A stretch of 64,000 nt of DNA from Deltaproteobacteria bacterium (lineage in GTDB: Bacteria; Desulfobacterota; Binatia; HRBIN30; JACQVA1): NCBI GenBank assembly GCA_016178705.1, contig JACOST010000028.1, positions 580,951-644,950 of the forward strand, written 5' to 3'. Both the position numbers and the translations under genes were made by a program. Positions 1 through 64,000 of the stretch are shown here, piece by piece. Position 1 is the stretch's first letter. The number at the start of each line of letters is the position of its first letter. The notes under the pieces were generated by a model. It was not told the DNA's origin, ran no database searches, and saw only the letters and a list, made by a program, of their open reading frames with translations.

Positions 1-2
1 AG

Positions 3-293
3 CGCTGGCAGGCGGAAGCGGTGTTGATTACACGCGGCGAGCACGGGATGTCGCTGTTCAAACACACCGGCGGAGTGCGCCACATCCCAACCGTGGCGCG
101 CCATGTGTTCGATGTGACCGGTGCGGGCGACACGGTGGTGGCGACGTGTGCGCTCGCGCTCGGGGCCGGGGCGAGCTTCGAGGACGCGGCGGTGCTGGCG
201 AATCACGCGGCCGGAATTGTGGTGGGTGAAGTGGGCACGGCGACCGTCTCGTTGCCGACATTGCGCGCGGAACTGCGGCACGTGAAGGTGTGA
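3..293 (+). CDS. rfaE1: D-glycero-beta-D-manno-heptose-7-phosphate kinase, C-terminal part (5' truncated)
   Basis: This is the 3' end of a PfkB/ribokinase-family gene that enters from outside the window. The visible part carries the signature [11 protein letters not shown], where the GAGD forms the anion hole and catalytic aspartate, followed by the [17 protein letters not shown] tail. That tail closely resembles the end of the HldE/RfaE kinase domain, which phosphorylates heptose-7-phosphate at O1 for LPS inner-core synthesis. The frame stops about 15 residues after the tail with no cytidylyltransferase domain attached, so this is a kinase-only form. The downstream yicC-type gene begins 3 nt after the stop, or overlaps it if its GTG at 290 is used. 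Assignment to the heptose branch rather than another PfkB sugar kinase rests on the C-terminal motif only. Confidence 0.8.
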
Positions 294-295
294 GC

Positions 296-1171
296 ATGCG
301 GAGCATGACTGGATTTGGCCAGGCCATCGTTGAAGCTGATGGCCGGCGCATTACGATCGAGGTCCGTTCGGTGAATCAGCGCTTCCTCGACGTGAAGCTG
401 AACATGCCGCGCGAGTATATGCCGTGGGAGAAGGACCTGCGCGCCGCTGTGCAAGCCGTGGTTGGACGCGGCAAGGTGGATGTCTCGATCAACCGCAACA
501 GCAGCGCGGCCGGTGAGATCAGCGTCGAGATCAATCAAACGTTGGCGCAAGCCTACATGCGCGGCCTACGTGATCTGCAAGCCGCGCTCGGACTCGGGGG
601 ACAGATCGAGTTGGCGATGGTGATGGCTCGGCCCGACGTGCTGCGCGTCGTGGAGCGGCGCGGCGATCCGCAGAGTGAGATCGCGGTGGTGCGGGGCGGT
701 TTGAGCGATGCGCTCGCGAAATTCAATCACGATCGTGAGCGGGAAGGGCGCAGCCTCGCGCGCGATCTAGCCAAGCGCGTGAAACATCTACGCCAGATCG
801 AACGTCGCATGCGGGCGCAAGCCGCGCGCGTGGCTCCCGCACTCACTCGTCGATTGCGCGACCGCATGCGGGAGCTGCTCGATGGCGTGCCCGTCAACGA
901 GGAACGGTTGCTGCAGGAAGTGGCGATCCTGGCGGAGCGCGCCGACATCACCGAAGAACTCGTGCGCTTGGACAGCCATCTCGAAGCGATGGAGCAGGCG
1001 TTTGCGTCGAAGGAGCCAGCCGGGCGCCAGCTCGACTTCCTGTTGCAAGAGATTCACCGCGAGATCAACACCATTGCGTCCAAGAGCGCGGATATCGAGA
1101 TGACCAACCTCAGCATCGCCGCCAAAGGGGAAGCCGAAAAACTGCGCGAGCAAGCGCAGAACGTGGAGTGA
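296..1171 (+). CDS. yicC: YicC/YloC family endoribonuclease
   Basis: The 291-residue product begins MRSMTGFG and has the family's N-terminal block with SVNQRFLDVKLNMP, then a long helical C-terminal half ending in the conserved LLQEIHREINTIASKS segment and a KLREQAQNVE tail. E. coli YicC is reported to be an RNase affecting small-RNA turnover. I chose the ATG at 296 because family members start M-x-SMTGFG; a GTG at 290 in the same frame overlaps the previous stop. In many bacteria guanylate kinase and RNA polymerase omega follow yicC, but here a convergent FmdB gene does. Confidence 0.9.
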   Translation: MRSMTGFGQAIVEADGRRITIEVRSVNQRFLDVKLNMPREYMPWEKDLRAAVQAVVGRGKVDVSINRNSSAAGEISVEINQTLAQAYMRGLRDLQAALGLGGQIELAMVMARPDVLRVVERRGDPQSEIAVVRGGLSDALAKFNHDREREGRSLARDLAKRVKHLRQIERRMRAQAARVAPALTRRLRDRMRELLDGVPVNEERLLQEVAILAERADITEELVRLDSHLEAMEQAFASKEPAGRQLDFLLQEIHREINTIASKSADIEMTNLSIAAKGEAEKLREQAQNVE

Positions 1172-1187
1172 CGGCGCGACGCTTGAG

Positions 1188-1535
1188 CTACAGCTCGTCT
1201 CCCCCGTCATTGCTGCCTTCGCCGGCTTCCATCTCGTCCATCATCTCGCCGAAGTCGTCACCGCCGCCGTCGTCGCCCATTTCTTTGCCCATTTTGCGCA
1301 TCCAGCGCGCGACGCTCTTGGGATCGTTCTCGTCGACGCCGCTGAGTTTGCTCGGATCGGCGAGCGACTCGAGCCGGGCGTCTTCCGACTTCGGCATGGC
1401 GAAGCGTGACAGCAGTCGGTCTGCCGCCGTGCCGCCGCACTTGGTGCACTCGGGCTTCGGCGTTTCGCTGACACGCAACGTCAACACGCTGAAGCGCTTC
1501 CCACACTTGCGGCAGCGGTATTCGTAGATCGGCAT
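1188..1535 (-). CDS. FmdB-family zinc-ribbon regulatory protein
   Basis: A 115-residue protein starting MPIYEYRCRKCGKRF, the hallmark of the FmdB/CxxC_CxxC_SSSS family. Two CxxC pairs (CRKC near residue 8-11 and CTKC near residue 35-38) should bind one zinc. The rest is a hydrophilic acidic tail rich in Asp, Glu, Gly and Met. The family is annotated as putative regulators after FmdB, but the biochemical role is unknown. It converges on yicC with a 16-nt gap. Confidence 0.85.
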   Translation of the reverse strand: MPIYEYRCRKCGKRFSVLTLRVSETPKPECTKCGGTAADRLLSRFAMPKSEDARLESLADPSKLSGVDENDPKSVARWMRKMGKEMGDDGGGDDFGEMMDEMEAGEGSNDGGDEL

Positions 1536-1585
1536 CTTTCAACTCCACTGGCGCGCTTCACCTACCAGAGCCGTCGGTTGCGTGC

Positions 1586-1646
1586 GAGTGCGGAATGCGG
1601 AATTCCAGAAGTCTTCATTCCGCATTCCGCACTCCGCATTCCGCAC
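1586..1646. repeat. Palindromic short repeat (attccgcattccgcac type)
   Basis: A 17-nt arm at 1586-1602 (gagtgcggaatgcggaa) is the exact reverse complement of 1618-1634, with a 15-nt spacer. A further direct copy of the core ccgcattccgcac follows to 1646. It lies in the gap upstream of the Tat-signal gene. It resembles the dispersed intergenic repeats common in GC-rich environmental genomes. The same run stays open in the downstream gene's frame, which could mislead start prediction. Confidence 0.75.
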
Positions 1647-1689
1647 TGTCTTGACTCTCCACCACCTCGCACCTAGTGTCCCGCCGCCG

Positions 1690-2310
1690 ATGCATACTGA
1701 TGGCTTCAAGGAACTCGCCGATCTGATCGGGACGCCGCTGGATCGGCGCCGGTTTCTCAAGGGCAGTGCGGCGGGCGTGGCGCTGCTGAGCGTCGGCGCG
1801 TTGCTGCCGGGTGGCTGCTCGCGCTATCCGAAGCTGCGCACTCCCCTGCGCTTCTTCACCGCGAAGGAGTATGCGATCGTCAACCAAACGGCTGAGCGGC
1901 TGCTTGGCGTGGTCGGCGGCATTGGCGCGGGCGCGGATCAGGTTGACGTCGCAGCGCGCCTCGATGGCTGGCTCGCCGCGTGGGACGCTGATGCGCAACA
2001 GCAGCTGCGCATCATGCTGCGCGTCTTCGAGCACGGCACCGCGCTGTTCGATCTGCAGCGCAAGCGCTTCACCATGCTCTCGGATGCCGACAAGGACCAC
2101 TACCTCGACGGCTGGATGCGCAGCACGCTCGGAGCGCGCCGTGTGGTCTTTCGCGCACTCAAGGCCCTGGCGTCCGCCGGCCTCTATCCCGATCCGACGA
2201 CGTGGACCGCGCTGGGCTACGACGGACCGTGGCTGGGTCGCAAAGACGTGCTCGCGCATGGTGAGAATGAACCGGTAACCCCATTGACGAACCTGCGAGT
2301 TCCGTCGTGA
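1690..2310 (+). CDS. Tat-exported small subunit, gluconate 2-dehydrogenase subunit 3-like
   Basis: A 206-residue protein with an N-terminal twin-arginine motif (DRRRFLKGS, residues ~17-25), a hydrophobic stretch to about residue 40, then a Cys in LLPGGC. It ends with the downstream GMC oxidoreductase start overlapping its stop by 4 nt, so the two are translationally coupled. Small Tat subunits of this kind (gluconate 2-dehydrogenase subunit 3 type) typically accompany GMC flavoproteins and may escort them across the membrane. The body (helical, FFTAKEYAIVNQTAERLL) fits that group, but similarity is judged by eye. The ATG at 1690 is preferred because the region upstream in frame is intergenic repeat. 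Confidence 0.7.
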   Translation: MHTDGFKELADLIGTPLDRRRFLKGSAAGVALLSVGALLPGGCSRYPKLRTPLRFFTAKEYAIVNQTAERLLGVVGGIGAGADQVDVAARLDGWLAAWDADAQQQLRIMLRVFEHGTALFDLQRKRFTMLSDADKDHYLDGWMRSTLGARRVVFRALKALASAGLYPDPTTWTALGYDGPWLGRKDVLAHGENEPVTPLTNLRVPS

Positions 2311-3836
2311 TTCTCGACTCCACCACTGTCGATCGTGATGTCGATCTTGCCGTGGACGTGTGCGTCGCCGGCTCCGGTGCCGGCGGTGCCGTGGTGGCCT
2401 GGGAACTCGCCAACGCGGGCCGCTCCGTCGTTGTGGTTGAAGAAGGGGCGTATCACTCCAGTCGCGACTTCTCGCAGCGGGAAGACGAAATGTACTCGCG
2501 CCTCTATCAAGAGGCTGGCGTACGCGTTGCGACCGACTCGACGGTGTTGATCTCGCAGGGCCGTGCGCTCGGCGGCTCTACCGTGACCAGCTTTTGCGTG
2601 TGCGCGCGCCCGCCGCGCGCGATTCTCGACTCGTGGCGCGACACGCTCGCCATCCCCGGTGTCGGCGCGTTCGAGATGAGTCCGCACTTCGAGCGGATCG
2701 AACAAGAGCTGCAGGTTGTCGAGCTGACGGCGGAGCAAGTCAACCAGAACAACCGTATCGTCCAAGCGGGAGCCGAACGGCTGGGTTTCCATCACCTCCG
2801 TGTCGCTCACAATCGAGTCGACTGCGTTGGCTGCGGGTTCTGCGCGCTCGGGTGTGCGTACGATCGCAAGACCGATGCGCTCACTACGCATCTGCGTTGG
2901 GCCTCGCAACGGGGCGCGATCATTGTGCCCGACTGCCAAGTGGAGTCGATCACGATCGACAACGCGCGCGCGGTGGGCGTCAGCGGCACGTTCCTGCGCA
3001 CCGCGGGTGGCGCCGCGAAGTTGACTGTGCGCGCGAAGGTGGTGGTTCTGGCTGCCGGTGCGTTGGGCTCACCGCAGGTGTGGCTGCGCAGCCGCTTGCC
3101 CAACGCGAATCAGCAAGTCGGGCGCAACCTCCATCTCCACCCCCAGGCTGTGGTTGCCGGCGTGTTTGCCGATGAGGTGGCGTCGTGGCGCGGAATTCCG
3201 CAGAGCGTCGTGGTTGACGAATTTCTCAATCCGCATGACCCAGCCGAAGGCGGCTTCCTGCTGGCGCCGATCACCGTACACCCGGTCGCCTTGGCCTCGA
3301 TGCTGCCGGGGTTCGGTGCCGATCATCGGGGTTTGATGGAGAGCTATCCCCGCCTCAGCCTCGCGGCGGTGATGCTGCGCGACCGATCGAGCGGCAGTGT
3401 GGAACTGGATAGCAGCGGGCGGCCGGCGGTCAGTTATCAACTGAACGACGACGATCGCGCCGTGTTGATCGAGGGGCTGCGCCGCCTGGCCGATGTCTAT
3501 TTCGCCGCCGGGGCCGAGCGCGTCGTGCTGCCGTTTACCGATTTGGTCGAGCTGACGCGGCGCGGTGACTATCGCGGGCTCGACGAACGCAGCGCGCGGG
3601 CCAACGATCCCATGCTGTGGTCGTTGCACCCGCAAGGATCGATGCGGATGGGCAGCAATCAGAAGCGCTCGGTCGTTAATCCGTTCGGAGAGGCCCACGA
3701 TATTCGCGCCCTGTTCGTTGCCGACGCCAGCATCTTCCCAACCGCGATCGCGGTGCCGCCACAGCTCTCGGTGATGGCGTTCGCCCGACGCACGGCGCGC
3801 TACATCGCGAGCAACGCACGCCGATACTTCGGATAG
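2307..3836 (+). CDS. GMC-family FAD-dependent oxidoreductase
   Basis: A 509-residue flavoprotein. The N-terminal Rossmann motif VAGSGAGGAVVAWELA (residues ~20-35) binds FAD. The C-terminal signature is HPQGSMRMG, with the catalytic-type His, followed by LFVADASIFPTAIAVPPQLSVMAFARR, as in GMC alcohol/sugar oxidoreductases. A mid-protein cluster CVGCGFCALGC (about residues 173-183) is typical of the subgroup that includes long-chain alcohol oxidases and could bind an Fe-S centre. The GTG start overlaps the upstream Tat subunit, so the flavoprotein, which lacks its own signal, may be exported as a complex. Substrate unknown. Confidence 0.85.
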   Translation: MILDSTTVDRDVDLAVDVCVAGSGAGGAVVAWELANAGRSVVVVEEGAYHSSRDFSQREDEMYSRLYQEAGVRVATDSTVLISQGRALGGSTVTSFCVCARPPRAILDSWRDTLAIPGVGAFEMSPHFERIEQELQVVELTAEQVNQNNRIVQAGAERLGFHHLRVAHNRVDCVGCGFCALGCAYDRKTDALTTHLRWASQRGAIIVPDCQVESITIDNARAVGVSGTFLRTAGGAAKLTVRAKVVVLAAGALGSPQVWLRSRLPNANQQVGRNLHLHPQAVVAGVFADEVASWRGIPQSVVVDEFLNPHDPAEGGFLLAPITVHPVALASMLPGFGADHRGLMESYPRLSLAAVMLRDRSSGSVELDSSGRPAVSYQLNDDDRAVLIEGLRRLADVYFAAGAERVVLPFTDLVELTRRGDYRGLDERSARANDPMLWSLHPQGSMRMGSNQKRSVVNPFGEAHDIRALFVADASIFPTAIAVPPQLSVMAFARRTARYIASNARRYFG

Positions 3837-3892
3837 CGGTGTCGCTGTCCTGTCTTGACCCACCCAGACCGCGTCGGTACTGTCCCGACCCT

Positions 3893-5275
3893 ATGCGTAG
3901 AACGAGTCGAAGTCTTCTCCTCGCTGTGCTGCTGTGCGCGGCGCTCACCTCGCGGACGTTCGCGGCGACGTATGCCGAGCGGGTGCATGAGCAAGTGTTG
4001 CCCAACGGCCTCAAGATGTTGTTGCTCGAAGACCACAAGGCCCCGGTGGCTGTCTTCCAGATCTGGTATCGGGTCGGCTCGCGCAACGAGACGCTCGGCC
4101 GCACGGGCCTGTCGCACTTGCTCGAACACATGATGTTCAAGGGCACCGAGAAGGTCGCGCCCGAGGACTACTCGAAGATCATTCAGCGCAACGGCGGCAA
4201 CACCAACGCGTTCACGACGCAGGACTACACGACCTACTTCGCGACGATGGCGAGCGATCGCCTTGGTGTGGTCAACGAGTTGGAAGCGGATCGCCTCGCC
4301 CACCTCAAGCTGGCAGAGGAGCAGTTCACCCCCGAGCGGCAAGTGGTGATGGAAGAGCGCCGCTTGCGAACCGAAGACAATCCGACATCGGCCCTGTTCG
4401 AGTCGATCAGTGCGGCGGCCTACACCGCGCACCCGTACGGCTGGCCTGTGATCGGCTGGATGGAAGACGTTCGCCAACTAACGCTCGACGATCTCACGCA
4501 CTACTTCCACACTTACTACGTGCCCAACAACGCGCTCGTGGTGGCGGTTGGCGACTTTGACGCCACTCAGCTCGCGGCGCAGATTGCCACAGAATTCGGG
4601 CCGATCGCCGCGAGCGCTCCGCCGCCGCCCGCAGTGCGCGCGATAGAACCGGCGCAGCAGGGCGAACGGCGCGTGGTCTTGCAGCGCGAAGCGCAGTTGC
4701 CGTTTGTGGGCGTAGCGTATCATGTGCCCAACCTGCACGACGGCGACGCCCCGGCAATCGAGGTCCTCGCTGGCGTGCTAGCCGGCGGGAAGAGTTCGCG
4801 GCTGTACCATGAACTCGTCTATCGCCAGCGCCTGGCCCGCGAAGTCGGTGGCAACGCGGACTACGTCTCGGTCGATCCGGGCGTGTTCATGCTCTACGGC
4901 CAGCCGTTGCCGGGCAAGAAGGTCGGCGAGCTAGAGAAGGCCCTCCTCGCGGAAGTGACGAAGCTGCAGATCACTCCTCCCAGCGACCGCGAGGTGGAGA
5001 AGGCGAAGAATCAAATCGAGGCATCGTTCATCTTCGGCCAAGATTCGGACTTCTATCAAGGCCTCGTGCTCGGGCAGTACGAGATCGCTGGCGATTGGCG
5101 CTTGGTCGATCAATACATTCCGGCAATGCAAGCGGTGACGGCTGCTGATGTGCAGCGCGTAGCCACCAAGTATCTCACTGCGGCTAACCGCACCGTGGGC
5201 GTTCTCGATCCGTTACCGCCGCGGCCGGGGAAACGACTGCCACCGGCAGCGCCGCCGCCGGGGATGGTGCGCTAA
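3893..5275 (+). CDS. M16-family zinc metallopeptidase (catalytic partner)
   Basis: A 460-residue protein with a signal peptide (cleavage near FAA, residues 23-25) and the inverted zinc motif HLLEH at residues 75-79, where the two His and the Glu coordinate and activate. Downstream it has the M16 features RRLRTEDNP and the GGKSSRLYHELVYRQ substrate-binding segment. Bacterial M16 peptidases of this type are periplasmic and act with a second, often inactive, subunit. The next gene starts in the stop codon (TAATG), giving exactly such a pair. The ATG at 3893 is chosen because it precedes a normal signal peptide. Confidence 0.92.
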   Translation: MRRTSRSLLLAVLLCAALTSRTFAATYAERVHEQVLPNGLKMLLLEDHKAPVAVFQIWYRVGSRNETLGRTGLSHLLEHMMFKGTEKVAPEDYSKIIQRNGGNTNAFTTQDYTTYFATMASDRLGVVNELEADRLAHLKLAEEQFTPERQVVMEERRLRTEDNPTSALFESISAAAYTAHPYGWPVIGWMEDVRQLTLDDLTHYFHTYYVPNNALVVAVGDFDATQLAAQIATEFGPIAASAPPPPAVRAIEPAQQGERRVVLQREAQLPFVGVAYHVPNLHDGDAPAIEVLAGVLAGGKSSRLYHELVYRQRLAREVGGNADYVSVDPGVFMLYGQPLPGKKVGELEKALLAEVTKLQITPPSDREVEKAKNQIEASFIFGQDSDFYQGLVLGQYEIAGDWRLVDQYIPAMQAVTAADVQRVATKYLTAANRTVGVLDPLPPRPGKRLPPAAPPPGMVR

Positions 5276-6642
5276 TGCGCCGCACGGCATTGATCGCGTT
5301 CGTCGCGCTGCTGGAGTGGGCTGCCGTTGGGCACGCCGGTGTGCCGCCCGCAACCTACGGGACGCTCGACAACGGCGCGATCTTGATCGTCTCGGAGCAG
5401 CGCAGTCTGCCGGTCGTGGTGATCCAGATTACGATCGACGCCGGGGCGCGGCTCGATCCGCCGGCCAAAGCGGGCCTCGCCAATTTGACCTCCGAGCTGT
5501 TGACCGAAGGAACGACCAAACGCAGCGCCAGCGAGATCAGCGATATGATCGATTTTCTCGGCGCCTCACTCGATTCCAACGCCGACGTGGATTTCGCCGG
5601 GGCGTCGCTGGCAGTGTTGAAAAAGGATCTGCCAGCCGGACTCGATTTGCTCGCCGATGTCTTGCTGCGCCCCGCGTTCGCGGATGCCGAGTTGGTCCGC
5701 CGGCGTGAAGCGGTGCTCGCCAGCATTCGCGCGTCGGAGGATCAGCCCGGCACGGTGGCGAGTCGCGCGTTTCAACGCGCGCTGTTCGGCAGCGAACCGT
5801 ACGGGCATCCGGTGGAAGGGACCATCGACTCGGTGCCGAAACTGACGCGTGCCGACATCCAGAGTTTCTATCGCCAGTATTATCGTCCCGGGCGCTCCAT
5901 TGTCACCGTCGTCGGTGACGTGTCGACGGACGAGATCAAGCCGCTACTCGACACGGCGTTGCAGAAATGGATTGGCGGCGCCGGCGAACCGTTCGTCTAC
6001 CCGCTGGCGCATCCCCCGGAGCAGCGTGAGGTGACGATCGACAAGCCGCTGACGCAAGCCAACATCATCCTCGGTCAACGCGGCGTCGCCCGCGACAATC
6101 CGGACTACTACGCGATCACGGTGATGAACTACATCCTCGGCGGCGGCGGCTTTTCGTCGCGCTTGCTCGACAACATCCGCACCCGCGGCGGGTTGGCCTA
6201 CTCGGTGTCGAGCGCGTTTTCGGTGAACAAGGCGCCCGGGAGTTTCGAGGTGGTGATGCAGACCAAGAGCGCGTCAGCCGGTGACGCGATTGCGCGTGCC
6301 CGTAGCGAGCTCGAACGCATCCGCCGCGAGCCGGTCGCCGACGACGAGCTGAGCGAGGCCAAGCGTTATCTGACCGGCAGCTTTCCACTGCGGCTCGACA
6401 GCACGCGCAAAATCTCCGCCTTCCTGTCGCAGGTGGAGTTCTACGGCCTCGGCCGTGACTACGCCGATACCTACGCCGCGCGCATCAATGCTGTGACCAA
6501 AGAGGACGTACTGCGCGTCGCGCAGCAGTATCTGCATCCGGAAGAAATGATTCTCGTCGTGGTCGCCAATCTCAAGGATACGCCGCTGACAACGGCGCCG
6601 CCCGCCGCGAACGTGCAGGGCAGCGAGGCGGGCGCACACTGA
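5275..6642 (+). CDS. M16-family peptidase homologue lacking the zinc motif (partner subunit)
   Basis: A 455-residue M16 homologue with a signal peptide (ends HAG, residue ~22). Where the active partner has HLLEH this protein has ANLTSELL, so the zinc ligands are missing. The C-terminal M16 half is intact (GGGGFSSRLLDNIRTRGGLAYSVSS). The start ATG shares its A with the upstream stop, indicating coupled 1:1 synthesis. By analogy with mitochondrial processing peptidase and other bacterial M16 pairs, it probably forms the substrate cavity with the active subunit. Confidence 0.9.
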   Translation: MRRTALIAFVALLEWAAVGHAGVPPATYGTLDNGAILIVSEQRSLPVVVIQITIDAGARLDPPAKAGLANLTSELLTEGTTKRSASEISDMIDFLGASLDSNADVDFAGASLAVLKKDLPAGLDLLADVLLRPAFADAELVRRREAVLASIRASEDQPGTVASRAFQRALFGSEPYGHPVEGTIDSVPKLTRADIQSFYRQYYRPGRSIVTVVGDVSTDEIKPLLDTALQKWIGGAGEPFVYPLAHPPEQREVTIDKPLTQANIILGQRGVARDNPDYYAITVMNYILGGGGFSSRLLDNIRTRGGLAYSVSSAFSVNKAPGSFEVVMQTKSASAGDAIARARSELERIRREPVADDELSEAKRYLTGSFPLRLDSTRKISAFLSQVEFYGLGRDYADTYAARINAVTKEDVLRVAQQYLHPEEMILVVVANLKDTPLTTAPPAANVQGSEAGAH

Positions 6643-6652
6643 CGAGTGAGCG

Positions 6653-7804
6653 CTAAATCTTGTACCGCTGCACGAGCTGCTTGGCGATCACGAGACGCTG
6701 GATCTCGTTGGTGCCTTCACCGATGATCATGAGTGGGGCGTCGCGGTAGTAGCGTTCGATCGGAAACTCTTCCGTGTAGCCGTAGCCGCCGAACACGCGC
6801 ATCGCTTCGATGGCGACTTCGAGGCAGGTCTCCGACGCGAACAGTTTCGCCATGCCGGCCTCGACATCGCAGCGCTCGCCGCGGTCCTTCTTCTCGGCGG
6901 CGCTGTACACCAGTAGGCGCGCGGCCTGGATCTTAGTCGCCATGTCGGCGAGCTTGAGCTGAATCGCTTGATGCTCGCAGATCGGCTTTCCAAAAGTCTC
7001 GCGTTGCTGGGCGTAGCGAATGGCGTGTTCGAAGGCGGCCTGCGAGACGCCGACGGCGCGCGCGGCGATGTTGATGCGGCCGACTTCGAGGCCGCTCATG
7101 ACGTGGATGAAGCCTTGCCCCTCGACGCCGCCGATCAGGTTTTTCGCCGGAACGGCGTAGTCTTCGAAGTGGACTTCGCAGGTTTCGATGCCTTTGTAAC
7201 CGAGCTTGTGAATGTCGCGGCTGACGGTGAGACCGGGCCCCTTCTCGCCGATGAACATGCTGATGCCCTTGTAGGGCGGGTCGGCGCTGGGATCGGTCTT
7301 CGCGGCGATGGCGTACAACGTACCGTAGCGCGCGTTGGTGATGAACATCTTGCTGCCGTTGAGGATGTACGCGTCGCCGCTGCGTTTGGCGGTGGTGCGG
7401 ATGCGTTGCACGTCGCTGCCGGCGTGCGGCTCGGTGAGACAGAGTGCGCCGTGATGGTCGCCGCGCGCCATCGCCGGGAGGTAACGCCGCTTCTGCTCGT
7501 CGGTGCCGTGCGTGCGCAATTGATACGCGAGCATGAGATGCGTGTTGAGCACGCCGCTGAGACTCATCCAGCCCTTGCACAACTCTTCGACCACCATCGC
7601 GTAGGTGGTCACGTCGAGTTCCAAGCCGCCGTACTCGGCCGGAATCGTCGCGCCGAACAAGCCGAGTTCCTTCAGCTTGGCGACCAGTGCGTGGGGATAC
7701 TCGTTGCGATGTTCGAGTTCGCTGGCGACGGGCAGGACGTCGCGCTCGACGAAACGGCGGATGGTGGCGAGGAGTTCCTCGCGGAGCTCGACGGATGTAC
7801 TCAC
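6653..7804 (-). CDS. Acyl-CoA dehydrogenase
   Basis: A 383-residue flavoprotein with the family motifs LTEPHAGSDVQRIRTTAKR (FAD/substrate loop), the C-terminal RQTF-like block RETFGKPICEHQAIQ, and AMRVFGGYGYTEEFPIERYYRDA near the end, followed by IGEGTNEIQRLVIAK. The Glu of YTEEFP is near the position of the catalytic base in short/medium-chain enzymes. I place the start at GTG 7804 because AAGGAGG lies 5 nt upstream, although the frame stays open to 7843. Likely role: beta-oxidation or a related acyl-CoA desaturation; chain length cannot be read. Confidence 0.93.
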   Translation of the reverse strand: MSTSVELREELLATIRRFVERDVLPVASELEHRNEYPHALVAKLKELGLFGATIPAEYGGLELDVTTYAMVVEELCKGWMSLSGVLNTHLMLAYQLRTHGTDEQKRRYLPAMARGDHHGALCLTEPHAGSDVQRIRTTAKRSGDAYILNGSKMFITNARYGTLYAIAAKTDPSADPPYKGISMFIGEKGPGLTVSRDIHKLGYKGIETCEVHFEDYAVPAKNLIGGVEGQGFIHVMSGLEVGRINIAARAVGVSQAAFEHAIRYAQQRETFGKPICEHQAIQLKLADMATKIQAARLLVYSAAEKKDRGERCDVEAGMAKLFASETCLEVAIEAMRVFGGYGYTEEFPIERYYRDAPLMIIGEGTNEIQRLVIAKQLVQRYKI

Positions 7805-7870
7805 GAATCCCTCCTTGGTGGAAGTGCGCCGCGTATGTTCCACGTTTGATCGGTGATGGCAAGTTGAGTG

Positions 7871-10174
7871 ATGCTGCGCGTGAACGGGCGGCTTGCCGGT
7901 CGTGAATGGCTCTGTTACTCCCGCAGCGTGCGAATTCGCGCCGTTGTGCTCGTGCTCGGCGTTGTGGCTGCGTTGGCCTCACCGGCGACCGCTGCGGAGC
8001 TAACCCCAACAGTCGGCACGGAGGTCTTCACCGGTCGTGACGACGCGCGCCAAGCGCGCGAGCGGCCGGTCTCACCGGGGACCGCCTACTGGCGTGTGCA
8101 GGCGTTCTTGAAAATGGCGCGCGTCCCGGCCGGCGGGCGTGTGCAGATGCTGCTGCCGCTCTCGGATGCCCGGCAGCACGTTTTCAGCCGCCACATCACC
8201 AGCGACGGATTCAATTTTCGCGAAGAGCCGCAACACGAGAACTTGTGGGGTCAGTGGAGCGCAGTGCTCGGCGATGGCCGGGCGGCGGAAGTTGGCTACG
8301 ACATCACGCTGGCGGCGAGCGACTACGAGCGGCCGGTTCCGCACACGCCGCTAAAGAGATTCATCGCAGCGCGTGACGCGCAGGCGGAACTCGTCGCTTC
8401 GTCATTGATTCAGAGCGATGACGCCGAGATTCGCGCGCGCGCGCGCGACCTGATCAAGGACGCGGAGACCGTGGACACCGCCGTCTGGACTCTGTTTCAG
8501 TATACCGCCGCGTTTGTGAAGGGGGGTAGCTCGGAGGCCCGCGCCGACGCGCGCACCGTGCTGCACGAGGAGCGCGGCAATACGACGGGCAAGGCGCGTT
8601 TGCTCACCGCCATGTTGCGCGCCATTGGGATTCCGGCGCGCGTGGTCGGCGGACTCAAGCTCGACGATGCGAGCAAGAAGCGCGCGACGATTTCGTGGGT
8701 CGAAGCCCGCCTCAGCGATGCGCCGGACGGCTGGGTGCCGTTCGATCCGGGCGGTGACTACTTCGGCTGGCTCCCACAGCAATACCTCGCGCTCTACCGC
8801 GGCGACCTGCCGCTCATCATTCACAGCAGCGAGTTGCAGGTGGAGTACGGATTCGTCGTCCACCAAGTGAGCCGCGAAGCGGCGGTGGGTGTCGGTCCCG
8901 AGCCGACACCGGGGCGGGCACCGGCGCGCGCTACCGCGGCCAAGGGAGCGGAGCACGTGCGCACTACCGCCAGCTATGTCGAGCGGCCGGTGGCGTCGGT
9001 GGTCGTCATCGTCGATCAGAGCGTGCCCGAGGCCGTGAGCGACCGCATCGTGCAAGAGGCGCAAAGCGACGAGGTCGATGTCGTGCTCCTGCAGGCGCGT
9101 TTCGAGTCCCGCTACTTTCGCGAGCTGTACCTACAGCGCTTGGTGAACAACAACTTGGCGTTGATTCGTAAAGCGCACTTGCTGCTGATCGCCACCAGTG
9201 ATGACGCCGGGCTCTACGCGCTCCTCACGCTCGGCGAGAAGGGCATCGACCTCGGCGACGCGCGGATCGTGATCGCGGGCGACTTCCTGCGTCCGGTGGG
9301 CGCGGTGATCGGCGTCGTCCTGCATCAGCTGGTGCAGGCGGGTGAGGTCGTACTGGTGAATCGCCCGACCAGCTTGCTGGCCTTGTGGGAAACCGCGCGG
9401 GCGAACTTGATCAATGGCGTGCCGATGGTTGAGGAGGCGCGCAAGTGGGACGTCAAGCCGCTGGTGATCAATGCCGACGCGTATGCCGCGCTGGGCTGGT
9501 GGCGCCGCGCGGTGGTGGAAGCCTGGGTGCGTGCGGTACGCGCCCAGGTACCGCTGCAGGCGCTCAATCTGATTCTCATTCTGCCGATCATCGCGGCGAT
9601 CATTGTGATTGCACGCACGCTGATCGGGCTCGAAACGTTCGGGACCTTCTCGCCGGTGATCGTCTCGCTCGCCTTTCTGACCACCGGCTTGCGTTGGGGC
9701 GCGGCGATCTTCGCCGTCATCGTCGGGCTTGGGGCGGTGATGCGCGCGTTGTTGCAGCGGGTGCGGTTGCAGCTGGTGTCGCGCTTGGCGATTCTCATCG
9801 CAGTGGTGGCGGGCATCATGGCCGGGCTGACGGTGCTGGGCGCGTCGTTTGGGATCGGCGCGCTAATGAACGTGAGCATCTTTCCGATGGTGATCATGTC
9901 GAGCGTGATCGAGAACTTCAGTTCCTCGCAAGCCGAGTTCGGTACGCGCGAAGCCATTCGCCTGACGGTGAATACGTTGCTGCTCGCGGTGGTGTGCTAC
10001 CTCGCGGTCGAGACCACCGGGCTGCAGTCGGTGGTGTTGGTGTTCCCGGAGGTCTTGCTGATTGCCATCGTCGTGGATGTGGCGCTCGGCAAATGGCGTG
10101 GGCTGCGGTTGCTCGAGTACATCCGCTTCTTCGATCTCACGCGACGGTCGGAGAAACCGTGGGGGGACGGATGA
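7871..10174 (+). CDS. Inactive transglutaminase fused to 7-TM domain (UUP1/7TM_transglut type)
   Basis: A protein of about 767 residues. An N-terminal signal segment (…ALASPATAA) leads to a periplasmic region, then a transglutaminase-like fold (residues ~205-310) containing LLTAMLRAIGIPARVVGG and WVPFDPGGDYFGWLP. The catalytic Cys and His are not seen: the Cys site region reads RGNTTGKARLL and the His site ISWVEARL, matching the family name 'inactive transglutaminase'. A second soluble segment follows, then seven predicted TM helices (about residues 560-750). Families of this architecture are paired with ATP-grasp ligases. That gene follows here with a 4-nt ATGA overlap. A GTG at 7928 directly before the signal peptide is an equally plausible start. 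Confidence 0.82.
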   Translation: MLRVNGRLAGREWLCYSRSVRIRAVVLVLGVVAALASPATAAELTPTVGTEVFTGRDDARQARERPVSPGTAYWRVQAFLKMARVPAGGRVQMLLPLSDARQHVFSRHITSDGFNFREEPQHENLWGQWSAVLGDGRAAEVGYDITLAASDYERPVPHTPLKRFIAARDAQAELVASSLIQSDDAEIRARARDLIKDAETVDTAVWTLFQYTAAFVKGGSSEARADARTVLHEERGNTTGKARLLTAMLRAIGIPARVVGGLKLDDASKKRATISWVEARLSDAPDGWVPFDPGGDYFGWLPQQYLALYRGDLPLIIHSSELQVEYGFVVHQVSREAAVGVGPEPTPGRAPARATAAKGAEHVRTTASYVERPVASVVVIVDQSVPEAVSDRIVQEAQSDEVDVVLLQARFESRYFRELYLQRLVNNNLALIRKAHLLLIATSDDAGLYALLTLGEKGIDLGDARIVIAGDFLRPVGAVIGVVLHQLVQAGEVVLVNRPTSLLALWETARANLINGVPMVEEARKWDVKPLVINADAYAALGWWRRAVVEAWVRAVRAQVPLQALNLILILPIIAAIIVIARTLIGLETFGTFSPVIVSLAFLTTGLRWGAAIFAVIVGLGAVMRALLQRVRLQLVSRLAILIAVVAGIMAGLTVLGASFGIGALMNVSIFPMVIMSSVIENFSSSQAEFGTREAIRLTVNTLLLAVVCYLAVETTGLQSVVLVFPEVLLIAIVVDVALGKWRGLRLLEYIRFFDLTRRSEKPWGDG

Positions 10175-11145
10175 GTCCTCGAGTGATCGCTCGGCTGCGG
10201 TGGCTGCATCGCAACGTGCTCGGGCTCAATCGTCGCACTCAGCAACTGATGCTGCGGCTCAACTCGCCGCAGTTGGTCGCGCTGGTAGATCACAAGGCGC
10301 GCACGAAGGCGGTGCTGGCGCAGCGCGGGCTTGCGGTGCCCGCGACGCACGCGCGTTGCGATCGCGTGCGCGAGTTGGGCAGTCTTCAGAGGGCGATCGA
10401 ACAGCACGAGGAATTCGTTCTCAAGCCGGCGCGCGGCGCCGGCGGGGAAGGCGTGGTGGTCATCGCCGGTCGCAGCGGCGATCGGTTGATGCGAGTCGGC
10501 GGCGGCACGCTGACGCGGCGCGATCTGCTGGCGCATGCGGCCGATATCCTCGGTGGTGCGTTTTCGTTGAGTCAGACCCGCGACGAGGTGCTTGTGGAAG
10601 AGCGCCTGCGGACGGACGCGGCACTGGCGCCGTTCTGTCCGGCGGGGGTGGCAGATCTGCGCGTGCTGGTAGTGCAGGGCGTGCCGTTGATGGCGATGCT
10701 GCGGTTGCCGACGCGGGCGTCGGGTGGGCGTGCGAATCTGCACGTGGGCGGCATCGGAGTGGGTTTGCATCTGGCCTCCGGCGTGGCCCGGCACGCCATC
10801 TGGCGTGATCGCTCGGTGGCGCGCCATCCCGATACCGAGCAACCGCTGTCGGCCGTACGCGTTTCGGACTGGCGAGACGTGCTCCGATTGGCCGCGCGCT
10901 GCTACGATGCCGTGCCGCTGGGATACCTGGGCGTCGACATCGTCATCGACGGCCGCAGGGGGCCGGTCATTTTAGAGTTGAACGCGCGGCCCGGTTTGAG
11001 TATCCAATTGGCGAATCGTTGCGGGCTGCGTCCGTTGTTGGACGGTCTGGGGCGCGCCTTGCACGCCGAGCGAGGGACAACTGATGTGGAACAGCGTGTG
11101 CTTCTCGGTATTGCCGTGAGCGAGGAAGGAAACCGAGTGCGATGA
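10171..11145 (+). CDS. ATP-grasp ligase, alpha-L-glutamate ligase-like
   Basis: A 324-residue RimK-like ATP-grasp protein. Visible features are the ATP-binding FVLKPARGAGGEGVVVI (residues ~85-100) and the magnesium-binding end GYLGVDIVIDGRRGPVILELNARPGLSIQLAN, where ELNARPG is the classic ATP-grasp metal motif. The homologous family is called sugar-transferase/alpha-L-glutamate-ligase-related and is encoded with 7TM transglutaminase-like proteins. Such ligases form amide bonds between a carboxylate and an amine; the true substrates are unknown. Start and stop overlap both neighbours by ATGA, so the three genes form one coupled operon. Confidence 0.85.
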   Translation: MSPRVIARLRWLHRNVLGLNRRTQQLMLRLNSPQLVALVDHKARTKAVLAQRGLAVPATHARCDRVRELGSLQRAIEQHEEFVLKPARGAGGEGVVVIAGRSGDRLMRVGGGTLTRRDLLAHAADILGGAFSLSQTRDEVLVEERLRTDAALAPFCPAGVADLRVLVVQGVPLMAMLRLPTRASGGRANLHVGGIGVGLHLASGVARHAIWRDRSVARHPDTEQPLSAVRVSDWRDVLRLAARCYDAVPLGYLGVDIVIDGRRGPVILELNARPGLSIQLANRCGLRPLLDGLGRALHAERGTTDVEQRVLLGIAVSEEGNRVR

Positions 11146-11723
11146 TAGGACGACCGGGGCGGAACGCACTGTGGCTGATGATCGGCGCGGCCGCGGTGCT
11201 GGCATTCGCGGCGATGGGCCGGGCCGACGATAGGCGGCACTTCAAGCCTGCGGTGCCGGCGCTTGAAGTGTGGAAGGCCAAACGCGAGATGTGGCTGCAG
11301 CAGGATGGACACACGACGCGCAAGTTTCGCATCAAACTCGGAGGTGAGCCGACGGCGGCCAAGCTTCACCAAGGCGACGGACGCACGCCGGTCGGTCACT
11401 ACTACGTTTCGGAGAAACGGCCGAACAGCCCGTTTCGACACTTTCTGGGCATCAGCTATCCCAACGTCGATGACGCGGAGCGGGGCTTCGCGGCTAAGTT
11501 GATCACCGCCGACCAATGGGCGGATATTCTGTTTGCGAACCTGCGCGGCGAGCCGCCGCCGTGGCGCACGCCCCTCGGCGGCCGCGTCGGCATTCACGGT
11601 CACGGCGGGCGCCATGCTCGCGATAGTGATTGGACCGAAGGCTGCATCGCAGTCAGCGACGACGACATCGACTATCTGTTCCCCATCGTCCCGCTCGGCA
11701 CGCCGGTCAACATCCACGATTGA
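11142..11723 (+). CDS. L,D-transpeptidase (YkuD family), exported
   Basis: A 193-residue protein with an N-terminal hydrophobic signal/anchor (residues ~8-28) and the YkuD catalytic block: IHGHGG (residues 151-156) followed by DWTEGCIAVSDDDIDYLF, with nucleophile Cys168. This matches the His-Gly-x(n)-S/T-x-G-C-I/R-R/x-x-x pattern of cell-wall L,D-transpeptidases. The lead-in KLGGEPTAAKLHQGDGRTPVGHYYV is also typical (YafK/ErfK-like). It is the third gene of the ATP-grasp/7TM operon and overlaps it by 4 nt, so a role in a cell-wall or periplasmic amide/peptide modification is inferred. Confidence 0.88.
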   Translation: MIGRPGRNALWLMIGAAAVLAFAAMGRADDRRHFKPAVPALEVWKAKREMWLQQDGHTTRKFRIKLGGEPTAAKLHQGDGRTPVGHYYVSEKRPNSPFRHFLGISYPNVDDAERGFAAKLITADQWADILFANLRGEPPPWRTPLGGRVGIHGHGGRHARDSDWTEGCIAVSDDDIDYLFPIVPLGTPVNIHD

Positions 11724-11802
11724 GGCGCTGAGTTCCCACAACGTTGGAAGTTGCTCGCGCTTCGCGCGGACTTCATGTACCGCTGGGTGCGGGAGGAAAC
11801 CC

Positions 11803-12339
11803 ATGGCCGCGTTCTTCGAGCGACTCGAACCCGAGCACATTGCGTTCATCGAGAAGCAGCACATGTTCTTCGTAGCTTCCGCGACAGACGGGGCGCACCC
11901 GAATCTGTCGCCGAAAGGCTACGAAGCGTTGACGGTGCTGGGACCGGATCGGCTCGTCTACGTCGACTGGCCGGGCAGCGGTAACCAGACCGCCACGCAC
12001 GTCGCGGAACACGGCCGCATCACGTTGATGTTCTGCAGCTTCGAGGGCGGCACGACGATCCTGCGTGTTTATGGCAAAGGGCAGGTGATCGCTCGCCACA
12101 GCGACGAGTTCGCGGAACTCGCCGGCGTGTTGGGGGACACGGTCGGCTCGCATACCCGCCAACTCATTGCGATCACCGTGCAGCGAGTGCAAACCTCGTG
12201 TGGCTACGCGGTGCCGCTGTTCGAGTATCGCGGCCAGCGAGAGACGTTGAGCAAGTACTACGACAAGAAGCACGCCGAAGTGGATTGGGAAGCGTACCTG
12301 ACCGAGCACACCGCGCCGCAGGCACCGATCGTGCGCTAG
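11803..12339 (+). CDS. Pyridoxamine 5'-phosphate oxidase-family protein
   Basis: A 178-residue split-barrel flavin-binding type protein. Its N-terminal half FIEKQHMFFVASATDGAHPNLSPKGYEAL and VYVDWPGSGNQTATHVAEHGRITLMFCSF are characteristic of the PNPOx-like group (often named pyridoxamine phosphate oxidase family). Such proteins bind FMN, F420 or haem, and this group is not a true PdxH. GGGAGGAAACCC precedes the ATG at 11803. It lies 79 nt after the L,D-transpeptidase and may be separately transcribed. Confidence 0.85.
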   Translation: MAAFFERLEPEHIAFIEKQHMFFVASATDGAHPNLSPKGYEALTVLGPDRLVYVDWPGSGNQTATHVAEHGRITLMFCSFEGGTTILRVYGKGQVIARHSDEFAELAGVLGDTVGSHTRQLIAITVQRVQTSCGYAVPLFEYRGQRETLSKYYDKKHAEVDWEAYLTEHTAPQAPIVR

Positions 12340-12437
12340 TATCGCGTCCCGCACGATCTCAGTACCGTCGGATCGCGCAAGTCGATCCATTGTGGCCGCG
12401 CTTCGTTCTCGCGTGTGGTGGGAACGGTCTCGAGACA

Positions 12438-13202
12438 CTAGCGGATAGGATTGGGAGGCCGTAGCTGGAGCATCCGCATGGTGCGCTCGGCGGCGCGACG
12501 CAACCCGGGGTCATTCGAAGTCTGTGCCGCCTCTATCACGATCCGTTTAACCTCAACCGTGCAATGACCGAGCGAGCCGAGGGCACTCATCGCGGCGCGC
12601 CGCACGCCCGCGTCGGCATCGCGGGCTAGACGCACGACCCAGGCGACGGCGGCCGGCGCGTCGCGGGTGACGCGGACCAGCGCGCTCAAGCCGGCGAGAC
12701 GTACCCCGACATCAACGTCGGTGAGCGCCGTCGTGATCACCGAGTCGACCTCCACCGAACTGATGGCAAGATCGCGCAGACAGTAGAGCGCCATCTTCCG
12801 CTGCGGGGGATTACCGCTGCTGGCGATGCCGATCACCGGCGGGAGGATTTGCGGGCCGAGCCGCTTGAGAATGTCAGCGGCAGCCCAGCGCAGGTCGCCG
12901 TCGTTGGAGCCCATGACCTCGATGAGCGTGGCGATTGCGGCTGGCGGCGGGGGGCCGATGCGTGCGAGCGCGTACGCGGCGCCCCAGCGCCGCGGCAGTT
13001 GCGCGTCGTCGAGTGCCTGCAACAGGGCGGGCCGCACCAAGACTCCGGCTTGAGCGAGCACCGCGAGCGCTTCGGCGGCGCGGCGCTGGACGAGCTTACG
13101 AGGATCACCGAGGTGCGCGATCAAGAACGCAACATCATCGACGCTCGCGCTGGTGGCAGTGCCCAGCCGGGCGATCGCGTTCAACGCATCCGGCGCGGTC
13201 AC
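12438..13202 (-). CDS. HEAT-repeat protein
   Basis: A 254-residue all-helical protein made of about six HEAT-type repeats; examples of the recurring pattern are VQRRAAEALAVLA, RWGAAYALARIG, LRWAAADILKRLG and VRRAAMSALGSLG. HEAT arrays serve as protein-interaction scaffolds. No enzymatic motif or signal peptide is visible. Its start overlaps the stop of the upstream lipoate-ligase-like gene (ATGA), so it is coupled to that protein and may bind it or its substrate. Confidence 0.85.
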   Translation of the reverse strand: MTAPDALNAIARLGTATSASVDDVAFLIAHLGDPRKLVQRRAAEALAVLAQAGVLVRPALLQALDDAQLPRRWGAAYALARIGPPPPAAIATLIEVMGSNDGDLRWAAADILKRLGPQILPPVIGIASSGNPPQRKMALYCLRDLAISSVEVDSVITTALTDVDVGVRLAGLSALVRVTRDAPAAVAWVVRLARDADAGVRRAAMSALGSLGHCTVEVKRIVIEAAQTSNDPGLRRAAERTMRMLQLRPPNPIR

Positions 13203-14269
13203 GCAGAGAGGCCTCGCATGATGGTGTCGGCGATCGCTCGCGCTTTACCGATGCCGAGGATGAAATGCTCGGGTTGCGAGAAAATCTCCGACGCGACCGC
13301 ATCGATGGCGCGCCATTCGGCCGGGCACAGACGCAGCTCGTGCTCGAGTCGAGTTACCGCCGGCGAGTTGGCGATGAAGTCGCCGCTGAACTGAATCTCC
13401 TTCAGGAAGCGATCTTGTTCCAACGAGAAGTGGGTCTCGAAGATGCCCAGCTGCACCCAGGTCGACGCTGCGTGATCCAGATCCAGACGTGGCTGACGCT
13501 GGCGCAGCCAGCTGTCGGGTTGAAACTCGCGGCCGGCGAGCGCGTCGATGGCTTGCACTTCCAGCGGGCTGAGCGTGTGGGGTTCCAACAGCAAGCCGTA
13601 CTGCTTGGCGAACCCCCGTTGCAACATCTCGGCAACCTCACCGAGTGCGAGTTCGGTGCCCAACTCGCGTGCTAGGGAGGTCGTGCTATCGGGCGTGAGC
13701 ATCTCCGCCTTGATCACGCCGGTGGGATCGACGGCTTCGAGCTGCCGGGGCAGCGCGCTGAAATCACGCGTATTGGCGAGGATGGCTTCGAACAACAAGG
13801 CCCCGGCCTCATCGGTTTCGAAGGACACCATCCCGATGATGCGTCCGTCGACCGTCACAAAGTCGCGCCCGGGATAGAACGCAGGCATGTTGACGAGCTT
13901 GCAGCTCTCAAGCACGCCGCGCACGTACCGATTGAGCACCTGATACGGCGCGAGGGCGAAGGGGTCCTGGGAAAAGAGGGCCGAGCGATGCGGCAGCACC
14001 AGCGACAGGCCGACGAAGCCGTCGCCGAAGGGCAGGGCCCGTCCGCCCGAGTGCCGCCGAATGGGCGTGATGCCTCCGGCCGGCGACGAGTTGGGTGGAG
14101 CCAGATGATAGCGCCCTAGCGCCAGGAGATTGCCCGGGAAAGTGTAGACGCGGAGCACGGCGTTGCGGGTGCGCGACGCGCGCGGTACCGCGTGCATGAA
14201 ATGCCGGTCAGCCGCCAGACTGTGCGCGGGGGTGACGCCCTCCTCGACGATGAAATCAACCGTCTGCAT
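13199..14269 (-). CDS. Lipoate-protein ligase-like protein (BPL/LplA fold) with C-terminal extension
   Basis: A 356-residue protein. Residues ~40-130 contain the LplA-type LLALGRYHLAPP and RRHSGGRALPFGDG motifs that bind lipoyl-adenylate. The catalytic lysine segment (G-R-K-x-x-G in LplA) reads DGRIIGMVSFET, so a lysine is not at the usual position; Arg or Ile replaces it. The region after ~residue 220 is an additional domain (LSPLEVQAIDALAGREF and an LGIGKARAIADTIM end) that I do not recognise. Likely roles are lipoyl/octanoyl transfer or ligation, or a non-catalytic homologue. Confidence 0.72.
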   Translation of the reverse strand: MQTVDFIVEEGVTPAHSLAADRHFMHAVPRASRTRNAVLRVYTFPGNLLALGRYHLAPPNSSPAGGITPIRRHSGGRALPFGDGFVGLSLVLPHRSALFSQDPFALAPYQVLNRYVRGVLESCKLVNMPAFYPGRDFVTVDGRIIGMVSFETDEAGALLFEAILANTRDFSALPRQLEAVDPTGVIKAEMLTPDSTTSLARELGTELALGEVAEMLQRGFAKQYGLLLEPHTLSPLEVQAIDALAGREFQPDSWLRQRQPRLDLDHAASTWVQLGIFETHFSLEQDRFLKEIQFSGDFIANSPAVTRLEHELRLCPAEWRAIDAVASEIFSQPEHFILGIGKARAIADTIMRGLSA

Positions 14270-14327
14270 CGGCTGCGCGGCTCATAGCATCGCGGACCAG
14301 AAAGCGGAAAGGTCGCTCAACGGTCGC

Positions 14328-15827
14328 TCAACGGGCTTCGATCCACTCGAGTTTGCGAGCGAGATGCGCCAGCAGCGGCGTGGCGCTCGGCGGCGCCCCG
14401 CTGGCGTGCGCGATCAGCTCGGGGGCGCGATGCGTTTGTCCGTGGCGATGGATGTGGTGGCGCAACCACGCCAGGAGCGGATGAAAATCGCCCTGCGCGA
14501 AGGCGGCGTCGATGGACCCCAACTCACGTTCCGCGGCGGCGTACAATTGCGCAGCGTACAGATTGCCCAGGCTGTAGGTCGGGAAGTAGCCAAACAGACC
14601 TTCCGACCAATGTACGTCTTGCAACACCCCGTCGCGATCAGTGCGCGGCGCAATGCCGAGGTAGTGGCGCATCTTCTCGCCCCAGGCGCCGGGCAGATCG
14701 GCGACGGTCAGGTCGCCGCTGACGAGCGCGTGCTCGAGCTCGAAGCGCACGATGATGTGCAGGTTATAGGTCAGCTCGTCGGCTTCCGTGCGGATGAGTG
14801 ATGGTCGTGCTTCGTTGACGGCCAGCAGCACCGAGGCGAGTGAGCGGGTCGCCAACTGGGGAAAGGTTTTGGCCGCTAGCGGCAGCAACCATCGCCAAAA
14901 GCCAGCCGAGCGGCCGACGAGGTTCTCCCACAGACGCGACTGCGACTCGTGGACGCCCATGGAACAGGCAGTCCCGCGGGGCGTACCGAGCGCGCTGTGA
15001 TCGAGCCCCTGCTCGTACAGAGCGTGACCGGTCTCGTGAATAGTCGAGGACAGCCCGTAGCGCAGATCGGTTTTACTGAAGCGGGTGGTGATGCGTACGT
15101 CGTCGCCGACCTCGGTGGTGAACGGATGCGCGGATTCGTCGAGGCGACTGCGTTGGAAGTCGAGCCCGAGCTGTTGCGCAACCATCCGGTTGAAACGCTG
15201 CTGTGCCGCCAGCGGGAAGGTGCCGCGCAACGCGGAGCTGTCAAGCGGACGGCGCGCGATGTCCGCCTTCAGCCGCGCGACCAACGGGACCAGCCCGGTG
15301 CGAAGTTCGCGAAACATCCGTTCGAGTAGCGCGGTGGTGGCGCCCGGCTCGAACCCTTCGAGCAGCACATCGTAGGGCGGCTTGGTGTCATCGATGGCGG
15401 TCGCGACGCGTTGCTCGATCGTCACCAGTTGCCGCAGGTACGGCGCGAGGGCGGTAAAGTCGTCGTCGCGCCGCGCCACGATCCACACCGAGTGTGACTC
15501 GCTGCGCAGTGCCGCACGCTCGCGCACCAGTGCCGTGTCGAGACACCGCTTGCGGTCGAGCCGCCACTTGGTTTCGCGCACGTCGGTTTGTTGGCCGGCG
15601 TCCAGGCGAGTGAGATCGGCAGCGAGATCGTCGACCACCGCGAGGAATGCGGGCGCCGTCTCGCGTTCATGAATGATCGCCGCCAGTGCGCCGATCTGTC
15701 GCGCCCGGCCGGCGCCCGCGCCCGCGGGCAGCTGCGTTTCCTGATCCCAATCGAGCAGGGCGAGCATGCACTTGAGATCGTATTGCTCGCGCAGCGCCAC
15801 AACCAGCGCCTCGTACTCGTGCTGCAT
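14328..15827 (-). CDS. M32 carboxypeptidase (carboxypeptidase Taq family)
   Basis: A 499-residue cytosolic metallopeptidase. The zinc site HETGH appears in STIHETGHALYEQGL, followed by the M32-typical GTACSMGVHESQSRLWENLVGRS, where HESQSR is diagnostic. The N-terminus LLDWDQETQLPAGAGAGRARQIGAL and the C-terminal GLFGYFPTYSLGNLYAAQL also match. Length agrees with Thermus aquaticus carboxypeptidase. Removes C-terminal residues from peptides. No signal peptide. Confidence 0.95.
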   Translation of the reverse strand: MQHEYEALVVALREQYDLKCMLALLDWDQETQLPAGAGAGRARQIGALAAIIHERETAPAFLAVVDDLAADLTRLDAGQQTDVRETKWRLDRKRCLDTALVRERAALRSESHSVWIVARRDDDFTALAPYLRQLVTIEQRVATAIDDTKPPYDVLLEGFEPGATTALLERMFRELRTGLVPLVARLKADIARRPLDSSALRGTFPLAAQQRFNRMVAQQLGLDFQRSRLDESAHPFTTEVGDDVRITTRFSKTDLRYGLSSTIHETGHALYEQGLDHSALGTPRGTACSMGVHESQSRLWENLVGRSAGFWRWLLPLAAKTFPQLATRSLASVLLAVNEARPSLIRTEADELTYNLHIIVRFELEHALVSGDLTVADLPGAWGEKMRHYLGIAPRTDRDGVLQDVHWSEGLFGYFPTYSLGNLYAAQLYAAAERELGSIDAAFAQGDFHPLLAWLRHHIHRHGQTHRAPELIAHASGAPPSATPLLAHLARKLEWIEAR

Positions 15828-15935
15828 AGGTCTCGTGAAACACGAGTTCGGCGGGAAAAGTCAAACCGAGAGGCGAATCGCGCCGGGTTCGCGGAGCTGG
15901 CCTCCAGCCGCGTCCTATGCTTGGCTCGGCGCGCG

Positions 15936-16658
15936 ATGGGTGAGGTTTCTGAGGCGCAGGTCGCGGCGGTGCGCAGGTTGTCGGTGATTATTCCGGTCTA
16001 CAACGAGATCAATTCGATCGGGCAGGTGATCGACCAGGTGGTGGCCATCGACGTGGGAGTCCCGAAGGAGATCATCGTCGTCGACGATGGCTCGACCGAC
16101 GGCACCGGGCAGCGCTTGGCGGAGTATCAGGCGCGGGGCGTGATCGCGGTGCACACCTCGCGGCAGAATTTTGGAAAGGGTACGGCGATTCGAGTCGGGC
16201 TCCGCTACGCCACCGGCGATGTGGTGCTGATTCAGGACGCCGATCTCGAGTACGACGTTGGCGACTATCCGGCATTGCTGGCGCCGTTTTTCGCGGGCCG
16301 CGCCGACGTTGTGTACGGGTCGCGTTTCCTCGGCAGCATCCGTGGCATGCGGCCGGCGAATCGGCTGGCGAACTACTTGTTGGCACGGGCGGTCGGGTTG
16401 TTGTTCGGGCAGCACCTGAGCGACGAGGCCACCGCCTACAAGCTGTTCCGCGCCGAGGTACTGCGGCGCGTGCAATTGAATTGCATCGGATTCGAGTTTT
16501 GTCCGGAGGTGACTGCCAAAGTCCTGCGGGCCGGCTACCGCATCCACGAAGTGCCGGTCCGCTACCAAGCGCGCAGCGCGGCCGAAGGTAAGAAGGTGAA
16601 TTGGCGGGATGGCTTCACGGCGGTGTTCACGTTGCTCCGCTACCGGTTCCGTGACTGA
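15936..16658 (+). CDS. Family 2 glycosyltransferase (polyprenyl-phosphate glycosyltransferase type)
   Basis: A 240-residue GT-A enzyme. It has the opening SVIIPVYNEINSIGQVI, the nucleotide-sugar motif IIVVDDGSTDGTG and the metal/donor motif IQDADLEYD. No C-terminal TM pair is present, so it resembles DPM1-like dolichol/polyprenol-phosphate mannose or glucose synthases. The ATG at 15936 gives the usual length. The convergent neighbour is a polytopic GT39-like membrane protein, which could use the polyprenyl-linked sugar this enzyme would make; the link is inference from proximity. Confidence 0.9.
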   Translation: MGEVSEAQVAAVRRLSVIIPVYNEINSIGQVIDQVVAIDVGVPKEIIVVDDGSTDGTGQRLAEYQARGVIAVHTSRQNFGKGTAIRVGLRYATGDVVLIQDADLEYDVGDYPALLAPFFAGRADVVYGSRFLGSIRGMRPANRLANYLLARAVGLLFGQHLSDEATAYKLFRAEVLRRVQLNCIGFEFCPEVTAKVLRAGYRIHEVPVRYQARSAAEGKKVNWRDGFTAVFTLLRYRFRD

Positions 16659-16712
16659 CCCGCGCGGCACGTGGTTTCTGTGGGCGCGCCAGCGAGGATG
16701 ATGCGCCTTCCA

Positions 16713-18377
16713 TCACTGCCGATGGACGACGCGGAAGACCTCGACCGATTTCGCGCCCCGCTCGGCGCGGAAGACGCGTTGGAGTTGGATGTCGGGACGA
16801 GCGCGTCGCAGGGTCGCGGCGAGATCGGGGTCGCGCGACTGCGGTGAGACGTACACGAAGTCGACGTCGAGCAGTGCGTCCTCGGCTACGAAGACTGGTT
16901 GCGTGACGTACCCCTCGAACGGGTAGCCTAGTTCCATCGTCTCCGGCCAACTCGCGAGCACGCGTGCCCGGGGATGACCTTCGAGGTAGGCGGCCGCCGC
17001 GCGCCGCACCGCGATCATGTCGCGAAACTCGAGCGTGGTCTCGACGATGTTACCCGGCCCGGTTCGGACGCCGTAGTAGTGCGACACGAACAGAGCGACG
17101 ACAGCAAGGGTGACCGCGGTCACGCGCAGGCGTCGCGCACCGGCCCGGCTGACCAGCGCCGCTGCGGCCACCAAGAAGACAAACGGGTAGACCGGCAGCA
17201 GATAGCGGACCATGCGAAACTTGAGCAGGGTGAAAAATCCGGTGTACCCGGCCAGAATGCCGAGCACGAGCCACGCGCGCGCGTTGTTCCAGCGGGCGCG
17301 GCGAATCCCGGGCAGCGCGAGGACGAGCACTCCCACGGTCACGCCCATCACCAGGCGCAGCTGAGAGAGTTGCTCCGAGACGTCCGCGAACAGCGCCCCC
17401 GTGGTGACGACTCCGGTCGCGTGAGCCACCTGATCGCCAACCGCCGCCAACGTACACGGGTAGACGAGATAGGCGAGCACGGCGAGCACCGTGGCGAGCG
17501 CGGCGCACATCGCTCCCGAACGGTTGCGCGGCAGAGCAATGAACGACGCCAGTACGATCAGCGTCATCGTCCAGTTGCCGTCCCAGAAACCAATCTGAAG
17601 TACGAGCGTGGCGAAATGGATCACGCTCAGCAGCAGGCCCCGCGTTACCGCGCCAGCTTCATCGACGCGCACGTAGCTCGACATGTAGGGATCGAGGAAC
17701 CATCCGTAACGAAGCTTGCAGATAGCTATCCACACGAGAAAGGCGAGGAAGGGCGCGGCGGCCAACGCGCTGTCGCGCCAGCGACGTGCGGGCGGGGCGG
17801 CCCACCACGCGTAGAGCACGAAGCCCGGCAGTGCCAGTTGCGCCGCTTCCTTGGAGAGCACAAGCATCGTTGCGGTCAGCAGATAGAGGCGCCAGCGTCG
17901 CTCGACGAGACAGACGGCGGCCGCGAGTGTGAACGCGGTGACCGGCACCTCCATCACGATGATCTCGCTCTGGGCGACGAACAGTGGATTTGCCACCAAC
18001 CACAGCGCGGCGAGCGCGCCAATCCATGAATTCTCTGAGGGGCTCCAGGCGGCACGGCCGAGGCGATCGGTCAGATAAATCGCCAGCGCGGCGAAGGCGA
18101 GCCAGAGCACGTGCGCTGCAATCAGGTCGTACGGTTGCAGGAGTACGGTGACGGCGAGGAGCAGCAGCACGAACGGCGGCCGGCCTTGGGCGTCGAGAAA
18201 ACTCATCCCCTGCGGAAGCAACGGACTGAAGCCGTGCGCCGCGATGGTGTGGGCGTTGTGAACGCGGTTGAGGGCATCCCAATGGTGCGGCAGCGTCAGT
18301 GCCGACCAGTGCAGCGCGATCAGTGCTGCGAAGATCGCAGCGAAGCGCACAAGTTCTTTGGTAACCGGCCGGGGCAT
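16713..18377 (-). CDS. Polytopic membrane protein, GT-C (PMT/ArnT-like) glycosyltransferase candidate
   Basis: A 554-residue integral membrane protein with about ten hydrophobic segments (first near residues 10-25) and a short soluble C-terminus. The first loop carries HHWDALNRVHNAHTIAAHGFSPLLP, in the position where GT-C transferases of the GT39/83 type keep an acidic catalytic residue. Overall it looks like the dolichyl-phosphate-mannose-protein mannosyltransferase group. The C-terminal tail (residues ~460-554) is soluble. Neighbour: a polyprenyl-phosphate sugar synthase type GT2. Confidence 0.7.
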   Translation of the reverse strand: MPRPVTKELVRFAAIFAALIALHWSALTLPHHWDALNRVHNAHTIAAHGFSPLLPQGMSFLDAQGRPPFVLLLLAVTVLLQPYDLIAAHVLWLAFAALAIYLTDRLGRAAWSPSENSWIGALAALWLVANPLFVAQSEIIVMEVPVTAFTLAAAVCLVERRWRLYLLTATMLVLSKEAAQLALPGFVLYAWWAAPPARRWRDSALAAAPFLAFLVWIAICKLRYGWFLDPYMSSYVRVDEAGAVTRGLLLSVIHFATLVLQIGFWDGNWTMTLIVLASFIALPRNRSGAMCAALATVLAVLAYLVYPCTLAAVGDQVAHATGVVTTGALFADVSEQLSQLRLVMGVTVGVLVLALPGIRRARWNNARAWLVLGILAGYTGFFTLLKFRMVRYLLPVYPFVFLVAAAALVSRAGARRLRVTAVTLAVVALFVSHYYGVRTGPGNIVETTLEFRDMIAVRRAAAAYLEGHPRARVLASWPETMELGYPFEGYVTQPVFVAEDALLDVDFVYVSPQSRDPDLAATLRRARPDIQLQRVFRAERGAKSVEVFRVVHRQ

Positions 18378-18534
18378 GCGTGGCGCGCGACGCTAACCCT
18401 CGTGGTGCAGTGGGTCAACTCGTGCGATGCGCGCCCACGGTGGGCGCACGGTGGGATTGATTCCGATCTGCGAACTGCCTAGGCTGCCTCGCGTGCAACA
18501 TCATGACCATCCTTGGCCTGGAGTAGCGAAGTAG

Positions 18535-19155
18535 ATGGCGCACGTTCGGCTCGCGGTGTTGCTGTCGGGAAGCGGCACCACCTTGCAGAACCTGCTCGAT
18601 CGCATCGCGGCTGGTTCGCTCGACGCGGAAGTCGTGATGGTGATGGCTTCGCGTGCCGACGCCTTTGGGCTCGAGCGTGCGCGGCAGGCCGGAATTCCAG
18701 CCATCGCCGTGCCACGTCGTGACTTCGCCGATCTCGACGCGTTCAATGACGCGCTGCACGCGGCGCTGGCCTCGTATCGATTCGAACTAATTGTGTGCGC
18801 CGGTTTTTTGTCCCAGTTTCAGTTGCGCGGTCACTACGAGGGACGCGTACTCAACATTCATCCAGCCCTCATTCCGGCGTTCTGTGGCAAGGGCTTCTAC
18901 GGCGAGAAGGTCCATCGCGCGGCGATCGAGTCGGGCGTCAAGGTCAGTGGTTGCACCGTGCACTTCGCGGACGACCAGTACGATCACGGCCCGATCATTC
19001 TGCAAGCCGCCGTGCCGGTGCTCGACGATGATACACCACAAACCCTGGCCACACGGGTGCAAGCGGTTGAAAATGAACTCTACCCTGAGGCGATCCGCCT
19101 ATGGTCGAACGGCCGGTTGCGCATCGAAGGCCGACGCGTCCGTATTGCGCCGTAG
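18535..19155 (+). CDS. purN: Phosphoribosylglycinamide formyltransferase
   Basis: A 206-residue enzyme of de novo purine synthesis that transfers formyl from 10-formyl-THF to GAR. The start LAVLLSGSGTTLQNLLD is the phosphate-binding loop. The catalytic Asn and His are in VLNIHPALIPAF, and the catalytic Asp in FADDQYDHGPIILQ. The ending ENELYPEAIRLW is family typical. No purM is adjacent, so it is separate from the usual purMN pair. Confidence 0.94.
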   Translation: MAHVRLAVLLSGSGTTLQNLLDRIAAGSLDAEVVMVMASRADAFGLERARQAGIPAIAVPRRDFADLDAFNDALHAALASYRFELIVCAGFLSQFQLRGHYEGRVLNIHPALIPAFCGKGFYGEKVHRAAIESGVKVSGCTVHFADDQYDHGPIILQAAVPVLDDDTPQTLATRVQAVENELYPEAIRLWSNGRLRIEGRRVRIAP

Positions 19156-19955
19156 TGTGGTCAACCGTGCGTGCGGCCGCGGCGTGGATGCTGTGGTGCG
19201 GCGTGAGTTGGGCGGCGCCGGTGGTGAGCCCGGACTTCGCGCACCTGCCGCCCATCGCGGCGCGCACGACATCGCAGCAGACGGGCGAGGTGCTGTTCAC
19301 CACGCGCACATGGATCGAACCGGTCGAGCGCAACGGCGAGCAACTCATCGCGGTGCGGTCGCTGATCTTCGAACCGGCCGGAGTGACGGTGGAGGAACAC
19401 ACGCTCGTCCGGGCAGAGGCGACGGTGCGTGCACTCGAACAGGAAACGCGCGTGCACGCCGCCAACGGCGAGACGTTGGCCGTCAACATGAAGCAGTTTC
19501 GGGCCGACGCGCTGCCGTTTGCAGCCGTGAGTGTCCCCGACGACACGTATCCGCCACGCGCGACGTTGTTGTACTTGCTCGGTTCGCTGCCGCTCGATGG
19601 CCAGGGCCACGGCTCGTTTCACGTGCTCGGCGAAGCCGAGGTGTGGCGAATGGAGGTGAGCGACGACGGCCGCGATGAGATCACGGTGCCGGCCGGGCGC
19701 TTCGCCTGTCGCCGCATGCGTCTGCGACCGGACCCCGAGAGTTTGCACTTCCCGGGATTCCTGCGGCCGTTCGCGCGCTACTTCATTCCGGAATTTCGCG
19801 TCTGGATCGCCCTCGAGGCACCGCATCTCGCCGTGCGAATCGTGGGACCGATGGGTCCGCCGCGCGAGCGGGACGTGGTGGTCGAACTCATTGCAATCGG
19901 GGCCGACGCTACCGGTACGGTGACTCCGGACGCCGCCGCGAGCAGCGCGCGTTGA
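19155..19955 (+). CDS. Exported protein of unknown function, DUF3108-like
   Basis: About 266 residues, beginning at a GTG that reuses the last base of the purN stop. A signal peptide (AWMLWCGVSWA) is followed by a mainly beta protein. The late segment DEITVPAGRFACRRMRLRP then YFIPEFRVWIALEAPHLAVRIVG resembles DUF3108, in which an 'I-x-t-P-a-G-x-F' turn is followed by a W-beta strand. Probably periplasmic. A second GTG at 19167 is an alternative start. Function unknown. Confidence 0.65.
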   Translation: MWSTVRAAAAWMLWCGVSWAAPVVSPDFAHLPPIAARTTSQQTGEVLFTTRTWIEPVERNGEQLIAVRSLIFEPAGVTVEEHTLVRAEATVRALEQETRVHAANGETLAVNMKQFRADALPFAAVSVPDDTYPPRATLLYLLGSLPLDGQGHGSFHVLGEAEVWRMEVSDDGRDEITVPAGRFACRRMRLRPDPESLHFPGFLRPFARYFIPEFRVWIALEAPHLAVRIVGPMGPPRERDVVVELIAIGADATGTVTPDAAASSAR

Positions 19956-19976
19956 TGCGGCGCACGGCAGACGAGA

Positions 19977-20654
19977 CTACGACGAACTCGATGCCGGTGG
20001 CGCTTCCGGAGCCGCCGTAACCGCGGGGGTGGACTCCTTGACCGGGGCGGCTTCCTTGTCTTTGGCGGATTCTTTCGCGGCCGGCCGGACCGGAGGTTTC
20101 GGCTTCTTCACGCCCGGTGCGAGCAAGACGCCCATCATGCGGCCTTCCATCTTTGGTGTTCCCTCGATGGAGGCAATATCCTTGAGCGCTTCGCAGATGG
20201 CCATCAGTTTCTGGCGGCCAAGATCCTGATAGGTCATCTCGCGGCCGCGAAAGCGGAGCGAGAATTTTACCCGGTCGCCTGCGCCGAGGAACTCGCGCGC
20301 GCGTTCGATCTGACGCTTGGTGTCGCCGCTGTCGGTGCGGTAGCCCAGGCGCAGCTCCTTGATGGTCGTCACCGCCTGCTTGCGGCGCGCCTCAGCCTCT
20401 TTCTTGTGCTCCTGATACTTGAATTTTCCGTAGTTCAAGATGCGGCACACCGGCGGCTGGGCGGTCGGCGCGATCTCAACCAGATCGAGCTCGGCTTCCT
20501 GCGCGCGTCGTAACGCGTCCTCCAAGGGCACAATGCCGATCTGCGAACCGTCGGGGCCGATTAACCGGACTTGTGGCGCCCGAATGAAACGATTGATCTT
20601 ATGAGTATCGGGGGGTGGGGCAATGAACCGTGGTCCTCTTCCGCGAAACGCCAA
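19977..20654 (-). CDS. infC: Translation initiation factor IF-3, non-ATG start
   Basis: About 225 residues. N-domain INRFIRAPQVRLIGPDGSQIGIVPLEDALRRAQ, the linker PPVCRILNYGKFKYQ, and the C-domain with KELRLGYRTDSGD, FSLRFRGREMTYQ and GRMMGVLLAP are clear IF-3 signatures. The tail (from residue ~180) is Lys/Pro/Ala/Ser-rich and longer than in most IF-3s. I chose a TTG start at 20654 because AGGAGG lies 4 nt upstream; no ATG suits. An in-frame ATT further downstream (preceding APPPDTHK, with a weaker GAGGA site) is an alternative. Rare start codons on infC let IF-3 repress its own synthesis in other bacteria. No rpmI/rplT follow. An IS1-type element is inserted 78 bp upstream. Confidence 0.93.
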   Translation of the reverse strand: MAFRGRGPRFIAPPPDTHKINRFIRAPQVRLIGPDGSQIGIVPLEDALRRAQEAELDLVEIAPTAQPPVCRILNYGKFKYQEHKKEAEARRKQAVTTIKELRLGYRTDSGDTKRQIERAREFLGAGDRVKFSLRFRGREMTYQDLGRQKLMAICEALKDIASIEGTPKMEGRMMGVLLAPGVKKPKPPVRPAAKESAKDKEAAPVKESTPAVTAAPEAPPASSSS

Positions 20655-20724
20655 TTGACCTCCTTTCGAAATGCTCCCAATCAGAGCGAGCTGTACCTTA
20701 CAACGCCGCCGAGCAAGTGACAAT

Positions 20725-20732
20725 CGGTTTGC
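20725..20732. repeat. Target-site duplication, left copy
   Basis: CGGTTTGC directly abuts the left end of the mobile element and is repeated exactly at 23916-23923. An 8-bp duplication fits an IS1-family transposase (8-9 bp). Confidence 0.9.
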
Positions 20733-20751
20733 GGTACTGTCCTAGTTAGGA
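20733..20751 (+). repeat. Left terminal inverted repeat of the IS1-type element
   Basis: ggtactgtcctagttagga; 16 of 19 bases match the reverse complement of 23897-23915. More TGTCCT copies in the same orientation follow near 20758 and 20780 and could be transposase-binding sites. Confidence 0.85.
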
Positions 20752-20930
20752 GCGTAGTGTCCTGATTTGAAAGCGCGGGTGTCCTAGTTTCGATCCGCCG
20801 CCGCGCTGGTCACCAGGTTGTGATCGGCGAAACAAAGGCGAACATCCATGCTTTGTTTCGCCGAACCAATGCCTAGTGCCCCGCATGCACTCAACCCCCT
20901 ACCTGTTGGGGTATGCGCAGAACTGCGCCC

Positions 20931-20959
20931 TTGACAACTGAGCATGGTCGAGGCACATT
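20931..20959 (+). promoter_or_regulatory. Putative promoter for the HARE-HTH-like gene
   Basis: TTGACA (perfect -35) at 20931-20936, 17 bp spacer, then CACATT at 20954-20959, which is a weak -10. It lies 18 bp before the ATG of the first passenger gene. Confidence 0.4.
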
Positions 20960-20977
20960 GCCCGTGGAGTTCATGCC

Positions 20978-21382
20978 ATGAAAGACATCGACAGTGAGAT
21001 TCGCTCTAAACGTGCGCTCATCACGCGACTAGAGGAAGAGGTCGCGGTTTTAGAGCGCGCACGTTTACTGCTGGTGGACGCCCATGCCGCCGATCCCATC
21101 AACGCACCAGGACCGCGCCGGCAGCGGAAAAAATGGACGCATCCGCGTGCTGGCAAGGTTGGTCCAAAATCACTCATGGGCCGGGCAATCGGCGTATTGC
21201 GTGAAGCTGGAACGCCGATGCACGCAAAGAAAATCGCAGAGCAAATTGAATCGCAGGGGATGAGCGTAAACCTCGCCTCCCTTGTTGGCGGACTTGCGCG
21301 CATGGCGAAAGATGGTCGTTTCGTTTGCCGGGATGCAAAACCCAACACCTTCGCGCTTTTGAAAGGAAAACCAATGAGCTAG
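20978..21382 (+). CDS. Putative DNA-binding protein, HARE-HTH-like C-terminus (IS passenger)
   Basis: A 134-residue protein with two parts. Residues 1-35 form a heptad-like helix (IRSKRALITRLEEEVAVLERARLLL), probably a coiled coil. Residues ~60-128 resemble a winged helix of the HARE-HTH type (AIGVLREAGTPMHAKKIAEQIE … LASLVGGLARMAKDGRFV … NTFALLK). HARE-HTH domains bind DNA in restriction, RNA polymerase and chromatin proteins. It sits at the left of the element, 45 nt before the tRNA, and so may be a regulator of the element. Not assigned to a named gene. Confidence 0.65.
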   Translation: MKDIDSEIRSKRALITRLEEEVAVLERARLLLVDAHAADPINAPGPRRQRKKWTHPRAGKVGPKSLMGRAIGVLREAGTPMHAKKIAEQIESQGMSVNLASLVGGLARMAKDGRFVCRDAKPNTFALLKGKPMS

Positions 21383-21390
21383 AAACAGTA

Positions 21391-21413
21391 CAGCCGCCTT
21401 GGCCAGGCGGCTG
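21391..21413 (+). terminator. Hairpin between passenger gene and tRNA
   Basis: Perfect 8-bp stem cagccgcc/ggcggctg with a 7-nt loop (21391-21398 and 21406-21413). No T-run follows, so it may be a terminator-like element or a processing structure in front of the tRNA. Confidence 0.45.
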
Positions 21414-21426
21414 TCTGCATACCCGT

Positions 21427-21520
21427 GGAGGGGTGGTTGAGCGGCCTAAAACACCCGACTTGGAATCGGGCGCTCCCTGATTAACCCAGGGGGCCACGCG
21501 TTCGAATCGCGTCCCCTCCG
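21427..21520 (+). tRNA. Class II serine-type tRNA with anticodon UGG (proline codons)
   Basis: Folds as a complete class II tRNA. Acceptor GGAGGGG/CCCCTCC is 7 perfect pairs; D-stem GTT/AAC with A14, G18G19 and A21; anticodon stem CCCGA/TCGGG is 5 pairs; 7-nt loop CTTGGAA (21459-21465) has U33 and positions 34-36 TGG. The variable arm has a 7-bp stem (21473-21479/21487-21493), followed by a T arm ACGCG-TTCGAAT-CGCGT. Discriminator is G73 at 21520 and CCA is not encoded. Long variable arm plus G73 is serine identity, which SerRS reads without the anticodon. The same arm with CTTGAAA would give ordinary tRNA-Ser(UGA); position 36 A-to-G makes it UGG. Expected to carry Ser and decode proline CCA and possibly other CCN codons. 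Confidence 0.85.
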
Positions 21521-21592
21521 TTACCCTAGAGGATGCCTGCTAGGCTCTCCCCAATCCACGGTCGAGAGTCTACCGAATCACGGGCCATCCTG

Positions 21593-21609
21593 CAACCGCA
21601 ATGCGGTTG
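21593..21609. other. Small perfect hairpin downstream of the tRNA
   Basis: caaccgc/gcggttg, 7-bp stem with 3-nt loop, in the 193-bp stretch between the tRNA and the ribbon-helix-helix gene. No T-run. The rest of that stretch shows no recognisable feature, and an open frame across it has no convincing start. Confidence 0.35.
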
Positions 21610-21713
21610 GAACTTGGGTTCGCCATGCGCAGGGTTAGAACCAACAGGACGGGTGCGTGTATGCGGCAGAAGAGAAGAGCCTAACCCGATCCCGCCGGCC
21701 GCGCTTGGAGTTT

Positions 21714-21899
21714 TCACGACTCCGAGCCGGTCGGCCGGTCGGGCGCGCTCATTCCCAGATTCAGCAGCCACGTTGAAAGGCCAAGCCCGCGATGCTTGGC
21801 TTTTTCAGTAAGCATGCGCTTTTGCTCGGCACTCGCGCGCACCGGGATTACCTCTTCCTTGCGTTCTTTCTGTGGCTTGCGCCGTTTCACGGTTGCCAT
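21714..21899 (-). CDS. Small ribbon-helix-helix-like protein (IS passenger)
   Basis: A 61-residue basic protein starting MATVKRRKPQKERKEEV. Its middle (EEVIPVRASAEQKRMLTEKAKHRGLGLSTWLLNLGM) follows the pattern of a short beta strand plus two helices seen in Arc/MetJ/MobC-type ribbon-helix-helix DNA-binding proteins such as mobilization or antitoxin proteins. A -10 TACAAT centred about 10 bp upstream puts the transcription start at or next to the ATG, so the mRNA may be leaderless. It diverges from the transposase and could repress both promoters. No toxin partner is seen. Confidence 0.6.
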   Translation of the reverse strand: MATVKRRKPQKERKEEVIPVRASAEQKRMLTEKAKHRGLGLSTWLLNLGMSAPDRPTGSES

Positions 21900-21905
21900 G
21901 GGGCT

Positions 21906-21934
21906 ATTGTATGCACAAAAGAAATACAATGCAA
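21906..21934 (-). promoter_or_regulatory. Promoter of the ribbon-helix-helix gene with an operator-like inverted repeat
   Basis: On the minus strand: -35 TTGCAT (21929-21934), 17-bp spacer, -10 TACAAT (21906-21911). The arms ATTGTAT at 21906-21912 and ATACAAT at 21924-21930 form a perfect 7-bp inverted repeat spanning the spacer, a plausible autoregulatory operator. Confidence 0.6.
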
Positions 21935-21949
21935 GCTCAAATAAACCGC

Positions 21950-21978
21950 TTGACTTGTGCGCTTAATGTGTATACATT
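21950..21978 (+). promoter_or_regulatory. Putative transposase promoter
   Basis: TTGACT at 21950-21955, 17-bp spacer, TACATT at 21973-21978. A palindromic TGTATACA overlaps the -10 and recalls the ATTGTAT/ATACAAT arms of the divergent promoter. A 145-nt leader precedes the transposase ATG, which has AGGAG 7 nt upstream. Confidence 0.5.
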
Positions 21979-22123
21979 AGCCGTATGGTTGATCGGTATT
22001 CGGAACAGAGCCCCGCCCAAGGTTGGAGCCTTGAGCGAGGCCACAACCCCACGCGACGTGAGTCACGCAAGGATGCTGGGAGCGCCAAGCGTAGCACGTC
22101 GGTGGGCAACGTAGGAGCCCGCA

Positions 22124-23050
22124 ATGAACGTGCTGTCGCTTGAGCAGCAAGCCCTAGTCATCGGCGCACTCACCGAAGGGTGCGGCATCCGCACCGTCGA
22201 ACGTCTCACCGAAATTCACAGGGACACTGTGATGCGGCTCGGCGTCCGTATCGGCGAAGCGTGCCGCAACCTGCACGACGCGATGATGCGCGACCTACAG
22301 GTGAACACCATCGAACTGGACGAGCAGTGGGCGTTTATTGGGAAGAAGCAGAAACAGGTGAAGAACGGCGACGCGCCCGAACTCGGCGACGTGTGGCTGT
22401 TCGTGGCGCTGGCCGCAAATCAGAAAGCCGTCATCAGCTATCGCGTCGGCAAGCGCACCAGCGAGAACACCCGGCACTTGGTCAACGATCTACGTTTCCG
22501 CATTCTGAACCGGCCACAGATCACGGCGGACGGGTACGCGCCATACATCGGCGCGATTGATCGCGCGTTCGGCGTTGATGTCGACTTTGCGATTCTCGAA
22601 AAGCAGTACCAAGCGCCGATCGCGGCCGATGCCGCTCATCGCTACAGCCCCAGCTCGATAAGAGCCGTCGAAAAGACGGTCATTCGCGGCAACCCTGACG
22701 AGGACAAGATCAGCACCAGCTATGTCGAGCGGTTCAACCTGACGACGCGGATGCAGATGCGGCGATTCACGCGGTTGACCAACGGTTTCTCAAAGACGCT
22801 GCGCAATCACTCGGCGGCAATCAGCTTGCAGGTGGCCTTCTACAACCTGTGCCGCGTTCACGAGACGTTGCGTTGCACACCGGCGATGGCGCTCGGCGTG
22901 ACGAATCACATTTGGACGATCGGCGAGTTGATCGAAGCGGCGACCAGCGCGCCCGTGGCACCGGAGAATCCACCGCCACCGCCGACCACGATGCGGCCGG
23001 GCTACCGTCCGGTGCAGCTTAGAGTTATTCCCGGCGGTCGGATGAGCTAG
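22124..23050 (+). CDS. IS1-family DDE transposase
   Basis: A 308-residue transposase. N-terminal helix-turn-helix (GCGIRTVERLTEIHRDTVMRLG), then the catalytic block: ELDEQWAFIGKKQKQ with Asp66, ITADGYAPYI with Asp136, and SYVERFNLTTRMQMRRFTR with Glu202, followed by the family's RNHSAAISLQVAFYNLCRVHETL. Single reading frame, unlike E. coli IS1 which needs frameshifting. The ATG at 22124 follows TAGGAGCCCGCA. It cuts and joins at the GGTACTGTCC ends. The membrane passenger converges on it with a 4-nt overlap. The gene looks intact, so the element may be mobile. Confidence 0.93.
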   Translation: MNVLSLEQQALVIGALTEGCGIRTVERLTEIHRDTVMRLGVRIGEACRNLHDAMMRDLQVNTIELDEQWAFIGKKQKQVKNGDAPELGDVWLFVALAANQKAVISYRVGKRTSENTRHLVNDLRFRILNRPQITADGYAPYIGAIDRAFGVDVDFAILEKQYQAPIAADAAHRYSPSSIRAVEKTVIRGNPDEDKISTSYVERFNLTTRMQMRRFTRLTNGFSKTLRNHSAAISLQVAFYNLCRVHETLRCTPAMALGVTNHIWTIGELIEAATSAPVAPENPPPPPTTMRPGYRPVQLRVIPGGRMS

Positions 23051-23766
23051 CGTTCCGAGTTGCCGTTGTGTGGCTCGTCCTTGTACGCATCTCGTGGTCC
23101 GATCCAGATGGACCATTCGTGCTCCTGGGTTGGCGCGTCAGAGCTAGCGGCATAAACTGGCTGAAATGACGCCTGCAATTCTCGCAAGAACTTCTCTGCG
23201 GTGGCGCTGTCGCTGGTGTTTCGCGTATAGGCGAACCAGGTCCCCTTGATCATCGGGTTGTTTTGACGCTGCTGCACCACGTCCCAACCCGATTTGGTGA
23301 AGACCTCAACGAAGTCTCTCGCGAAACCCTCCGCCTCGCGCGTGCCATACCAGACCACTCTCACTTTGGGCGGTGCACAACTCTTTTGGGGGGTGCATTC
23401 CATGGTGAGCTTGATAGTAAGCGCCTCGCGCAGGTCCGGATCAAGGCGACGATCAAAGGGCGGATGGATCGCGCGGCTTGCCGACCAACACGATACAGTG
23501 AACCAAAGCACGCCCAAAAACAGAGATGCGGCCGCCATAGGATGCCTGCGACCAGCAATCCAGACAGCTATGAGTCCGCCAACGCCGACGAGAAACACCG
23601 CTAGCAATAGATATTGAGGGTCGACAATCGCCGTCATTTCGCGCACCCATGCGAACGCTTTCGTCCATTGGTATACGTCCAGATACTCCAAAATTTTGAG
23701 GAACGGGGGTATGGCTGCTGCGAACCCAGACGCGGCGAGAAGCGAGACCTTCCAGTGCGGTGACAT
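23047..23766 (-). CDS. Membrane protein of unknown function (IS passenger)
   Basis: A 239-residue protein. Residues ~1-105 include about three hydrophobic helices (segments around SLLAASGFAAAIPP, YLLLAVFLVGVGGLIAVWIAG and MAAASLFLGVLWFTVSCW). Residues ~110-239 form a soluble domain with two close cysteines (CTPQKSC). The soluble part (VRVVWYGTREAEGFARDFVEVFTKSGWDV) has an alternating beta/alpha look, similar in style to small sensory or SPOR-like modules, but I do not recognise it. It lies in the right half of the element, tail to tail with the transposase. Role in the element unknown. Confidence 0.6.
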   Translation of the reverse strand: MSPHWKVSLLAASGFAAAIPPFLKILEYLDVYQWTKAFAWVREMTAIVDPQYLLLAVFLVGVGGLIAVWIAGRRHPMAAASLFLGVLWFTVSCWSASRAIHPPFDRRLDPDLREALTIKLTMECTPQKSCAPPKVRVVWYGTREAEGFARDFVEVFTKSGWDVVQQRQNNPMIKGTWFAYTRNTSDSATAEKFLRELQASFQPVYAASSDAPTQEHEWSIWIGPRDAYKDEPHNGNSER

Positions 23767-23896
23767 TCACTACCCCATGACGGACAATGGCCGCTCGTGT
23801 CAACCGATAGTGCGGAGAGTCCGGAGACAATAGGCGACAGGCCAAGCGAGGAAATGAAGGCTTGCATCGGAGTGTCCTAGTTCCCCGCCCTCAGTG

Positions 23897-23915
23897 TCCT
23901 ACTTCGGACAGTACC
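23897..23915 (-). repeat. Right terminal inverted repeat of the IS1-type element
   Basis: Read on the minus strand it is ggtactgtccgaagtagga, matching the left end at 16 of 19 positions. Forward TGTCCTA copies at 23873 and 23895 lie just inside it. Confidence 0.85.
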
Positions 23916-23923
23916 CGGTTTGC
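23916..23923. repeat. Target-site duplication, right copy
   Basis: CGGTTTGC, identical to 20725-20732 and directly next to the right end of the element. Confidence 0.9.
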
Positions 23924-23993
23924 ACAAGTTCGGCAGCGTCAGATTTGACCCCCTGGGGGGAACCCCCTAGGATCGCCCGCAGCGGAGGCTCAC

Positions 23994-24539
23994 ATGAAGC
24001 AGTGGTTCGCATTGTCGGCGATCGGCGGGGATCGCCCCGGAATCGTCGCCGATCTGGCTGAATTGATCTACGAGTGCGACTGCAACCTCGAAGATTCCAG
24101 CATGACGATTCTCGGCAGTGAGTTCGCGGTGCTGTTGCTGCTCACGGGTGAAGCGGCCGGCGTCGCCGAGCACTTGTCGGCCGCCTGCAAACGCCTGGAG
24201 TGGGAGAAGCGGTTGACGGTGTTCTTCCGTCCGCTGGACGGAGCGCCGGTCCCGTTCGGTGCGCGTCACCATGCGCAACGCTTCGCGTTGCAGGCCGTGG
24301 GCGTCGACAAGGCCGGTATCGTTGCCAAAGTCGCGCGCTCCCTAGCCGCGCGTGAGATCAACATTTTCGAGATGCGCACGCAGTCGCGTCCGGAGCCGGG
24401 TTCCGGCTCGCCGATTTACACCATGCAGATCCAGATGGATGTGCCAGGTGATACCGACATCGCGACCCTTCGCCGCGAACTCGATCGCATCGCCAGCGAG
24501 TTGAATATCGATATCACGCTGGTGAGTGGTGAATCGTGA
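23994..24539 (+). CDS. Tandem ACT-domain protein, GcvR-like
   Basis: A 181-residue protein made of two ACT domains. The first (FALSAIGGDRPGIVADLAELIYECDCNLEDSSMTILGSEFAVLLLL) and the second (FALQAVGVDKAGIVAKVARSLAAREINIFEMRTQSRPE … YTMQIQMDVP) follow the beta-alpha-beta-beta-alpha-beta plan with the ligand turn 'GxDxxGI'. This matches the GcvR/ glycine-cleavage repressor type, which modulates GcvA in enterobacteria; here no gcv genes are near. A GGAGG site precedes the ATG. A C/G-rich hairpin (ccccctgggggg) lies upstream, near 23950. No glycine riboswitch is apparent. Confidence 0.85.
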   Translation: MKQWFALSAIGGDRPGIVADLAELIYECDCNLEDSSMTILGSEFAVLLLLTGEAAGVAEHLSAACKRLEWEKRLTVFFRPLDGAPVPFGARHHAQRFALQAVGVDKAGIVAKVARSLAAREINIFEMRTQSRPEPGSGSPIYTMQIQMDVPGDTDIATLRRELDRIASELNIDITLVSGES

Positions 24540-24558
24540 GTCAGGAGTCAGGAGCACC

Positions 24559-25023
24559 TCAGTCGTTCAGTTCCGGATGAAACTCCGGATGCGCGGCGAG
24601 CCAGGCGGCGGCGCCCCGCATCGACTCTTCGTTCTTCTTGTTTATGAAGCGATAGATCGGTCCCTCGACAAATCGCAGCGGGCCTTTGAGGTCGAACGAT
24701 TCGCGAAAGCGTAGCCGCGTGCGATTCGCCCCGAGCGGTTCCAAAATCATCGAACCGCTCAATCCCGTGCGCAACATCTGATAGTCGTAGCCGCGATCCG
24801 GTTGCACGTTGGTGACGAGTTCGAACGACTCGCCGCGACGGCCGAAGGGCAGGGGATAGATCACTTTGCGCAGCAGGCCGTTGCCGCTCGCATCGCCGGG
24901 GTAGACGATCTCGACGTCGAGCACCGCTGGGGCGTACTGCTTCCACAGGTCGTAGCGTTGAAACAGCGCCCAGATGCGCGGCGCGGCAAAGGGCATCTCC
25001 AACGTGAACTCGTGATGCCGCAC
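24559..25023 (-). CDS. SRPBCC-family lipid/ligand-binding protein
   Basis: A 154-residue single-domain protein with the START/Bet v1-like pattern: beta1 EFTLEMPFAAPRIWALFQRYDLWKQYAP at the N-terminus, a run of beta strands with PFGRRGESFELVTNV and TRLRFRESFDLKG, and a C-terminal long helix (RFINKKNEESMRGAAAWLAAHPEF). Such proteins bind hydrophobic ligands or act as polyketide cyclases. It ends one operon-like group with the VOC protein and RNase D on the same strand. Confidence 0.85.
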   Translation of the reverse strand: MRHHEFTLEMPFAAPRIWALFQRYDLWKQYAPAVLDVEIVYPGDASGNGLLRKVIYPLPFGRRGESFELVTNVQPDRGYDYQMLRTGLSGSMILEPLGANRTRLRFRESFDLKGPLRFVEGPIYRFINKKNEESMRGAAAWLAAHPEFHPELND

Positions 25024-25030
25024 CGCGTGC

Positions 25031-25498
25031 TCACCCCGCGCCCGGTGGCACGGCAGGATCGCCGGGGGCCTGCACCAACTCGATCAACGTGCCGTCGGGA
25101 TCGGTGACGAAGATGGCGGCGGCCGCGAATGCCGGGATGTCGATGCGCGAGGGTTCGATCACGCGCGCCCCGACGGCGCGCAGACTGGCGATCACTTCGG
25201 TGAGGTTCGTTACCCGCAGCGACAGGTGAGTCAGTCCGAGTTGATTCATCGGCCGCGGTTGACCGGCCCCGACCGTTCCGGGTGACGCATAGTGCAGCAG
25301 CTCGATGCGCGTGCCGTCGCGTTCGAGGTAGCGCGCTTCGAGGTCAACGTTCTTGAGCTGGAGCAATGTATTAGTCGGTTCACCGGCGACGCGGAGATCC
25401 GAGAGGTAGGTGAATCCGAGTCCGTCGCGATAGAACCGCAATGCACGTGCTAGATCGGAAACGCAGATGCCGATGTGCGTGAGTCGCAGGATGCTCAT
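25031..25498 (-). CDS. VOC/glyoxalase-family protein
   Basis: A 155-residue protein with two betaalphabeta-beta-beta modules. Metal-ligand candidates are His8 (LTHIGICVSD), Glu66 (RIELLHY), His91 (LTHLSLRV) and a Glu in LIELVQ near residue 140. That gives a full set, so an active metal site is likely. It could be a methylmalonyl-CoA epimerase, lactoylglutathione lyase or dioxygenase relative; substrate not clear. Its start overlaps the rnd stop by 4 nt. Confidence 0.85.
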   Translation of the reverse strand: MSILRLTHIGICVSDLARALRFYRDGLGFTYLSDLRVAGEPTNTLLQLKNVDLEARYLERDGTRIELLHYASPGTVGAGQPRPMNQLGLTHLSLRVTNLTEVIASLRAVGARVIEPSRIDIPAFAAAAIFVTDPDGTLIELVQAPGDPAVPPGAG

Positions 25499-26736
25499 TG
25501 TGCGGGCGGTTCTATGTCGCCCGTGCGGTCGGCGTCAACGCGGAGGCGCTGCTTAGCCGGATCGAAGCGAATACTGGCGCGACCGTCAAGGAACTGCAGC
25601 AACGCATCGCCCGCGATCGTGCGGCGCCAGCCTTGCAAGATTGGCAAGATCGGCAACTCGGCGGCATCGCCGCTACCGTGCCGCGTGGCCAACAGTTCGA
25701 GGTCCGCGGTGGTGGCCAGCAGTCCGGGCGCGATGTGCGCCTGTTCGGCGCGCGTGCGCAACACCGCTTGCAGCAACTCAATCACACCGGTTGGTGTCGA
25801 GGCGCTGGTGTGCTTCGGCGACTCCGGCCAGTCCGACTTGGGTCGTGCGAGCGCTCGTTCGACCGCGCCCACCAGTTGGTCGGCGCTGCGCTCTAACTCC
25901 TTCGAGTGCAAGGCGCGAATGCCGCGCAGCGCGGCGGGCGTGGTGGGAGCGCGGCGCGCGAGTTCCACCATCAGCTCATCCTTCATGATGCTGCTGCGCG
26001 GCTTGTTGCGTTCGCGCGCCAGTTCTTCGCGCCAGGCCGCGAGCTCGCGCAAGACAGCCAAACCCTTGGCACGCAAGCTGCCGCGGCCGCGCACGCGCAG
26101 ATAGACATCCTGCGGTTCGAGTCGGCCCGTCGCCGCCAGGCGTTCGAGGCGCTGGAATTCTTCGCGCGCCCAATCGCTGCGGTCGAGTTCCCGCAGGCGT
26201 TGGCGCAAATGGTCGTGCAGCGGGAGCAGGTGGCGCACGTCATCGGCCGCATACGCCAGTTGTGCGGCAGTCAGCGGGCGTCGCGTCCAGTCGGTCAGCG
26301 TTTCGGTCTTCTCGACAGTGACGCCGAGCACGCGTTCGACCAACGGCGCGTAGCCAGGCTGGGCGCCGTAGCCGACCATCGCGGCGGCCACCTGCGTATC
26401 GAATGTCGGCTCGGTGATCGCCTGCGTGAGCAGGAAGAACAGGTCGAGGTCTTGTTGGCCCGCGTGCAGGATCTTCTCGACGCGCGCGTCGGCCAGCAGA
26501 GGAAAGAAGGCGTCGAGCTGTCCGATGGCGCGACAGTCGATCACGGCGCAGATATGCTCGTTGGCCACTTGGATCAATTCGAGTTGCGGCAAATACGTGC
26601 GTTCGCCGACGAACTCCGTGTCGAGGCCGAAGCGATCGGAGTCGGCGAGCCGCGCGACGACATTGCGCAAGCCGGCGACGTCGTCGACGTAGACAAACGA
26701 CTCGTGACGCGAGTGAGCAGGCCGCTGAGTATCCAT
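25495..26736 (-). CDS. rnd: Ribonuclease D
   Basis: A 413-residue 3'-5' exoribonuclease. The DEDD motif starts FGLDTEFVGERTY, then ILHAGQQDLDLFF and LAYAADDVRHLLPLHDHL (DEDDy type). HRDC-like helices follow (LRELAAWREELARERNKPRSSIMKDELM and a second similar region to residue ~330). RNase D trims tRNA 3' ends and other stable RNA. Overlaps the VOC gene by 4 nt. Confidence 0.92.
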   Translation of the reverse strand: MDTQRPAHSRHESFVYVDDVAGLRNVVARLADSDRFGLDTEFVGERTYLPQLELIQVANEHICAVIDCRAIGQLDAFFPLLADARVEKILHAGQQDLDLFFLLTQAITEPTFDTQVAAAMVGYGAQPGYAPLVERVLGVTVEKTETLTDWTRRPLTAAQLAYAADDVRHLLPLHDHLRQRLRELDRSDWAREEFQRLERLAATGRLEPQDVYLRVRGRGSLRAKGLAVLRELAAWREELARERNKPRSSIMKDELMVELARRAPTTPAALRGIRALHSKELERSADQLVGAVERALARPKSDWPESPKHTSASTPTGVIELLQAVLRTRAEQAHIAPGLLATTADLELLATRHGSGDAAELPILPILQGWRRTIAGDALLQFLDGRASIRFDPAKQRLRVDADRTGDIEPPAQ

Positions 26737-26747
26737 GTCGCAGGCGG

Positions 26748-27596
26748 TTAGGCGCGCACGGCGGCGAGATCAGGCCGGCCCGACCACGTCCACGCGAGAT
26801 TGGTGCGGCTGATGCCCATGAGCAGCCCGTGCAGTCCGCTTGGATGAATGAAGACATTTTCTCCCGCGCCCGTATCGTGGCCACTGGCCCAGCGCATGCC
26901 GCGCCGATCGAGGCGCGCGGTGATCGTGCCGACATCGTCACTCTCGGCGTAGCACATGTAGAGCGACGGGCCGCGCTTGGCGAAGAAGCGGCCCATTGAT
27001 TTGTCCGATTCGGTGGGCTGCGACAGTTCGATACGATCGAGTTGCGCGGGTGGATTGAATAGCGTCAACGCACCAGTGTAGCCGAATTCGTGGCTGCTGA
27101 GTGGGTGGAACTTCTGCGCGTCGAGCCCGAAGATGTCGGCGTAGCGCGTCGCCGCCTGCTGCCAATCGCTGACGAGATTGGTGACTTCATAGATGTAGCG
27201 GATGCCGCCGAGCGAAGTCGTCGTGGTGCTGGGAGAGATCACCGCGCGCAACCCGCAGGTCTGATCCGGCGCGATGTGCAGGCGGCCGGCTTCCTCGCGC
27301 CATTGGATGCGGCGATCGGAGAGGTGCGTCGCCAAGGCACGCAGGTCGGGCGTAGCGAACCCGACGCCGAAGAGCCCTTCGCCCCACCGTTGTATGAAGG
27401 CTCGCACCGAGCCGTCGCCGGCAGGTTCGAGCAGCTCAATCTCGCTCGTGCCGGCGTGCAAGACGGTGCGATGCGCGGCCAGGAGATCGCTGTGATCCGC
27501 GCGCACCTGTTCGGCGCCGAGCACGGCGGCGAAGGTGTCGGCCGCGGCGGCGCGGTCGCGCACGGCGAGGAGAATTCGATCGAGTCGTTGCAGCAT
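26748..27596 (-). CDS. VOC-family protein (two-domain, dioxygenase-like)
   Basis: A 282-residue protein with two glyoxalase-type halves. The N-terminal half starts MLQRLDRILLAVRDRAAAADTFAAVLG. The second half carries GGIRYIYEVTNLVSDWQQAATRYADIFGLD and FHPLSSHEFGYTGALTLF. Only some of the canonical metal ligands can be picked out, for example a Glu in IELLEP, so activity is uncertain. The ATG at 27596 precedes the sequence with the family beginning; the longer open frame upstream is not used. No substrate is evident. Confidence 0.75.
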   Translation of the reverse strand: MLQRLDRILLAVRDRAAAADTFAAVLGAEQVRADHSDLLAAHRTVLHAGTSEIELLEPAGDGSVRAFIQRWGEGLFGVGFATPDLRALATHLSDRRIQWREEAGRLHIAPDQTCGLRAVISPSTTTTSLGGIRYIYEVTNLVSDWQQAATRYADIFGLDAQKFHPLSSHEFGYTGALTLFNPPAQLDRIELSQPTESDKSMGRFFAKRGPSLYMCYAESDDVGTITARLDRRGMRWASGHDTGAGENVFIHPSGLHGLLMGISRTNLAWTWSGRPDLAAVRA

Positions 27597-27708
27597 ACGT
27601 GTCTCCGCGATGAGCGAGCCATAGCTTGAGCGTGGAGATGAATCCAGTGCCACACACGTTTGATTGGCGCGATTGTCGCGCGCCGGTGCAGGCGATAAGG
27701 AAGCGCCC

Positions 27709-28785
27709 ATGACTGACCCTCGCTCGCAGCACCCATTTTGGATGCGCGAAGAGATTCACGAGCAACCCGATGCGGTCGCTGCCGCGCTGACCGATCAAGC
27801 TGAAGGGATCGCCCGTATGGCGGCGGCGCTGCGCGCGGCGCGGCCGCGACGGCTCTTCCTGGTGGGTACCGGCACCTCGTTTCATGCCGCGCAGTGTGCG
27901 GCGTGGTTTGCTCGCCTCGAACACGTGCCGCTGACGACGATGGCTGTGCCCGCGCACGACTTCGTAACCTATCCGATCGCACTCACCAGTGATGACGCAG
28001 TGGTGGTGATCAGTCACCGCGGCACCAAGCACTACACCGGCAAAGCGCTGGAGTTGGCGCGTGCGGCGAAGGTGGTCACAGGGCTGGTGACCGGGCAGGG
28101 GCCCCACGAAGCGCCGGCCGGCGTGGTCGTGCTGCGCACGTGTCATCAGGACCGCAGTTCGGCGCACACCGTGAGCTACACCAGCGCCCTCGCGGTACTG
28201 ATGTTGCTGCTCGCCGACTACGCCGATTGCTCCGATGACGAGCGGCTGCGCCGCGTGATCCTCGATCTGCCGACGCAGCTCGCCGCGGCGCTGCAAACCG
28301 AAGCCGTCGTGCGCGAGTTGGCGGAGCGCTACGCCGGTCGGCAACGCGTTTACTTTGTCGGTGGCGGACCGCACGCGGTCACCGCGTCTGAGGCGGCGCT
28401 GAAGGTGAAGGAGACCAGCTACATTGTCAGCGAAGGCTTTGCGGTCGAACAGATGCTGCACGGGCCGATGCAAGCGGTCGAGGCGAGCGATCTGGTCGTT
28501 GCCGTCGCGCCGAGCGGTCCGTCGACGCAACGGATCGGCGATCTGCTCAATGCTGCAAACGAGATTGGTGCGGCGCGGATCGCCGTGATGTCGGGCGGCG
28601 AGTCACTCAATGCCGACGCGTCGATCCAGATTCCCCCCACGCGCGAATCGCTCAGCCCGTTGACGAGCGTGGTAGCGCTGCAACTGTTCGCATACTGGGC
28701 CGCGGTCACGCGCGGTAAGAACCCCGACTGCTTTCGGCTCGACGAGCCACGGTACAAGAGAGCCAGCGGTCGATTTGCGTTGTGA
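27709..28785 (+). CDS. Double SIS-domain sugar isomerase/deaminase (GlmS isomerase-like)
   Basis: A 358-residue protein with two SIS domains and no glutaminase domain. It starts HPFWMREEIHEQPDAVAAAL, resembling the region of GlmS that follows the glutaminase domain. Domain 1 has LFLVGTGTSFHAAQCAAWFA; domain 2 has VYFVGGGPHAVTASEAALKVKETSYIVSEGFAVEQMLHGPMQAV, close to GlmS/AgaS. The GlmS catalytic site includes the LKxKE segment, present here as LKVKET. Could be glucosamine-6-phosphate deaminase or a fructoselysine-type deglycase. AAGGAAG lies upstream of the ATG. Confidence 0.85.
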   Translation: MTDPRSQHPFWMREEIHEQPDAVAAALTDQAEGIARMAAALRAARPRRLFLVGTGTSFHAAQCAAWFARLEHVPLTTMAVPAHDFVTYPIALTSDDAVVVISHRGTKHYTGKALELARAAKVVTGLVTGQGPHEAPAGVVVLRTCHQDRSSAHTVSYTSALAVLMLLLADYADCSDDERLRRVILDLPTQLAAALQTEAVVRELAERYAGRQRVYFVGGGPHAVTASEAALKVKETSYIVSEGFAVEQMLHGPMQAVEASDLVVAVAPSGPSTQRIGDLLNAANEIGAARIAVMSGGESLNADASIQIPPTRESLSPLTSVVALQLFAYWAAVTRGKNPDCFRLDEPRYKRASGRFAL

Positions 28786-28826
28786 AGCGTTGGCAGCGTG
28801 CTGGCCGGGTCACGGACTAACCCGCC

Positions 28827-29864
28827 TCACAGTTTGTAGCCGATCACGGCGCCGTCGGCGCCGGGGGATTCGAAGCGGACCGTGCGGATCTTCTTGAAGC
28901 CGATGTCCTTGAGCCACGCACTGTACTCGGCGGCGGTGTAATTGCGGCCGCCGGCGGTCTCGATCAGCATGTTCAAGCTCATGAGCGCGCCCGGCGCCGG
29001 GCCGCTCTTGTCGTTGTTCACCAGCAACTCGCAGATGATCACTGCGCCGCCGCGCGGCAGGGCCTCGTAGCACTTGCGCAGGATCGCGCGGTCGTCGGCT
29101 TCGCTCCAGTCGTGCATGATCATCGAAAGCACGATCAGGTCGTGACCGCTCGGATAGACAGCGTCGCGGAAGAAATCGCCGCCGATGGTTTGAATGCGGT
29201 TGCTCAGCCGCGCCTGCGCGATCTTGGCCGCGGCGATCTCGGCGACTTGGGGCAAGTCGTACACGCTGGCGCGCAGGTGGCGGTAGCGCTGACAGAGTTG
29301 GATGTCGTACGCCCCGGAGCCGCCGCCGACATCGAGCAACCGCGTGAACGGCTTCAAGTCGATCGCCTTGGCGAGTACGGCGCCGGTCGACATGGAGATC
29401 GAGTGCATCGCCTCCCAAAAACGGGCGAGCAGCTCCCCTTCGATGCCGTCGAACAGTGACTGCTGCGTCGCCGGATCCCAGGTGGTCGGACGATTGGTGC
29501 GGATGGCGTCGGTGAGCTTGGCCCAGCCGGCGTACAGCCGGCGATCGAGCATCTCGACAAAGCCGCCGAAGTAGTAGGGCTTGCCGCGCACGAGAAACTC
29601 CTCGGCGAGGGGTGTGTTGTGGTAGCGGCTGCCCTTCTTCTTGAGCAGACCGAGCGCGGCGCAACCGGTGAGCAGCATCTCTGCCGGTCGCACAGCGATG
29701 GCGAGTGCACTCGCGAGTTTCTCGGCGGTGGTGCCTTTGTTGCGTGCGAGGCGGGTGAACAAATCGAAATCCAGCGCCGTCGCGAAGGTCTTGAAGACCC
29801 AGAAGCTGGTGGCGAGTTGCATCAACGGTAGTGCGGATAGTGGCTGACGGCGCGTCTTTGGCAT
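28827..29864 (-). CDS. SAM-dependent O-methyltransferase (class I, plant-OMT type)
   Basis: A 345-residue methyltransferase. N-terminal helical dimerisation/winged-helix domain (residues ~1-100, LATSFWVFKTFATALDFDLFTRLA … AEMLLTGCAALGLLKKKG). SAM motif LLDVGGGSGAYDIQLCQRY near residues 170-190, then IGGDFFRDAVY, and LSMIMHDWSEADDRAILRKCYEALPRGG with the His/Asp of the catalytic region. This is the acetylserotonin/BchU-type family. The acceptor is unknown. Converges with the SIS gene. Confidence 0.88.
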   Translation of the reverse strand: MPKTRRQPLSALPLMQLATSFWVFKTFATALDFDLFTRLARNKGTTAEKLASALAIAVRPAEMLLTGCAALGLLKKKGSRYHNTPLAEEFLVRGKPYYFGGFVEMLDRRLYAGWAKLTDAIRTNRPTTWDPATQQSLFDGIEGELLARFWEAMHSISMSTGAVLAKAIDLKPFTRLLDVGGGSGAYDIQLCQRYRHLRASVYDLPQVAEIAAAKIAQARLSNRIQTIGGDFFRDAVYPSGHDLIVLSMIMHDWSEADDRAILRKCYEALPRGGAVIICELLVNNDKSGPAPGALMSLNMLIETAGGRNYTAAEYSAWLKDIGFKKIRTVRFESPGADGAVIGYKL

Positions 29865-29980
29865 TGCTGACTCTCCCTAGTTCTGTATTGCGCAAATCTC
29901 ACTACCGTCGGACCGCAGTCAATCGATCGCAACGGTGTTGACTCGTGCAGCTGACGGGATACTTGGTCATAGAGAGCCCT

Positions 29981-30064
29981 GCAAGGGCGAAGCGATCTCG
30001 CTGCGCTGAGCGGCCGACCTGACTGCGACGCGATTGCTTCGTCGCTCCGCTCATCGCAATGACG
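29981..30064. repeat. Dispersed repeat of the 'gcgaagcgatctcgctgcgctgagc' type
   Basis: Two linked modules (gcaagggcgaagcgatctcg and gattgcttcgtcgctccgct) lie in the 287-bp gap before the histidine kinase. The modules are roughly inverted relative to each other. This kind of gap repeat is common in GC-rich environmental genomes. The rest of the gap, 29865-29980 and 30065-30151, shows no gene. Confidence 0.5.
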
Positions 30065-30151
30065 ACCTTCCGAGGCGCTTCAAGCTTCGCTTCACAGTCA
30101 GACACTCCCCACTTCTCGTCCCCGGGCCACGGTGTGGTAAGAGGGGCGGCC

Positions 30152-32020
30152 ATGACGGAAGTGGTATCAGCTGGCGTGCGCGCGGAATTTGAGGAGCAAG
30201 GTCGAGGCCTCTTAGTCGCCCAATCACGCATTGGGTTCTGGATTCTCTTGACCTTCGTGGTGCTGTTCACGGTGGTGGATCTCGTTCTCAACCCGGGCAA
30301 CTTCAGTGCCTCGCAGATGGAGCAGGTGAGCTTGCTGCGCGGCGTTCAGGTCGTGGGCATCGCGATCGCGTTTCGCGCTCTCGGGCGCCAGCGCACCCGG
30401 CGCGGCGTCGCGTGTGTGAGTGTGTTCCTCGCTTCTGGCTTCAATGCCACGGTGGTGTTGGCGTGCGTGATGATTCACGACACCATTCTCGCCCCGACGG
30501 TTCTGATGAGTACGACCATGTTCGGCGCCGCGTTTCTGGCGTGGGGGGTGTGGGCGCAAGTGCTCGTCGGCCTCGCATCGGCACTCGGAATCATCGTCAA
30601 CGTCGTCGCGGTTACGCATCAGGCGGCGGGGATCTTCGGGTACAATCAGTTCGAAGCGTTCGCTGCCTTGGTGGCGTCGGTGTGGGTGGCGCAGAGCCTC
30701 GAACGGCAACGCTGGAGTCTATTCGTGTCGCAGAAGGCACGCGACGCGGCGGTTGCCGGACAGTTGGAGGAGGCGCGCATCTCCGACGCGCTGGCCCGCG
30801 TGGGCGGCGAGATGATCGAAGCGGTGGACACGCCGCAGTTGGTCGAGCGCCTCTGTCGGGTATCCGCGGCGGTGCTCGATTGCGACGTGACACACGCGTA
30901 TCTGCGCGACGATGCGGGGCAGGCGTTTGTGCCGGTGGCGGCCTACGGCACCACGCGCGAGCAGTGGGAGATGATTCGCGTGCTGCGGATTGCCAAGGGC
31001 GACGCCGCCCGCCTCGAAGCGCGCTTCGAGCGCGAGGCGGTGGTCGAGCTGTCGACCAGCGACGCACGCGCGAGCGTGGGTGATGCGCTGGCGGTGGTGA
31101 TGGAGCAGGCCGAGGTGACACGCTCGCTGTTCATGGCGCTGTGGCGCGGCAGCGAACTAACCGGCACGTTGCACGCCGGTGATCGCAGCGGCGCGGCCGG
31201 GTTTACGTTAGCGCAGCGGCGGATTGCGCACGGCATCGCCCACCTTGCCTCGATGACGATGGAACATGCGCGGGTACGCGCCGAGCTGGAGCGCGCCGAT
31301 CAAGTGAAGGCGCACTTTGTCGCTACCTTGTCGCACGAGCTGCGCAATCCGATCACGGCAATCCAGGGATACAACTACATGCTCTTGCGCGGCGCGTCGG
31401 ATCCCCTCAGTGGCGATCAGGCGGATCTCGTTCGACGTTCCGAGAAATGTGCGCAGGAACTATCCGATCTGATCACTGCCACGCTCGATCTGAGTCGATT
31501 CGAAGCCAAGCGCGTGCCGCTCGACCTGCAAGCGTTGCAAGTCTCCGATCTCTTCGACGAGCTGCGGCGCGAACTGCGTGCGCCGGCGGAGAAACCGGAT
31601 GTGCAGCTCCGATGGCTTGTGCACGCCGATCCGCACGCGCTGCAAACCGACCCATTGAAGCTCAAGATGGTTCTGCGCAATTTGGTCACCAATGCCCTCA
31701 AGTTTACCGAACGCGGCGCCATCACGGTGAGCGCGACGGAGCGGGACGGTGGCGTCGAGTTCCGCGTCGAGGATACCGGTATCGGCATCGCGGCCGATCA
31801 GGTGCCGACGATTTTCGAGCCGTTCACACAGGCCCACGGCATCGAATCGCGGCGCAAAGGCGGCGTCGGGCTGGGGCTGCATCTGGTGCGGCGCTTGGTG
31901 GACGTTTTGGGCGGGACGATTGCGGTCAGCAGCGAAGTTGGCCGCGGCTCGACCTTCCGCATTTGGGTGCCCAGCGGCGCGGCGACCGCTTCGACCGCCT
32001 CGCCCGATCGTCGCCCTTGA
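30152..32020 (+). CDS. Membrane sensor histidine kinase with GAF domain
   Basis: A 622-residue sensor kinase. Residues ~28-180 contain about five or six TM helices. A GAF-type sensor (about 215-365) follows. HisKA contains FVATLSHELRNPITAIQGY with His395. HATPase_c has the N-box NLVTNALKFTERG, G1 DTGIGIAADQ and G2 GVGLGLHLVRRL. No receiver domain is attached. A convergent response regulator (receiver only) ends 24 nt away and is the natural partner candidate. The ATG at 30152 is preferred because it follows GAGGGGC. Confidence 0.9.
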   Translation: MTEVVSAGVRAEFEEQGRGLLVAQSRIGFWILLTFVVLFTVVDLVLNPGNFSASQMEQVSLLRGVQVVGIAIAFRALGRQRTRRGVACVSVFLASGFNATVVLACVMIHDTILAPTVLMSTTMFGAAFLAWGVWAQVLVGLASALGIIVNVVAVTHQAAGIFGYNQFEAFAALVASVWVAQSLERQRWSLFVSQKARDAAVAGQLEEARISDALARVGGEMIEAVDTPQLVERLCRVSAAVLDCDVTHAYLRDDAGQAFVPVAAYGTTREQWEMIRVLRIAKGDAARLEARFEREAVVELSTSDARASVGDALAVVMEQAEVTRSLFMALWRGSELTGTLHAGDRSGAAGFTLAQRRIAHGIAHLASMTMEHARVRAELERADQVKAHFVATLSHELRNPITAIQGYNYMLLRGASDPLSGDQADLVRRSEKCAQELSDLITATLDLSRFEAKRVPLDLQALQVSDLFDELRRELRAPAEKPDVQLRWLVHADPHALQTDPLKLKMVLRNLVTNALKFTERGAITVSATERDGGVEFRVEDTGIGIAADQVPTIFEPFTQAHGIESRRKGGVGLGLHLVRRLVDVLGGTIAVSSEVGRGSTFRIWVPSGAATASTASPDRRP

Positions 32021-32043
32021 TACCCGGCCGCTGCCGCGAGCGG

Positions 32044-32475
32044 CTATAGCGATTGCTCGAGCTTGGCGCGTTGTTCGGCGGTGAGGTCGCCGATCAGGTA
32101 AGCCACGATGTTCAGCAGGCGGTCCAACTTGGGGGGTTTGGTGAGATAGTAGTCGGCACCGACACCGTAGCCCGCCAGCAGGTCTTCGTCCGATTTCTGG
32201 CCGGTCAGCATGATCACCGGCAGCTCGGTGAGCGCGAGGTCGTTGCGAATCTGCACGAGGGTCTGAAATCCATCGAGCTCGGGCATCCGGACGTCGAGGA
32301 TCACGAGATCCAGCCGGGTGCCAGCGCGCAAGAGGTCGATAGCTTGTTGGCCGGTTTCCGCGGTGAGGGTGCGATGACCGGCGGTTTGCATCAATCGCGA
32401 CACGATCAGCCGGATATTTTCCTCGTCGTCGACAATCAGGACCGTCTTCTTGGCGTTCGGAGTTGGTTTACTCAT
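32044..32475 (-). CDS. Single-domain response regulator (receiver, CheY-like)
   Basis: A 143-residue receiver with no output domain. It has the acidic pair DDEEN (residues 16-20), phospho-accepting Asp61 in LVILDVRMPELDG, the Thr of VIMLTGQKS and the Lys of LTKPPKL. It could shuttle phosphate as CheY/Spo0F do or act as an adaptor. Convergent with the GAF histidine kinase. Confidence 0.92.
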   Translation of the reverse strand: MSKPTPNAKKTVLIVDDEENIRLIVSRLMQTAGHRTLTAETGQQAIDLLRAGTRLDLVILDVRMPELDGFQTLVQIRNDLALTELPVIMLTGQKSDEDLLAGYGVGADYYLTKPPKLDRLLNIVAYLIGDLTAEQRAKLEQSL

Positions 32476-32602
32476 ACCCGTGTCTACCAGTGCGACGGAT
32501 GCTCCCTACCAGACCGGCGGTCAGCGGTCACGCCCAATCTGCGAGGCTGCTCTACCAGCCCGTTGAAAGACCCCGCATGCTTCGAGACGTGGGTTTCCCG
32601 TG

Positions 32603-32625
32603 CATTCTCAACGTCATTGAGAATG
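32603..32625. terminator. Hairpin in the response-regulator/CoA-transferase gap
   Basis: cattctcaa and ttgagaatg form a 9-bp stem with a 5-nt loop. There is no T-run. It immediately precedes a long palindrome. Confidence 0.4.
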
Positions 32626-32630
32626 AGGTC

Positions 32631-32706
32631 TTGGGAGGGCGAGGCTCCCGCCGAGCCGCCGCACCATCGCCGCGCCGGCGGCTCGCCGGAAGGCTCGCCC
32701 TCCCAA
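32631..32706. repeat. Long imperfect palindrome (REP-like, gggagggcgaggctcccgcc type)
   Basis: Two 30-nt arms (32631-32660 and 32677-32706) are reverse complements apart from a few central mismatches. The outer sequence ttgggagggcgag/ctcgccctcccaa is perfect. Read as coding it gives Gly/Glu/Ala/Pro runs that recur as spurious proteins in other GC-rich genomes. It is probably a dispersed mobile palindrome. Confidence 0.75.
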
Positions 32707-32752
32707 ATTCGGCCACCGATCCATTGTCACATCAGGGCCAACACCCTTCCAA

Positions 32753-33955
32753 TCACGGCACCGCGCCGCCGTCCTTCAGCTTGGCGATCGCTTCCCAATC
32801 GTAACCGAGTTCGAGCAGCACCTCTTCGGTGTGTTGACCACACTCGGGCGACATCGTCGTCGGTGCCCACGGCGTGCCGTGGAAGTCCGCCGGGCTCGCC
32901 AGCATCTCGGCCTCGCCTTCGGCGACGGGAACCTTCACGATTCCGCCGTTCGCGCGCAGTTGCGGATCGTTGACGGCTTCGTCGAGCGACTGCACGGCGG
33001 CCCACCACATGTTCTCGCGATCGAATCGGGCGCACCATTCCGCGAACGGTTTGGTGGCGAACACGCTGTCGAGGACGCGCACGCAGTCGGCGTTGTGTTC
33101 GCGCCGCACGCGGATGTTGCTGAAGCGCGGATCGTCGAGCAGGTCGGGACGATCGATGGCGCGGATGAGATCGGGCCAGTGACGATCGGCTTGCAAGCCC
33201 AGCAACCAGAACCAGCGGCCGTCGCCCGCACAGTACGAGTTCACCAGCGGATTGGGGCAACCAAAACGATCGTACGGCGACTCGACGTAACCGAAGCGGA
33301 GGCGGATGTTCGCGTCCCACCCCATCATGTACAAGCCGTTACGCAGCAGCGAGGTGGTGACGAGCTGACCCTCGCCGGTGCGAGCGCGTGCGACCAGCGC
33401 GCCGCAGACCGCGCTCACCGCCGAGACCGCCGTGAAGTGATCGCCCATCGCGCCGCGTTGCTGCGGTGGCTCGCCGCCTTTGGGTACCAGCGACAGTCCC
33501 ACGCCGGCGCGCGACCAAAACGCCCCAACATCGTAGGCCGCGCGATCGCTATCGTCGCCGGCGGGGCCGTAGCCGCTCACGCTGCAGTAGATGAGGCGCG
33601 GATTGTCTTTGCGCAGCGTGTCGTAGTCGAGCCCCATCCGTTCGAGCCCAGCGAGGCGCACGTTGGAGACGAACACGTCGGCGCGCGCGATCAGTTGCCG
33701 CGCAATCGTCCGGCCCTCGGGTTTGGTGAGGTCGATGGCGATGCTGCGCTTGCCGCGGTTGTCGAGTTCGAACGGCGGATTCATAGGCACGTCGATGCCG
33801 GCTGCTTGAGTAAACAGGCCGCGAAACGGATCGCCGTCGGGCGGCTCGATTTTGACTACGTCGGCGCCCCAATCGGCCATGATCCCAGCGGCGGCGGGGC
33901 CGGCGACCCAGAATCCCAGCTCGACGACGCGGATACCTTCCAACGGACCAGGCAT
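32753..33955 (-). CDS. CaiB/BaiF (family III) CoA transferase
   Basis: A 400-residue enzyme. It starts MPGPLEGIRVVELGFWVAGPAAAGIMADWGADVVKIEPPDGDP, and has LDNRGKRSIAIDLTKPEGRTIA and the catalytic-Asp region DRAAYDVGAFWSRAG with QRGAMGDHFTAVSAVSAVCGAL. Family III enzymes transfer CoA between acids through an aspartyl mixed anhydride. The ATG at 33955 has GGAGGAAGG just upstream. Alongside the neighbouring enoyl-CoA hydratase and luciferase-like enzymes it suggests catabolism of an acid or terpenoid-like compound. Confidence 0.93.
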   Translation of the reverse strand: MPGPLEGIRVVELGFWVAGPAAAGIMADWGADVVKIEPPDGDPFRGLFTQAAGIDVPMNPPFELDNRGKRSIAIDLTKPEGRTIARQLIARADVFVSNVRLAGLERMGLDYDTLRKDNPRLIYCSVSGYGPAGDDSDRAAYDVGAFWSRAGVGLSLVPKGGEPPQQRGAMGDHFTAVSAVSAVCGALVARARTGEGQLVTTSLLRNGLYMMGWDANIRLRFGYVESPYDRFGCPNPLVNSYCAGDGRWFWLLGLQADRHWPDLIRAIDRPDLLDDPRFSNIRVRREHNADCVRVLDSVFATKPFAEWCARFDRENMWWAAVQSLDEAVNDPQLRANGGIVKVPVAEGEAEMLASPADFHGTPWAPTTMSPECGQHTEEVLLELGYDWEAIAKLKDGGAVP

Positions 33956-33977
33956 TCCTTCCTCCTCCTCGGAGAAG

Positions 33978-34012
33978 TCAAAAGTCAAAAGGCAAAACGC
34001 AAAAGTTCAACC
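33978..34012. repeat. Degenerate heptameric tandem repeat
   Basis: agtcaaa agtcaaa aggcaaa acgcaaa agttcaa, a 7-bp period over about 35 bp in the gap between the luciferase-like gene and the CoA transferase. Low-complexity repeat of unknown function. Confidence 0.5.
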
Positions 34013-34021
34013 CCGAAGATG

Positions 34022-35038
34022 TCAGCGAAAGTTGGGCATGACTTCCTTCGCAAAGCGCCGCAGCAACTCGGGATCGTACGGCGGCTCGATGTGGACGATG
34101 ACGTGCGTGACACCGGCGTCGACGTAGCTGCGAATCTTGTCGGTGATCTCTTGCGCCGACCCCGCCAACATCGCGGTCTGCGCGCCTTTGCCGGCCGCGG
34201 CGCGTGCCCCGATTCCTATGGCGGCACCGGCGAATGGAATGTCGGTGATCTTGTACAGGATGAGGAAGGCTGAAACCTCGGGTTCGCACGGGGCGCGGCC
34301 GATGCGCTGACACTCATCGTGGACGATCTGCATGCGCTTCTTGATGCCGGCAGGCGTGACGCCGATGGGCACGTTCCAGCCGTCGGCGTACTTTGCGACC
34401 AGCGGCATGATCCACTTCTTCCCTTTGCCGCCGATGACGATCGGCGGATGCGGTTGCTGGACAGACTTGGGATTGAACGGTGCGTGATCGAGCGTGTAGT
34501 ACTTGCCCGCGAACGACGGGTGGTCGGCAGTCCACAACTTGGTGATGACTTCGAGCGCTTCGCCCAAGCGGTCGGCGCGCTCCTTGGCGCTGTAGAACGG
34601 AAAGCCATAGGCTGTGTGATCGCGTTCGAACCAGGCGGCGCCGATGCCGAGGTAGACGCGACCGTTGCTGATCTGATCCACCGTCGTCACCATCTTCGCC
34701 AGCAGCGCCGGGTTGCGGTAGGTGTTGCCTGTCACCAACGTGCCGATGCGCAACTTGGTGGTTTGCGTTGCTAGCGCGCTCAGGAGCGTCCAGCCTTCAA
34801 GGCACGGACCATCTTGATTGCCACGGATCGGGATGAAGTGATCGAAGTCCCATGCGCTGTCGAAGCCGAGTGCCTCGGCTTCCTTCCAGATCGCAACCAG
34901 ATCTTGGTACGTGGTGTCCTGCTGGCCGGTCTGGATGCCGAAGAGGATTTTCTTCTTGGCCGCGGCAGGCGGCTCGCTCTGAGCGATTGCCGTGCTGAGC
35001 AGTCCGAGAACGAGTATTGCCGAAAGCGTCACTCGCAT
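34022..35038 (-). CDS. Exported luciferase-like (LLM class, F420- or FMN-dependent) oxidoreductase
   Basis: A 338-residue TIM-barrel flavin/F420 enzyme. Residues 1-20 are a clear Sec-type signal peptide (…LLSTAIAQ). The rest has the LLM features ILFGIQTGQQDTTYQDLVAIWKEAEALGFDSAWDFDHF, LRIGTLVTGNTYRNPALLAKMVTTVDQISNGRVYLGIGAAWFERDHTAYGF and PPIVIGGKGKK. Most LLM proteins are cytoplasmic, so export is unusual. Cofactor and substrate cannot be read. Divergent promoters cannot be resolved. Confidence 0.87.
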   Translation of the reverse strand: MRVTLSAILVLGLLSTAIAQSEPPAAAKKKILFGIQTGQQDTTYQDLVAIWKEAEALGFDSAWDFDHFIPIRGNQDGPCLEGWTLLSALATQTTKLRIGTLVTGNTYRNPALLAKMVTTVDQISNGRVYLGIGAAWFERDHTAYGFPFYSAKERADRLGEALEVITKLWTADHPSFAGKYYTLDHAPFNPKSVQQPHPPIVIGGKGKKWIMPLVAKYADGWNVPIGVTPAGIKKRMQIVHDECQRIGRAPCEPEVSAFLILYKITDIPFAGAAIGIGARAAAGKGAQTAMLAGSAQEITDKIRSYVDAGVTHVIVHIEPPYDPELLRRFAKEVMPNFR

Positions 35039-35135
35039 GTGCGACCTCCCGTGGGTTGGCGTGCCAGGCCGGGATCATTGCGCCAAGCGGGGGTGGGAAT
35101 CAATCGTGAAGTTCGGGTCGGTGCGTGGTGACGCG

Positions 35136-35961
35136 TCAGTCGATGCGCTGTCCCTTCTTGACGGTGGGGTGTTCGAGCCAGGCGCGGCGTTGCTCGAACG
35201 GCAAATCAATGTACGTCTTCATTGCTCGCACGGCATCGTCAGTGAGCATAGTCTCGAGGAAGGCCGCACCCTCAATTGCGAGCCCCGCGGTCAGGTCGGT
35301 ATCGCTGCCTTCATAGATCGCGCGCTTCGCTTGTGCGATCGCGACTGGCGCCATTGCGGCCATTTCGTGCGCGATCGCACGCGCGCGGCCGAGCGCGTCA
35401 TCGACGACTTCGTGCACCAGTCCGAGACCAAGCGCCTCGTCGGGTGTGACAATGCGACCGCGTAGGACGAATTCGATTGCGCGGCCGGCGCCGATGAGGC
35501 GCGCCAAGCGTTGCGTCCCGCTCCCGCCGGGGAGAATAGCCAACTTCGTCTCGGGCAGACCGAAGCGGTGATCGCCGCGCTGCGCGATGCGAATGTCGCA
35601 GGCGAGAGAGAGTTCGAAGCCTCCACCCTTTGGTATCGCCGTTCATCGCCACGATCACCGGTTTGGGCAGATCGCGCAGCCGTTGGAGCATCGCGTGATA
35701 GCCGCCGGTCAGGGCGGTGCCGATACCGCGCAGCGCCTCGCGATTGCTCGCCAGCGCGTGCAATTCCTCGACGCTGTAGTGGGTGATGAACTTGCCAGGC
35801 ATTCCTCCGGTGAGGACGACGGCCCGCACGATCGGGTCGGACCATGCCTCGATCAGCTCGCTGAGTTCGCGCGTGCCGTCGGCGCAGAAATAGTTCATCG
35901 GCGGGTTGTGATAGGTGGCGACCACGACGGCATCGGTGGTGTCGATGCTCCAGAGACTCAT
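35136..35961 (-). pseudogene. Enoyl-CoA hydratase/isomerase, single-base frameshift
   Basis: Two overlapping frames together make one crotonase. The first part (MSLWSIDTTDAVVVATYHNPPMNYF … VIVAMNGDTKG) runs to about 35625. The second part continues as RFGLPETKLAILPGGSGTQRLARLIGAGRAIEFVLRGRIVTPDEALGLG. Joining AAAGGG to GGAGGC by removing one T (minus strand; A at 35625 on the plus strand) restores NGDTKGGGFELSLACDIRIAQRG. Both catalytic glutamates are then present (GLPE and AIEF). Either a real frameshift/pseudogene or an assembly error. Beta-oxidation-type hydration of enoyl-CoA is the expected reaction. Confidence 0.85.
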
Positions 35962-36033
35962 GCGGCCCCTCCATTGCGGGTTGTGGATTTGAGATTGCGG
36001 ATTGCCGGATGTGGGATGCGATCGTTCATCGCA

Positions 36034-37425
36034 TTAGATCGCTACTGTGTCGCTCAGTGCCGGGCAAGTGGCCTTGACGCCCATATCTTGTTCGATGCGG
36101 GCGTGGAGCGCATTCCGCGCAGTGGGTTCGCCGTGGGTGAGGAAGATGCGCGGTGATGCAGCGCGGAAGTTGGAGGCCCAGGCGACCAGTTGCGATTGAC
36201 CGGCATGCGCTGAGAAGCCTCCAAGCGTGTGCACGCGCGCGCGGACTGCGAAGCGCTCGCGCATCAATGAGATCGTGCGTGCGCCATCGACGAGGGCGCG
36301 GCCAGGTGTGCCCTGCGCCTGAAAGCCGACAAACACGATGTGAACGTCCGGTCGCCAGACGTTGTGTTTCAGATGGTGCAGGATACGCCCGCCGGTACAC
36401 ATGCCCGAGGCGGAGAGAATCACCGCGCCGTGGTCGACGGCATTGAGCGCCTGCGATTCCTGCGCGCTGCGGGTGAAGTGAAGAGTCGGGAAGTCGAGCG
36501 GCGTATCGCCGCGTTCGATCATTGCCCACGTGTCGGCGTCGAACAGCTCACGATGGCGTCGGTATAGCTCGGTGGCCGCGATCGCCATCGGACTGTCGAC
36601 ATAAACCGGTACGTCAGCGAGTCGACCTTGGCGATGTAAGCGACCGAGATGGTAGATGAGATCCTGGCTGCGTCCGACGGCGAACGACGGGATCAACACC
36701 TTGCCGCCAGAGGTGCGCGCGTCGGCGAGGATGGTCGCAAGCTCTTCGATGGTGTCGGTCAGCGGCCGATGGTCGCGATCGCCGTAGGTGGATTCCAGCA
36801 CCAGCACATCCGCCTGCGTCAACACGGCGGGATCGCGGAGCAATGGCGTGCCGGAGTTGCCGAGGTCGCCGGAGAAGACCAGCCGGCGGCGCTGCCGATC
36901 ATCCTCGACCGTGAGTTCGATGATCGACGACCCCAAGATATGGCCGGCATCACACAGCCGTAGCGTGACGCCGGGCGCAATGGTGCGCGGCGTGTCGTAC
37001 GCGATTGGTTTGAATTGGTTGAGCGCCTGCGCCACGTCGGCTTGTGTATAGAGCGGCTGGACCGGGGCTTTGCCGTGCCGTTGGCGCTTGCGGCTGTAGC
37101 GCTGGGCATCGTGTTCTTGCAGGTGGGCGGCGTCGGGCAGCAAGATCGCGCACAGATCGATCGTCGCCGGTGTTGCGAAGATGGGGCCGGCGTATCGGCT
37201 GCGTGGCAGCAGCGGCAGGCGTCCCGAGTGATCGATGTGGCCGTGCGACAGCACCACGGCATCCACGGTGCCAGGATCGAATGGCGGTGGTCGACGGTTG
37301 CGCGCTTCAGCGGCAGGGCCACCTTGATACAACCCGAAGTCGACGACGATCCGTGCGCGCTCGGTTTGGAGGAGATAGCACGAGCCGGTGACCTCCCCAG
37401 CTGCGCCATGGAAGGTGAGGTTCAT
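36034..37425 (-). CDS. MBL-fold/beta-CASP RNA-processing nuclease
   Basis: A 463-residue metallo-beta-lactamase protein. HGHIDH at residues 61-66 is the HxHxDH metal motif. It has the middle GHILGSS, FSGDLGNSGTPLL and a beta-CASP domain with VLIPSFAVGRSQDLIYHLGRLHR, the ILSASGMCTGGRILHHLKHN motif and the C-terminal HTLGGFSAHAGQSQLVAW with FLTHGE. This is the YSH1/CPSF73-like bacterial group, possibly acting on RNA. ATG at 37425. No export signal. Confidence 0.92.
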   Translation of the reverse strand: MNLTFHGAAGEVTGSCYLLQTERARIVVDFGLYQGGPAAEARNRRPPPFDPGTVDAVVLSHGHIDHSGRLPLLPRSRYAGPIFATPATIDLCAILLPDAAHLQEHDAQRYSRKRQRHGKAPVQPLYTQADVAQALNQFKPIAYDTPRTIAPGVTLRLCDAGHILGSSIIELTVEDDRQRRRLVFSGDLGNSGTPLLRDPAVLTQADVLVLESTYGDRDHRPLTDTIEELATILADARTSGGKVLIPSFAVGRSQDLIYHLGRLHRQGRLADVPVYVDSPMAIAATELYRRHRELFDADTWAMIERGDTPLDFPTLHFTRSAQESQALNAVDHGAVILSASGMCTGGRILHHLKHNVWRPDVHIVFVGFQAQGTPGRALVDGARTISLMRERFAVRARVHTLGGFSAHAGQSQLVAWASNFRAASPRIFLTHGEPTARNALHARIEQDMGVKATCPALSDTVAI

Positions 37426-37445
37426 CCGGGTTCGCCGAGTCGCGT

Positions 37446-39758
37446 TTACTGCTGGCCGTGAATGGCCGCGGGCTCCGTGGGCACCCAGACGCAGAAGGTC
37501 GTGCCCTGTCCAACCTGGCTGTCGACGGCGAGCGTGCCACCGAGCAGATCGAGCAGTCGCCGCACGATGTAGAGGCCAAGGCCGGCGCCGCCGTGGCGGC
37601 GGTGGATCGACGTGTCGGCTTGGCGAAAGGGCTCGAAGATGATCGACAGCGCCTCGCGCGGGATACCGAGCCCCGTGTCGCTGACGCAGAACTGAATGCC
37701 GGGTTGCTCGTCGTGTGCGCACGCTTGTACCTGCACAGTCACGTGCCCCGCATCGGTGAACTTCAGCGCGTTGGCGATGAGGTTTTTGAGCACGACCTTG
37801 AGCTTGACGCGATCCGTGCGCAGCAGCGGCAGATCGATCGGGAGCAGCCAGGCGAAGTTCACGCCCGGTTTCTGGCGGAGTTCGCGAGTTTCGATGTCCA
37901 GCTCGCTGGCGATGTCGCTCACCGCGACGTCGCTGAGGTCAACCGGCACTTGCCCCGCTTCGAGACGGCCGACATCGAGTGTGGCGTTGATGAGTTCCAG
38001 CAGGTTGTGTGCGTTTTGGCCGATGCGCCGCGCGGTGTCCGCCTGCTCGGGTGTCAGGGCGCCGAAGGCGAGATCGAGGAGGAGTTGATTGTAGCCCAAG
38101 ATGACGTTGAGCGGCGTGCGCAGTTCGTGCGACATCGTCGCCAGAAAATCAGACTTGAGGTGATTGGCGCGTTCCAGTTCTTCGAGCGTGCGTGCGTGTT
38201 CGAGGGCGAGCGAGGCCAAGTGCGTGATGCCGCGTACGAGCCGCTCCTGTTGTGTCGTGAATGGTTCCTCCCGCCCGCGATAACCGGCGACCAGCATACC
38301 GACGATGCGCGCGCCGCGCAGCAGCGGGACATACATCGCCCGGGTGACGGCGGCGTCGCCAGCGAAGACGGGGAGTGGGAACGAGGGCAATTGCGCGCGC
38401 GAGAATTGAATCAAACCCGGACCGTTGACGAGGCGGGTAAGCAAATTGGTGGTGGTGCTGTGCGGTAGTTTGACCACTCGCAGCGCCTCGATTTGCTCGC
38501 GGGTGTGCCCGTGCGACGACATCAGCTCAAACCCATCGTCCTGCGTGCGCGGGAGCCAGGTGTGGCTCCAGTCGCATCCCAGCAGTTCGGTAGTGAACTG
38601 ACACAGCCGATCGAGAATCACCGGCGTGTCCAACGACGAGATGATCTCTTGCCCAACATTCACCAACGCCGCCGAAAGTTCCGCTTCCTCCCGTTGCGTG
38701 CGAAACAGCTCGGTCGCATCGACCGCGACGGCGAGCTGTCCCGTAATGGCTTCCAGCAACTGGACCTGGCTGGTGTCGAAGCGGTGGCCGGCTTGTGTCC
38801 GCATTGCCACTAGCGCCCCGAGCAATGGCCCGCGGACGATCAGCGGGGCGATCGCCAGCGAGGAGAGCCCGAAGTGCGCGAGGATGGCTGCCGGGAAGAT
38901 GTTCTGCTCCACACCGTCGTTGATCACCACGGTTTCGCCGTTCCAGATCGACTCGATCAGCGGCTCACCGCGCCGGAACTCCAGCCCGGCAGCGTCGCCG
39001 AGGAGCGAGGCTGGCATGCCGTAGTGGCTGAAGATGCGGAAAACTTCACGTTCAGGATCCCAACAGAAGCTGCAGATGCGCTCGCACAGCAGCAGCTCCG
39101 CGGCGCGCCGTTGCACGCGATCGAACAGTTTGTCCAACTCGACCGTGCCGGTGATGTCGCGCGCGACCTGCAGTAAGGCGGCGGCCTTCTGCTCGGCGCG
39201 CTTGCGCTCCATCGCGGTCGCAATCACGTTGGCCACGGCTTGCAGGAAATGAACGTCGCTTTCGCCAAAGTGACGGCGCGCGGTGGCGTGCGCGGCCACA
39301 ACGCCCAACGACCGCTCTTGCCCTTGCAGACGGACGCTGAGGCTGCTGACGATGCGGCGAGTCTCGCGCAGCGCCACGTCGCGGAAGCGTTTCTCGCTGG
39401 CGAAATCTTCGACGATTACCGGCGTGTCGCTGCTGAGCGTGTAGCCCGCCAACGATTCCGTATCTCCACCGATGGCGACCCGCAGCACGAGGCCATCATC
39501 GGTACCGACTACAGCCCGTTGCGTGAAGGCGTCGCCGCTCGGGAGCAACTCGAGGACCTGACAGTAGGCGACGCCAAGCACTTGCGCGACTAGCGCCACC
39601 GCGTCCCGCATCAACACGGAGAGATCGGTGACGATCAGGGCGCGTTGCCCGAGCGCGGCAACCGCCCGCAGTCGATCGCCATCGTAGCTATCCGCGTCCA
39701 CGGGGGAGTTAACTCGGGTGCTTGCGGGTAATGTGTGGGGACGTAAGTCGCGGGTCAT
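37446..39758 (-). CDS. Triple-GAF hybrid-less histidine kinase
   Basis: A 770-residue cytoplasmic kinase: three GAF domains (roughly residues 35-185, 190-355 and 365-530), HisKA with [19 protein letters not shown] (His544), and HATPase_c with [24 protein letters not shown] and [19 protein letters not shown]. No TM helices and no receiver domain. It resembles the 622-residue kinase at 30152 in its HisKA-HATPase half, so the two may be paralogues. It could feed the lone receiver near 32 kb; no receiver lies next to it. Confidence 0.92.
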
Positions 39759-39971
39759 CAGCGGATCGTGCCTGCGGCGATAGTAGCTAACTGGTTGCGG
39801 GCTGGAAAGCGATTTAGCGGTCCGTCCGGGGAAACTCCCTCGGTTATAGGGTCACAAACGGGGCACTCTGCTGCGATCGCTCGGGTGCGACACGGACAGC
39901 CGCCGCGGCTTGCCTGAACCCCGCCTCAGCTATACAACGGCGCATCCTTGAACCTTGCGGAGCATACTCTC

Positions 39972-41147
39972 ATGTCCATGAACCGCCTCGATTTCGGAAT
40001 CTTTCTCGCCCCCTTCCATCCGGTCAGTGAGAACCCGACGCTGTCGTTGCAGCGCGACTTCGAGTTGATCGAGTGGCTCGATCGCCTCGGTTACGACGAA
40101 GCGTGGATTGGCGAACACCACTCCGCGGGCTACGAGATCATCGCCTCACCCGAGGTGTTCATTGCCGCCGCTGCCGAGCGCACGCGCCACATCCGTCTGG
40201 GTACGGGGGTGTCGTCGGTGCCGTATCACCATCCGTTGATGTTGGCCGACCGCATCATGCAACTCGATCATCAGACGCGCGGTCGCGTGATGTTCGGCGT
40301 CGGGCCGGGCGCGCTGCCGTCGGACGCGTTCATGATGGGTATCGACGTGATGCGCCAGCGCGAGATGATGGACGAGGCGATCGCTGCGCTGGTGCCATTG
40401 CTGCGCGGCGAAACCGTCACGATGGAAACCGACTGGTTCAAGCTGCGTGACGCGCAGCTACAACTGCGGCCGTATACACAGCCACACATCGAGATCGCGG
40501 TTGCCTCGCAAGTCTCGCCCTCCGGCGCGCGTGCGGCCGGCAAGTACGGACTCAGCTTGCTGTCGATCGGCGCCACCACGACCGGTGGCTTCAACGCACT
40601 TGCCGCTAATTGGGAGATCTGTGAGGGCAAGGCTGCCGAGTACCGGCAAGCCGTCGATCGCAATCGCTGGCGCTTGGTCGGCCCCATGCACATTGCCGAG
40701 ACGCGCGAGCAGGCGCGCGAGGATGTTCGGTTCGGATTGGAACAGTGGCTCGACTATTTCCGCCGGGTTGCCGCATTGCCACTCGCACCCGAAGGCTCGA
40801 TCGACGACGCGGTCGATGCAATGAACGACAGCGGCCTGGCGGTCATCGGCGACGTGAATGATGCGATCGCGCAGATCGAGCGGCTCAAGACGCAGTCGGG
40901 TGGCTTCGGCTGCTTCCTGCAGATGGCGCACGAGTGGGCCGACCGCGAGGCCACGCGCAAGAGCTACGAACTGATCGCCCGCTACGTGATGCCGCACTTC
41001 CAGAATGCAACCGTGGCGACGGTGAAGTCGCGTGACTGGGCAGCCGAGAATCGCCCGCAGTTCATCGGCACCGCCGTACAAGCGATCATGACCGAGATCT
41101 CCAAACACGCCGCCGAGCAAGAAGAGAAAATCAAGAAGGCGAGCTGA
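39972..41147 (+). CDS. LLM class flavin-dependent oxidoreductase (limonene monooxygenase-like)
   Basis: A 391-residue bacterial luciferase-type enzyme. It has the start MSMNRLDFGIFLAPFHPVSENPTLSLQRDFELIEWLDRLGYDEAWIGEHHSAGYE, with the EHHS motif, then LGTGVSSVPYHHPLMLADRIMQLDHQTRGRVMFGVGPGALPSDAFMMGI. Close in style to limonene 1,2-monooxygenase and similar flavin-dependent enzymes. Preceding bases TTGCGGAGCATACTCTC include a GGAG. A 213-bp gap with no gene lies upstream (39759-39971), presumably the promoter region for both divergent genes. Confidence 0.9.
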   Translation: MSMNRLDFGIFLAPFHPVSENPTLSLQRDFELIEWLDRLGYDEAWIGEHHSAGYEIIASPEVFIAAAAERTRHIRLGTGVSSVPYHHPLMLADRIMQLDHQTRGRVMFGVGPGALPSDAFMMGIDVMRQREMMDEAIAALVPLLRGETVTMETDWFKLRDAQLQLRPYTQPHIEIAVASQVSPSGARAAGKYGLSLLSIGATTTGGFNALAANWEICEGKAAEYRQAVDRNRWRLVGPMHIAETREQAREDVRFGLEQWLDYFRRVAALPLAPEGSIDDAVDAMNDSGLAVIGDVNDAIAQIERLKTQSGGFGCFLQMAHEWADREATRKSYELIARYVMPHFQNATVATVKSRDWAAENRPQFIGTAVQAIMTEISKHAAEQEEKIKKAS

Positions 41148-41158
41148 TCGGCAGCCCC

Positions 41159-43393
41159 TCAACCTTTCTCGCCTCGCCGCCAAACAATCGCGAGCGGCAG
41201 CAGTAGCGCCCAGAGGTCGCCGATGGATCGGCCGTCATGGCGATTGATCATCGCGCAGCCCCTGCTCATCGATGTCGACGCGAAGACCTCGACTGGCGCG
41301 ACAAGCGGCGTTGGACTTGCTAACGGATCAACGCACGCCCCGCGTGGACAGTCCCCGGCGTCGACGCACGCGTAGCGGTCGAAGTCGCCACCCGCGCACA
41401 CGCGCCCAACCGATTGGCAACGTGACTGCGGACACTGCGTATCACGCAGGCACGACTGGCCTTTGCCGGGTCCACTCGCGCACAATTTCTGCGTGCCCGC
41501 GCATGGCCGATGCCCATGACAGTTCGTCGCCTGATCGCAGCATGTTCCGTCCATTGCACCGCCGGTGCACGTCCCGCTGCGCGCATCGCTGCTGCACGAC
41601 GGCTGGTTGGAGCAGGTGCCACCGGCGCAATCGCACAACAGCCCGTCGTCATCTCCGCCGTCGCACACGCCTTGCGCCACGACGCACGCGCCGCGGAGGC
41701 AATCGGCGTTGCGCGCGCACGGCGCGCCGTCGTCGACTCCGTCGGAGCACAACAATGCCGCGCTCAGGACGCTGCGCGCTGGTCGCGGCAGCGCGACCAC
41801 GATCTCACCGCTGATGCCGGTCGCCTCGACTATGGCGGCGGCAGGCGAGGCTGCTCTGAGTTCCGTCGGCGTGAGCGGATAGTGCGCGGCTGGCGCGTCC
41901 GACGCGATCGCGGCCACGCAAGTGTACAGCACCGCACCGTTCGGAATCGGACGGACAGGCTCGTCGAGGCGGAGGTCCACTACGATCGCTCGCACCGCGG
42001 TGCAATCCGTACCGTGGCAGTCGGACGGGCGGAATGCGAAGCCGACTTGCTGCGGGAGGTTCGGGTCGACGGTGCAATCGGGTTTGCCATTGGGTTTTGT
42101 CGCGATAGGCGCATGTGGATCGAATACGAGGTCGAGCTGGACGCCGGCGATGTCCACGGTCGACGCAAGGCGAACGTCGAAACGCACACGTGCCCCTGGT
42201 GCCCCGGTCGCAGAGCCAACGCGAATGACCACCGGCGCGATGATCGGTGGCACGGTCGACGTGCGCGTGGCTGTCGGCGTTGGCGACGGCGGCGCGGTGC
42301 GTCTCGGGGTGAGTGTCGCCGTCGGCGAGCGAGTTGGGGTTTCCGTGCGCGTCCCGGTCTCTGTCCGGGTTGCGGTCGCGGTCGGTCGCCGCGTGTGCGG
42401 CGGCTTGTTGCACTCAGCTCCGATGCAGTTGATCGCCACGGCGAAGGGCTGCGTGCCAACGCCAACACTGCCGCGCCCGATTCCGTTCACCAAATCGAGC
42501 ACGTCAACCGTGCCGGAGTCGAAGTTGGCAACGTAGGCGGTGTCGCCGTCACGCGTCACTGCGATGCCGAACGGCCGTGCGCCAACGACGAATTGATCGG
42601 TGACCTGGTTGGTGGCGGTCTCGATCACCTCTACGTCGCCGGCCTCGGTGGCCACGTATGCGAAGGCGCCGTTGGGATTCACCGCGATGCCGCCTGGTCG
42701 CCCGGCGATGCGAATGGTCGTGGTGACCGCATTGGCGGCGGTATCGATCACCGACACGTTCCACGAGCGGTAGTTGGTGACGTAGACGGTGCGGCCGTCG
42801 GGCGCGATCGCCAGGCGGTTCGGATTGCGCAGCACCAAGACGTTGGCCGTGATGGCGTTGGTCGCGGTGTCGATCACCGACACCGTGCCGGGCTCCGATG
42901 TGAACGAGTTGGTGACGTAGGCGAAGGCGCTGTCGGGCGTGATCGCCACAGCGTTGGGGCCATCACCGACCGGGATCGCATCAGTGACCTCGTTGCTGGC
43001 GAGGCGCATGCGGGAAACCGACGCGGCACCGCGATTGGAAATGTACGCAAACACTCCATTGGGCGCGATGGCGAGGCCGACCGGGCCGGTGGCGACCGCG
43101 ATCGTTGCCGTAACCGTATTGGTTCGGGTGTCGACGACGGACACCGAGTCGGACCGAAAGTTGGCGACGTAGGCGGTGGTGCCGTCGGGACTGATCGCGA
43201 TGCCGTCGGGATTGCTGCCGACGGGGATCGTGGCGACGATGGTCTGGTCGCTGGTGTCGATCACCGACAGCGAGTCGGAGCCGAGGTTGGCGACGTACGC
43301 GAACGGCGCGGCGAGCGCTCCATTACGAAGCATCGCGACGAGTACGGCGACGAGAACCGCGGTGCGCCGCGGTCTGATGTTGAATGCAGCCAT
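41159..43393 (-). CDS. Secreted YVTN beta-propeller/cohesin-like/Cys-rich protein with C-terminal anchor
   Basis: About 744 residues. Signal peptide (…LRNGALAAPF, cleavage ~residue 28). A seven- or eight-bladed YVTN-type propeller follows (residues ~30-330; repeating APxGxxAYVxNxxxxxVSVIDT). A Thr/Pro-rich linker (~334-380) precedes a cohesin-like domain (IRVGSATGAPGARVRFDVRLASTVDIAGVQLDLVFDP, ~385-540). A Cys-rich stretch (CDGGDDDGLLCD, CSSDARSGTCTGG) comes next. The end LWALLLPLAIVWRRGEKG is a hydrophobic run plus basic tail like a sorting/anchor signal. The ATG at 43393 is preceded by GGAGGGAAGGCC. Probably a surface-exposed protein. Confidence 0.8.
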   Translation of the reverse strand: MAAFNIRPRRTAVLVAVLVAMLRNGALAAPFAYVANLGSDSLSVIDTSDQTIVATIPVGSNPDGIAISPDGTTAYVANFRSDSVSVVDTRTNTVTATIAVATGPVGLAIAPNGVFAYISNRGAASVSRMRLASNEVTDAIPVGDGPNAVAITPDSAFAYVTNSFTSEPGTVSVIDTATNAITANVLVLRNPNRLAIAPDGRTVYVTNYRSWNVSVIDTAANAVTTTIRIAGRPGGIAVNPNGAFAYVATEAGDVEVIETATNQVTDQFVVGARPFGIAVTRDGDTAYVANFDSGTVDVLDLVNGIGRGSVGVGTQPFAVAINCIGAECNKPPHTRRPTATATRTETGTRTETPTRSPTATLTPRRTAPPSPTPTATRTSTVPPIIAPVVIRVGSATGAPGARVRFDVRLASTVDIAGVQLDLVFDPHAPIATKPNGKPDCTVDPNLPQQVGFAFRPSDCHGTDCTAVRAIVVDLRLDEPVRPIPNGAVLYTCVAAIASDAPAAHYPLTPTELRAASPAAAIVEATGISGEIVVALPRPARSVLSAALLCSDGVDDGAPCARNADCLRGACVVAQGVCDGGDDDGLLCDCAGGTCSNQPSCSSDARSGTCTGGAMDGTCCDQATNCHGHRPCAGTQKLCASGPGKGQSCLRDTQCPQSRCQSVGRVCAGGDFDRYACVDAGDCPRGACVDPLASPTPLVAPVEVFASTSMSRGCAMINRHDGRSIGDLWALLLPLAIVWRRGEKG

Positions 43394-43655
43394 GGCCTTC
43401 CCTCCTCGCACGACAAGTACCGCTCTGTCGTGCGCCCCTGATGGCCTGCGCGATTCTCTCGGCTGTATTGGCAAGTCGCATACCAGCAGCAGGAGTGTGT
43501 GGCGGGGAAGTGAAGACACGTGAGTCGACCGACGAACTGCGGCGCTGGTGCGGGAGTCTGGCGATCGTGCCTCGCGCTCACGCGGCTGGCTGACCTCGAC
43601 GGCGGATGGCGGCGTAGGTATGCTGGCACGCGATGACGAGGCGGGGGAGGCGACG

Positions 43656-43979
43656 ATGAACCTCGGGGAACTCTTCGGCGCCTGGGCGCCATCGCTCGGG
43701 TTCGGCGGCGTGGCGGGCGTGATCGTCGGGTACACGGCGAAGAAGGTCACCAAGCTGGTGGCGATCGCGCTGGGCGCGGTGTTCATCCTGATCCAGGTGC
43801 TGGCCTACAAGCGACTGATCACAGTCAACTGGGAAGCAGTGCAAAGCACGGCCGAGGGCGTGTGGGTGGATCCCAAGGGACTGACGCTCGCCGATCACGC
43901 GTGGGCAATTCTGTCCGCCAATCTGCCGTTCGGTGCCGCGTTCGTGGCGGGCTTCGCGATTGGGTTCAAGCTCGGATAG
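43656..43979 (+). CDS. FUN14-family membrane protein
   Basis: A 107-residue protein with the FUN14 pattern: start MNLGELFGAWAPSLGFGGVAGVIVGYTAKKVTKLVAIALGAVFILIQVLAYKRLITVNW and the C-terminal FGAAFVAGFAIGFKLG. Three hydrophobic segments. GGGGAGGCGACG precedes the ATG. Bacterial function unknown. The 262-bp gap 43394-43655 upstream holds no other gene that I can support. Confidence 0.85.
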   Translation: MNLGELFGAWAPSLGFGGVAGVIVGYTAKKVTKLVAIALGAVFILIQVLAYKRLITVNWEAVQSTAEGVWVDPKGLTLADHAWAILSANLPFGAAFVAGFAIGFKLG

Positions 43980-44011
43980 CGAAGCTGAAAGTCGGAGGGT
44001 AAGGACAGCTG

Positions 44012-44860
44012 GTGTCGACTGCGTTGAGGAATTTGACTGATCTGCTCGATCTCGAAGAACTCGAGGTCAACATCTTTCGCGGCGTGAGTCCGAAGGAGGA
44101 TCGGCAACGCGTCTTCGGCGGGCAAGTCGCTGGCCAAGCGCTGGTGGCCGCGGGTCGGACGGTGAGCGAAGGCTGGATCCATTCGCTGCACGCATACTTT
44201 CTGCGGCCAGGCGATCCAAAGATTCCGATCCTCTACGAGGTCGATCGTATTCGCGACGGAAAATCGTTCACCAGCCGTCGCGTCGTTGCGATCCAGCACG
44301 GGCACGCGATCCTGCACTTGTCGGCGTCGTTCCATAAGCTCGAAGAAGGATTGGATCATCAGACGCCGATGCCCGAAGTGCCACCGCCCGAGAGTCTGCC
44401 GACGTTTCAAGAGCGCATGAAGCCGTTTCGCGAGCAGCTCGGAACGTGGGTCGATCGCGAGCGGCCGATCGACATGCGCATGTGCGATCCGATCGGCAGC
44501 CGGCCGGATACCTGGCGCAGTCCTGAGGCCTACATCTGGCTGCGCGCCGATGGCCGCTTGCCCGACGATCCGATGCTGCACGCCTGCGTGGTCACCTATG
44601 CATCGGACATGACGCTGCTCGACAGCACCCTGCGGCCGCACGGCCTGACTTGGGCGCCCGATCGCAAGATCATGAGCGCCAGCATCGATCACGCGATGTG
44701 GTTCCACCGCCCGTTCCGCGCCGACGAGTGGATGCTCTACGCGCAAGTGAGCCCATCGGCGTCGTACGCGCGCGGACTGGCCACCGGCAGCATCTTCTCG
44801 CAAGACGGTCGCTTGCTGGTCTCGGTGGCGCAGGAAGGGTTGATCAGGAAGTTGGAGTAG
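44012..44860 (+). CDS. tesB: Acyl-CoA thioesterase II
   Basis: A 282-residue double-hotdog enzyme. Start LLDLEELEVNIFRGVSPKEDRQRVFGGQVAGQALVAAGRTVSE, and the second half DPMLHACVVTYASDMTLLDSTL and ASIDHAMWFHRPFRADEWMLYAQVSPSASYARGLATGSIFSQDGRLLVSVAQEGLIR are typical of TesB/Acot8. Asp in ASDMTLLDS and DHAMWFH belong to the active site. Hydrolyses medium/long acyl-CoA. GTG start with AAGGA ahead. Confidence 0.93.
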   Translation: MSTALRNLTDLLDLEELEVNIFRGVSPKEDRQRVFGGQVAGQALVAAGRTVSEGWIHSLHAYFLRPGDPKIPILYEVDRIRDGKSFTSRRVVAIQHGHAILHLSASFHKLEEGLDHQTPMPEVPPPESLPTFQERMKPFREQLGTWVDRERPIDMRMCDPIGSRPDTWRSPEAYIWLRADGRLPDDPMLHACVVTYASDMTLLDSTLRPHGLTWAPDRKIMSASIDHAMWFHRPFRADEWMLYAQVSPSASYARGLATGSIFSQDGRLLVSVAQEGLIRKLE

Positions 44861-44951
44861 GGCGACACTCGGCGGCAGAAAACAGCTTGGCACGTGGTCC
44901 CCCCAGGGGTTACACTCGCGCGAAACTGCTTGGGCGAGATGATGGTCCACG

Positions 44952-47900
44952 ATGCGTAACCCACCACGGAGACGATTCGGCTTGGGCAGCGTTCTGCTCG
45001 CAGCAAGTCTGATGGTGATGGGCTCGCTGCCGCTTCCGAACCCGGCGCAGGCGACGACGAAGCCGAGACTTGTTCAGCGAAGATATCTCCGCGTCACGTC
45101 GGGCAGCAGCGCCAGCGTGAAGTTGTTGCGGCCGACCACGGCCGGCAATCTGATCGTCGCCTACGTCGTGTGGGACAACAACGGTTCGGTGTCGCTGACT
45201 GATTCCAAAGGCTACGCCTACGCCAGTGCCGTCGGTCCGACGCAATCCAGCGGCGACAGTACCAACGCTGAGATTTTCTACGCGCAGCTCGTCGTCGGTG
45301 GAACCGACACGGTCACGGCGAGTTTCGCGACCGCGATCACCACTCGCGGTGTTCTCTACGTCTACGAGTACTCGGGTATTGACTGGCTCACGCCGTTCGA
45401 GGCAGCGGTTGCGGCTTCGGGGTCATCTTCGTCAATGGATAGCGGTGTCCTGACTACTGCGGCTGTCAATTCGCTGTTGTTCACCGGTGGCGCGTCCAAC
45501 AAACTGGTGACGCGAGCGGGTCAAGGCTATCGGACTCTCTCTCGTACGTACGGCAACCTGATCGCCGACAGGGTCACTGCGCCGGCGGGCTCGTACAACG
45601 CCACCGGTACGCAGATCGGCACGTCCTGGATCATGCAACTAGCCGCGTTCCAGGCGATCGGCAATGACACGGCTGTGCCGAGCGTGCCGACGAATCTGCA
45701 AGCTTCGAACGTTGTCTCCAATGCGGCGACGATCGCTTGGACGGCGAGCGCCGACGATACCGGGGTCGCTGGCTACAAGGTGTTCAGAAACCGCATCCAG
45801 ATCGCGACAACCACGCAGACCTCGTACACCGATCTCGGTCTCGCCCCCCTCAAGACCTATTCGTATGCTGTTGCCGCGTACGACGGTGCTGGTCACGTCT
45901 CGGCCAGAAGTACTCCGGCCCTGAGCGTCACGACGCCCAGCAACCCACCGCCGAACACGAACACCGCCTATCCGTTGAAGGTGAGCGCGAACGGGCGCTA
46001 CCTGGTGGATCAGAATAACGTGCCGGTGTTGCTCACCGGGGATTCGCCGCAGGCGTTGACGGTCAATCTCTCCGAGGCCGAGGCCGACGCGTTTTTCGCC
46101 GACCGCCAAGCCGCGGGGTTCAATGTGGTCTGGGTCAACTTGCTCTGCGCCACCTACACCGGCGGACGCGCCGACGGCTCCACCTACGACGGCATCGTGC
46201 CGTTTACCACGCCCAACGATCTCGCCATGCCCAACGAGGCGTTCTTCGCGCGCGTTGACCATATGCTCACGCTGGCGGCGCAGCATGGCCTTACCGTGCT
46301 GCTCGATCCCGCCGAGACCGGCAGCTACTTGAGTGTGCTCAGCGCCAACGGTGTCACCAAGGCGCGCACCTATGGGCGCTACCTCGGCACGCGCTACCGC
46401 AGTGTCGACAACATCATCTGGATGAGCGGCAACGATTTCCAAAGCTGGCAGTCGCCCGGCGACGACGCGGTGGTGCAGGCAGTGGCGCGCGGTATCCACG
46501 ACACCGACGACCGCCACATCCACACCGTGGAGTTGGACTACTTGGTCAGCGGCTCGCTCGATGACGCGAGTTGGGCGCCGCTGATCCAACTCAACGCGTC
46601 GTACACCTACTACCCGACCTACGCGCAGGTGCTGGCGGACTACAACCGCGCCAACGCGCTGCCGACGTTCCTGGTGGAGGCGAACTACGAGTTCGAACAC
46701 AACGCCGCCGACGAGGGCACGCCCGAGATCCTACGCCGGCAGGCGTACTGGAGTTTGCTCAGCGGTGCGGCCGGCCAGCTCTACGGCAACCGCTACACCT
46801 GGCCGTTCAGCAGCGGCTGGCAGAGCAATCTCGATACGCCGGGCTCGTTGCAAGTGAGTTACGTGAAATTCCTGTTCGAAGCGCGGCAGTGGTTCAACCT
46901 GATTCCCGATCAGGCCCACACCGTGGTGACCGCGGGCTACGGGACGTTTGCCGACAGTGGCGCGCTCGGCACCAATGACTACCTGACGGCGGCGCGCACG
47001 CCCGATGGCGCGTTGGTGCTGGCGTACTTGCCGACGAGTCGCACCATCACGGTGAACATGGCGACGCTCGGCGCCCCGGCCTACGCGTCGTGGTACGACC
47101 CGAGCAACGGGACGTTCACTCCGATTGCCGGCTCGCCGCTGGCCAACAGCGGCGCGCGGCCCTTCACGCCGCCGGGCGCCAACAGCGATGGCGATGGGGA
47201 CTGGGTGCTGGTGCTCGAAGCCACAGCGGTGCCGCCCGACACCGAGGCGCCGTCGGTGCCCAGCGGATTGTCGGCCCCAGGTGCGACCGACACGCAGATC
47301 ACGATCACATGGACGCCGTCCACTGACAACGTGGCGGTGGCGGGCTATCAGCTCTATCGCGACGGCGCGTTGATCCGCACCACGGCGGCGACCACGGCGA
47401 CCGACACGGGGCTCACGGCGTTGACGGCGTACGCCTACACGGTGGTCGCCTTCGACTACGCCAACAACGCCTCGGCGCCGTCGGCGGCGCTCAACGTCAC
47501 GACGGCGGGCCCCGGTCCGACCTTCGTGCAGCAGAGCTACGCCGCACCGCAATCGCCGCAGAGTGTGGTGAGCACGACCTACGCGAGCGCGCAGACGGCG
47601 GGCGACACCAACATTGTGGCGATCGGCTGGAACGACGTGACCGCGAGCATCACGTCGGTGAGCGACAGCGCCGGCAACGTGTACCAGCCAGCGCTGGCGA
47701 CGTTCCGTGGCAACGGCATGAGCCAAGCGATCTACTACGCGGCCAACATCGCGGCCGCGGCAGCGGGCAGCAATCAGGTGACAGTGCACTTCGACCAAGC
47801 CGCGGTGTTCGTCGATCTACGCATCACCGAGTACGCGGGCTTGCGTCAGAGCGCGCCGTTCATCGCCGGCGTCTCAGCCACCGGAGTCGGCAGCAGCGCC

Positions 47901-48131
47901 AGCACCAGCCCGCTCGCCGCTGCATCCAATAACTTGCTGTTCGCCGCCGGCATGACCGGCGCCACGTTCAGCGCGCCGGGGACTGGCTACACCAGCCGCG
48001 TCATCACCGCCCCCGACGGCGACCTCGTGGAAGACACCATCGCGGCATCGGCCGGCAACTACACCGCCACCGCGTCACTCAACAGCGGCACGTGGGTGCT
48101 GCAACTCGCGACCTTTGCACCGCCGCCGTAG
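44952..48131 (+). CDS. Large secreted multidomain protein: duplicated end domain, two FN3, GH140-like catalytic domain
   Basis: 1,059 residues. Signal peptide to about residue 35. An N-terminal beta-sandwich (~40-235; ends SWIMQLAAFQA) is followed by FN3 (~241-329), a DUF4038/apiosidase-like GH140 domain (~335-760) with LLTGDSPQALTVNLSEAEADAFFADRQAAGFNVVWVNLLCATY and IIWMSGNDFQSW, a second FN3 (~765-853), then a C-terminal domain (~855-1059) that parallels the first and ends TWVLQLATFAPPP. The flanking repeats resemble binding domains. The GH fold suggests plant-glycan (apiose-type) side-chain hydrolysis, but the substrate is inferred. Confidence 0.8.
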   Translation: MRNPPRRRFGLGSVLLAASLMVMGSLPLPNPAQATTKPRLVQRRYLRVTSGSSASVKLLRPTTAGNLIVAYVVWDNNGSVSLTDSKGYAYASAVGPTQSSGDSTNAEIFYAQLVVGGTDTVTASFATAITTRGVLYVYEYSGIDWLTPFEAAVAASGSSSSMDSGVLTTAAVNSLLFTGGASNKLVTRAGQGYRTLSRTYGNLIADRVTAPAGSYNATGTQIGTSWIMQLAAFQAIGNDTAVPSVPTNLQASNVVSNAATIAWTASADDTGVAGYKVFRNRIQIATTTQTSYTDLGLAPLKTYSYAVAAYDGAGHVSARSTPALSVTTPSNPPPNTNTAYPLKVSANGRYLVDQNNVPVLLTGDSPQALTVNLSEAEADAFFADRQAAGFNVVWVNLLCATYTGGRADGSTYDGIVPFTTPNDLAMPNEAFFARVDHMLTLAAQHGLTVLLDPAETGSYLSVLSANGVTKARTYGRYLGTRYRSVDNIIWMSGNDFQSWQSPGDDAVVQAVARGIHDTDDRHIHTVELDYLVSGSLDDASWAPLIQLNASYTYYPTYAQVLADYNRANALPTFLVEANYEFEHNAADEGTPEILRRQAYWSLLSGAAGQLYGNRYTWPFSSGWQSNLDTPGSLQVSYVKFLFEARQWFNLIPDQAHTVVTAGYGTFADSGALGTNDYLTAARTPDGALVLAYLPTSRTITVNMATLGAPAYASWYDPSNGTFTPIAGSPLANSGARPFTPPGANSDGDGDWVLVLEATAVPPDTEAPSVPSGLSAPGATDTQITITWTPSTDNVAVAGYQLYRDGALIRTTAATTATDTGLTALTAYAYTVVAFDYANNASAPSAALNVTTAGPGPTFVQQSYAAPQSPQSVVSTTYASAQTAGDTNIVAIGWNDVTASITSVSDSAGNVYQPALATFRGNGMSQAIYYAANIAAAAAGSNQVTVHFDQAAVFVDLRITEYAGLRQSAPFIAGVSATGVGSSASTSPLAAASNNLLFAAGMTGATFSAPGTGYTSRVITAPDGDLVEDTIAASAGNYTATASLNSGTWVLQLATFAPPP

Positions 48132-48476
48132 GGCGCGCTCCTCTGTCGGGAGCCCGGCGGTTTCTGAACTTGGGGATGGCGCTCTACAATTGTGTGAAGA
48201 ACCGGCTTGCAATGACCGAAACACTATGGCAAATCTGGCAACATCATTGATCGGAAAGGTTAACCCAGTGAAGCGAACCCAACATCACACGAACCTGCAC
48301 ACGCGCGACTCGCTGCGTGACGCGACGTGCCAATGGCACGCGCGCGCGGCGGCCTCGCGAGCGGGCATCGTGGCGATGCTGGGTACGACGGTAACCGCCA
48401 AGATTCGCCCGAATGGGGCACCCGGTGGCAATCCCAACAAGGGGGAACCGTAAGCAAGCTTCACAACCCTTTGCGG
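48132..48476. other. Intergenic region with no confident gene
   Basis: 345 bp between the large secreted protein and a strong terminator. A 75-residue open frame from an ATG at 48226 has a poor ribosome site and a mixed composition, so I do not call it. An in-frame GTG further downstream has GGAAAGG nearby but similar doubts. No rRNA or tRNA is visible. Confidence 0.4.
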
Positions 48477-48517
48477 ATAAAAAGGCCACCGGGACTCGAA
48501 CCCGGTGGCCTTTTTAT
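48477..48517. terminator. Strong bidirectional terminator resembling a tRNA T-arm
   Basis: A 17-bp perfect stem (48477-48493 and 48501-48517) with 7-nt loop actcgaa. The arm starts with five A's and ends with five T's, so it can terminate in either direction. On the minus strand the core ccggg-ttcgagt-cccgg looks like a tRNA T-arm, suggesting origin from a tRNA 3' end. Confidence 0.85.
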
Positions 48518-48611
48518 TTGCCCTCTGCGCGCCACGGAGGGCACGGACCGCGCGCTCGACCGGCCGGCGAGCGCGAGCCGAACTAGCGGCGACGTTTAGG
48601 AGGAGGAGACC

Positions 48612-48887
48612 ATGTCCCAGATTGATGCACAATTGGTCGCGCGGCGGCTGCGGGAGGTTGTGGCCGATGAGCCGAAGGCATTCGCCTACGATATCGGCGT
48701 CAGCCTGTCGGCGCTGTACAACTACCTCAACGGTCGCGTGCCTTCGACGGAAGTGCTGTACCGCATCGCTCAGTATACCGGCCGCCCCATGGAATGGTTC
48801 CTGGCCGGTATGGATGCCGGTGCGATGCAGATGGCCGCGCAGAATGGGAGCAATGTCACTCCGCTGCGCGCTGCCGTTGGGTACTGA
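48612..48887 (+). CDS. Small XRE-type helix-turn-helix protein
   Basis: A 91-residue protein. Residues ~10-55 form an HTH (LVARRLREVVADEPKAFAYDIGVSLSALYNYLNGRVPSTEVLYRIAQYTGRPMEWFLAG), as in phage-type repressors. AGGAGGAGGAGACC precedes the ATG: an unusually strong ribosome-binding site. A short tail rich in Ala/Met/Gln follows. Possibly regulates the next small membrane gene. Confidence 0.75.
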   Translation: MSQIDAQLVARRLREVVADEPKAFAYDIGVSLSALYNYLNGRVPSTEVLYRIAQYTGRPMEWFLAGMDAGAMQMAAQNGSNVTPLRAAVGY

Positions 48888-48903
48888 CGAAACGAGTTGA
48901 AAC

Positions 48904-48931
48904 CTTCCCGCCAGCTCGGGCTGGCGGGAAG
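48904..48931. terminator. Hairpin after the XRE gene
   Basis: cttcccgccag/ctggcgggaag, a perfect 11-bp stem with 6-nt loop, no clear T-run. Confidence 0.55.
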
Positions 48932-48957
48932 CTGGAAATTGATTGGGGGTGATCCCG

Positions 48958-49164
48958 ATGTTGTGGTGTGTTGTGCAGACGCCGTTGGCGCCGGCACTGA
49001 CATGGGCGGTGAGTGCGTGGGTGCTCCCCGCAGTGGCCCTCGCGGTCGCGTTGGTGCCGGTTGGATTGCTCGTCTACAAGACGCTCACTCGCGCCGAGGC
49101 CTATCGGCCGAAGCTCCGGGTGGTGGAGGACAGACGGGCGGAATTGACACTCAAGCCGGCGTGA
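48958..49164 (+). CDS. Small single-pass membrane protein
   Basis: A 68-residue protein with a long hydrophobic segment (WAVSAWVLPAVALAVALVPVGLLVY, residues ~16-45) and a basic/acidic C-terminal tail (YKTLTRAEAYRPKLRVVEDRRAELTLKPA). ATG at 48958, GGGGGTGA ahead. Between two hairpins. Not recognised. Confidence 0.6.
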   Translation: MLWCVVQTPLAPALTWAVSAWVLPAVALAVALVPVGLLVYKTLTRAEAYRPKLRVVEDRRAELTLKPA

Positions 49165-49182
49165 TCTTGCGCCGTTGAAACT

Positions 49183-49214
49183 CCCTGGGGGGCTGGTGCG
49201 CCATCCCCCCAGGG
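49183..49214. terminator. GC-rich hairpin terminator-like
   Basis: ccctgggggg/ccccccaggg, 10 perfect pairs with a 12-nt loop, 18 nt after the small membrane gene. No T-run. Convergent or Rho-assisted termination is possible. Confidence 0.55.
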
Positions 49215-49340
49215 CCCGGCGAGTACGCCTGCGCCGCGTCCTCCCTCTCTTCGTACCCCGATTCATTTAGTGTGAGCCGCCACCTTGCGCAGGCCAGCAG
49301 CCGCGCTGTAGGGTTCCTCGCGACCCGAAGGAGACCGGCT

Positions 49341-49763
<423 letters not shown>

Positions 49764-49866
49764 CTTGGGACCGTCCGACCCTTCCGCTCCGACCTTGATC
49801 TTTCCCTGTCCCACGGGCAGCATAGGGCGTTCGAAATTCCCTGAGCCCCCAGCGGATCGCATCGGC

Positions 49867-53475
<3,609 letters not shown>

Positions 53476-53522
53476 CGCGCACCTGAGCCCGACTGCTAGT
53501 GGTGACTGTGCACAAGAAGTGA

Positions 53523-53657
53523 GCCCTCGATACGCCGCCCTTCGATACGAAGCCTGCGGCTTCTACTCAGTGCGGCTACTCGGGGAAGCGGGTTTTGTCT
53601 CGGGAAGCCCAATGCCCGTTTGCCCGAGTAGATCGCGAAGGCGATCGTATCGAGGGC
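53523..53657. repeat. Palindromic intergenic repeat (ccctcgatacg type)
   Basis: gccctcgatacg at 53523-53534 is the reverse complement of 53646-53657, with an inner inverted pair (ctactcggggaagcggg / cccgtttgcccgagtag). It fills most of the gap after secA. A related run, tgtcctgagtagcgaagcg, occurs near 62290 in the tandem array. Confidence 0.7.
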
Positions 53658-53673
53658 CTTCTGCGCAGAGGTG

Positions 53674-54900
53674 CTATCGATCAAGGGTCGCGTCGTGACG
53701 GGTCACAGCGGCGAGCGCGATCTCAGTCGCGACGGCGATCACCAATAGGATCGTTGTATTCAACGCCATCATCGTTTGCGCAATGAACAGGGCGCCTGGA
53801 ACCGCGGCAAGTAACCATGCCCACCGCGACTGCGTCGCGGCGCCGAAGGTGGCGACGATCACGAGTGGGGCCGCGTAGTCGAGGGCTCGGTAGAGGTCGA
53901 CCGGGCCGATATTCGAGAAACCTATCCCGATCACTACGGCACCCAGAGCCTGCGGGAGCAGCGCGAGATTGATGAGGCGGCGCGGCAATCGGAGGACCGT
54001 CGCGACGACCATGACGCCGAAGACATCGATCAGCCACTGCACGACGCTAGTCAGTGGCGGAATCTCCATCAGGTTGCCGGCGAGCGAATAGGTGTTGATG
54101 GGCACGGGTAGCAGCAGGCGGAAGGCAAAGTAGAATGCGACGATTCCACCGCACGCGAGCGACATCCGCTTCCACGGCCGACCGCTCAGCATCTGGAACA
54201 AGACGCCGCAGGGCAGCATGAAGAGGTGGATCTCCTTGTTGAAGAGCCCCATCAGACAGACCGCCACGAACCAGTACGGGCGCCCGGCGATGATCAAGTA
54301 GGTCGACAGCGCCAAAAGGCAGTGCGCCAACGGATCGGTCAGCATGGGTTGGGTCAGATTGAAGGCAAAGACCTCCCGCAGCTGCCCGTACGCGACCACC
54401 GACATCAGTGCGAGCACCACGCCGTGCGAGAGGCGATGAACCGCCAACGCGAGGAAGAACGCCGCGAGCGTGAGGGACACCACGGTGATGAGGTAGAACC
54501 CGTCGTCGATCGACACACTTCCGATCAGCGAAATCGCTCGCGCCAGCAACGGCGTGACGATGCGGTAGCAGTATGGCGGCTGTCGATTGTATCCGTTCGC
54601 CGGGTACATGAAGCGGGAGAAGTAGGGATGCACGTACAACCCGGCGATGGAGAAGTTGTTCAACGGCTGGTTCAAGTCGGGGCGGGTGATGGCAAACAGG
54701 TTGAACGCCATCGAGCGGTAGAAGAGATGGTCGCAGCAGTATTGGTCGGGATCCATCGGCGGATTTCGCCGCGCTTGGAGCCCGGTATCGACGGCGCTCG
54801 CCAAGAGGAGGAGCGCGCCGATGGCGACCTGCCGCGGCAGCCGCTGGTACAACGGGGATGTGGAGTTGACCGACCGGGGAGTAGATGGCACGCGCTGCAC
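53674..54900 (-). CDS. Polytopic membrane protein, possible glycosyltransferase-like
   Basis: A 408-residue integral membrane protein with about ten hydrophobic segments. It starts MQRVPSTPRSVNSTSPLYQRLPRQVAIGALLLLASAVD, with a first periplasmic loop containing DPDQYCCDHLFYRSMAFNLFA and YFSRFMYPANGYNRQPPYCYRIVTPLLAR. No family signature is certain; the layout resembles bacterial GT-C/DUF2029-type proteins. Divergent from the patatin gene. Confidence 0.65.
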   Translation of the reverse strand: MQRVPSTPRSVNSTSPLYQRLPRQVAIGALLLLASAVDTGLQARRNPPMDPDQYCCDHLFYRSMAFNLFAITRPDLNQPLNNFSIAGLYVHPYFSRFMYPANGYNRQPPYCYRIVTPLLARAISLIGSVSIDDGFYLITVVSLTLAAFFLALAVHRLSHGVVLALMSVVAYGQLREVFAFNLTQPMLTDPLAHCLLALSTYLIIAGRPYWFVAVCLMGLFNKEIHLFMLPCGVLFQMLSGRPWKRMSLACGGIVAFYFAFRLLLPVPINTYSLAGNLMEIPPLTSVVQWLIDVFGVMVVATVLRLPRRLINLALLPQALGAVVIGIGFSNIGPVDLYRALDYAAPLVIVATFGAATQSRWAWLLAAVPGALFIAQTMMALNTTILLVIAVATEIALAAVTRHDATLDR

Positions 54901-54975
54901 AGTACCTCAAAGCGGCGGGCGCGTGCCAGGCGGATATCGCTGGACGGCATTGCGCCGCGGCACTAGCATTGGCGC

Positions 54976-56745
54976 GTGACCGATCGTGCCGACCCCGAAT
55001 TGCTCGCCGGGTTGCGGCATTTGCCGCTGTTCGTCGATCTGCCCGTCGAGTTGCTCGAGTTGGTTGCGGCTCGCGCCCGTCGCCGCACGGTCGAGAGCGG
55101 TGCAGTGCTGTGTACAGCCGGTGAACCGGGCAACGAGTTCTTCGTCGTTTCAGCCGGCGTGGTCCACATCGTGGCGCCGACGGCGCGCGGCGACGAGGTC
55201 GTTGCCGAATTAGGGCCCGGTGAATGGTTCGGCGAAATGGCGCTGATCACCGGCGAGCCGCGTTCAGCCACCGTGATCGCCGCGAGTGACGCCACTGTGC
55301 TAGTGCTCGCTCGCAGCGATTTTCAACAGATCCTGGCGCAACTGCCTGCCGTCGGCCTGGCCTTGAGCCACGTGCTCAGCCGGCGTCTGCGCGCGCATCT
55401 GCAGCGGCGGCACAACCGCGAGCGGCCGGGAGCAATCGCCGCTGTCACCGCCTCGCCAAGTGCGCCGGATACCATGCTGCTGCTGAACATTGCCGCCGCG
55501 TTGGGCGACGAGGCGGGCATCCCCGTGGCCATCGTCGATCATGTCTCCAAGCGCGTGTCCGAGTGGCCTGTTGTGGACGGAGTCACGGTTCTTGCGGATG
55601 GCGTGCTCGATCCGGCTATGCTGCGCGCGGCGCACCCGTTGTTGATCATCTGGGTTGCGGCGAGCGATGCCCGCACGCCCGCGCTGACTCGGCAAGTCGA
55701 TGCGGTGTGGGCACTCGACGACGGTGCGGCGCAACTGCTCGAAAGCATCGACGTGTCTTTCGCGCGCGTGCGTTGCGAGAGCGATGCGGTGACCGCTGAT
55801 CCCTGCGAGATCCAACTGGTTCCGGCGGAGATGACGAGGGCGGCAATCACCCGCACGCAGCCGAGGTCAGCCGCGGCAGTCGGACTGCGACGTTTCGCCC
55901 GGCGCGTGCTGGGTCGCCGTGTCGGTCTGGCGCTCAGTGCAGGCGGAGCGAAGGGTTTGGCGCACGTTGGCGCGCTGCGCTGTTTCGAGCGCGCCGGGTT
56001 GGAGTTCGATCTGTTCGCCGGCACCAGCATGGGGGGTATCGTCGGCGGACTGATTGCGGCCGGCCGCACCAGCGCGTCGTTGTTGACGAGCTTTCAGGGG
56101 TTCACCCGCAACATCCGACGCACGCTGCTCGATTTCACACTGCCCGAGGTGTCGCTGTTGCGCGGCGAGAAAAAACGCCGAGCGATTCGTGAACAAACCG
56201 GCGAGCGCCAGATTCAGGATCTGGTGCTGCCATTTTGGACGGTGGCGGCGGATCTCGTGACGGGCCACGAAGTCGTGTTCGGCCACGGCCCGCTGTGGCA
56301 AGCCCTCGATGCGACCAGTGCGATCCCCGCCGTGTTTCCGCCGGTGGCCCTCCATGATCAGGTCCTCGTCGACGGCTGGGTGGTGAACCCGTTGCCCGCT
56401 GACATCCTGCGCCGGGAAGGGGCCGACATCGTGATCGCGGTCGACACCTCGGCCGGCGTCGACCCGACAGTGCGAACGGAGCAACACGGCAACGCGTTGC
56501 AGAGGTTGCGGCACCGGCTTGCGAATCCTGCCATCGTGCGAGTGGTTCTGCGGGCGATGGAGGTGGGCGCGCGCGAGCGCACGCTGGCGAATTTGGCACT
56601 GGTCGACGTCGCGGTGCAGCCGGACCTCACCGCCTTCTCGGTCGCGGATGTGCAGCACGTTGACGAGATCGTCGAGCGCGGCGAAGCGGCGGCAGAAGCC
56701 GCCTTGCCGGCGATTCGTGCGGCGATGCAACGCCGGCTAGCGTAG
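54976..56745 (+). CDS. Patatin-like lipase with N-terminal cyclic-nucleotide-binding domain (NTE-like)
   Basis: A 589-residue protein. Residues ~15-140 form a cNMP-binding domain (LPLFVDLPVELLELVAARARRRTVESGAVLCTAGEPGNEFFVVSAG, GEWFGEMALITGEPRSATV). Residues ~320-540 form a patatin domain with SAGGAKGLAHVGALR (oxyanion hole), GTSMGGIVGG with Ser351, and DGWVVNPLP with Asp466. This architecture resembles neuropathy target esterase, a lysophospholipase. The middle (~150-310) is a linker. GTG start. Confidence 0.92.
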   Translation: MTDRADPELLAGLRHLPLFVDLPVELLELVAARARRRTVESGAVLCTAGEPGNEFFVVSAGVVHIVAPTARGDEVVAELGPGEWFGEMALITGEPRSATVIAASDATVLVLARSDFQQILAQLPAVGLALSHVLSRRLRAHLQRRHNRERPGAIAAVTASPSAPDTMLLLNIAAALGDEAGIPVAIVDHVSKRVSEWPVVDGVTVLADGVLDPAMLRAAHPLLIIWVAASDARTPALTRQVDAVWALDDGAAQLLESIDVSFARVRCESDAVTADPCEIQLVPAEMTRAAITRTQPRSAAAVGLRRFARRVLGRRVGLALSAGGAKGLAHVGALRCFERAGLEFDLFAGTSMGGIVGGLIAAGRTSASLLTSFQGFTRNIRRTLLDFTLPEVSLLRGEKKRRAIREQTGERQIQDLVLPFWTVAADLVTGHEVVFGHGPLWQALDATSAIPAVFPPVALHDQVLVDGWVVNPLPADILRREGADIVIAVDTSAGVDPTVRTEQHGNALQRLRHRLANPAIVRVVLRAMEVGARERTLANLALVDVAVQPDLTAFSVADVQHVDEIVERGEAAAEAALPAIRAAMQRRLA

Positions 56746-56766
56746 GAACGAGGCGCGGCGGAAATT

Positions 56767-57666
56767 CTAGAATCGCACGCCCAGGTCGCCGTTGCCGTTT
56801 TGCAGCGCGCGCACAATGCCGGGCGGTTGATGCAACAGATCGCTGGCATCGTGACTAGCGTTGGGGCGACCCCCGGGGGCCGCGCCGGCAACTGCGGCCG
56901 GCGGTTCGAACGCAGCGCTGCGATCGGAGCGCGGGATCGCGCTTCCGGTCAGTAACGGACTGGCCGCGCTCAGACTTTCCGCGTGACCGCCGCCGATGAA
57001 CTCCAGACCCTTCAGATACTGGCGAAAGATGGTGTCGCTCAGACGCGTCGGTGGCGTAGCGAACTTGCCGCGCGCGACGCTGGTGATCTCCTGCGCGGTG
57101 ACGAAGACACCATGGTGCGTGGGATCGAGCGGGCTGGTGACCTCGACGCGTCCGGTGATGCCAACCACCTCGGTGACCTCCGTCGCAGCGTCATATGAAA
57201 CGATGAACTCGGTCCCGCGCACGCCCGACACCGCCGTCGGCGTGTCGATGTGGTAGCGCGCGTGTGGTTGCTTGTAGTACTCGCTGACCAGTGCGCGGAC
57301 GCGCCCCTTGATCATGTGGATCACCGAGCGATAGGTACCCTGAGCCGGGTCGAACACTTGCTCGTCGAGCACCAGGTGCGAGTCGTCGCCGATGTTGAGC
57401 ACGGTGTCGTCTTGAAACACCACGCGGACGCGCCCCGGGTGCCCGGTGCGCAATGCGTCCTTGAACTGCACGGCCGTGCCGACGCTGGCCGGGCTCCATC
57501 GCCCGCCGCGTCCGATCTCGGCCGTGCCCTCGACCTCCGCGACTGTTCCGACCTCCTGCGCCCACGCGGCGCGCGACACCAACAGCAGGGCGTGAACCGT
57601 GAAGACACCCAGGACGCCCAGCAGGGTCGCGCGTCGTTGTTTGCCCGAAGCTGTGGCCCGCGTCAT
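56767..57666 (-). CDS. FecR-domain exported protein
   Basis: A 299-residue protein. Signal peptide (…LLLVSRAAWAQ). FecR domain residues ~35-180: GTVAEVEGTAEIGRGGRWSPASVGTAVQFKDALRTGHPGRVRVVFQDDTVLNIGDDSHLVLDEQVF … VRGTEFIVSYDAATEVTEVVGITGRVEVTS. The C-terminus is variable. It starts in the stop of the TPR/barrel gene (TAATG). FecR-type domains of this kind are periplasmic or surface signal-related modules, not always sigma regulators. Third gene of a lipoprotein-TPR/barrel-FecR operon. Confidence 0.85.
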   Translation of the reverse strand: MTRATASGKQRRATLLGVLGVFTVHALLLVSRAAWAQEVGTVAEVEGTAEIGRGGRWSPASVGTAVQFKDALRTGHPGRVRVVFQDDTVLNIGDDSHLVLDEQVFDPAQGTYRSVIHMIKGRVRALVSEYYKQPHARYHIDTPTAVSGVRGTEFIVSYDAATEVTEVVGITGRVEVTSPLDPTHHGVFVTAQEITSVARGKFATPPTRLSDTIFRQYLKGLEFIGGGHAESLSAASPLLTGSAIPRSDRSAAFEPPAAVAGAAPGGRPNASHDASDLLHQPPGIVRALQNGNGDLGVRF

Positions 57667-59204
57667 TAGAACCTCACTCCCAGCGACAACGACACGATGT
57701 TGCGATCATAGGTGAACGCCGCGTCGTTTGAATTGTTGATCGTCCCCAAGTAGGCGAGGGTAAGGCTGATGTGGTCGGTGATCGGCGTCTCGGCGGCGCC
57801 GGTGATCAAGTAGACGTCGTCGCGGCGGCCATCGCTCTGACTCGCGTAGCGTTCGTGACGATACGCGAAGCCCGCTTCGGTGCTGATCTGTTGCAGTGGC
57901 GGCAGCGTTCCGGCGGGCAGCATCCACCCGACGTTGGTGTTCACTTCGTTACCGTCGTACCCATACGGGTCGCCGGCGGCATTGATCGGGTCGAGATGGT
58001 CGAACTGATAGCCGACGGAAAGAAAACGCTCGGGTGCGCCGAGGTAGACGAACTGGTGCGCCCCCGCCGCGTGATCGAACGAGTCGAGCAGGCCGGCGAA
58101 CGGGTCGAGGAAGTAGTCCTGCCGGTGCATGCGATAGTAGATCTCGCTGCGTCCGAAGTTACCTTCAGGAAGATCGATCCAATGCAGCACGGTGCCCTCT
58201 TGCAGAAAACTGTCGTCGCGCAGCAGGTAGTAGTCGTAGTGCGCCAGCACGCCGGCCTTCAAAGGATCCCAATTGACGAGAAGCTGAAGGTAGGGACGCT
58301 GGTCCTGCAAGTTGAAGTCGTCGAGTTTGAAGTGGAGGCTTTGGAAGAACTCGTAGCCGATGGAGAACTCCACGCGCTCGCTGCGCCAGGCGGCGTAGCG
58401 CGCGCCGGCGAACAAGGTCACGAGCCCATCGGCCTCGCCGCTGATGCCGGCGGCGTTCTTGATCGCCTGATCCGACGGTGCCAGCGAGACGTTGCTGTCG
58501 TACGCGATGCCGAGCGCGCCGTAGATTTCGCCTCGCGGACGCTCGCCTTCGCCTAGCTTGCCGAGGAACGTCGTCGCCTCACGAGCCATCTCTGAATCTC
58601 CACCGGTCGCTTTCGCGGCTTCGAAGTGTTCGCGCGCGTGTGGCCAGTCGTGTTCCTGATAGGCGATGATCCCCAAATAGTATTGTGCCGGCTGACGCAG
58701 CGCGGAGTCGCGCGCGGCGCGTTCGAGGTTCGTGCGCGCGGCGCTACGGTCATCCAGTCGGAGGTGGGCGATGCCGAGGAACAGCGACGCGCGGGCGGCG
58801 CTGCCCTCATCGCGTTGCGCCCGTTCGAGCCACTCGATGGCGTCGCGATACTGCCCGGCCTCCACCAATGCGACGCCGAGTTCGAGCGGCGCCGGCTCGA
58901 GGTCTGGCTTTGCCGCAACTGCCGCGCGCAAGTCGGCGATCGCCGGCGTCCACTCGCCGCGACGCCCGTAGGTCATGCCGCGATAGTAGTGAGCGTACGC
59001 GTCGGTCGGATCGGCAGCGACCGCTTCGTCGAAAAGTTTCAGCGCCGCGTCGAAGCGACCCGCGTGGAACGCGACCAAGCCGCGCGAATAGAGCAGCTCG
59101 GATTGCTCGGACGCGAAGGCGCCGGTGCTGATGCACAAGAGAAGCGCGCACACGACGGCGAAGTGCTGGCGCGGTGTGCCCCTCGACCTTGGGTGTCGCT
59201 TCAT
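57666..59204 (-). CDS. TPR-containing outer-membrane beta-barrel candidate
   Basis: A 512-residue protein. Signal peptide to about residue 31. TPR repeats (~35-235), for example LLYSRGLVAFHAGRFDAALKLFDEAVAADPTDAYAHYYRGMTYGRRGEWTPAIADLRAAV. After ~260 the sequence is rich in aromatic beta strands and ends in Phe (NIVSLSLGVRF), a mark of outer-membrane barrels. An N-terminal TPR plus C-terminal barrel resembles Slam/DUF560-type surface-lipoprotein assembly proteins. The upstream lipoprotein gene overlaps it by 4 nt and FecR follows, so it may export or display that lipoprotein. Confidence 0.75.
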   Translation of the reverse strand: MKRHPRSRGTPRQHFAVVCALLLCISTGAFASEQSELLYSRGLVAFHAGRFDAALKLFDEAVAADPTDAYAHYYRGMTYGRRGEWTPAIADLRAAVAAKPDLEPAPLELGVALVEAGQYRDAIEWLERAQRDEGSAARASLFLGIAHLRLDDRSAARTNLERAARDSALRQPAQYYLGIIAYQEHDWPHAREHFEAAKATGGDSEMAREATTFLGKLGEGERPRGEIYGALGIAYDSNVSLAPSDQAIKNAAGISGEADGLVTLFAGARYAAWRSERVEFSIGYEFFQSLHFKLDDFNLQDQRPYLQLLVNWDPLKAGVLAHYDYYLLRDDSFLQEGTVLHWIDLPEGNFGRSEIYYRMHRQDYFLDPFAGLLDSFDHAAGAHQFVYLGAPERFLSVGYQFDHLDPINAAGDPYGYDGNEVNTNVGWMLPAGTLPPLQQISTEAGFAYRHERYASQSDGRRDDVYLITGAAETPITDHISLTLAYLGTINNSNDAAFTYDRNIVSLSLGVRF

Positions 59205-62107
59205 TGCGCCACGCCTCCGATCGTGATTGCGCGGACGCTGATGATGTCGTGTTGTTGTGCGATGTCGAGCGTCGGGGCTGCCGCAACCAACGTCATTCCG
59301 GCGAGTGTGCCTTGTTGCATCAGCGCGACACAATTTGCGGGGGCGCCGGTGCCACTGGCAACGCACGGTTGATTGCCACACATCTGGCCAGGGCCGAACG
59401 TGACACCCGGCTGATTGTCGGTATCCGTAATCGTCGCGCTCGCCGTGCCCGTGGTGAATATCGACAGGCCGGCGGTTCCACGCGCGACCTCGGGATCGTC
59501 GCCATTGCATGGAATACCGTCACCGCCCTTTGCCGGAACACACGTGCCGCCACCCACACACACGGCCGAGTTGGTTGTGCACGCGGTTCCCGGGTTGGCG
59601 CCGTCGCGGCAGACCTTGGTGTCCGTCTCGGTCGCGCAGCTCCCGCCGTCGGCGATGAATCCGAAGCTCACGTTGATGCGAACCACGGCCGAGCCCGCTG
59701 GTCCTTGTCCCGACTGCGTGATGGTTGCCGGGCCGTTGCAGACGCCAGGATGAGTCGTATCGAGTGACCCGCCGGGAGCGAGGCAATCTGCCGCAGTGAA
59801 ACCATTCGCACCGATGACGCCGATGGTGTGGTCGATCCCAGTGTTCACGTCGACGCCGCTGAATCCGAATGCACCACAGTAAAGGACGCCGTGGCCGGCG
59901 TTGCCAAGACCGAACTCAGGCACCGGGATGCCGCGCAAACACGCGCAACCGAGTCCCTGTACGCTGAGCGGATGCGGGCTGACTTCGTCTGCGCGAATCG
60001 CAATCGGGAGGCTGCCGTCGGGGTTCGGTTTGCCAATTCTCCACAGCCCGGTGCCGGAAGCGACGAGGTTGAACGGGCGACAGCCAACCCCAATGCCGCA
60101 GGTCTGATCGCTCAATTGAAATCCCAAAGGGACTGATAACTCGTTCGTGCAATTCGCCGCGCAGCCATCACCGCCGGTGGGCGTGCAAACACCCACGTCA
60201 CAGGTCGGGCCGAATGTACAAGGGGCTCCCGCGTTTGATCCACCGATGCACGTGCCGCCATCGTCGCACTCTTCAGAGGGTACAGTCACGCCATCGCCAC
60301 ATTGGATTTCCCCGAAGGTTACCGTTGCCGTCGGCGTCGGCGTTGGCGTTGGGGTCGCCGTGCTCGTGATTGGTGGAAGCGTGACCGTCGGCGGTGGTAA
60401 CGGACTGTTGCCTTCGATCACGTCCTCGCCGTCGGATAGACCGTTAGCGTTGGTGTCCGATAGATCGGGGTCGGTGCCGAGAGCGGCTTCTTGTGCGTCG
60501 GTGAGGCCGTCGCCGTCGCGATCGGTGATGCGGCGGCAGACCCGCTCGGTGGTGGCTTCCGCCCCGAGGCGATTGACCGCAGTAACGCGCGGTGGCGTTT
60601 GCGTGGTGTCGATCGCGAACACTTCCCACACATTGCCGGCGCCGTCGGGGGGCATGAACTCGCTCACCTGTTGGTTGTTGAGGAACACCTGCACGCGCCC
60701 GTTCGAATTCATGAACGCGGTCGACTGTGGGTTGGTGCGATTGCTGAAGTCATGCACGCAGTAGTGGTACATGCCCGGCGCGAGTTCGGTGACGCTCATG
60801 GTCTCCGGGCCATTGAAATTGCGACTGTCGATATCGAGCGTCGCTTTGCCGCCGCTGGGGAACGGGACGGTGTCGTTGGCGAAGAACAGATTGAACTCGA
60901 CGGGCGCGCCCGCCACCGACGTACCGGGCGCTGGCCCACGCAGGTGCGCGTCGAGATCCGCCGGTGCCGGTGGACCGCTGCCCCACGTGAGCACGGTGCG
61001 CAATGCGATCGGTGGACAGATCGGGATGGTGACATTTTGGTCGGGGTTGTCGGCGCTCAACGTGCCGGAGATCCGGCCGGTGATGAATCCGGTTGCGCTC
61101 GCCTGCAGCTCGAAGTCACCGAACGGCACTTGGTCAAAGCGGAACAGTCCGTCGCTCCCCGCGTCGGTTTGTCGGACCTCAGGTTTGAGCAACGCGGCAG
61201 TCGCAGCGAGCGGTGTGCCGGTGAGGCAGTTGATCACCGTGCCATGCAGTACGCCGGTGTTCGTCGGCTCCTGGACGACGATCTCGTAGCTGAAATCGAG
61301 TTCGCGCGGCGGTGTCGCTAGGTTGTCCGCGACCACGCCTACCCTCTGCGGCCCCGGCAGCGGTGGCGTGTCCTCGACGTGAAAGCCGGTGACGCCGAAC
61401 TCGCCACCCGCACTACACGGTGTGGCGCCCGCGTCATCACACGGAGTCAGTGACAGGAGCAGTTGCGCGCGAGCGTCAAACACTTGCGGCGAGACATGAA
61501 TCGAAGCGGGGTCGATTCCCGAAATTGCGTCGGCAATTGTTAGGCGTATCGGAGTACGGAAGACGATCGACGCCGGTGGCTCCTGGGCCGGCGGGTCTAG
61601 ATTCAGCAAAAACGGAATCGCGTACACCTCGATGTCGCCGGCATCGTTGAAGCGCAGCGGACGGATCAGAACTTCGTGTGGATCGCTGCGAAAGCTCGGC
61701 GTGTGTTGCCCGCGGCCCTCGCAGTGTTCACGCGCAGCGTCGATGTCATCGGCGCTGCCGAAGATCGTGACCATCGCGGGCCCGGCGTGGAGTTTCTCGA
61801 ACACCACCTGGCGTTGGCCCGAGTCTGGATCAACGGCTATGGCGCGCGGATCGACGGCGATGCAGCGGCGGGCGCCGATTGAGGGATCGACGCGAATCGC
61901 CACCGACTTGACCGCGCGTGGGATGTCCGGACCGAAGCCGCCGTGGGTCGCGGCCGCGCTTGCGCCACCGGCCTTCGGTTGTTCCCACAGTGCGCGCATC
62001 GTCAAGCCACCGCTGAATTCGGTCGAACTCGACGAACCGCCACCGCAGCCGGCCAAACCGGCTACCGCGGCGATACTGATGAGCACGAATCGGAACCCCA
62101 ACCGCAT
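59201..62107 (-). CDS. Large multidomain surface lipoprotein
   Basis: A 968-residue lipoprotein; lipobox LAGC with Cys21. Domains: an Ig-like/carboxypeptidase-regulatory fold (~282-342, TGVLHGTVINCLTGTPLAATAALL … ATGFITG), a YfaP/DUF2135-like region (~365-515), a calcium-type thrombospondin-3 repeat (~528-562, DRDGDGLTDAQEAALGTDPDLSDTNANGLSDGEDV), a Thr/Pro linker (TPTPTPTPTATV), a CGDGVTVPSEECDDGG Cys-rich repeat (~603-645), and a C-terminal beta region with further CGxxPC-type motifs. It heads the TPR/barrel-FecR operon. Likely surface exposed. Confidence 0.82.
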   Translation of the reverse strand: MRLGFRFVLISIAAVAGLAGCGGGSSSSTEFSGGLTMRALWEQPKAGGASAAATHGGFGPDIPRAVKSVAIRVDPSIGARRCIAVDPRAIAVDPDSGQRQVVFEKLHAGPAMVTIFGSADDIDAAREHCEGRGQHTPSFRSDPHEVLIRPLRFNDAGDIEVYAIPFLLNLDPPAQEPPASIVFRTPIRLTIADAISGIDPASIHVSPQVFDARAQLLLSLTPCDDAGATPCSAGGEFGVTGFHVEDTPPLPGPQRVGVVADNLATPPRELDFSYEIVVQEPTNTGVLHGTVINCLTGTPLAATAALLKPEVRQTDAGSDGLFRFDQVPFGDFELQASATGFITGRISGTLSADNPDQNVTIPICPPIALRTVLTWGSGPPAPADLDAHLRGPAPGTSVAGAPVEFNLFFANDTVPFPSGGKATLDIDSRNFNGPETMSVTELAPGMYHYCVHDFSNRTNPQSTAFMNSNGRVQVFLNNQQVSEFMPPDGAGNVWEVFAIDTTQTPPRVTAVNRLGAEATTERVCRRITDRDGDGLTDAQEAALGTDPDLSDTNANGLSDGEDVIEGNSPLPPPTVTLPPITSTATPTPTPTPTATVTFGEIQCGDGVTVPSEECDDGGTCIGGSNAGAPCTFGPTCDVGVCTPTGGDGCAANCTNELSVPLGFQLSDQTCGIGVGCRPFNLVASGTGLWRIGKPNPDGSLPIAIRADEVSPHPLSVQGLGCACLRGIPVPEFGLGNAGHGVLYCGAFGFSGVDVNTGIDHTIGVIGANGFTAADCLAPGGSLDTTHPGVCNGPATITQSGQGPAGSAVVRINVSFGFIADGGSCATETDTKVCRDGANPGTACTTNSAVCVGGGTCVPAKGGDGIPCNGDDPEVARGTAGLSIFTTGTASATITDTDNQPGVTFGPGQMCGNQPCVASGTGAPANCVALMQQGTLAGMTLVAAAPTLDIAQQHDIISVRAITIGGVAQ

Positions 62108-62223
62108 GCAACGGCCACCTTTCGGATCGCTGATAGTGACGGGCGCTAGTGTCCGTGCTTTCGGGTTCGATTGTCAAGCGAAGAAACTGTCATCGGATGC
62201 GGGGCTACGCCCCTGCGCCCCTA

Positions 62224-62255
62224 CGAGGAGAAAACCGAGCGCGGTTTTCTCCTCG
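62224..62255. repeat. Array hairpin A, copy 1
   Basis: 14-bp perfect stem at 62224-62237 and 62242-62255, loop agcg. Copies at 62826-62857 (loop agcg) and 63394-63425 (loop ggcg). Confidence 0.85.
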
Positions 62256-62666
62256 TGCTCCTCTTTCGCGCGGAGCGCCGGGCAAATGCCTGTCCTGAGT
62301 AGCGAAGCGTATCGAAGGGGGTCGCGGCAGTGTGAGTCGGCCTCGCGCCGTGCCTTCGCCCAGCTCGATCGCCGCGTTTCCGCCCATGATGCGCGTTGCG
62401 CCGCGACCGGCGGCCTCTGGCGCGACAGTTGGCTGATCGCGTTGGGGTTGTCGCGAGCGCTCGCATCGGATTGCCCGGCGCAGAGAGGAGGCAAGTCTTG
62501 ATCGGCGATAACGATGGCGATCGCGTCATCCACAACAGAGGCCGCCGTCGCCCGCCCGCAGCGCAGCATGGTATCGCAGCTCGGTCGACGAAGGCGCGCT
62601 TTCCGCGTGAGGCCGGCTCACAATGCCGTGGCCCATTGCGGAGCGCAGCGAAAGCGAAAGGGAGCG

Positions 62667-62697
62667 CGAGGGAAAACCGCGCCTCGGTTTTCCCTCG
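62667..62697. repeat. Array hairpin B, copy 1
   Basis: 13-bp perfect stem at 62667-62679 and 62685-62697, loop cgcct. Copies at 63238-63268 and 63821-63851, all with the same loop. Confidence 0.85.
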
Positions 62698-63944
62698 CTG
62701 GGTGCAGGGCGCAGCCCGCCAGCGACCACCGCATCGAGTACGTGCATCGCGCGGTCGCTGGTTCAGGCGGTTGCGGCTACGCCCAAAGCGGTCATCGGAT
62801 GCGGGGCTTCGCCCCTGCGCCCCTACGAGGAGAAAACCGAGCGCGGTTTTCTCCTCGTGCTCCTCTTTCCCGCGGAGCGCCGGGCAAATGCGGCGCGGCG
62901 TTGTGAGCCGGCCTCGTGCGCTGGCCTCGACAGATTCCACCGCTGCATTCCCGCCAATGATGGGCGTTGCTCTGCGACCGGTGCCTTGGCGAAGGCACCC
63001 ACCGACGGTGATAGCCATTGTCGCGAGCACTCGCCTCGGATTGCCCGGCGCAAGAGAGGAGCTGAGCAATGATGTGCGCCAATGACGGCGATCGCGTTGA
63101 CCCTACAGAGGCCACCGTTGCCTGTTAGCAGCCCATCATTGGTATCGCAGCTCGGTAGCGTTGAGCCCGCCGTCCGCGTGAGGCCGGCTCACAATGCCGC
63201 GGCCCATTGCGGAGCGCAGCGAAAGCGAAAGGGAGCGCGAGGGAAAACCGCGCCTCGGTTTTCCCTCGCTGGGTGCAGGGCGCAGCCCGCCAGCAACGAT
63301 CGTCTCGAGTGCGTCGTCGGGGTGCGCCGGTTCACGCAGGGGGCCTACAGCAAACGGGATCATCGGAAGCGGGGCTGCGCCCCTGCGCCCCTACGAGGAG
63401 AAAACCGGGCGCGGTTTTCTCCTCGTGCTCCTCTTTCGCGCGGAGCGCCGGGCAAACGGGGTACAGCGTTGTGAGGCGGCCTCACGCAATGGCTTCGATG
63501 GTTCCATCGTTGTGTTCTCCTCGACGATGGGCATTGCGTTGCAACCGGCGGCCTCTGGCGGACTTCCGACTGACAGCGCTGAGGTTGTTGCAAACATCGC
63601 TGTCGGATTGCCCGGCGCAAGAGATGACCGGAGACGCAAGAGATGACCGGAGAAAGGAGGCGACCATGACCGATTGCATCACCCACCCCCGAGGCCGCCG
63701 TTGCCGCCCAGCAGCGCCGCATTGGTATCGCAGCGCGGTCGCGCTGCGTGCGCGTCCCGCGTGAGGCCGGCTCACAATGCCGCGGCCCATAGCGGAGCGC
63801 AGCGAGAGCGAAAGGGAGCGCGAGGGAAAACCGCGCCTCGGTTTTCCCTCGCTGGGTGCAGGGCGCAGCCCGCCACGGACGCACAGGAGCAACGATCGTG
63901 AAGGGATATGGAAATCTCCTCTGCGGCGCCTTATCATGCACCTC

Positions 63945-64000
63945 ATGAGCGATCTGGATGGACCCACCAACTCGCTGGCACCGACACTGTTGCTGTCGAT
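63945..64000 (+). CDS. Start of an unidentified gene (3' truncated)
   Basis: ATG at 63945 opens a frame reading MSDLDGPTNSLAPTLLLS to the window end. An earlier in-frame ATG lies at 63936. No clear ribosome-binding site. Too short to identify. Confidence 0.35.
   Translation, partial: MSDLDGPTNSLAPTLLLS

Follow-up and report, generated by a model that had tools for sequence, protein, structure and literature searches.

To our knowledge, natural mistranslating tRNAs have been found in few bacteria. SerRS ignores the anticodon of its tRNA, and seryl- and leucyl-tRNA synthetases alike do not need it. Among the closest described systems are allo-tRNAs, tRNA-ProX and an engineered yeast tRNA. Allo-tRNAs are serine-type tRNAs with non-serine anticodons, which together span 35 of the 64 codons; their defining feature is a 12-bp branch divided 8/4 or 9/3, and in E. 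coli some of them deliver Ser to other codons (PMC7609411). According to a review, the UAU type of allo-tRNA that Mukai et al. linked to a transposon had broken pairs and could not serve in E. coli translation, one allo-tRNA(UAU) pseudogene overlaps a transposon ORF, and a link with transposable elements was suggested (PMC7609411). The tRNA-ProX group (ProA, ProN and ProT) of Streptomyces and Kitasatospora combines a Pro body with an Ala, Asn or Thr anticodon, carries A33 and A34, and is encoded beside a ProRS variant (PMC11415595, PMC10365949); 'transpos' does not occur as a word stem in PMC11415595. In yeast, an engineered tRNA-Ser(UGG) causes Ser to be incorporated at Pro codons, and it is lethal in any but a weakened form (PMC6827378). 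In the open-licence literature searched, no description was met of IS elements that regularly include tRNA genes or of a regular linkage of such genes to IS1-family transposases.

The window analysed here is a 64,000-nt stretch of the genome of a Deltaproteobacteria bacterium (GCA_016178705.1, contig JACOST010000028.1, positions 580,951 to 644,950, forward strand). The only tRNA found in it by ARAGORN lies at 21426-21521(+) with the anticodon TGG, and the only Rfam match at gathering score is a tRNA at 21427-21520(+) (54.6 bits, E 5.6e-09). This gene is enclosed by a 3,183-bp IS1-family element (20733-23915), the features of which are collected in Table 1.

Table 1. Features of the tRNA-bearing element (positions are those of the window).
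Feature	Position	Strand	Basis or remark
Target-site duplication, left copy, 8 bp, CGGTTTGC	20725..20732	.	Direct repeat
Left terminal inverted repeat	20733..20750	.	15/18 match right end
TGTCCTAGTT-like end repeats, left, two copies	20736-20748, 20778-20790	.	
HARE-HTH ORF, 134 aa	20978..21382	+	PF05066, 26.4 bits, cut-off 25.9
10-bp hairpin in the gap between HTH ORF and tRNA	21390..21414	.	Terminator-like on minus strand
Class II tRNA, Ser body, anticodon UGG	21427..21520	+	ARAGORN, Rfam, fold, nearest neighbours
NikA-like ORF, 61 aa, in the gap between tRNA and transposase	21717..21899	-	PF21983, 27.5 bits, cut-off 27
Sigma-70-like promoter site, upstream of transposase and downstream of tRNA	21950..21978	+	Consensus match only, 9/12
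IS1-family DDE transposase, 308 aa	22124..23050	+	PF03400, 45.9 bits, cut-off 24.1; frame intact
239-aa ORF	23047..23766	-	No Pfam match over cut-off, no PADLOC match
TGTCCTAGTT-like end repeats, right, two copies	23871-23883, 23893-23905	.	
Right terminal inverted repeat	23898..23915	.	15/18 match left end
Target-site duplication, right copy, CGGTTTGC	23916..23923	.	Perfect 8-bp match to left

The ends of the element read GGTACTGTCC...GGACAGTACC, and the 18-nt ends compared were GGTACTGTCCTAGTTAGG and GGTACTGTCCGAAGTAGG; the same end-finder gave 0 calls in 79 control loci. A DDE_Tnp_IS1 transposase, terminal inverted repeats and a target duplication of 8-9 bp are features of the IS1 family and are all present, the duplication here being 8 bp long. 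The element differs from IS1-family insertion sequences in its single-ORF transposase, TGTCC-repeat ends, extra genes and tRNA gene. The proposal, made from the sequence-only reading, that the tRNA is carried by a mobile element is thus upheld by the transposase, the matched ends and the CGGTTTGC direct repeats on either side of it. The G+C content is 58.6% in the element as compared with 64.4% in the window. The HARE-HTH ORF ends 44 bp upstream of the tRNA, and ORFs resembling it by eye are present in the related elements L184 and L214; the PF05066-type match in L214 scores 16.3 bits, under the cut-off, and the L184 ORF has no Pfam match. As four terminator-like sites were found with 3.5 expected, the call of the hairpin in front of the tRNA is weak, and three sigma-70-like sites were found with 1.2 expected. 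In a search of the host genome with the transposase, the next matches were at most 47% identical, apart from two short pieces at 60-61%.

The tRNA is 94 nt long, with TGG at 21461-21463. All positions of the acceptor stem (7/7), anticodon stem (5/5) and T stem (5/5) form Watson-Crick pairs, and the variable stem folds as eight pairs, one being G-U. Hence the lengths first given for the acceptor, anticodon and T stems are correct and that given for the variable stem, seven, is not. The predicted fold has a minimum free energy of -44.6 kcal/mol (z -2.74), which was equalled by one of 200 shuffles. G1-C72, U34 and A37 are found, together with G73, U33 and the anticodon loop CTTGGAA, the last three as had been reported. 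CCA is not encoded, as is the case for most host tRNAs. An ordinary tRNA-Ser(UGA) had been described as having the same anticodon stem, CCCGA/TCGGG. The tRNA-Ser(UGA) of the host does not share it; what the two tRNAs have in common is the acceptor stem GGAGGGG/CCCCTCC, and in the window tRNA the sequences of the T stem, the anticodon stem and the variable arm depart from those of the host tRNA with their pairing intact. Stems that have changed in sequence still pair, and the fold has therefore been kept.

The amino acid class of the body was assigned with the anticodon masked, by a nearest-neighbour vote against 1,259 other tRNAs. In leave-one-out trials this vote was correct for 121 of 150 tRNAs overall and for 42 of 44 Ser, Leu and Tyr tRNAs. 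All seven nearest neighbours of the window tRNA are tRNA-Ser and none is tRNA-Pro. It has the features of a tRNA-Ser body that were considered, namely a long variable arm, G73 and a Ser-type acceptor stem. tRNA-Pro typically has C1-G72, A73, a short variable loop and G37, and G1-C72, G73 and A37 are not proline features. The window tRNA has G1-C72 and G73 in place of C1-G72 and A73, and a long arm and A37 in place of the short loop and G37; among the proline features considered, only the NGG anticodon, as UGG, is present. The description of a class II serine-type tRNA with a proline UGG anticodon is therefore supported by the ARAGORN and Rfam calls, the unanimous vote, G73 and the acceptor stem.

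Its host has a 6.1-Mb genome, 98% complete, with 46 tRNA matches, all of which were read. They include normal tRNA-Ser for GCT, GGA, TGA and CGA and normal tRNA-Pro for TGG, CGG and GGG; the window tRNA is therefore an extra copy. Among the same 46 matches tRNA-Ile(GAU) and tRNA-Ala(UGC) are absent, perhaps lost along with an unassembled rRNA operon. Relatives of the window tRNA were not found in 57 other genomes, except for T-arm matches of 22-24 nt in two, and that search gave no relative of this particular element close enough to show whether its tRNA stays paired or decays. A search of plasmid DNA with 21380-22120 gave no match.

Natural tRNAs in which body and anticodon disagree are a known kind, and what sets the window tRNA apart is its 7/5 body and the repeated linkage to transposases described below. 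It resembles allo-tRNAs in having Ser identity with a non-Ser anticodon, and both UAU and ochre types occur among allo-tRNAs and among the element tRNAs (PMC7609411). It differs from them in its 7/5 split, which falls outside the 8/4 or 9/3 definition, in the recurrent linkage to IS1-family transposases, and in that element tRNAs have Leu and Arg bodies too. Unlike the allo-tRNA(UAU) described, it has complete pairing and lies between element ends that were mapped. With tRNA-ProX, the likeness is that of natural bacterial tRNAs with conflicting body and anticodon; the window tRNA is the reverse case, with a Ser body, a Pro anticodon, U33 and U34, and no synthetase was recognised by Pfam among the four larger ORFs of its element. 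The engineered yeast tRNA-Ser(UGG) has the same pairing of body and anticodon, whereas the window tRNA is natural, mobile and bacterial.

A second tRNA-bearing insert is present in the same genome (L167 5491-8716, contig C33), with ends matching at 14/18 and a 9-bp duplication. Here, a SWIM/DDE_Tnp_1 transposase lies beside a class II tRNA that has G73, the anticodon GUA (Tyr) and a body voted Ser by 7/7. The T loop of this tRNA, TCCAAAT, lacks the usual T55. At L300, where the transposase is a 70% relative of that of L167, a degenerate tRNA-like sequence was seen by eye upstream and there is no ARAGORN call.

The sequence-only reading had proposed a search of other genomes for IS1-linked class II tRNAs with UGG. 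Many mismatched tRNAs came to light; a second UGG was not among the 18 element tRNAs counted below. At class level, the window transposase matched 22 of 148 genomes, the host included (E <= 1e-40), and the 28 new loci gave three tRNAs, every one with an anticodon that conflicts with its body: GCA on a Ser body (L186/L214), CCC on a Leu-like body (L203/L222) and UGC on a class II body (L205/L223). The phylum-level search matched 26 of 395 genomes, host and class included (E <= 1e-50), and added 40 wider loci. Their tRNAs have GCU or ACU anticodons on class I bodies (L263, L273 and L299), UAU on a Ser body (L272), UGC without G3-U70 (L275) and UUA (L276). Ordinary-looking tRNAs were seen beyond the mapped ends at L284 (a Sec tRNA) and L289, and more than 3 kb from the transposase at L278, where no ends were found. 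From IMG/VR, whose contigs in the transposase set need not be viral, 79 loci were obtained (the best 80 of 175 relatives, one merged), 39 of them with mapped ends. They include UCC on an Arg body (L316), UUA on Leu bodies (L353, L377 and three near-copies of L377), GCU on a class I body (L370), and the anticodons AGU (L354), UAU (L359) and UAC (L307); to the upstream tRNAs of L305 and L308 ARAGORN assigned no triplet anticodon. Ordinary-looking tRNAs lie beyond the mapped ends at L305, L337 and L345, and others at L361, L363, L366 and L372, where no ends were found. The 1,323-bp L353 element, which has a target duplication, contains the tRNA, a small ORF overlapping it and the transposase. In this element, which holds little else, the tRNA thus moves as a companion of the transposition module. 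At L351, a Leu-like class II tRNA with the anticodon GAA (Phe), at 1142-1223, lies directly downstream of an IS1-type transposase. No tRNA-bearing element was found in the four plasmid loci examined (27 plasmid records were matched by the transposase) or by a single-protein transposase search of viral contigs, and such a search of genome contigs gave two loci with a tRNA in neither.

The position of the tRNAs was counted over IS1-type transposase loci. Fragments L226, L294, L295 and L297 were left aside. From 138 loci, 134 with a transposase start were retained, and removal of nine near-duplicates left 125, two of which (L278 and L351) have less than 400 nt of upstream sequence. ARAGORN found 19 tRNAs within 1,500 nt upstream of the transposase, of which 16 lie 56-164 nt from it on the transposase strand; the tRNA density of the host predicts about 0.08 for a total of 125 x 168 nt. 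The other three are the window tRNA (602 nt), L359 (371 nt) and L214 (909 nt, opposite strand), and at 109 of the 125 loci ARAGORN called no tRNA 56-164 nt upstream. In the window, a minus-strand ORF and a promoter-like site lie between the tRNA and the transposase some 600 nt downstream, so this tRNA departs from the usual arrangement. A count of strict T-arms on the transposase strand gave 22 within 200 nt upstream and 13 over the following 1,300 nt, as compared with 1 and 17, respectively, on the other strand. A looser search for tRNA folds gave matches in 28 of 125 leaders, at least four of which look like chance by eye, as against 2.4 in shuffles and two in a control zone further up. Mapped ends and target duplications enclose ten of the 16 near tRNAs (L222, L272, L273, L276, L299, L305, L307, L308, L316 and L353, the ends of L307 and L308 being weaker at 13/18 and 12/18), and for the remaining six no ends were found.

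For anticodon counts, the 19 upstream tRNAs were reduced by L305 and L308, which have no triplet anticodon, and L167 was added, giving 18 element tRNAs; the downstream GAA tRNA of L351 is outside this set. A class conflict was defined as a class II body with the anticodon of a class I amino acid, or a class I body with a Ser anticodon. Such conflicts occur in 10 of the 18 element tRNAs and in 82 of 1,252 other tRNAs in the loci, a comparison set that leaves out unclear, Sec and Pyl types and of which 1,193 come from viral pattern-scan loci aimed at Ser-like tRNAs. Of the 82, 44 are short Leu tRNAs, nearly all from viral-scan loci and with the 80-nt Leu(UAG) of the host among them, which were counted as conflicts because of the 82-nt class cut-off and are thus an artefact. 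A stop (UAA) anticodon is present in three of the 18 and in none of the 1,252. Five element tRNAs have neither a class conflict nor a stop anticodon: L167, L316 (Arg by 7/7 votes, Gly anticodon), L307 (Gln by 5/7, Val anticodon), L275 (mixed votes, Ala anticodon) and L354 (mixed votes, Thr anticodon). Votes for the anticodon's own amino acid were given only to L299 (Ser 2/7) and L359 (Ile 1/7), and each of the seven bodies with a unanimous vote (four Ser, two Leu and one Arg) bears a foreign anticodon. U33 and a purine at position 37 are each present in 17 of the 18, although the tRNA finder may favour U33. Class II tRNAs make up 9 of the 18, as compared with 10 of 44 ordinary host tRNAs. In a control with PF01609, comprising 16 loci including L167, the other 15 DDE_Tnp_1 loci yielded a single ordinary tRNA-Ala with G3-U70, the control being small; one with an IS5 ORF gave only two loci.

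It is tentatively suggested that the window tRNA would be a working missense tRNA, charged by SerRS and extra to the host set, and that it would belong to the IS1-family element's own module rather than being freight. It would be transcribed and then matured by host RNase P, RNase Z and the CCA-adding enzyme. Host SerRS, blind to the anticodon, would charge it with serine, and it would compete with host tRNA-Pro(UGG), with some CCA codons read as Ser. The role would be low-level missense suppression, and nonsense suppression in sister elements; our best guess is that the selected benefit would lie in altered decoding of host or competitor proteins and not of the element's own transposase. This missense reading is favoured because the stems are kept, the bodies lean to Ser and Leu, and in none of the element tRNAs does the anticodon clearly match the body. 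Against it, a strong Pro-to-Ser mistranslator should be toxic, 136 CCA codons being present among the 919 Pro codons of 34 long window ORFs, and the report that a transposon-linked allo-tRNA(UAU) was unusable in E. coli translation (PMC7609411) also counts. The window tRNA lies outside the usual place, and most of the 125 loci lack a near tRNA. The degenerate tRNA-like folds of some relatives are unlikely to decode and are better suited to a role of the fold only. Such a role is the main rival, possible but doubtful: a tRNA shape would be kept at the border of the transposase, for cleavage by RNase P and RNase Z or for stopping outside transcription so that the transposase is shielded from read-through, and the anticodon, being irrelevant, would drift. 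The common strand and narrow distance at 16 loci, the excess of partly degenerate folds in the leaders, the T-rich tracts after several tRNAs, a group with a UUAC loop and the allo-tRNA(UAU) reported as inactive in E. coli translation (PMC7609411) all fit this. It accounts less well for the promoter-like sequence seen by eye between complete tRNAs and the gene, which would place the tRNA outside that mRNA, or for the distant window tRNA and the L214 tRNA on the other strand. Moreover, drift of one or two bases should leave some clear matches of anticodon and body, of which there are none in 18, and U33 and the purine at 37 have been kept, with the reservation about the finder given above.

Reading of the element's own genes by the tRNA, such that these would need it to be read correctly, had been put forward as a purpose and is very improbable in spite of the tight linkage to the transposase. 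The CCA codons of the window transposase are at residues 131, 140, 283 and 285, where homologues have Val/Ile/Pro, Ala/Pro or poorly conserved tails, and none is at a Ser column. AGC/AGU codons encode conserved Ser residues at the loci with GCU or ACU anticodons (L263, L273 and L299), the conserved Cys47 of L214 (GCA) is encoded by UGC and the conserved Ala256 of L275 (UGC) by GCA, and the L222 transposase lacks the GGG codon. The transposases of L276, L353 and L377 have no internal in-frame UAA, though their tRNAs read UAA. As far as these alignments go, the codons concerned appear to keep their standard meaning at conserved residues, and recoding of the transposases is not supported. An improbable proposal is that a foreign anticodon arm on an unusual body would absorb or resist anticodon nucleases or tRNA-targeting toxins, as a decoy or counter-defence. 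The diversity of anticodons is what a decoy set might have, Vsr- and Dcm-like ORFs lie between the ends of the related element L184 (1391-6632, by eye), a Shedu gene is near the L227 transposase (no ends found), and a RES/Xre pair is just beyond a mapped end of L230; PADLOC, however, gave no match for three proteins of the window element, and no nuclease was noticed as a partner of the tRNAs. There is a similarly small chance that the tRNA is a passenger, a tRNA-Ser gene captured long ago and now drifting. Gene content does differ among the elements and the window tRNA is away from the transposase-proximal position, but its stems remain paired despite a sequence unlike that of host tRNA-Ser, mismatched tRNAs recur in other elements, and the small control of 15 other DDE_Tnp_1 loci gave only the ordinary Ala tRNA. 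Least probable of all, with hardly any likelihood, is genuine tRNA-Pro identity, by which ProRS would charge this long-armed tRNA. G35 and G36 are ProRS determinants and are supplied by the UGG anticodon, and class II UGG tRNAs with C1-G72 and A73 were seen by eye in IMG/VR contigs L094, L097 and L101; the ends, A37 and neighbours of the window tRNA argue against this identity.

These long-armed viral-contig tRNAs, which from their sequences are probably charged with proline, came from a scan for class II tRNAs with CTTGGAA. Among the matches listed there were at least 119 pattern-bearing ARAGORN tRNAs: 111 normal Ser(GGA), seven called Pro(UGG) and one without a triplet; one further match, L133, was not called. 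Inspection by eye of the seven Pro(UGG) calls listed showed C1-G72/A73 ends in L094, L097, L101 and probably L088, and suggested that L103, L110 and L134 are Ser(GGA) tRNAs called wrongly. Identities being mixed, the CTTGGAA pattern is not specific.

On a wider scale, it is conceivable but unlikely, judging by the loci compared, that a recurrent IS1-type branch, with at least one IS5-like element, would carry a body-mismatched tRNA in its transposition module, bringing suppression to new hosts and altering the code at low level. If transposons regularly carry mismatched tRNAs, code-altering tRNAs can move between species, which would bear on the origin of codon reassignments, on stress tolerance via mistranslation and on transposon control. 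The survey provides a set of natural tRNAs that combine Ser, Leu or Arg bodies with foreign anticodons and are open to individual study, and it places the transposon link earlier proposed for allo-tRNA(UAU) in a definite context.

The only internal stop in a tRNA-bearing transposase is a UGA at codon 47 of L272, where nearly all relatives have a conserved Cys. It does not fit the UAU anticodon of the L272 tRNA, and it may mark a broken gene or, with lower likelihood, selenocysteine.

In the group with complete tRNAs, promoter-like sequence seen by eye separates the tRNA from the transposase, and T-rich tracts follow several of the element tRNAs. A location of complete tRNAs inside the leader of the transposase mRNA was considered and dropped, given these promoter-like sequences between tRNA and gene. 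A loop with UUAC, located 35-60 nt upstream of the start codon, is common to one group of tRNA-like folds. UUAC stands at the would-be anticodon loop in the leaders L266, L270, L276, L279 and L309 and, by eye, in L305-L308, L310 and L218, and these folds may constitute a separate regulatory structure. By eye, a palindrome of the type GCTTGA...CTCAAGC overlaps the promoter-like sequence in L263, L272, L275, L353, L370, L377 and others, and is also present near the left end of L353; it looks like an operator.
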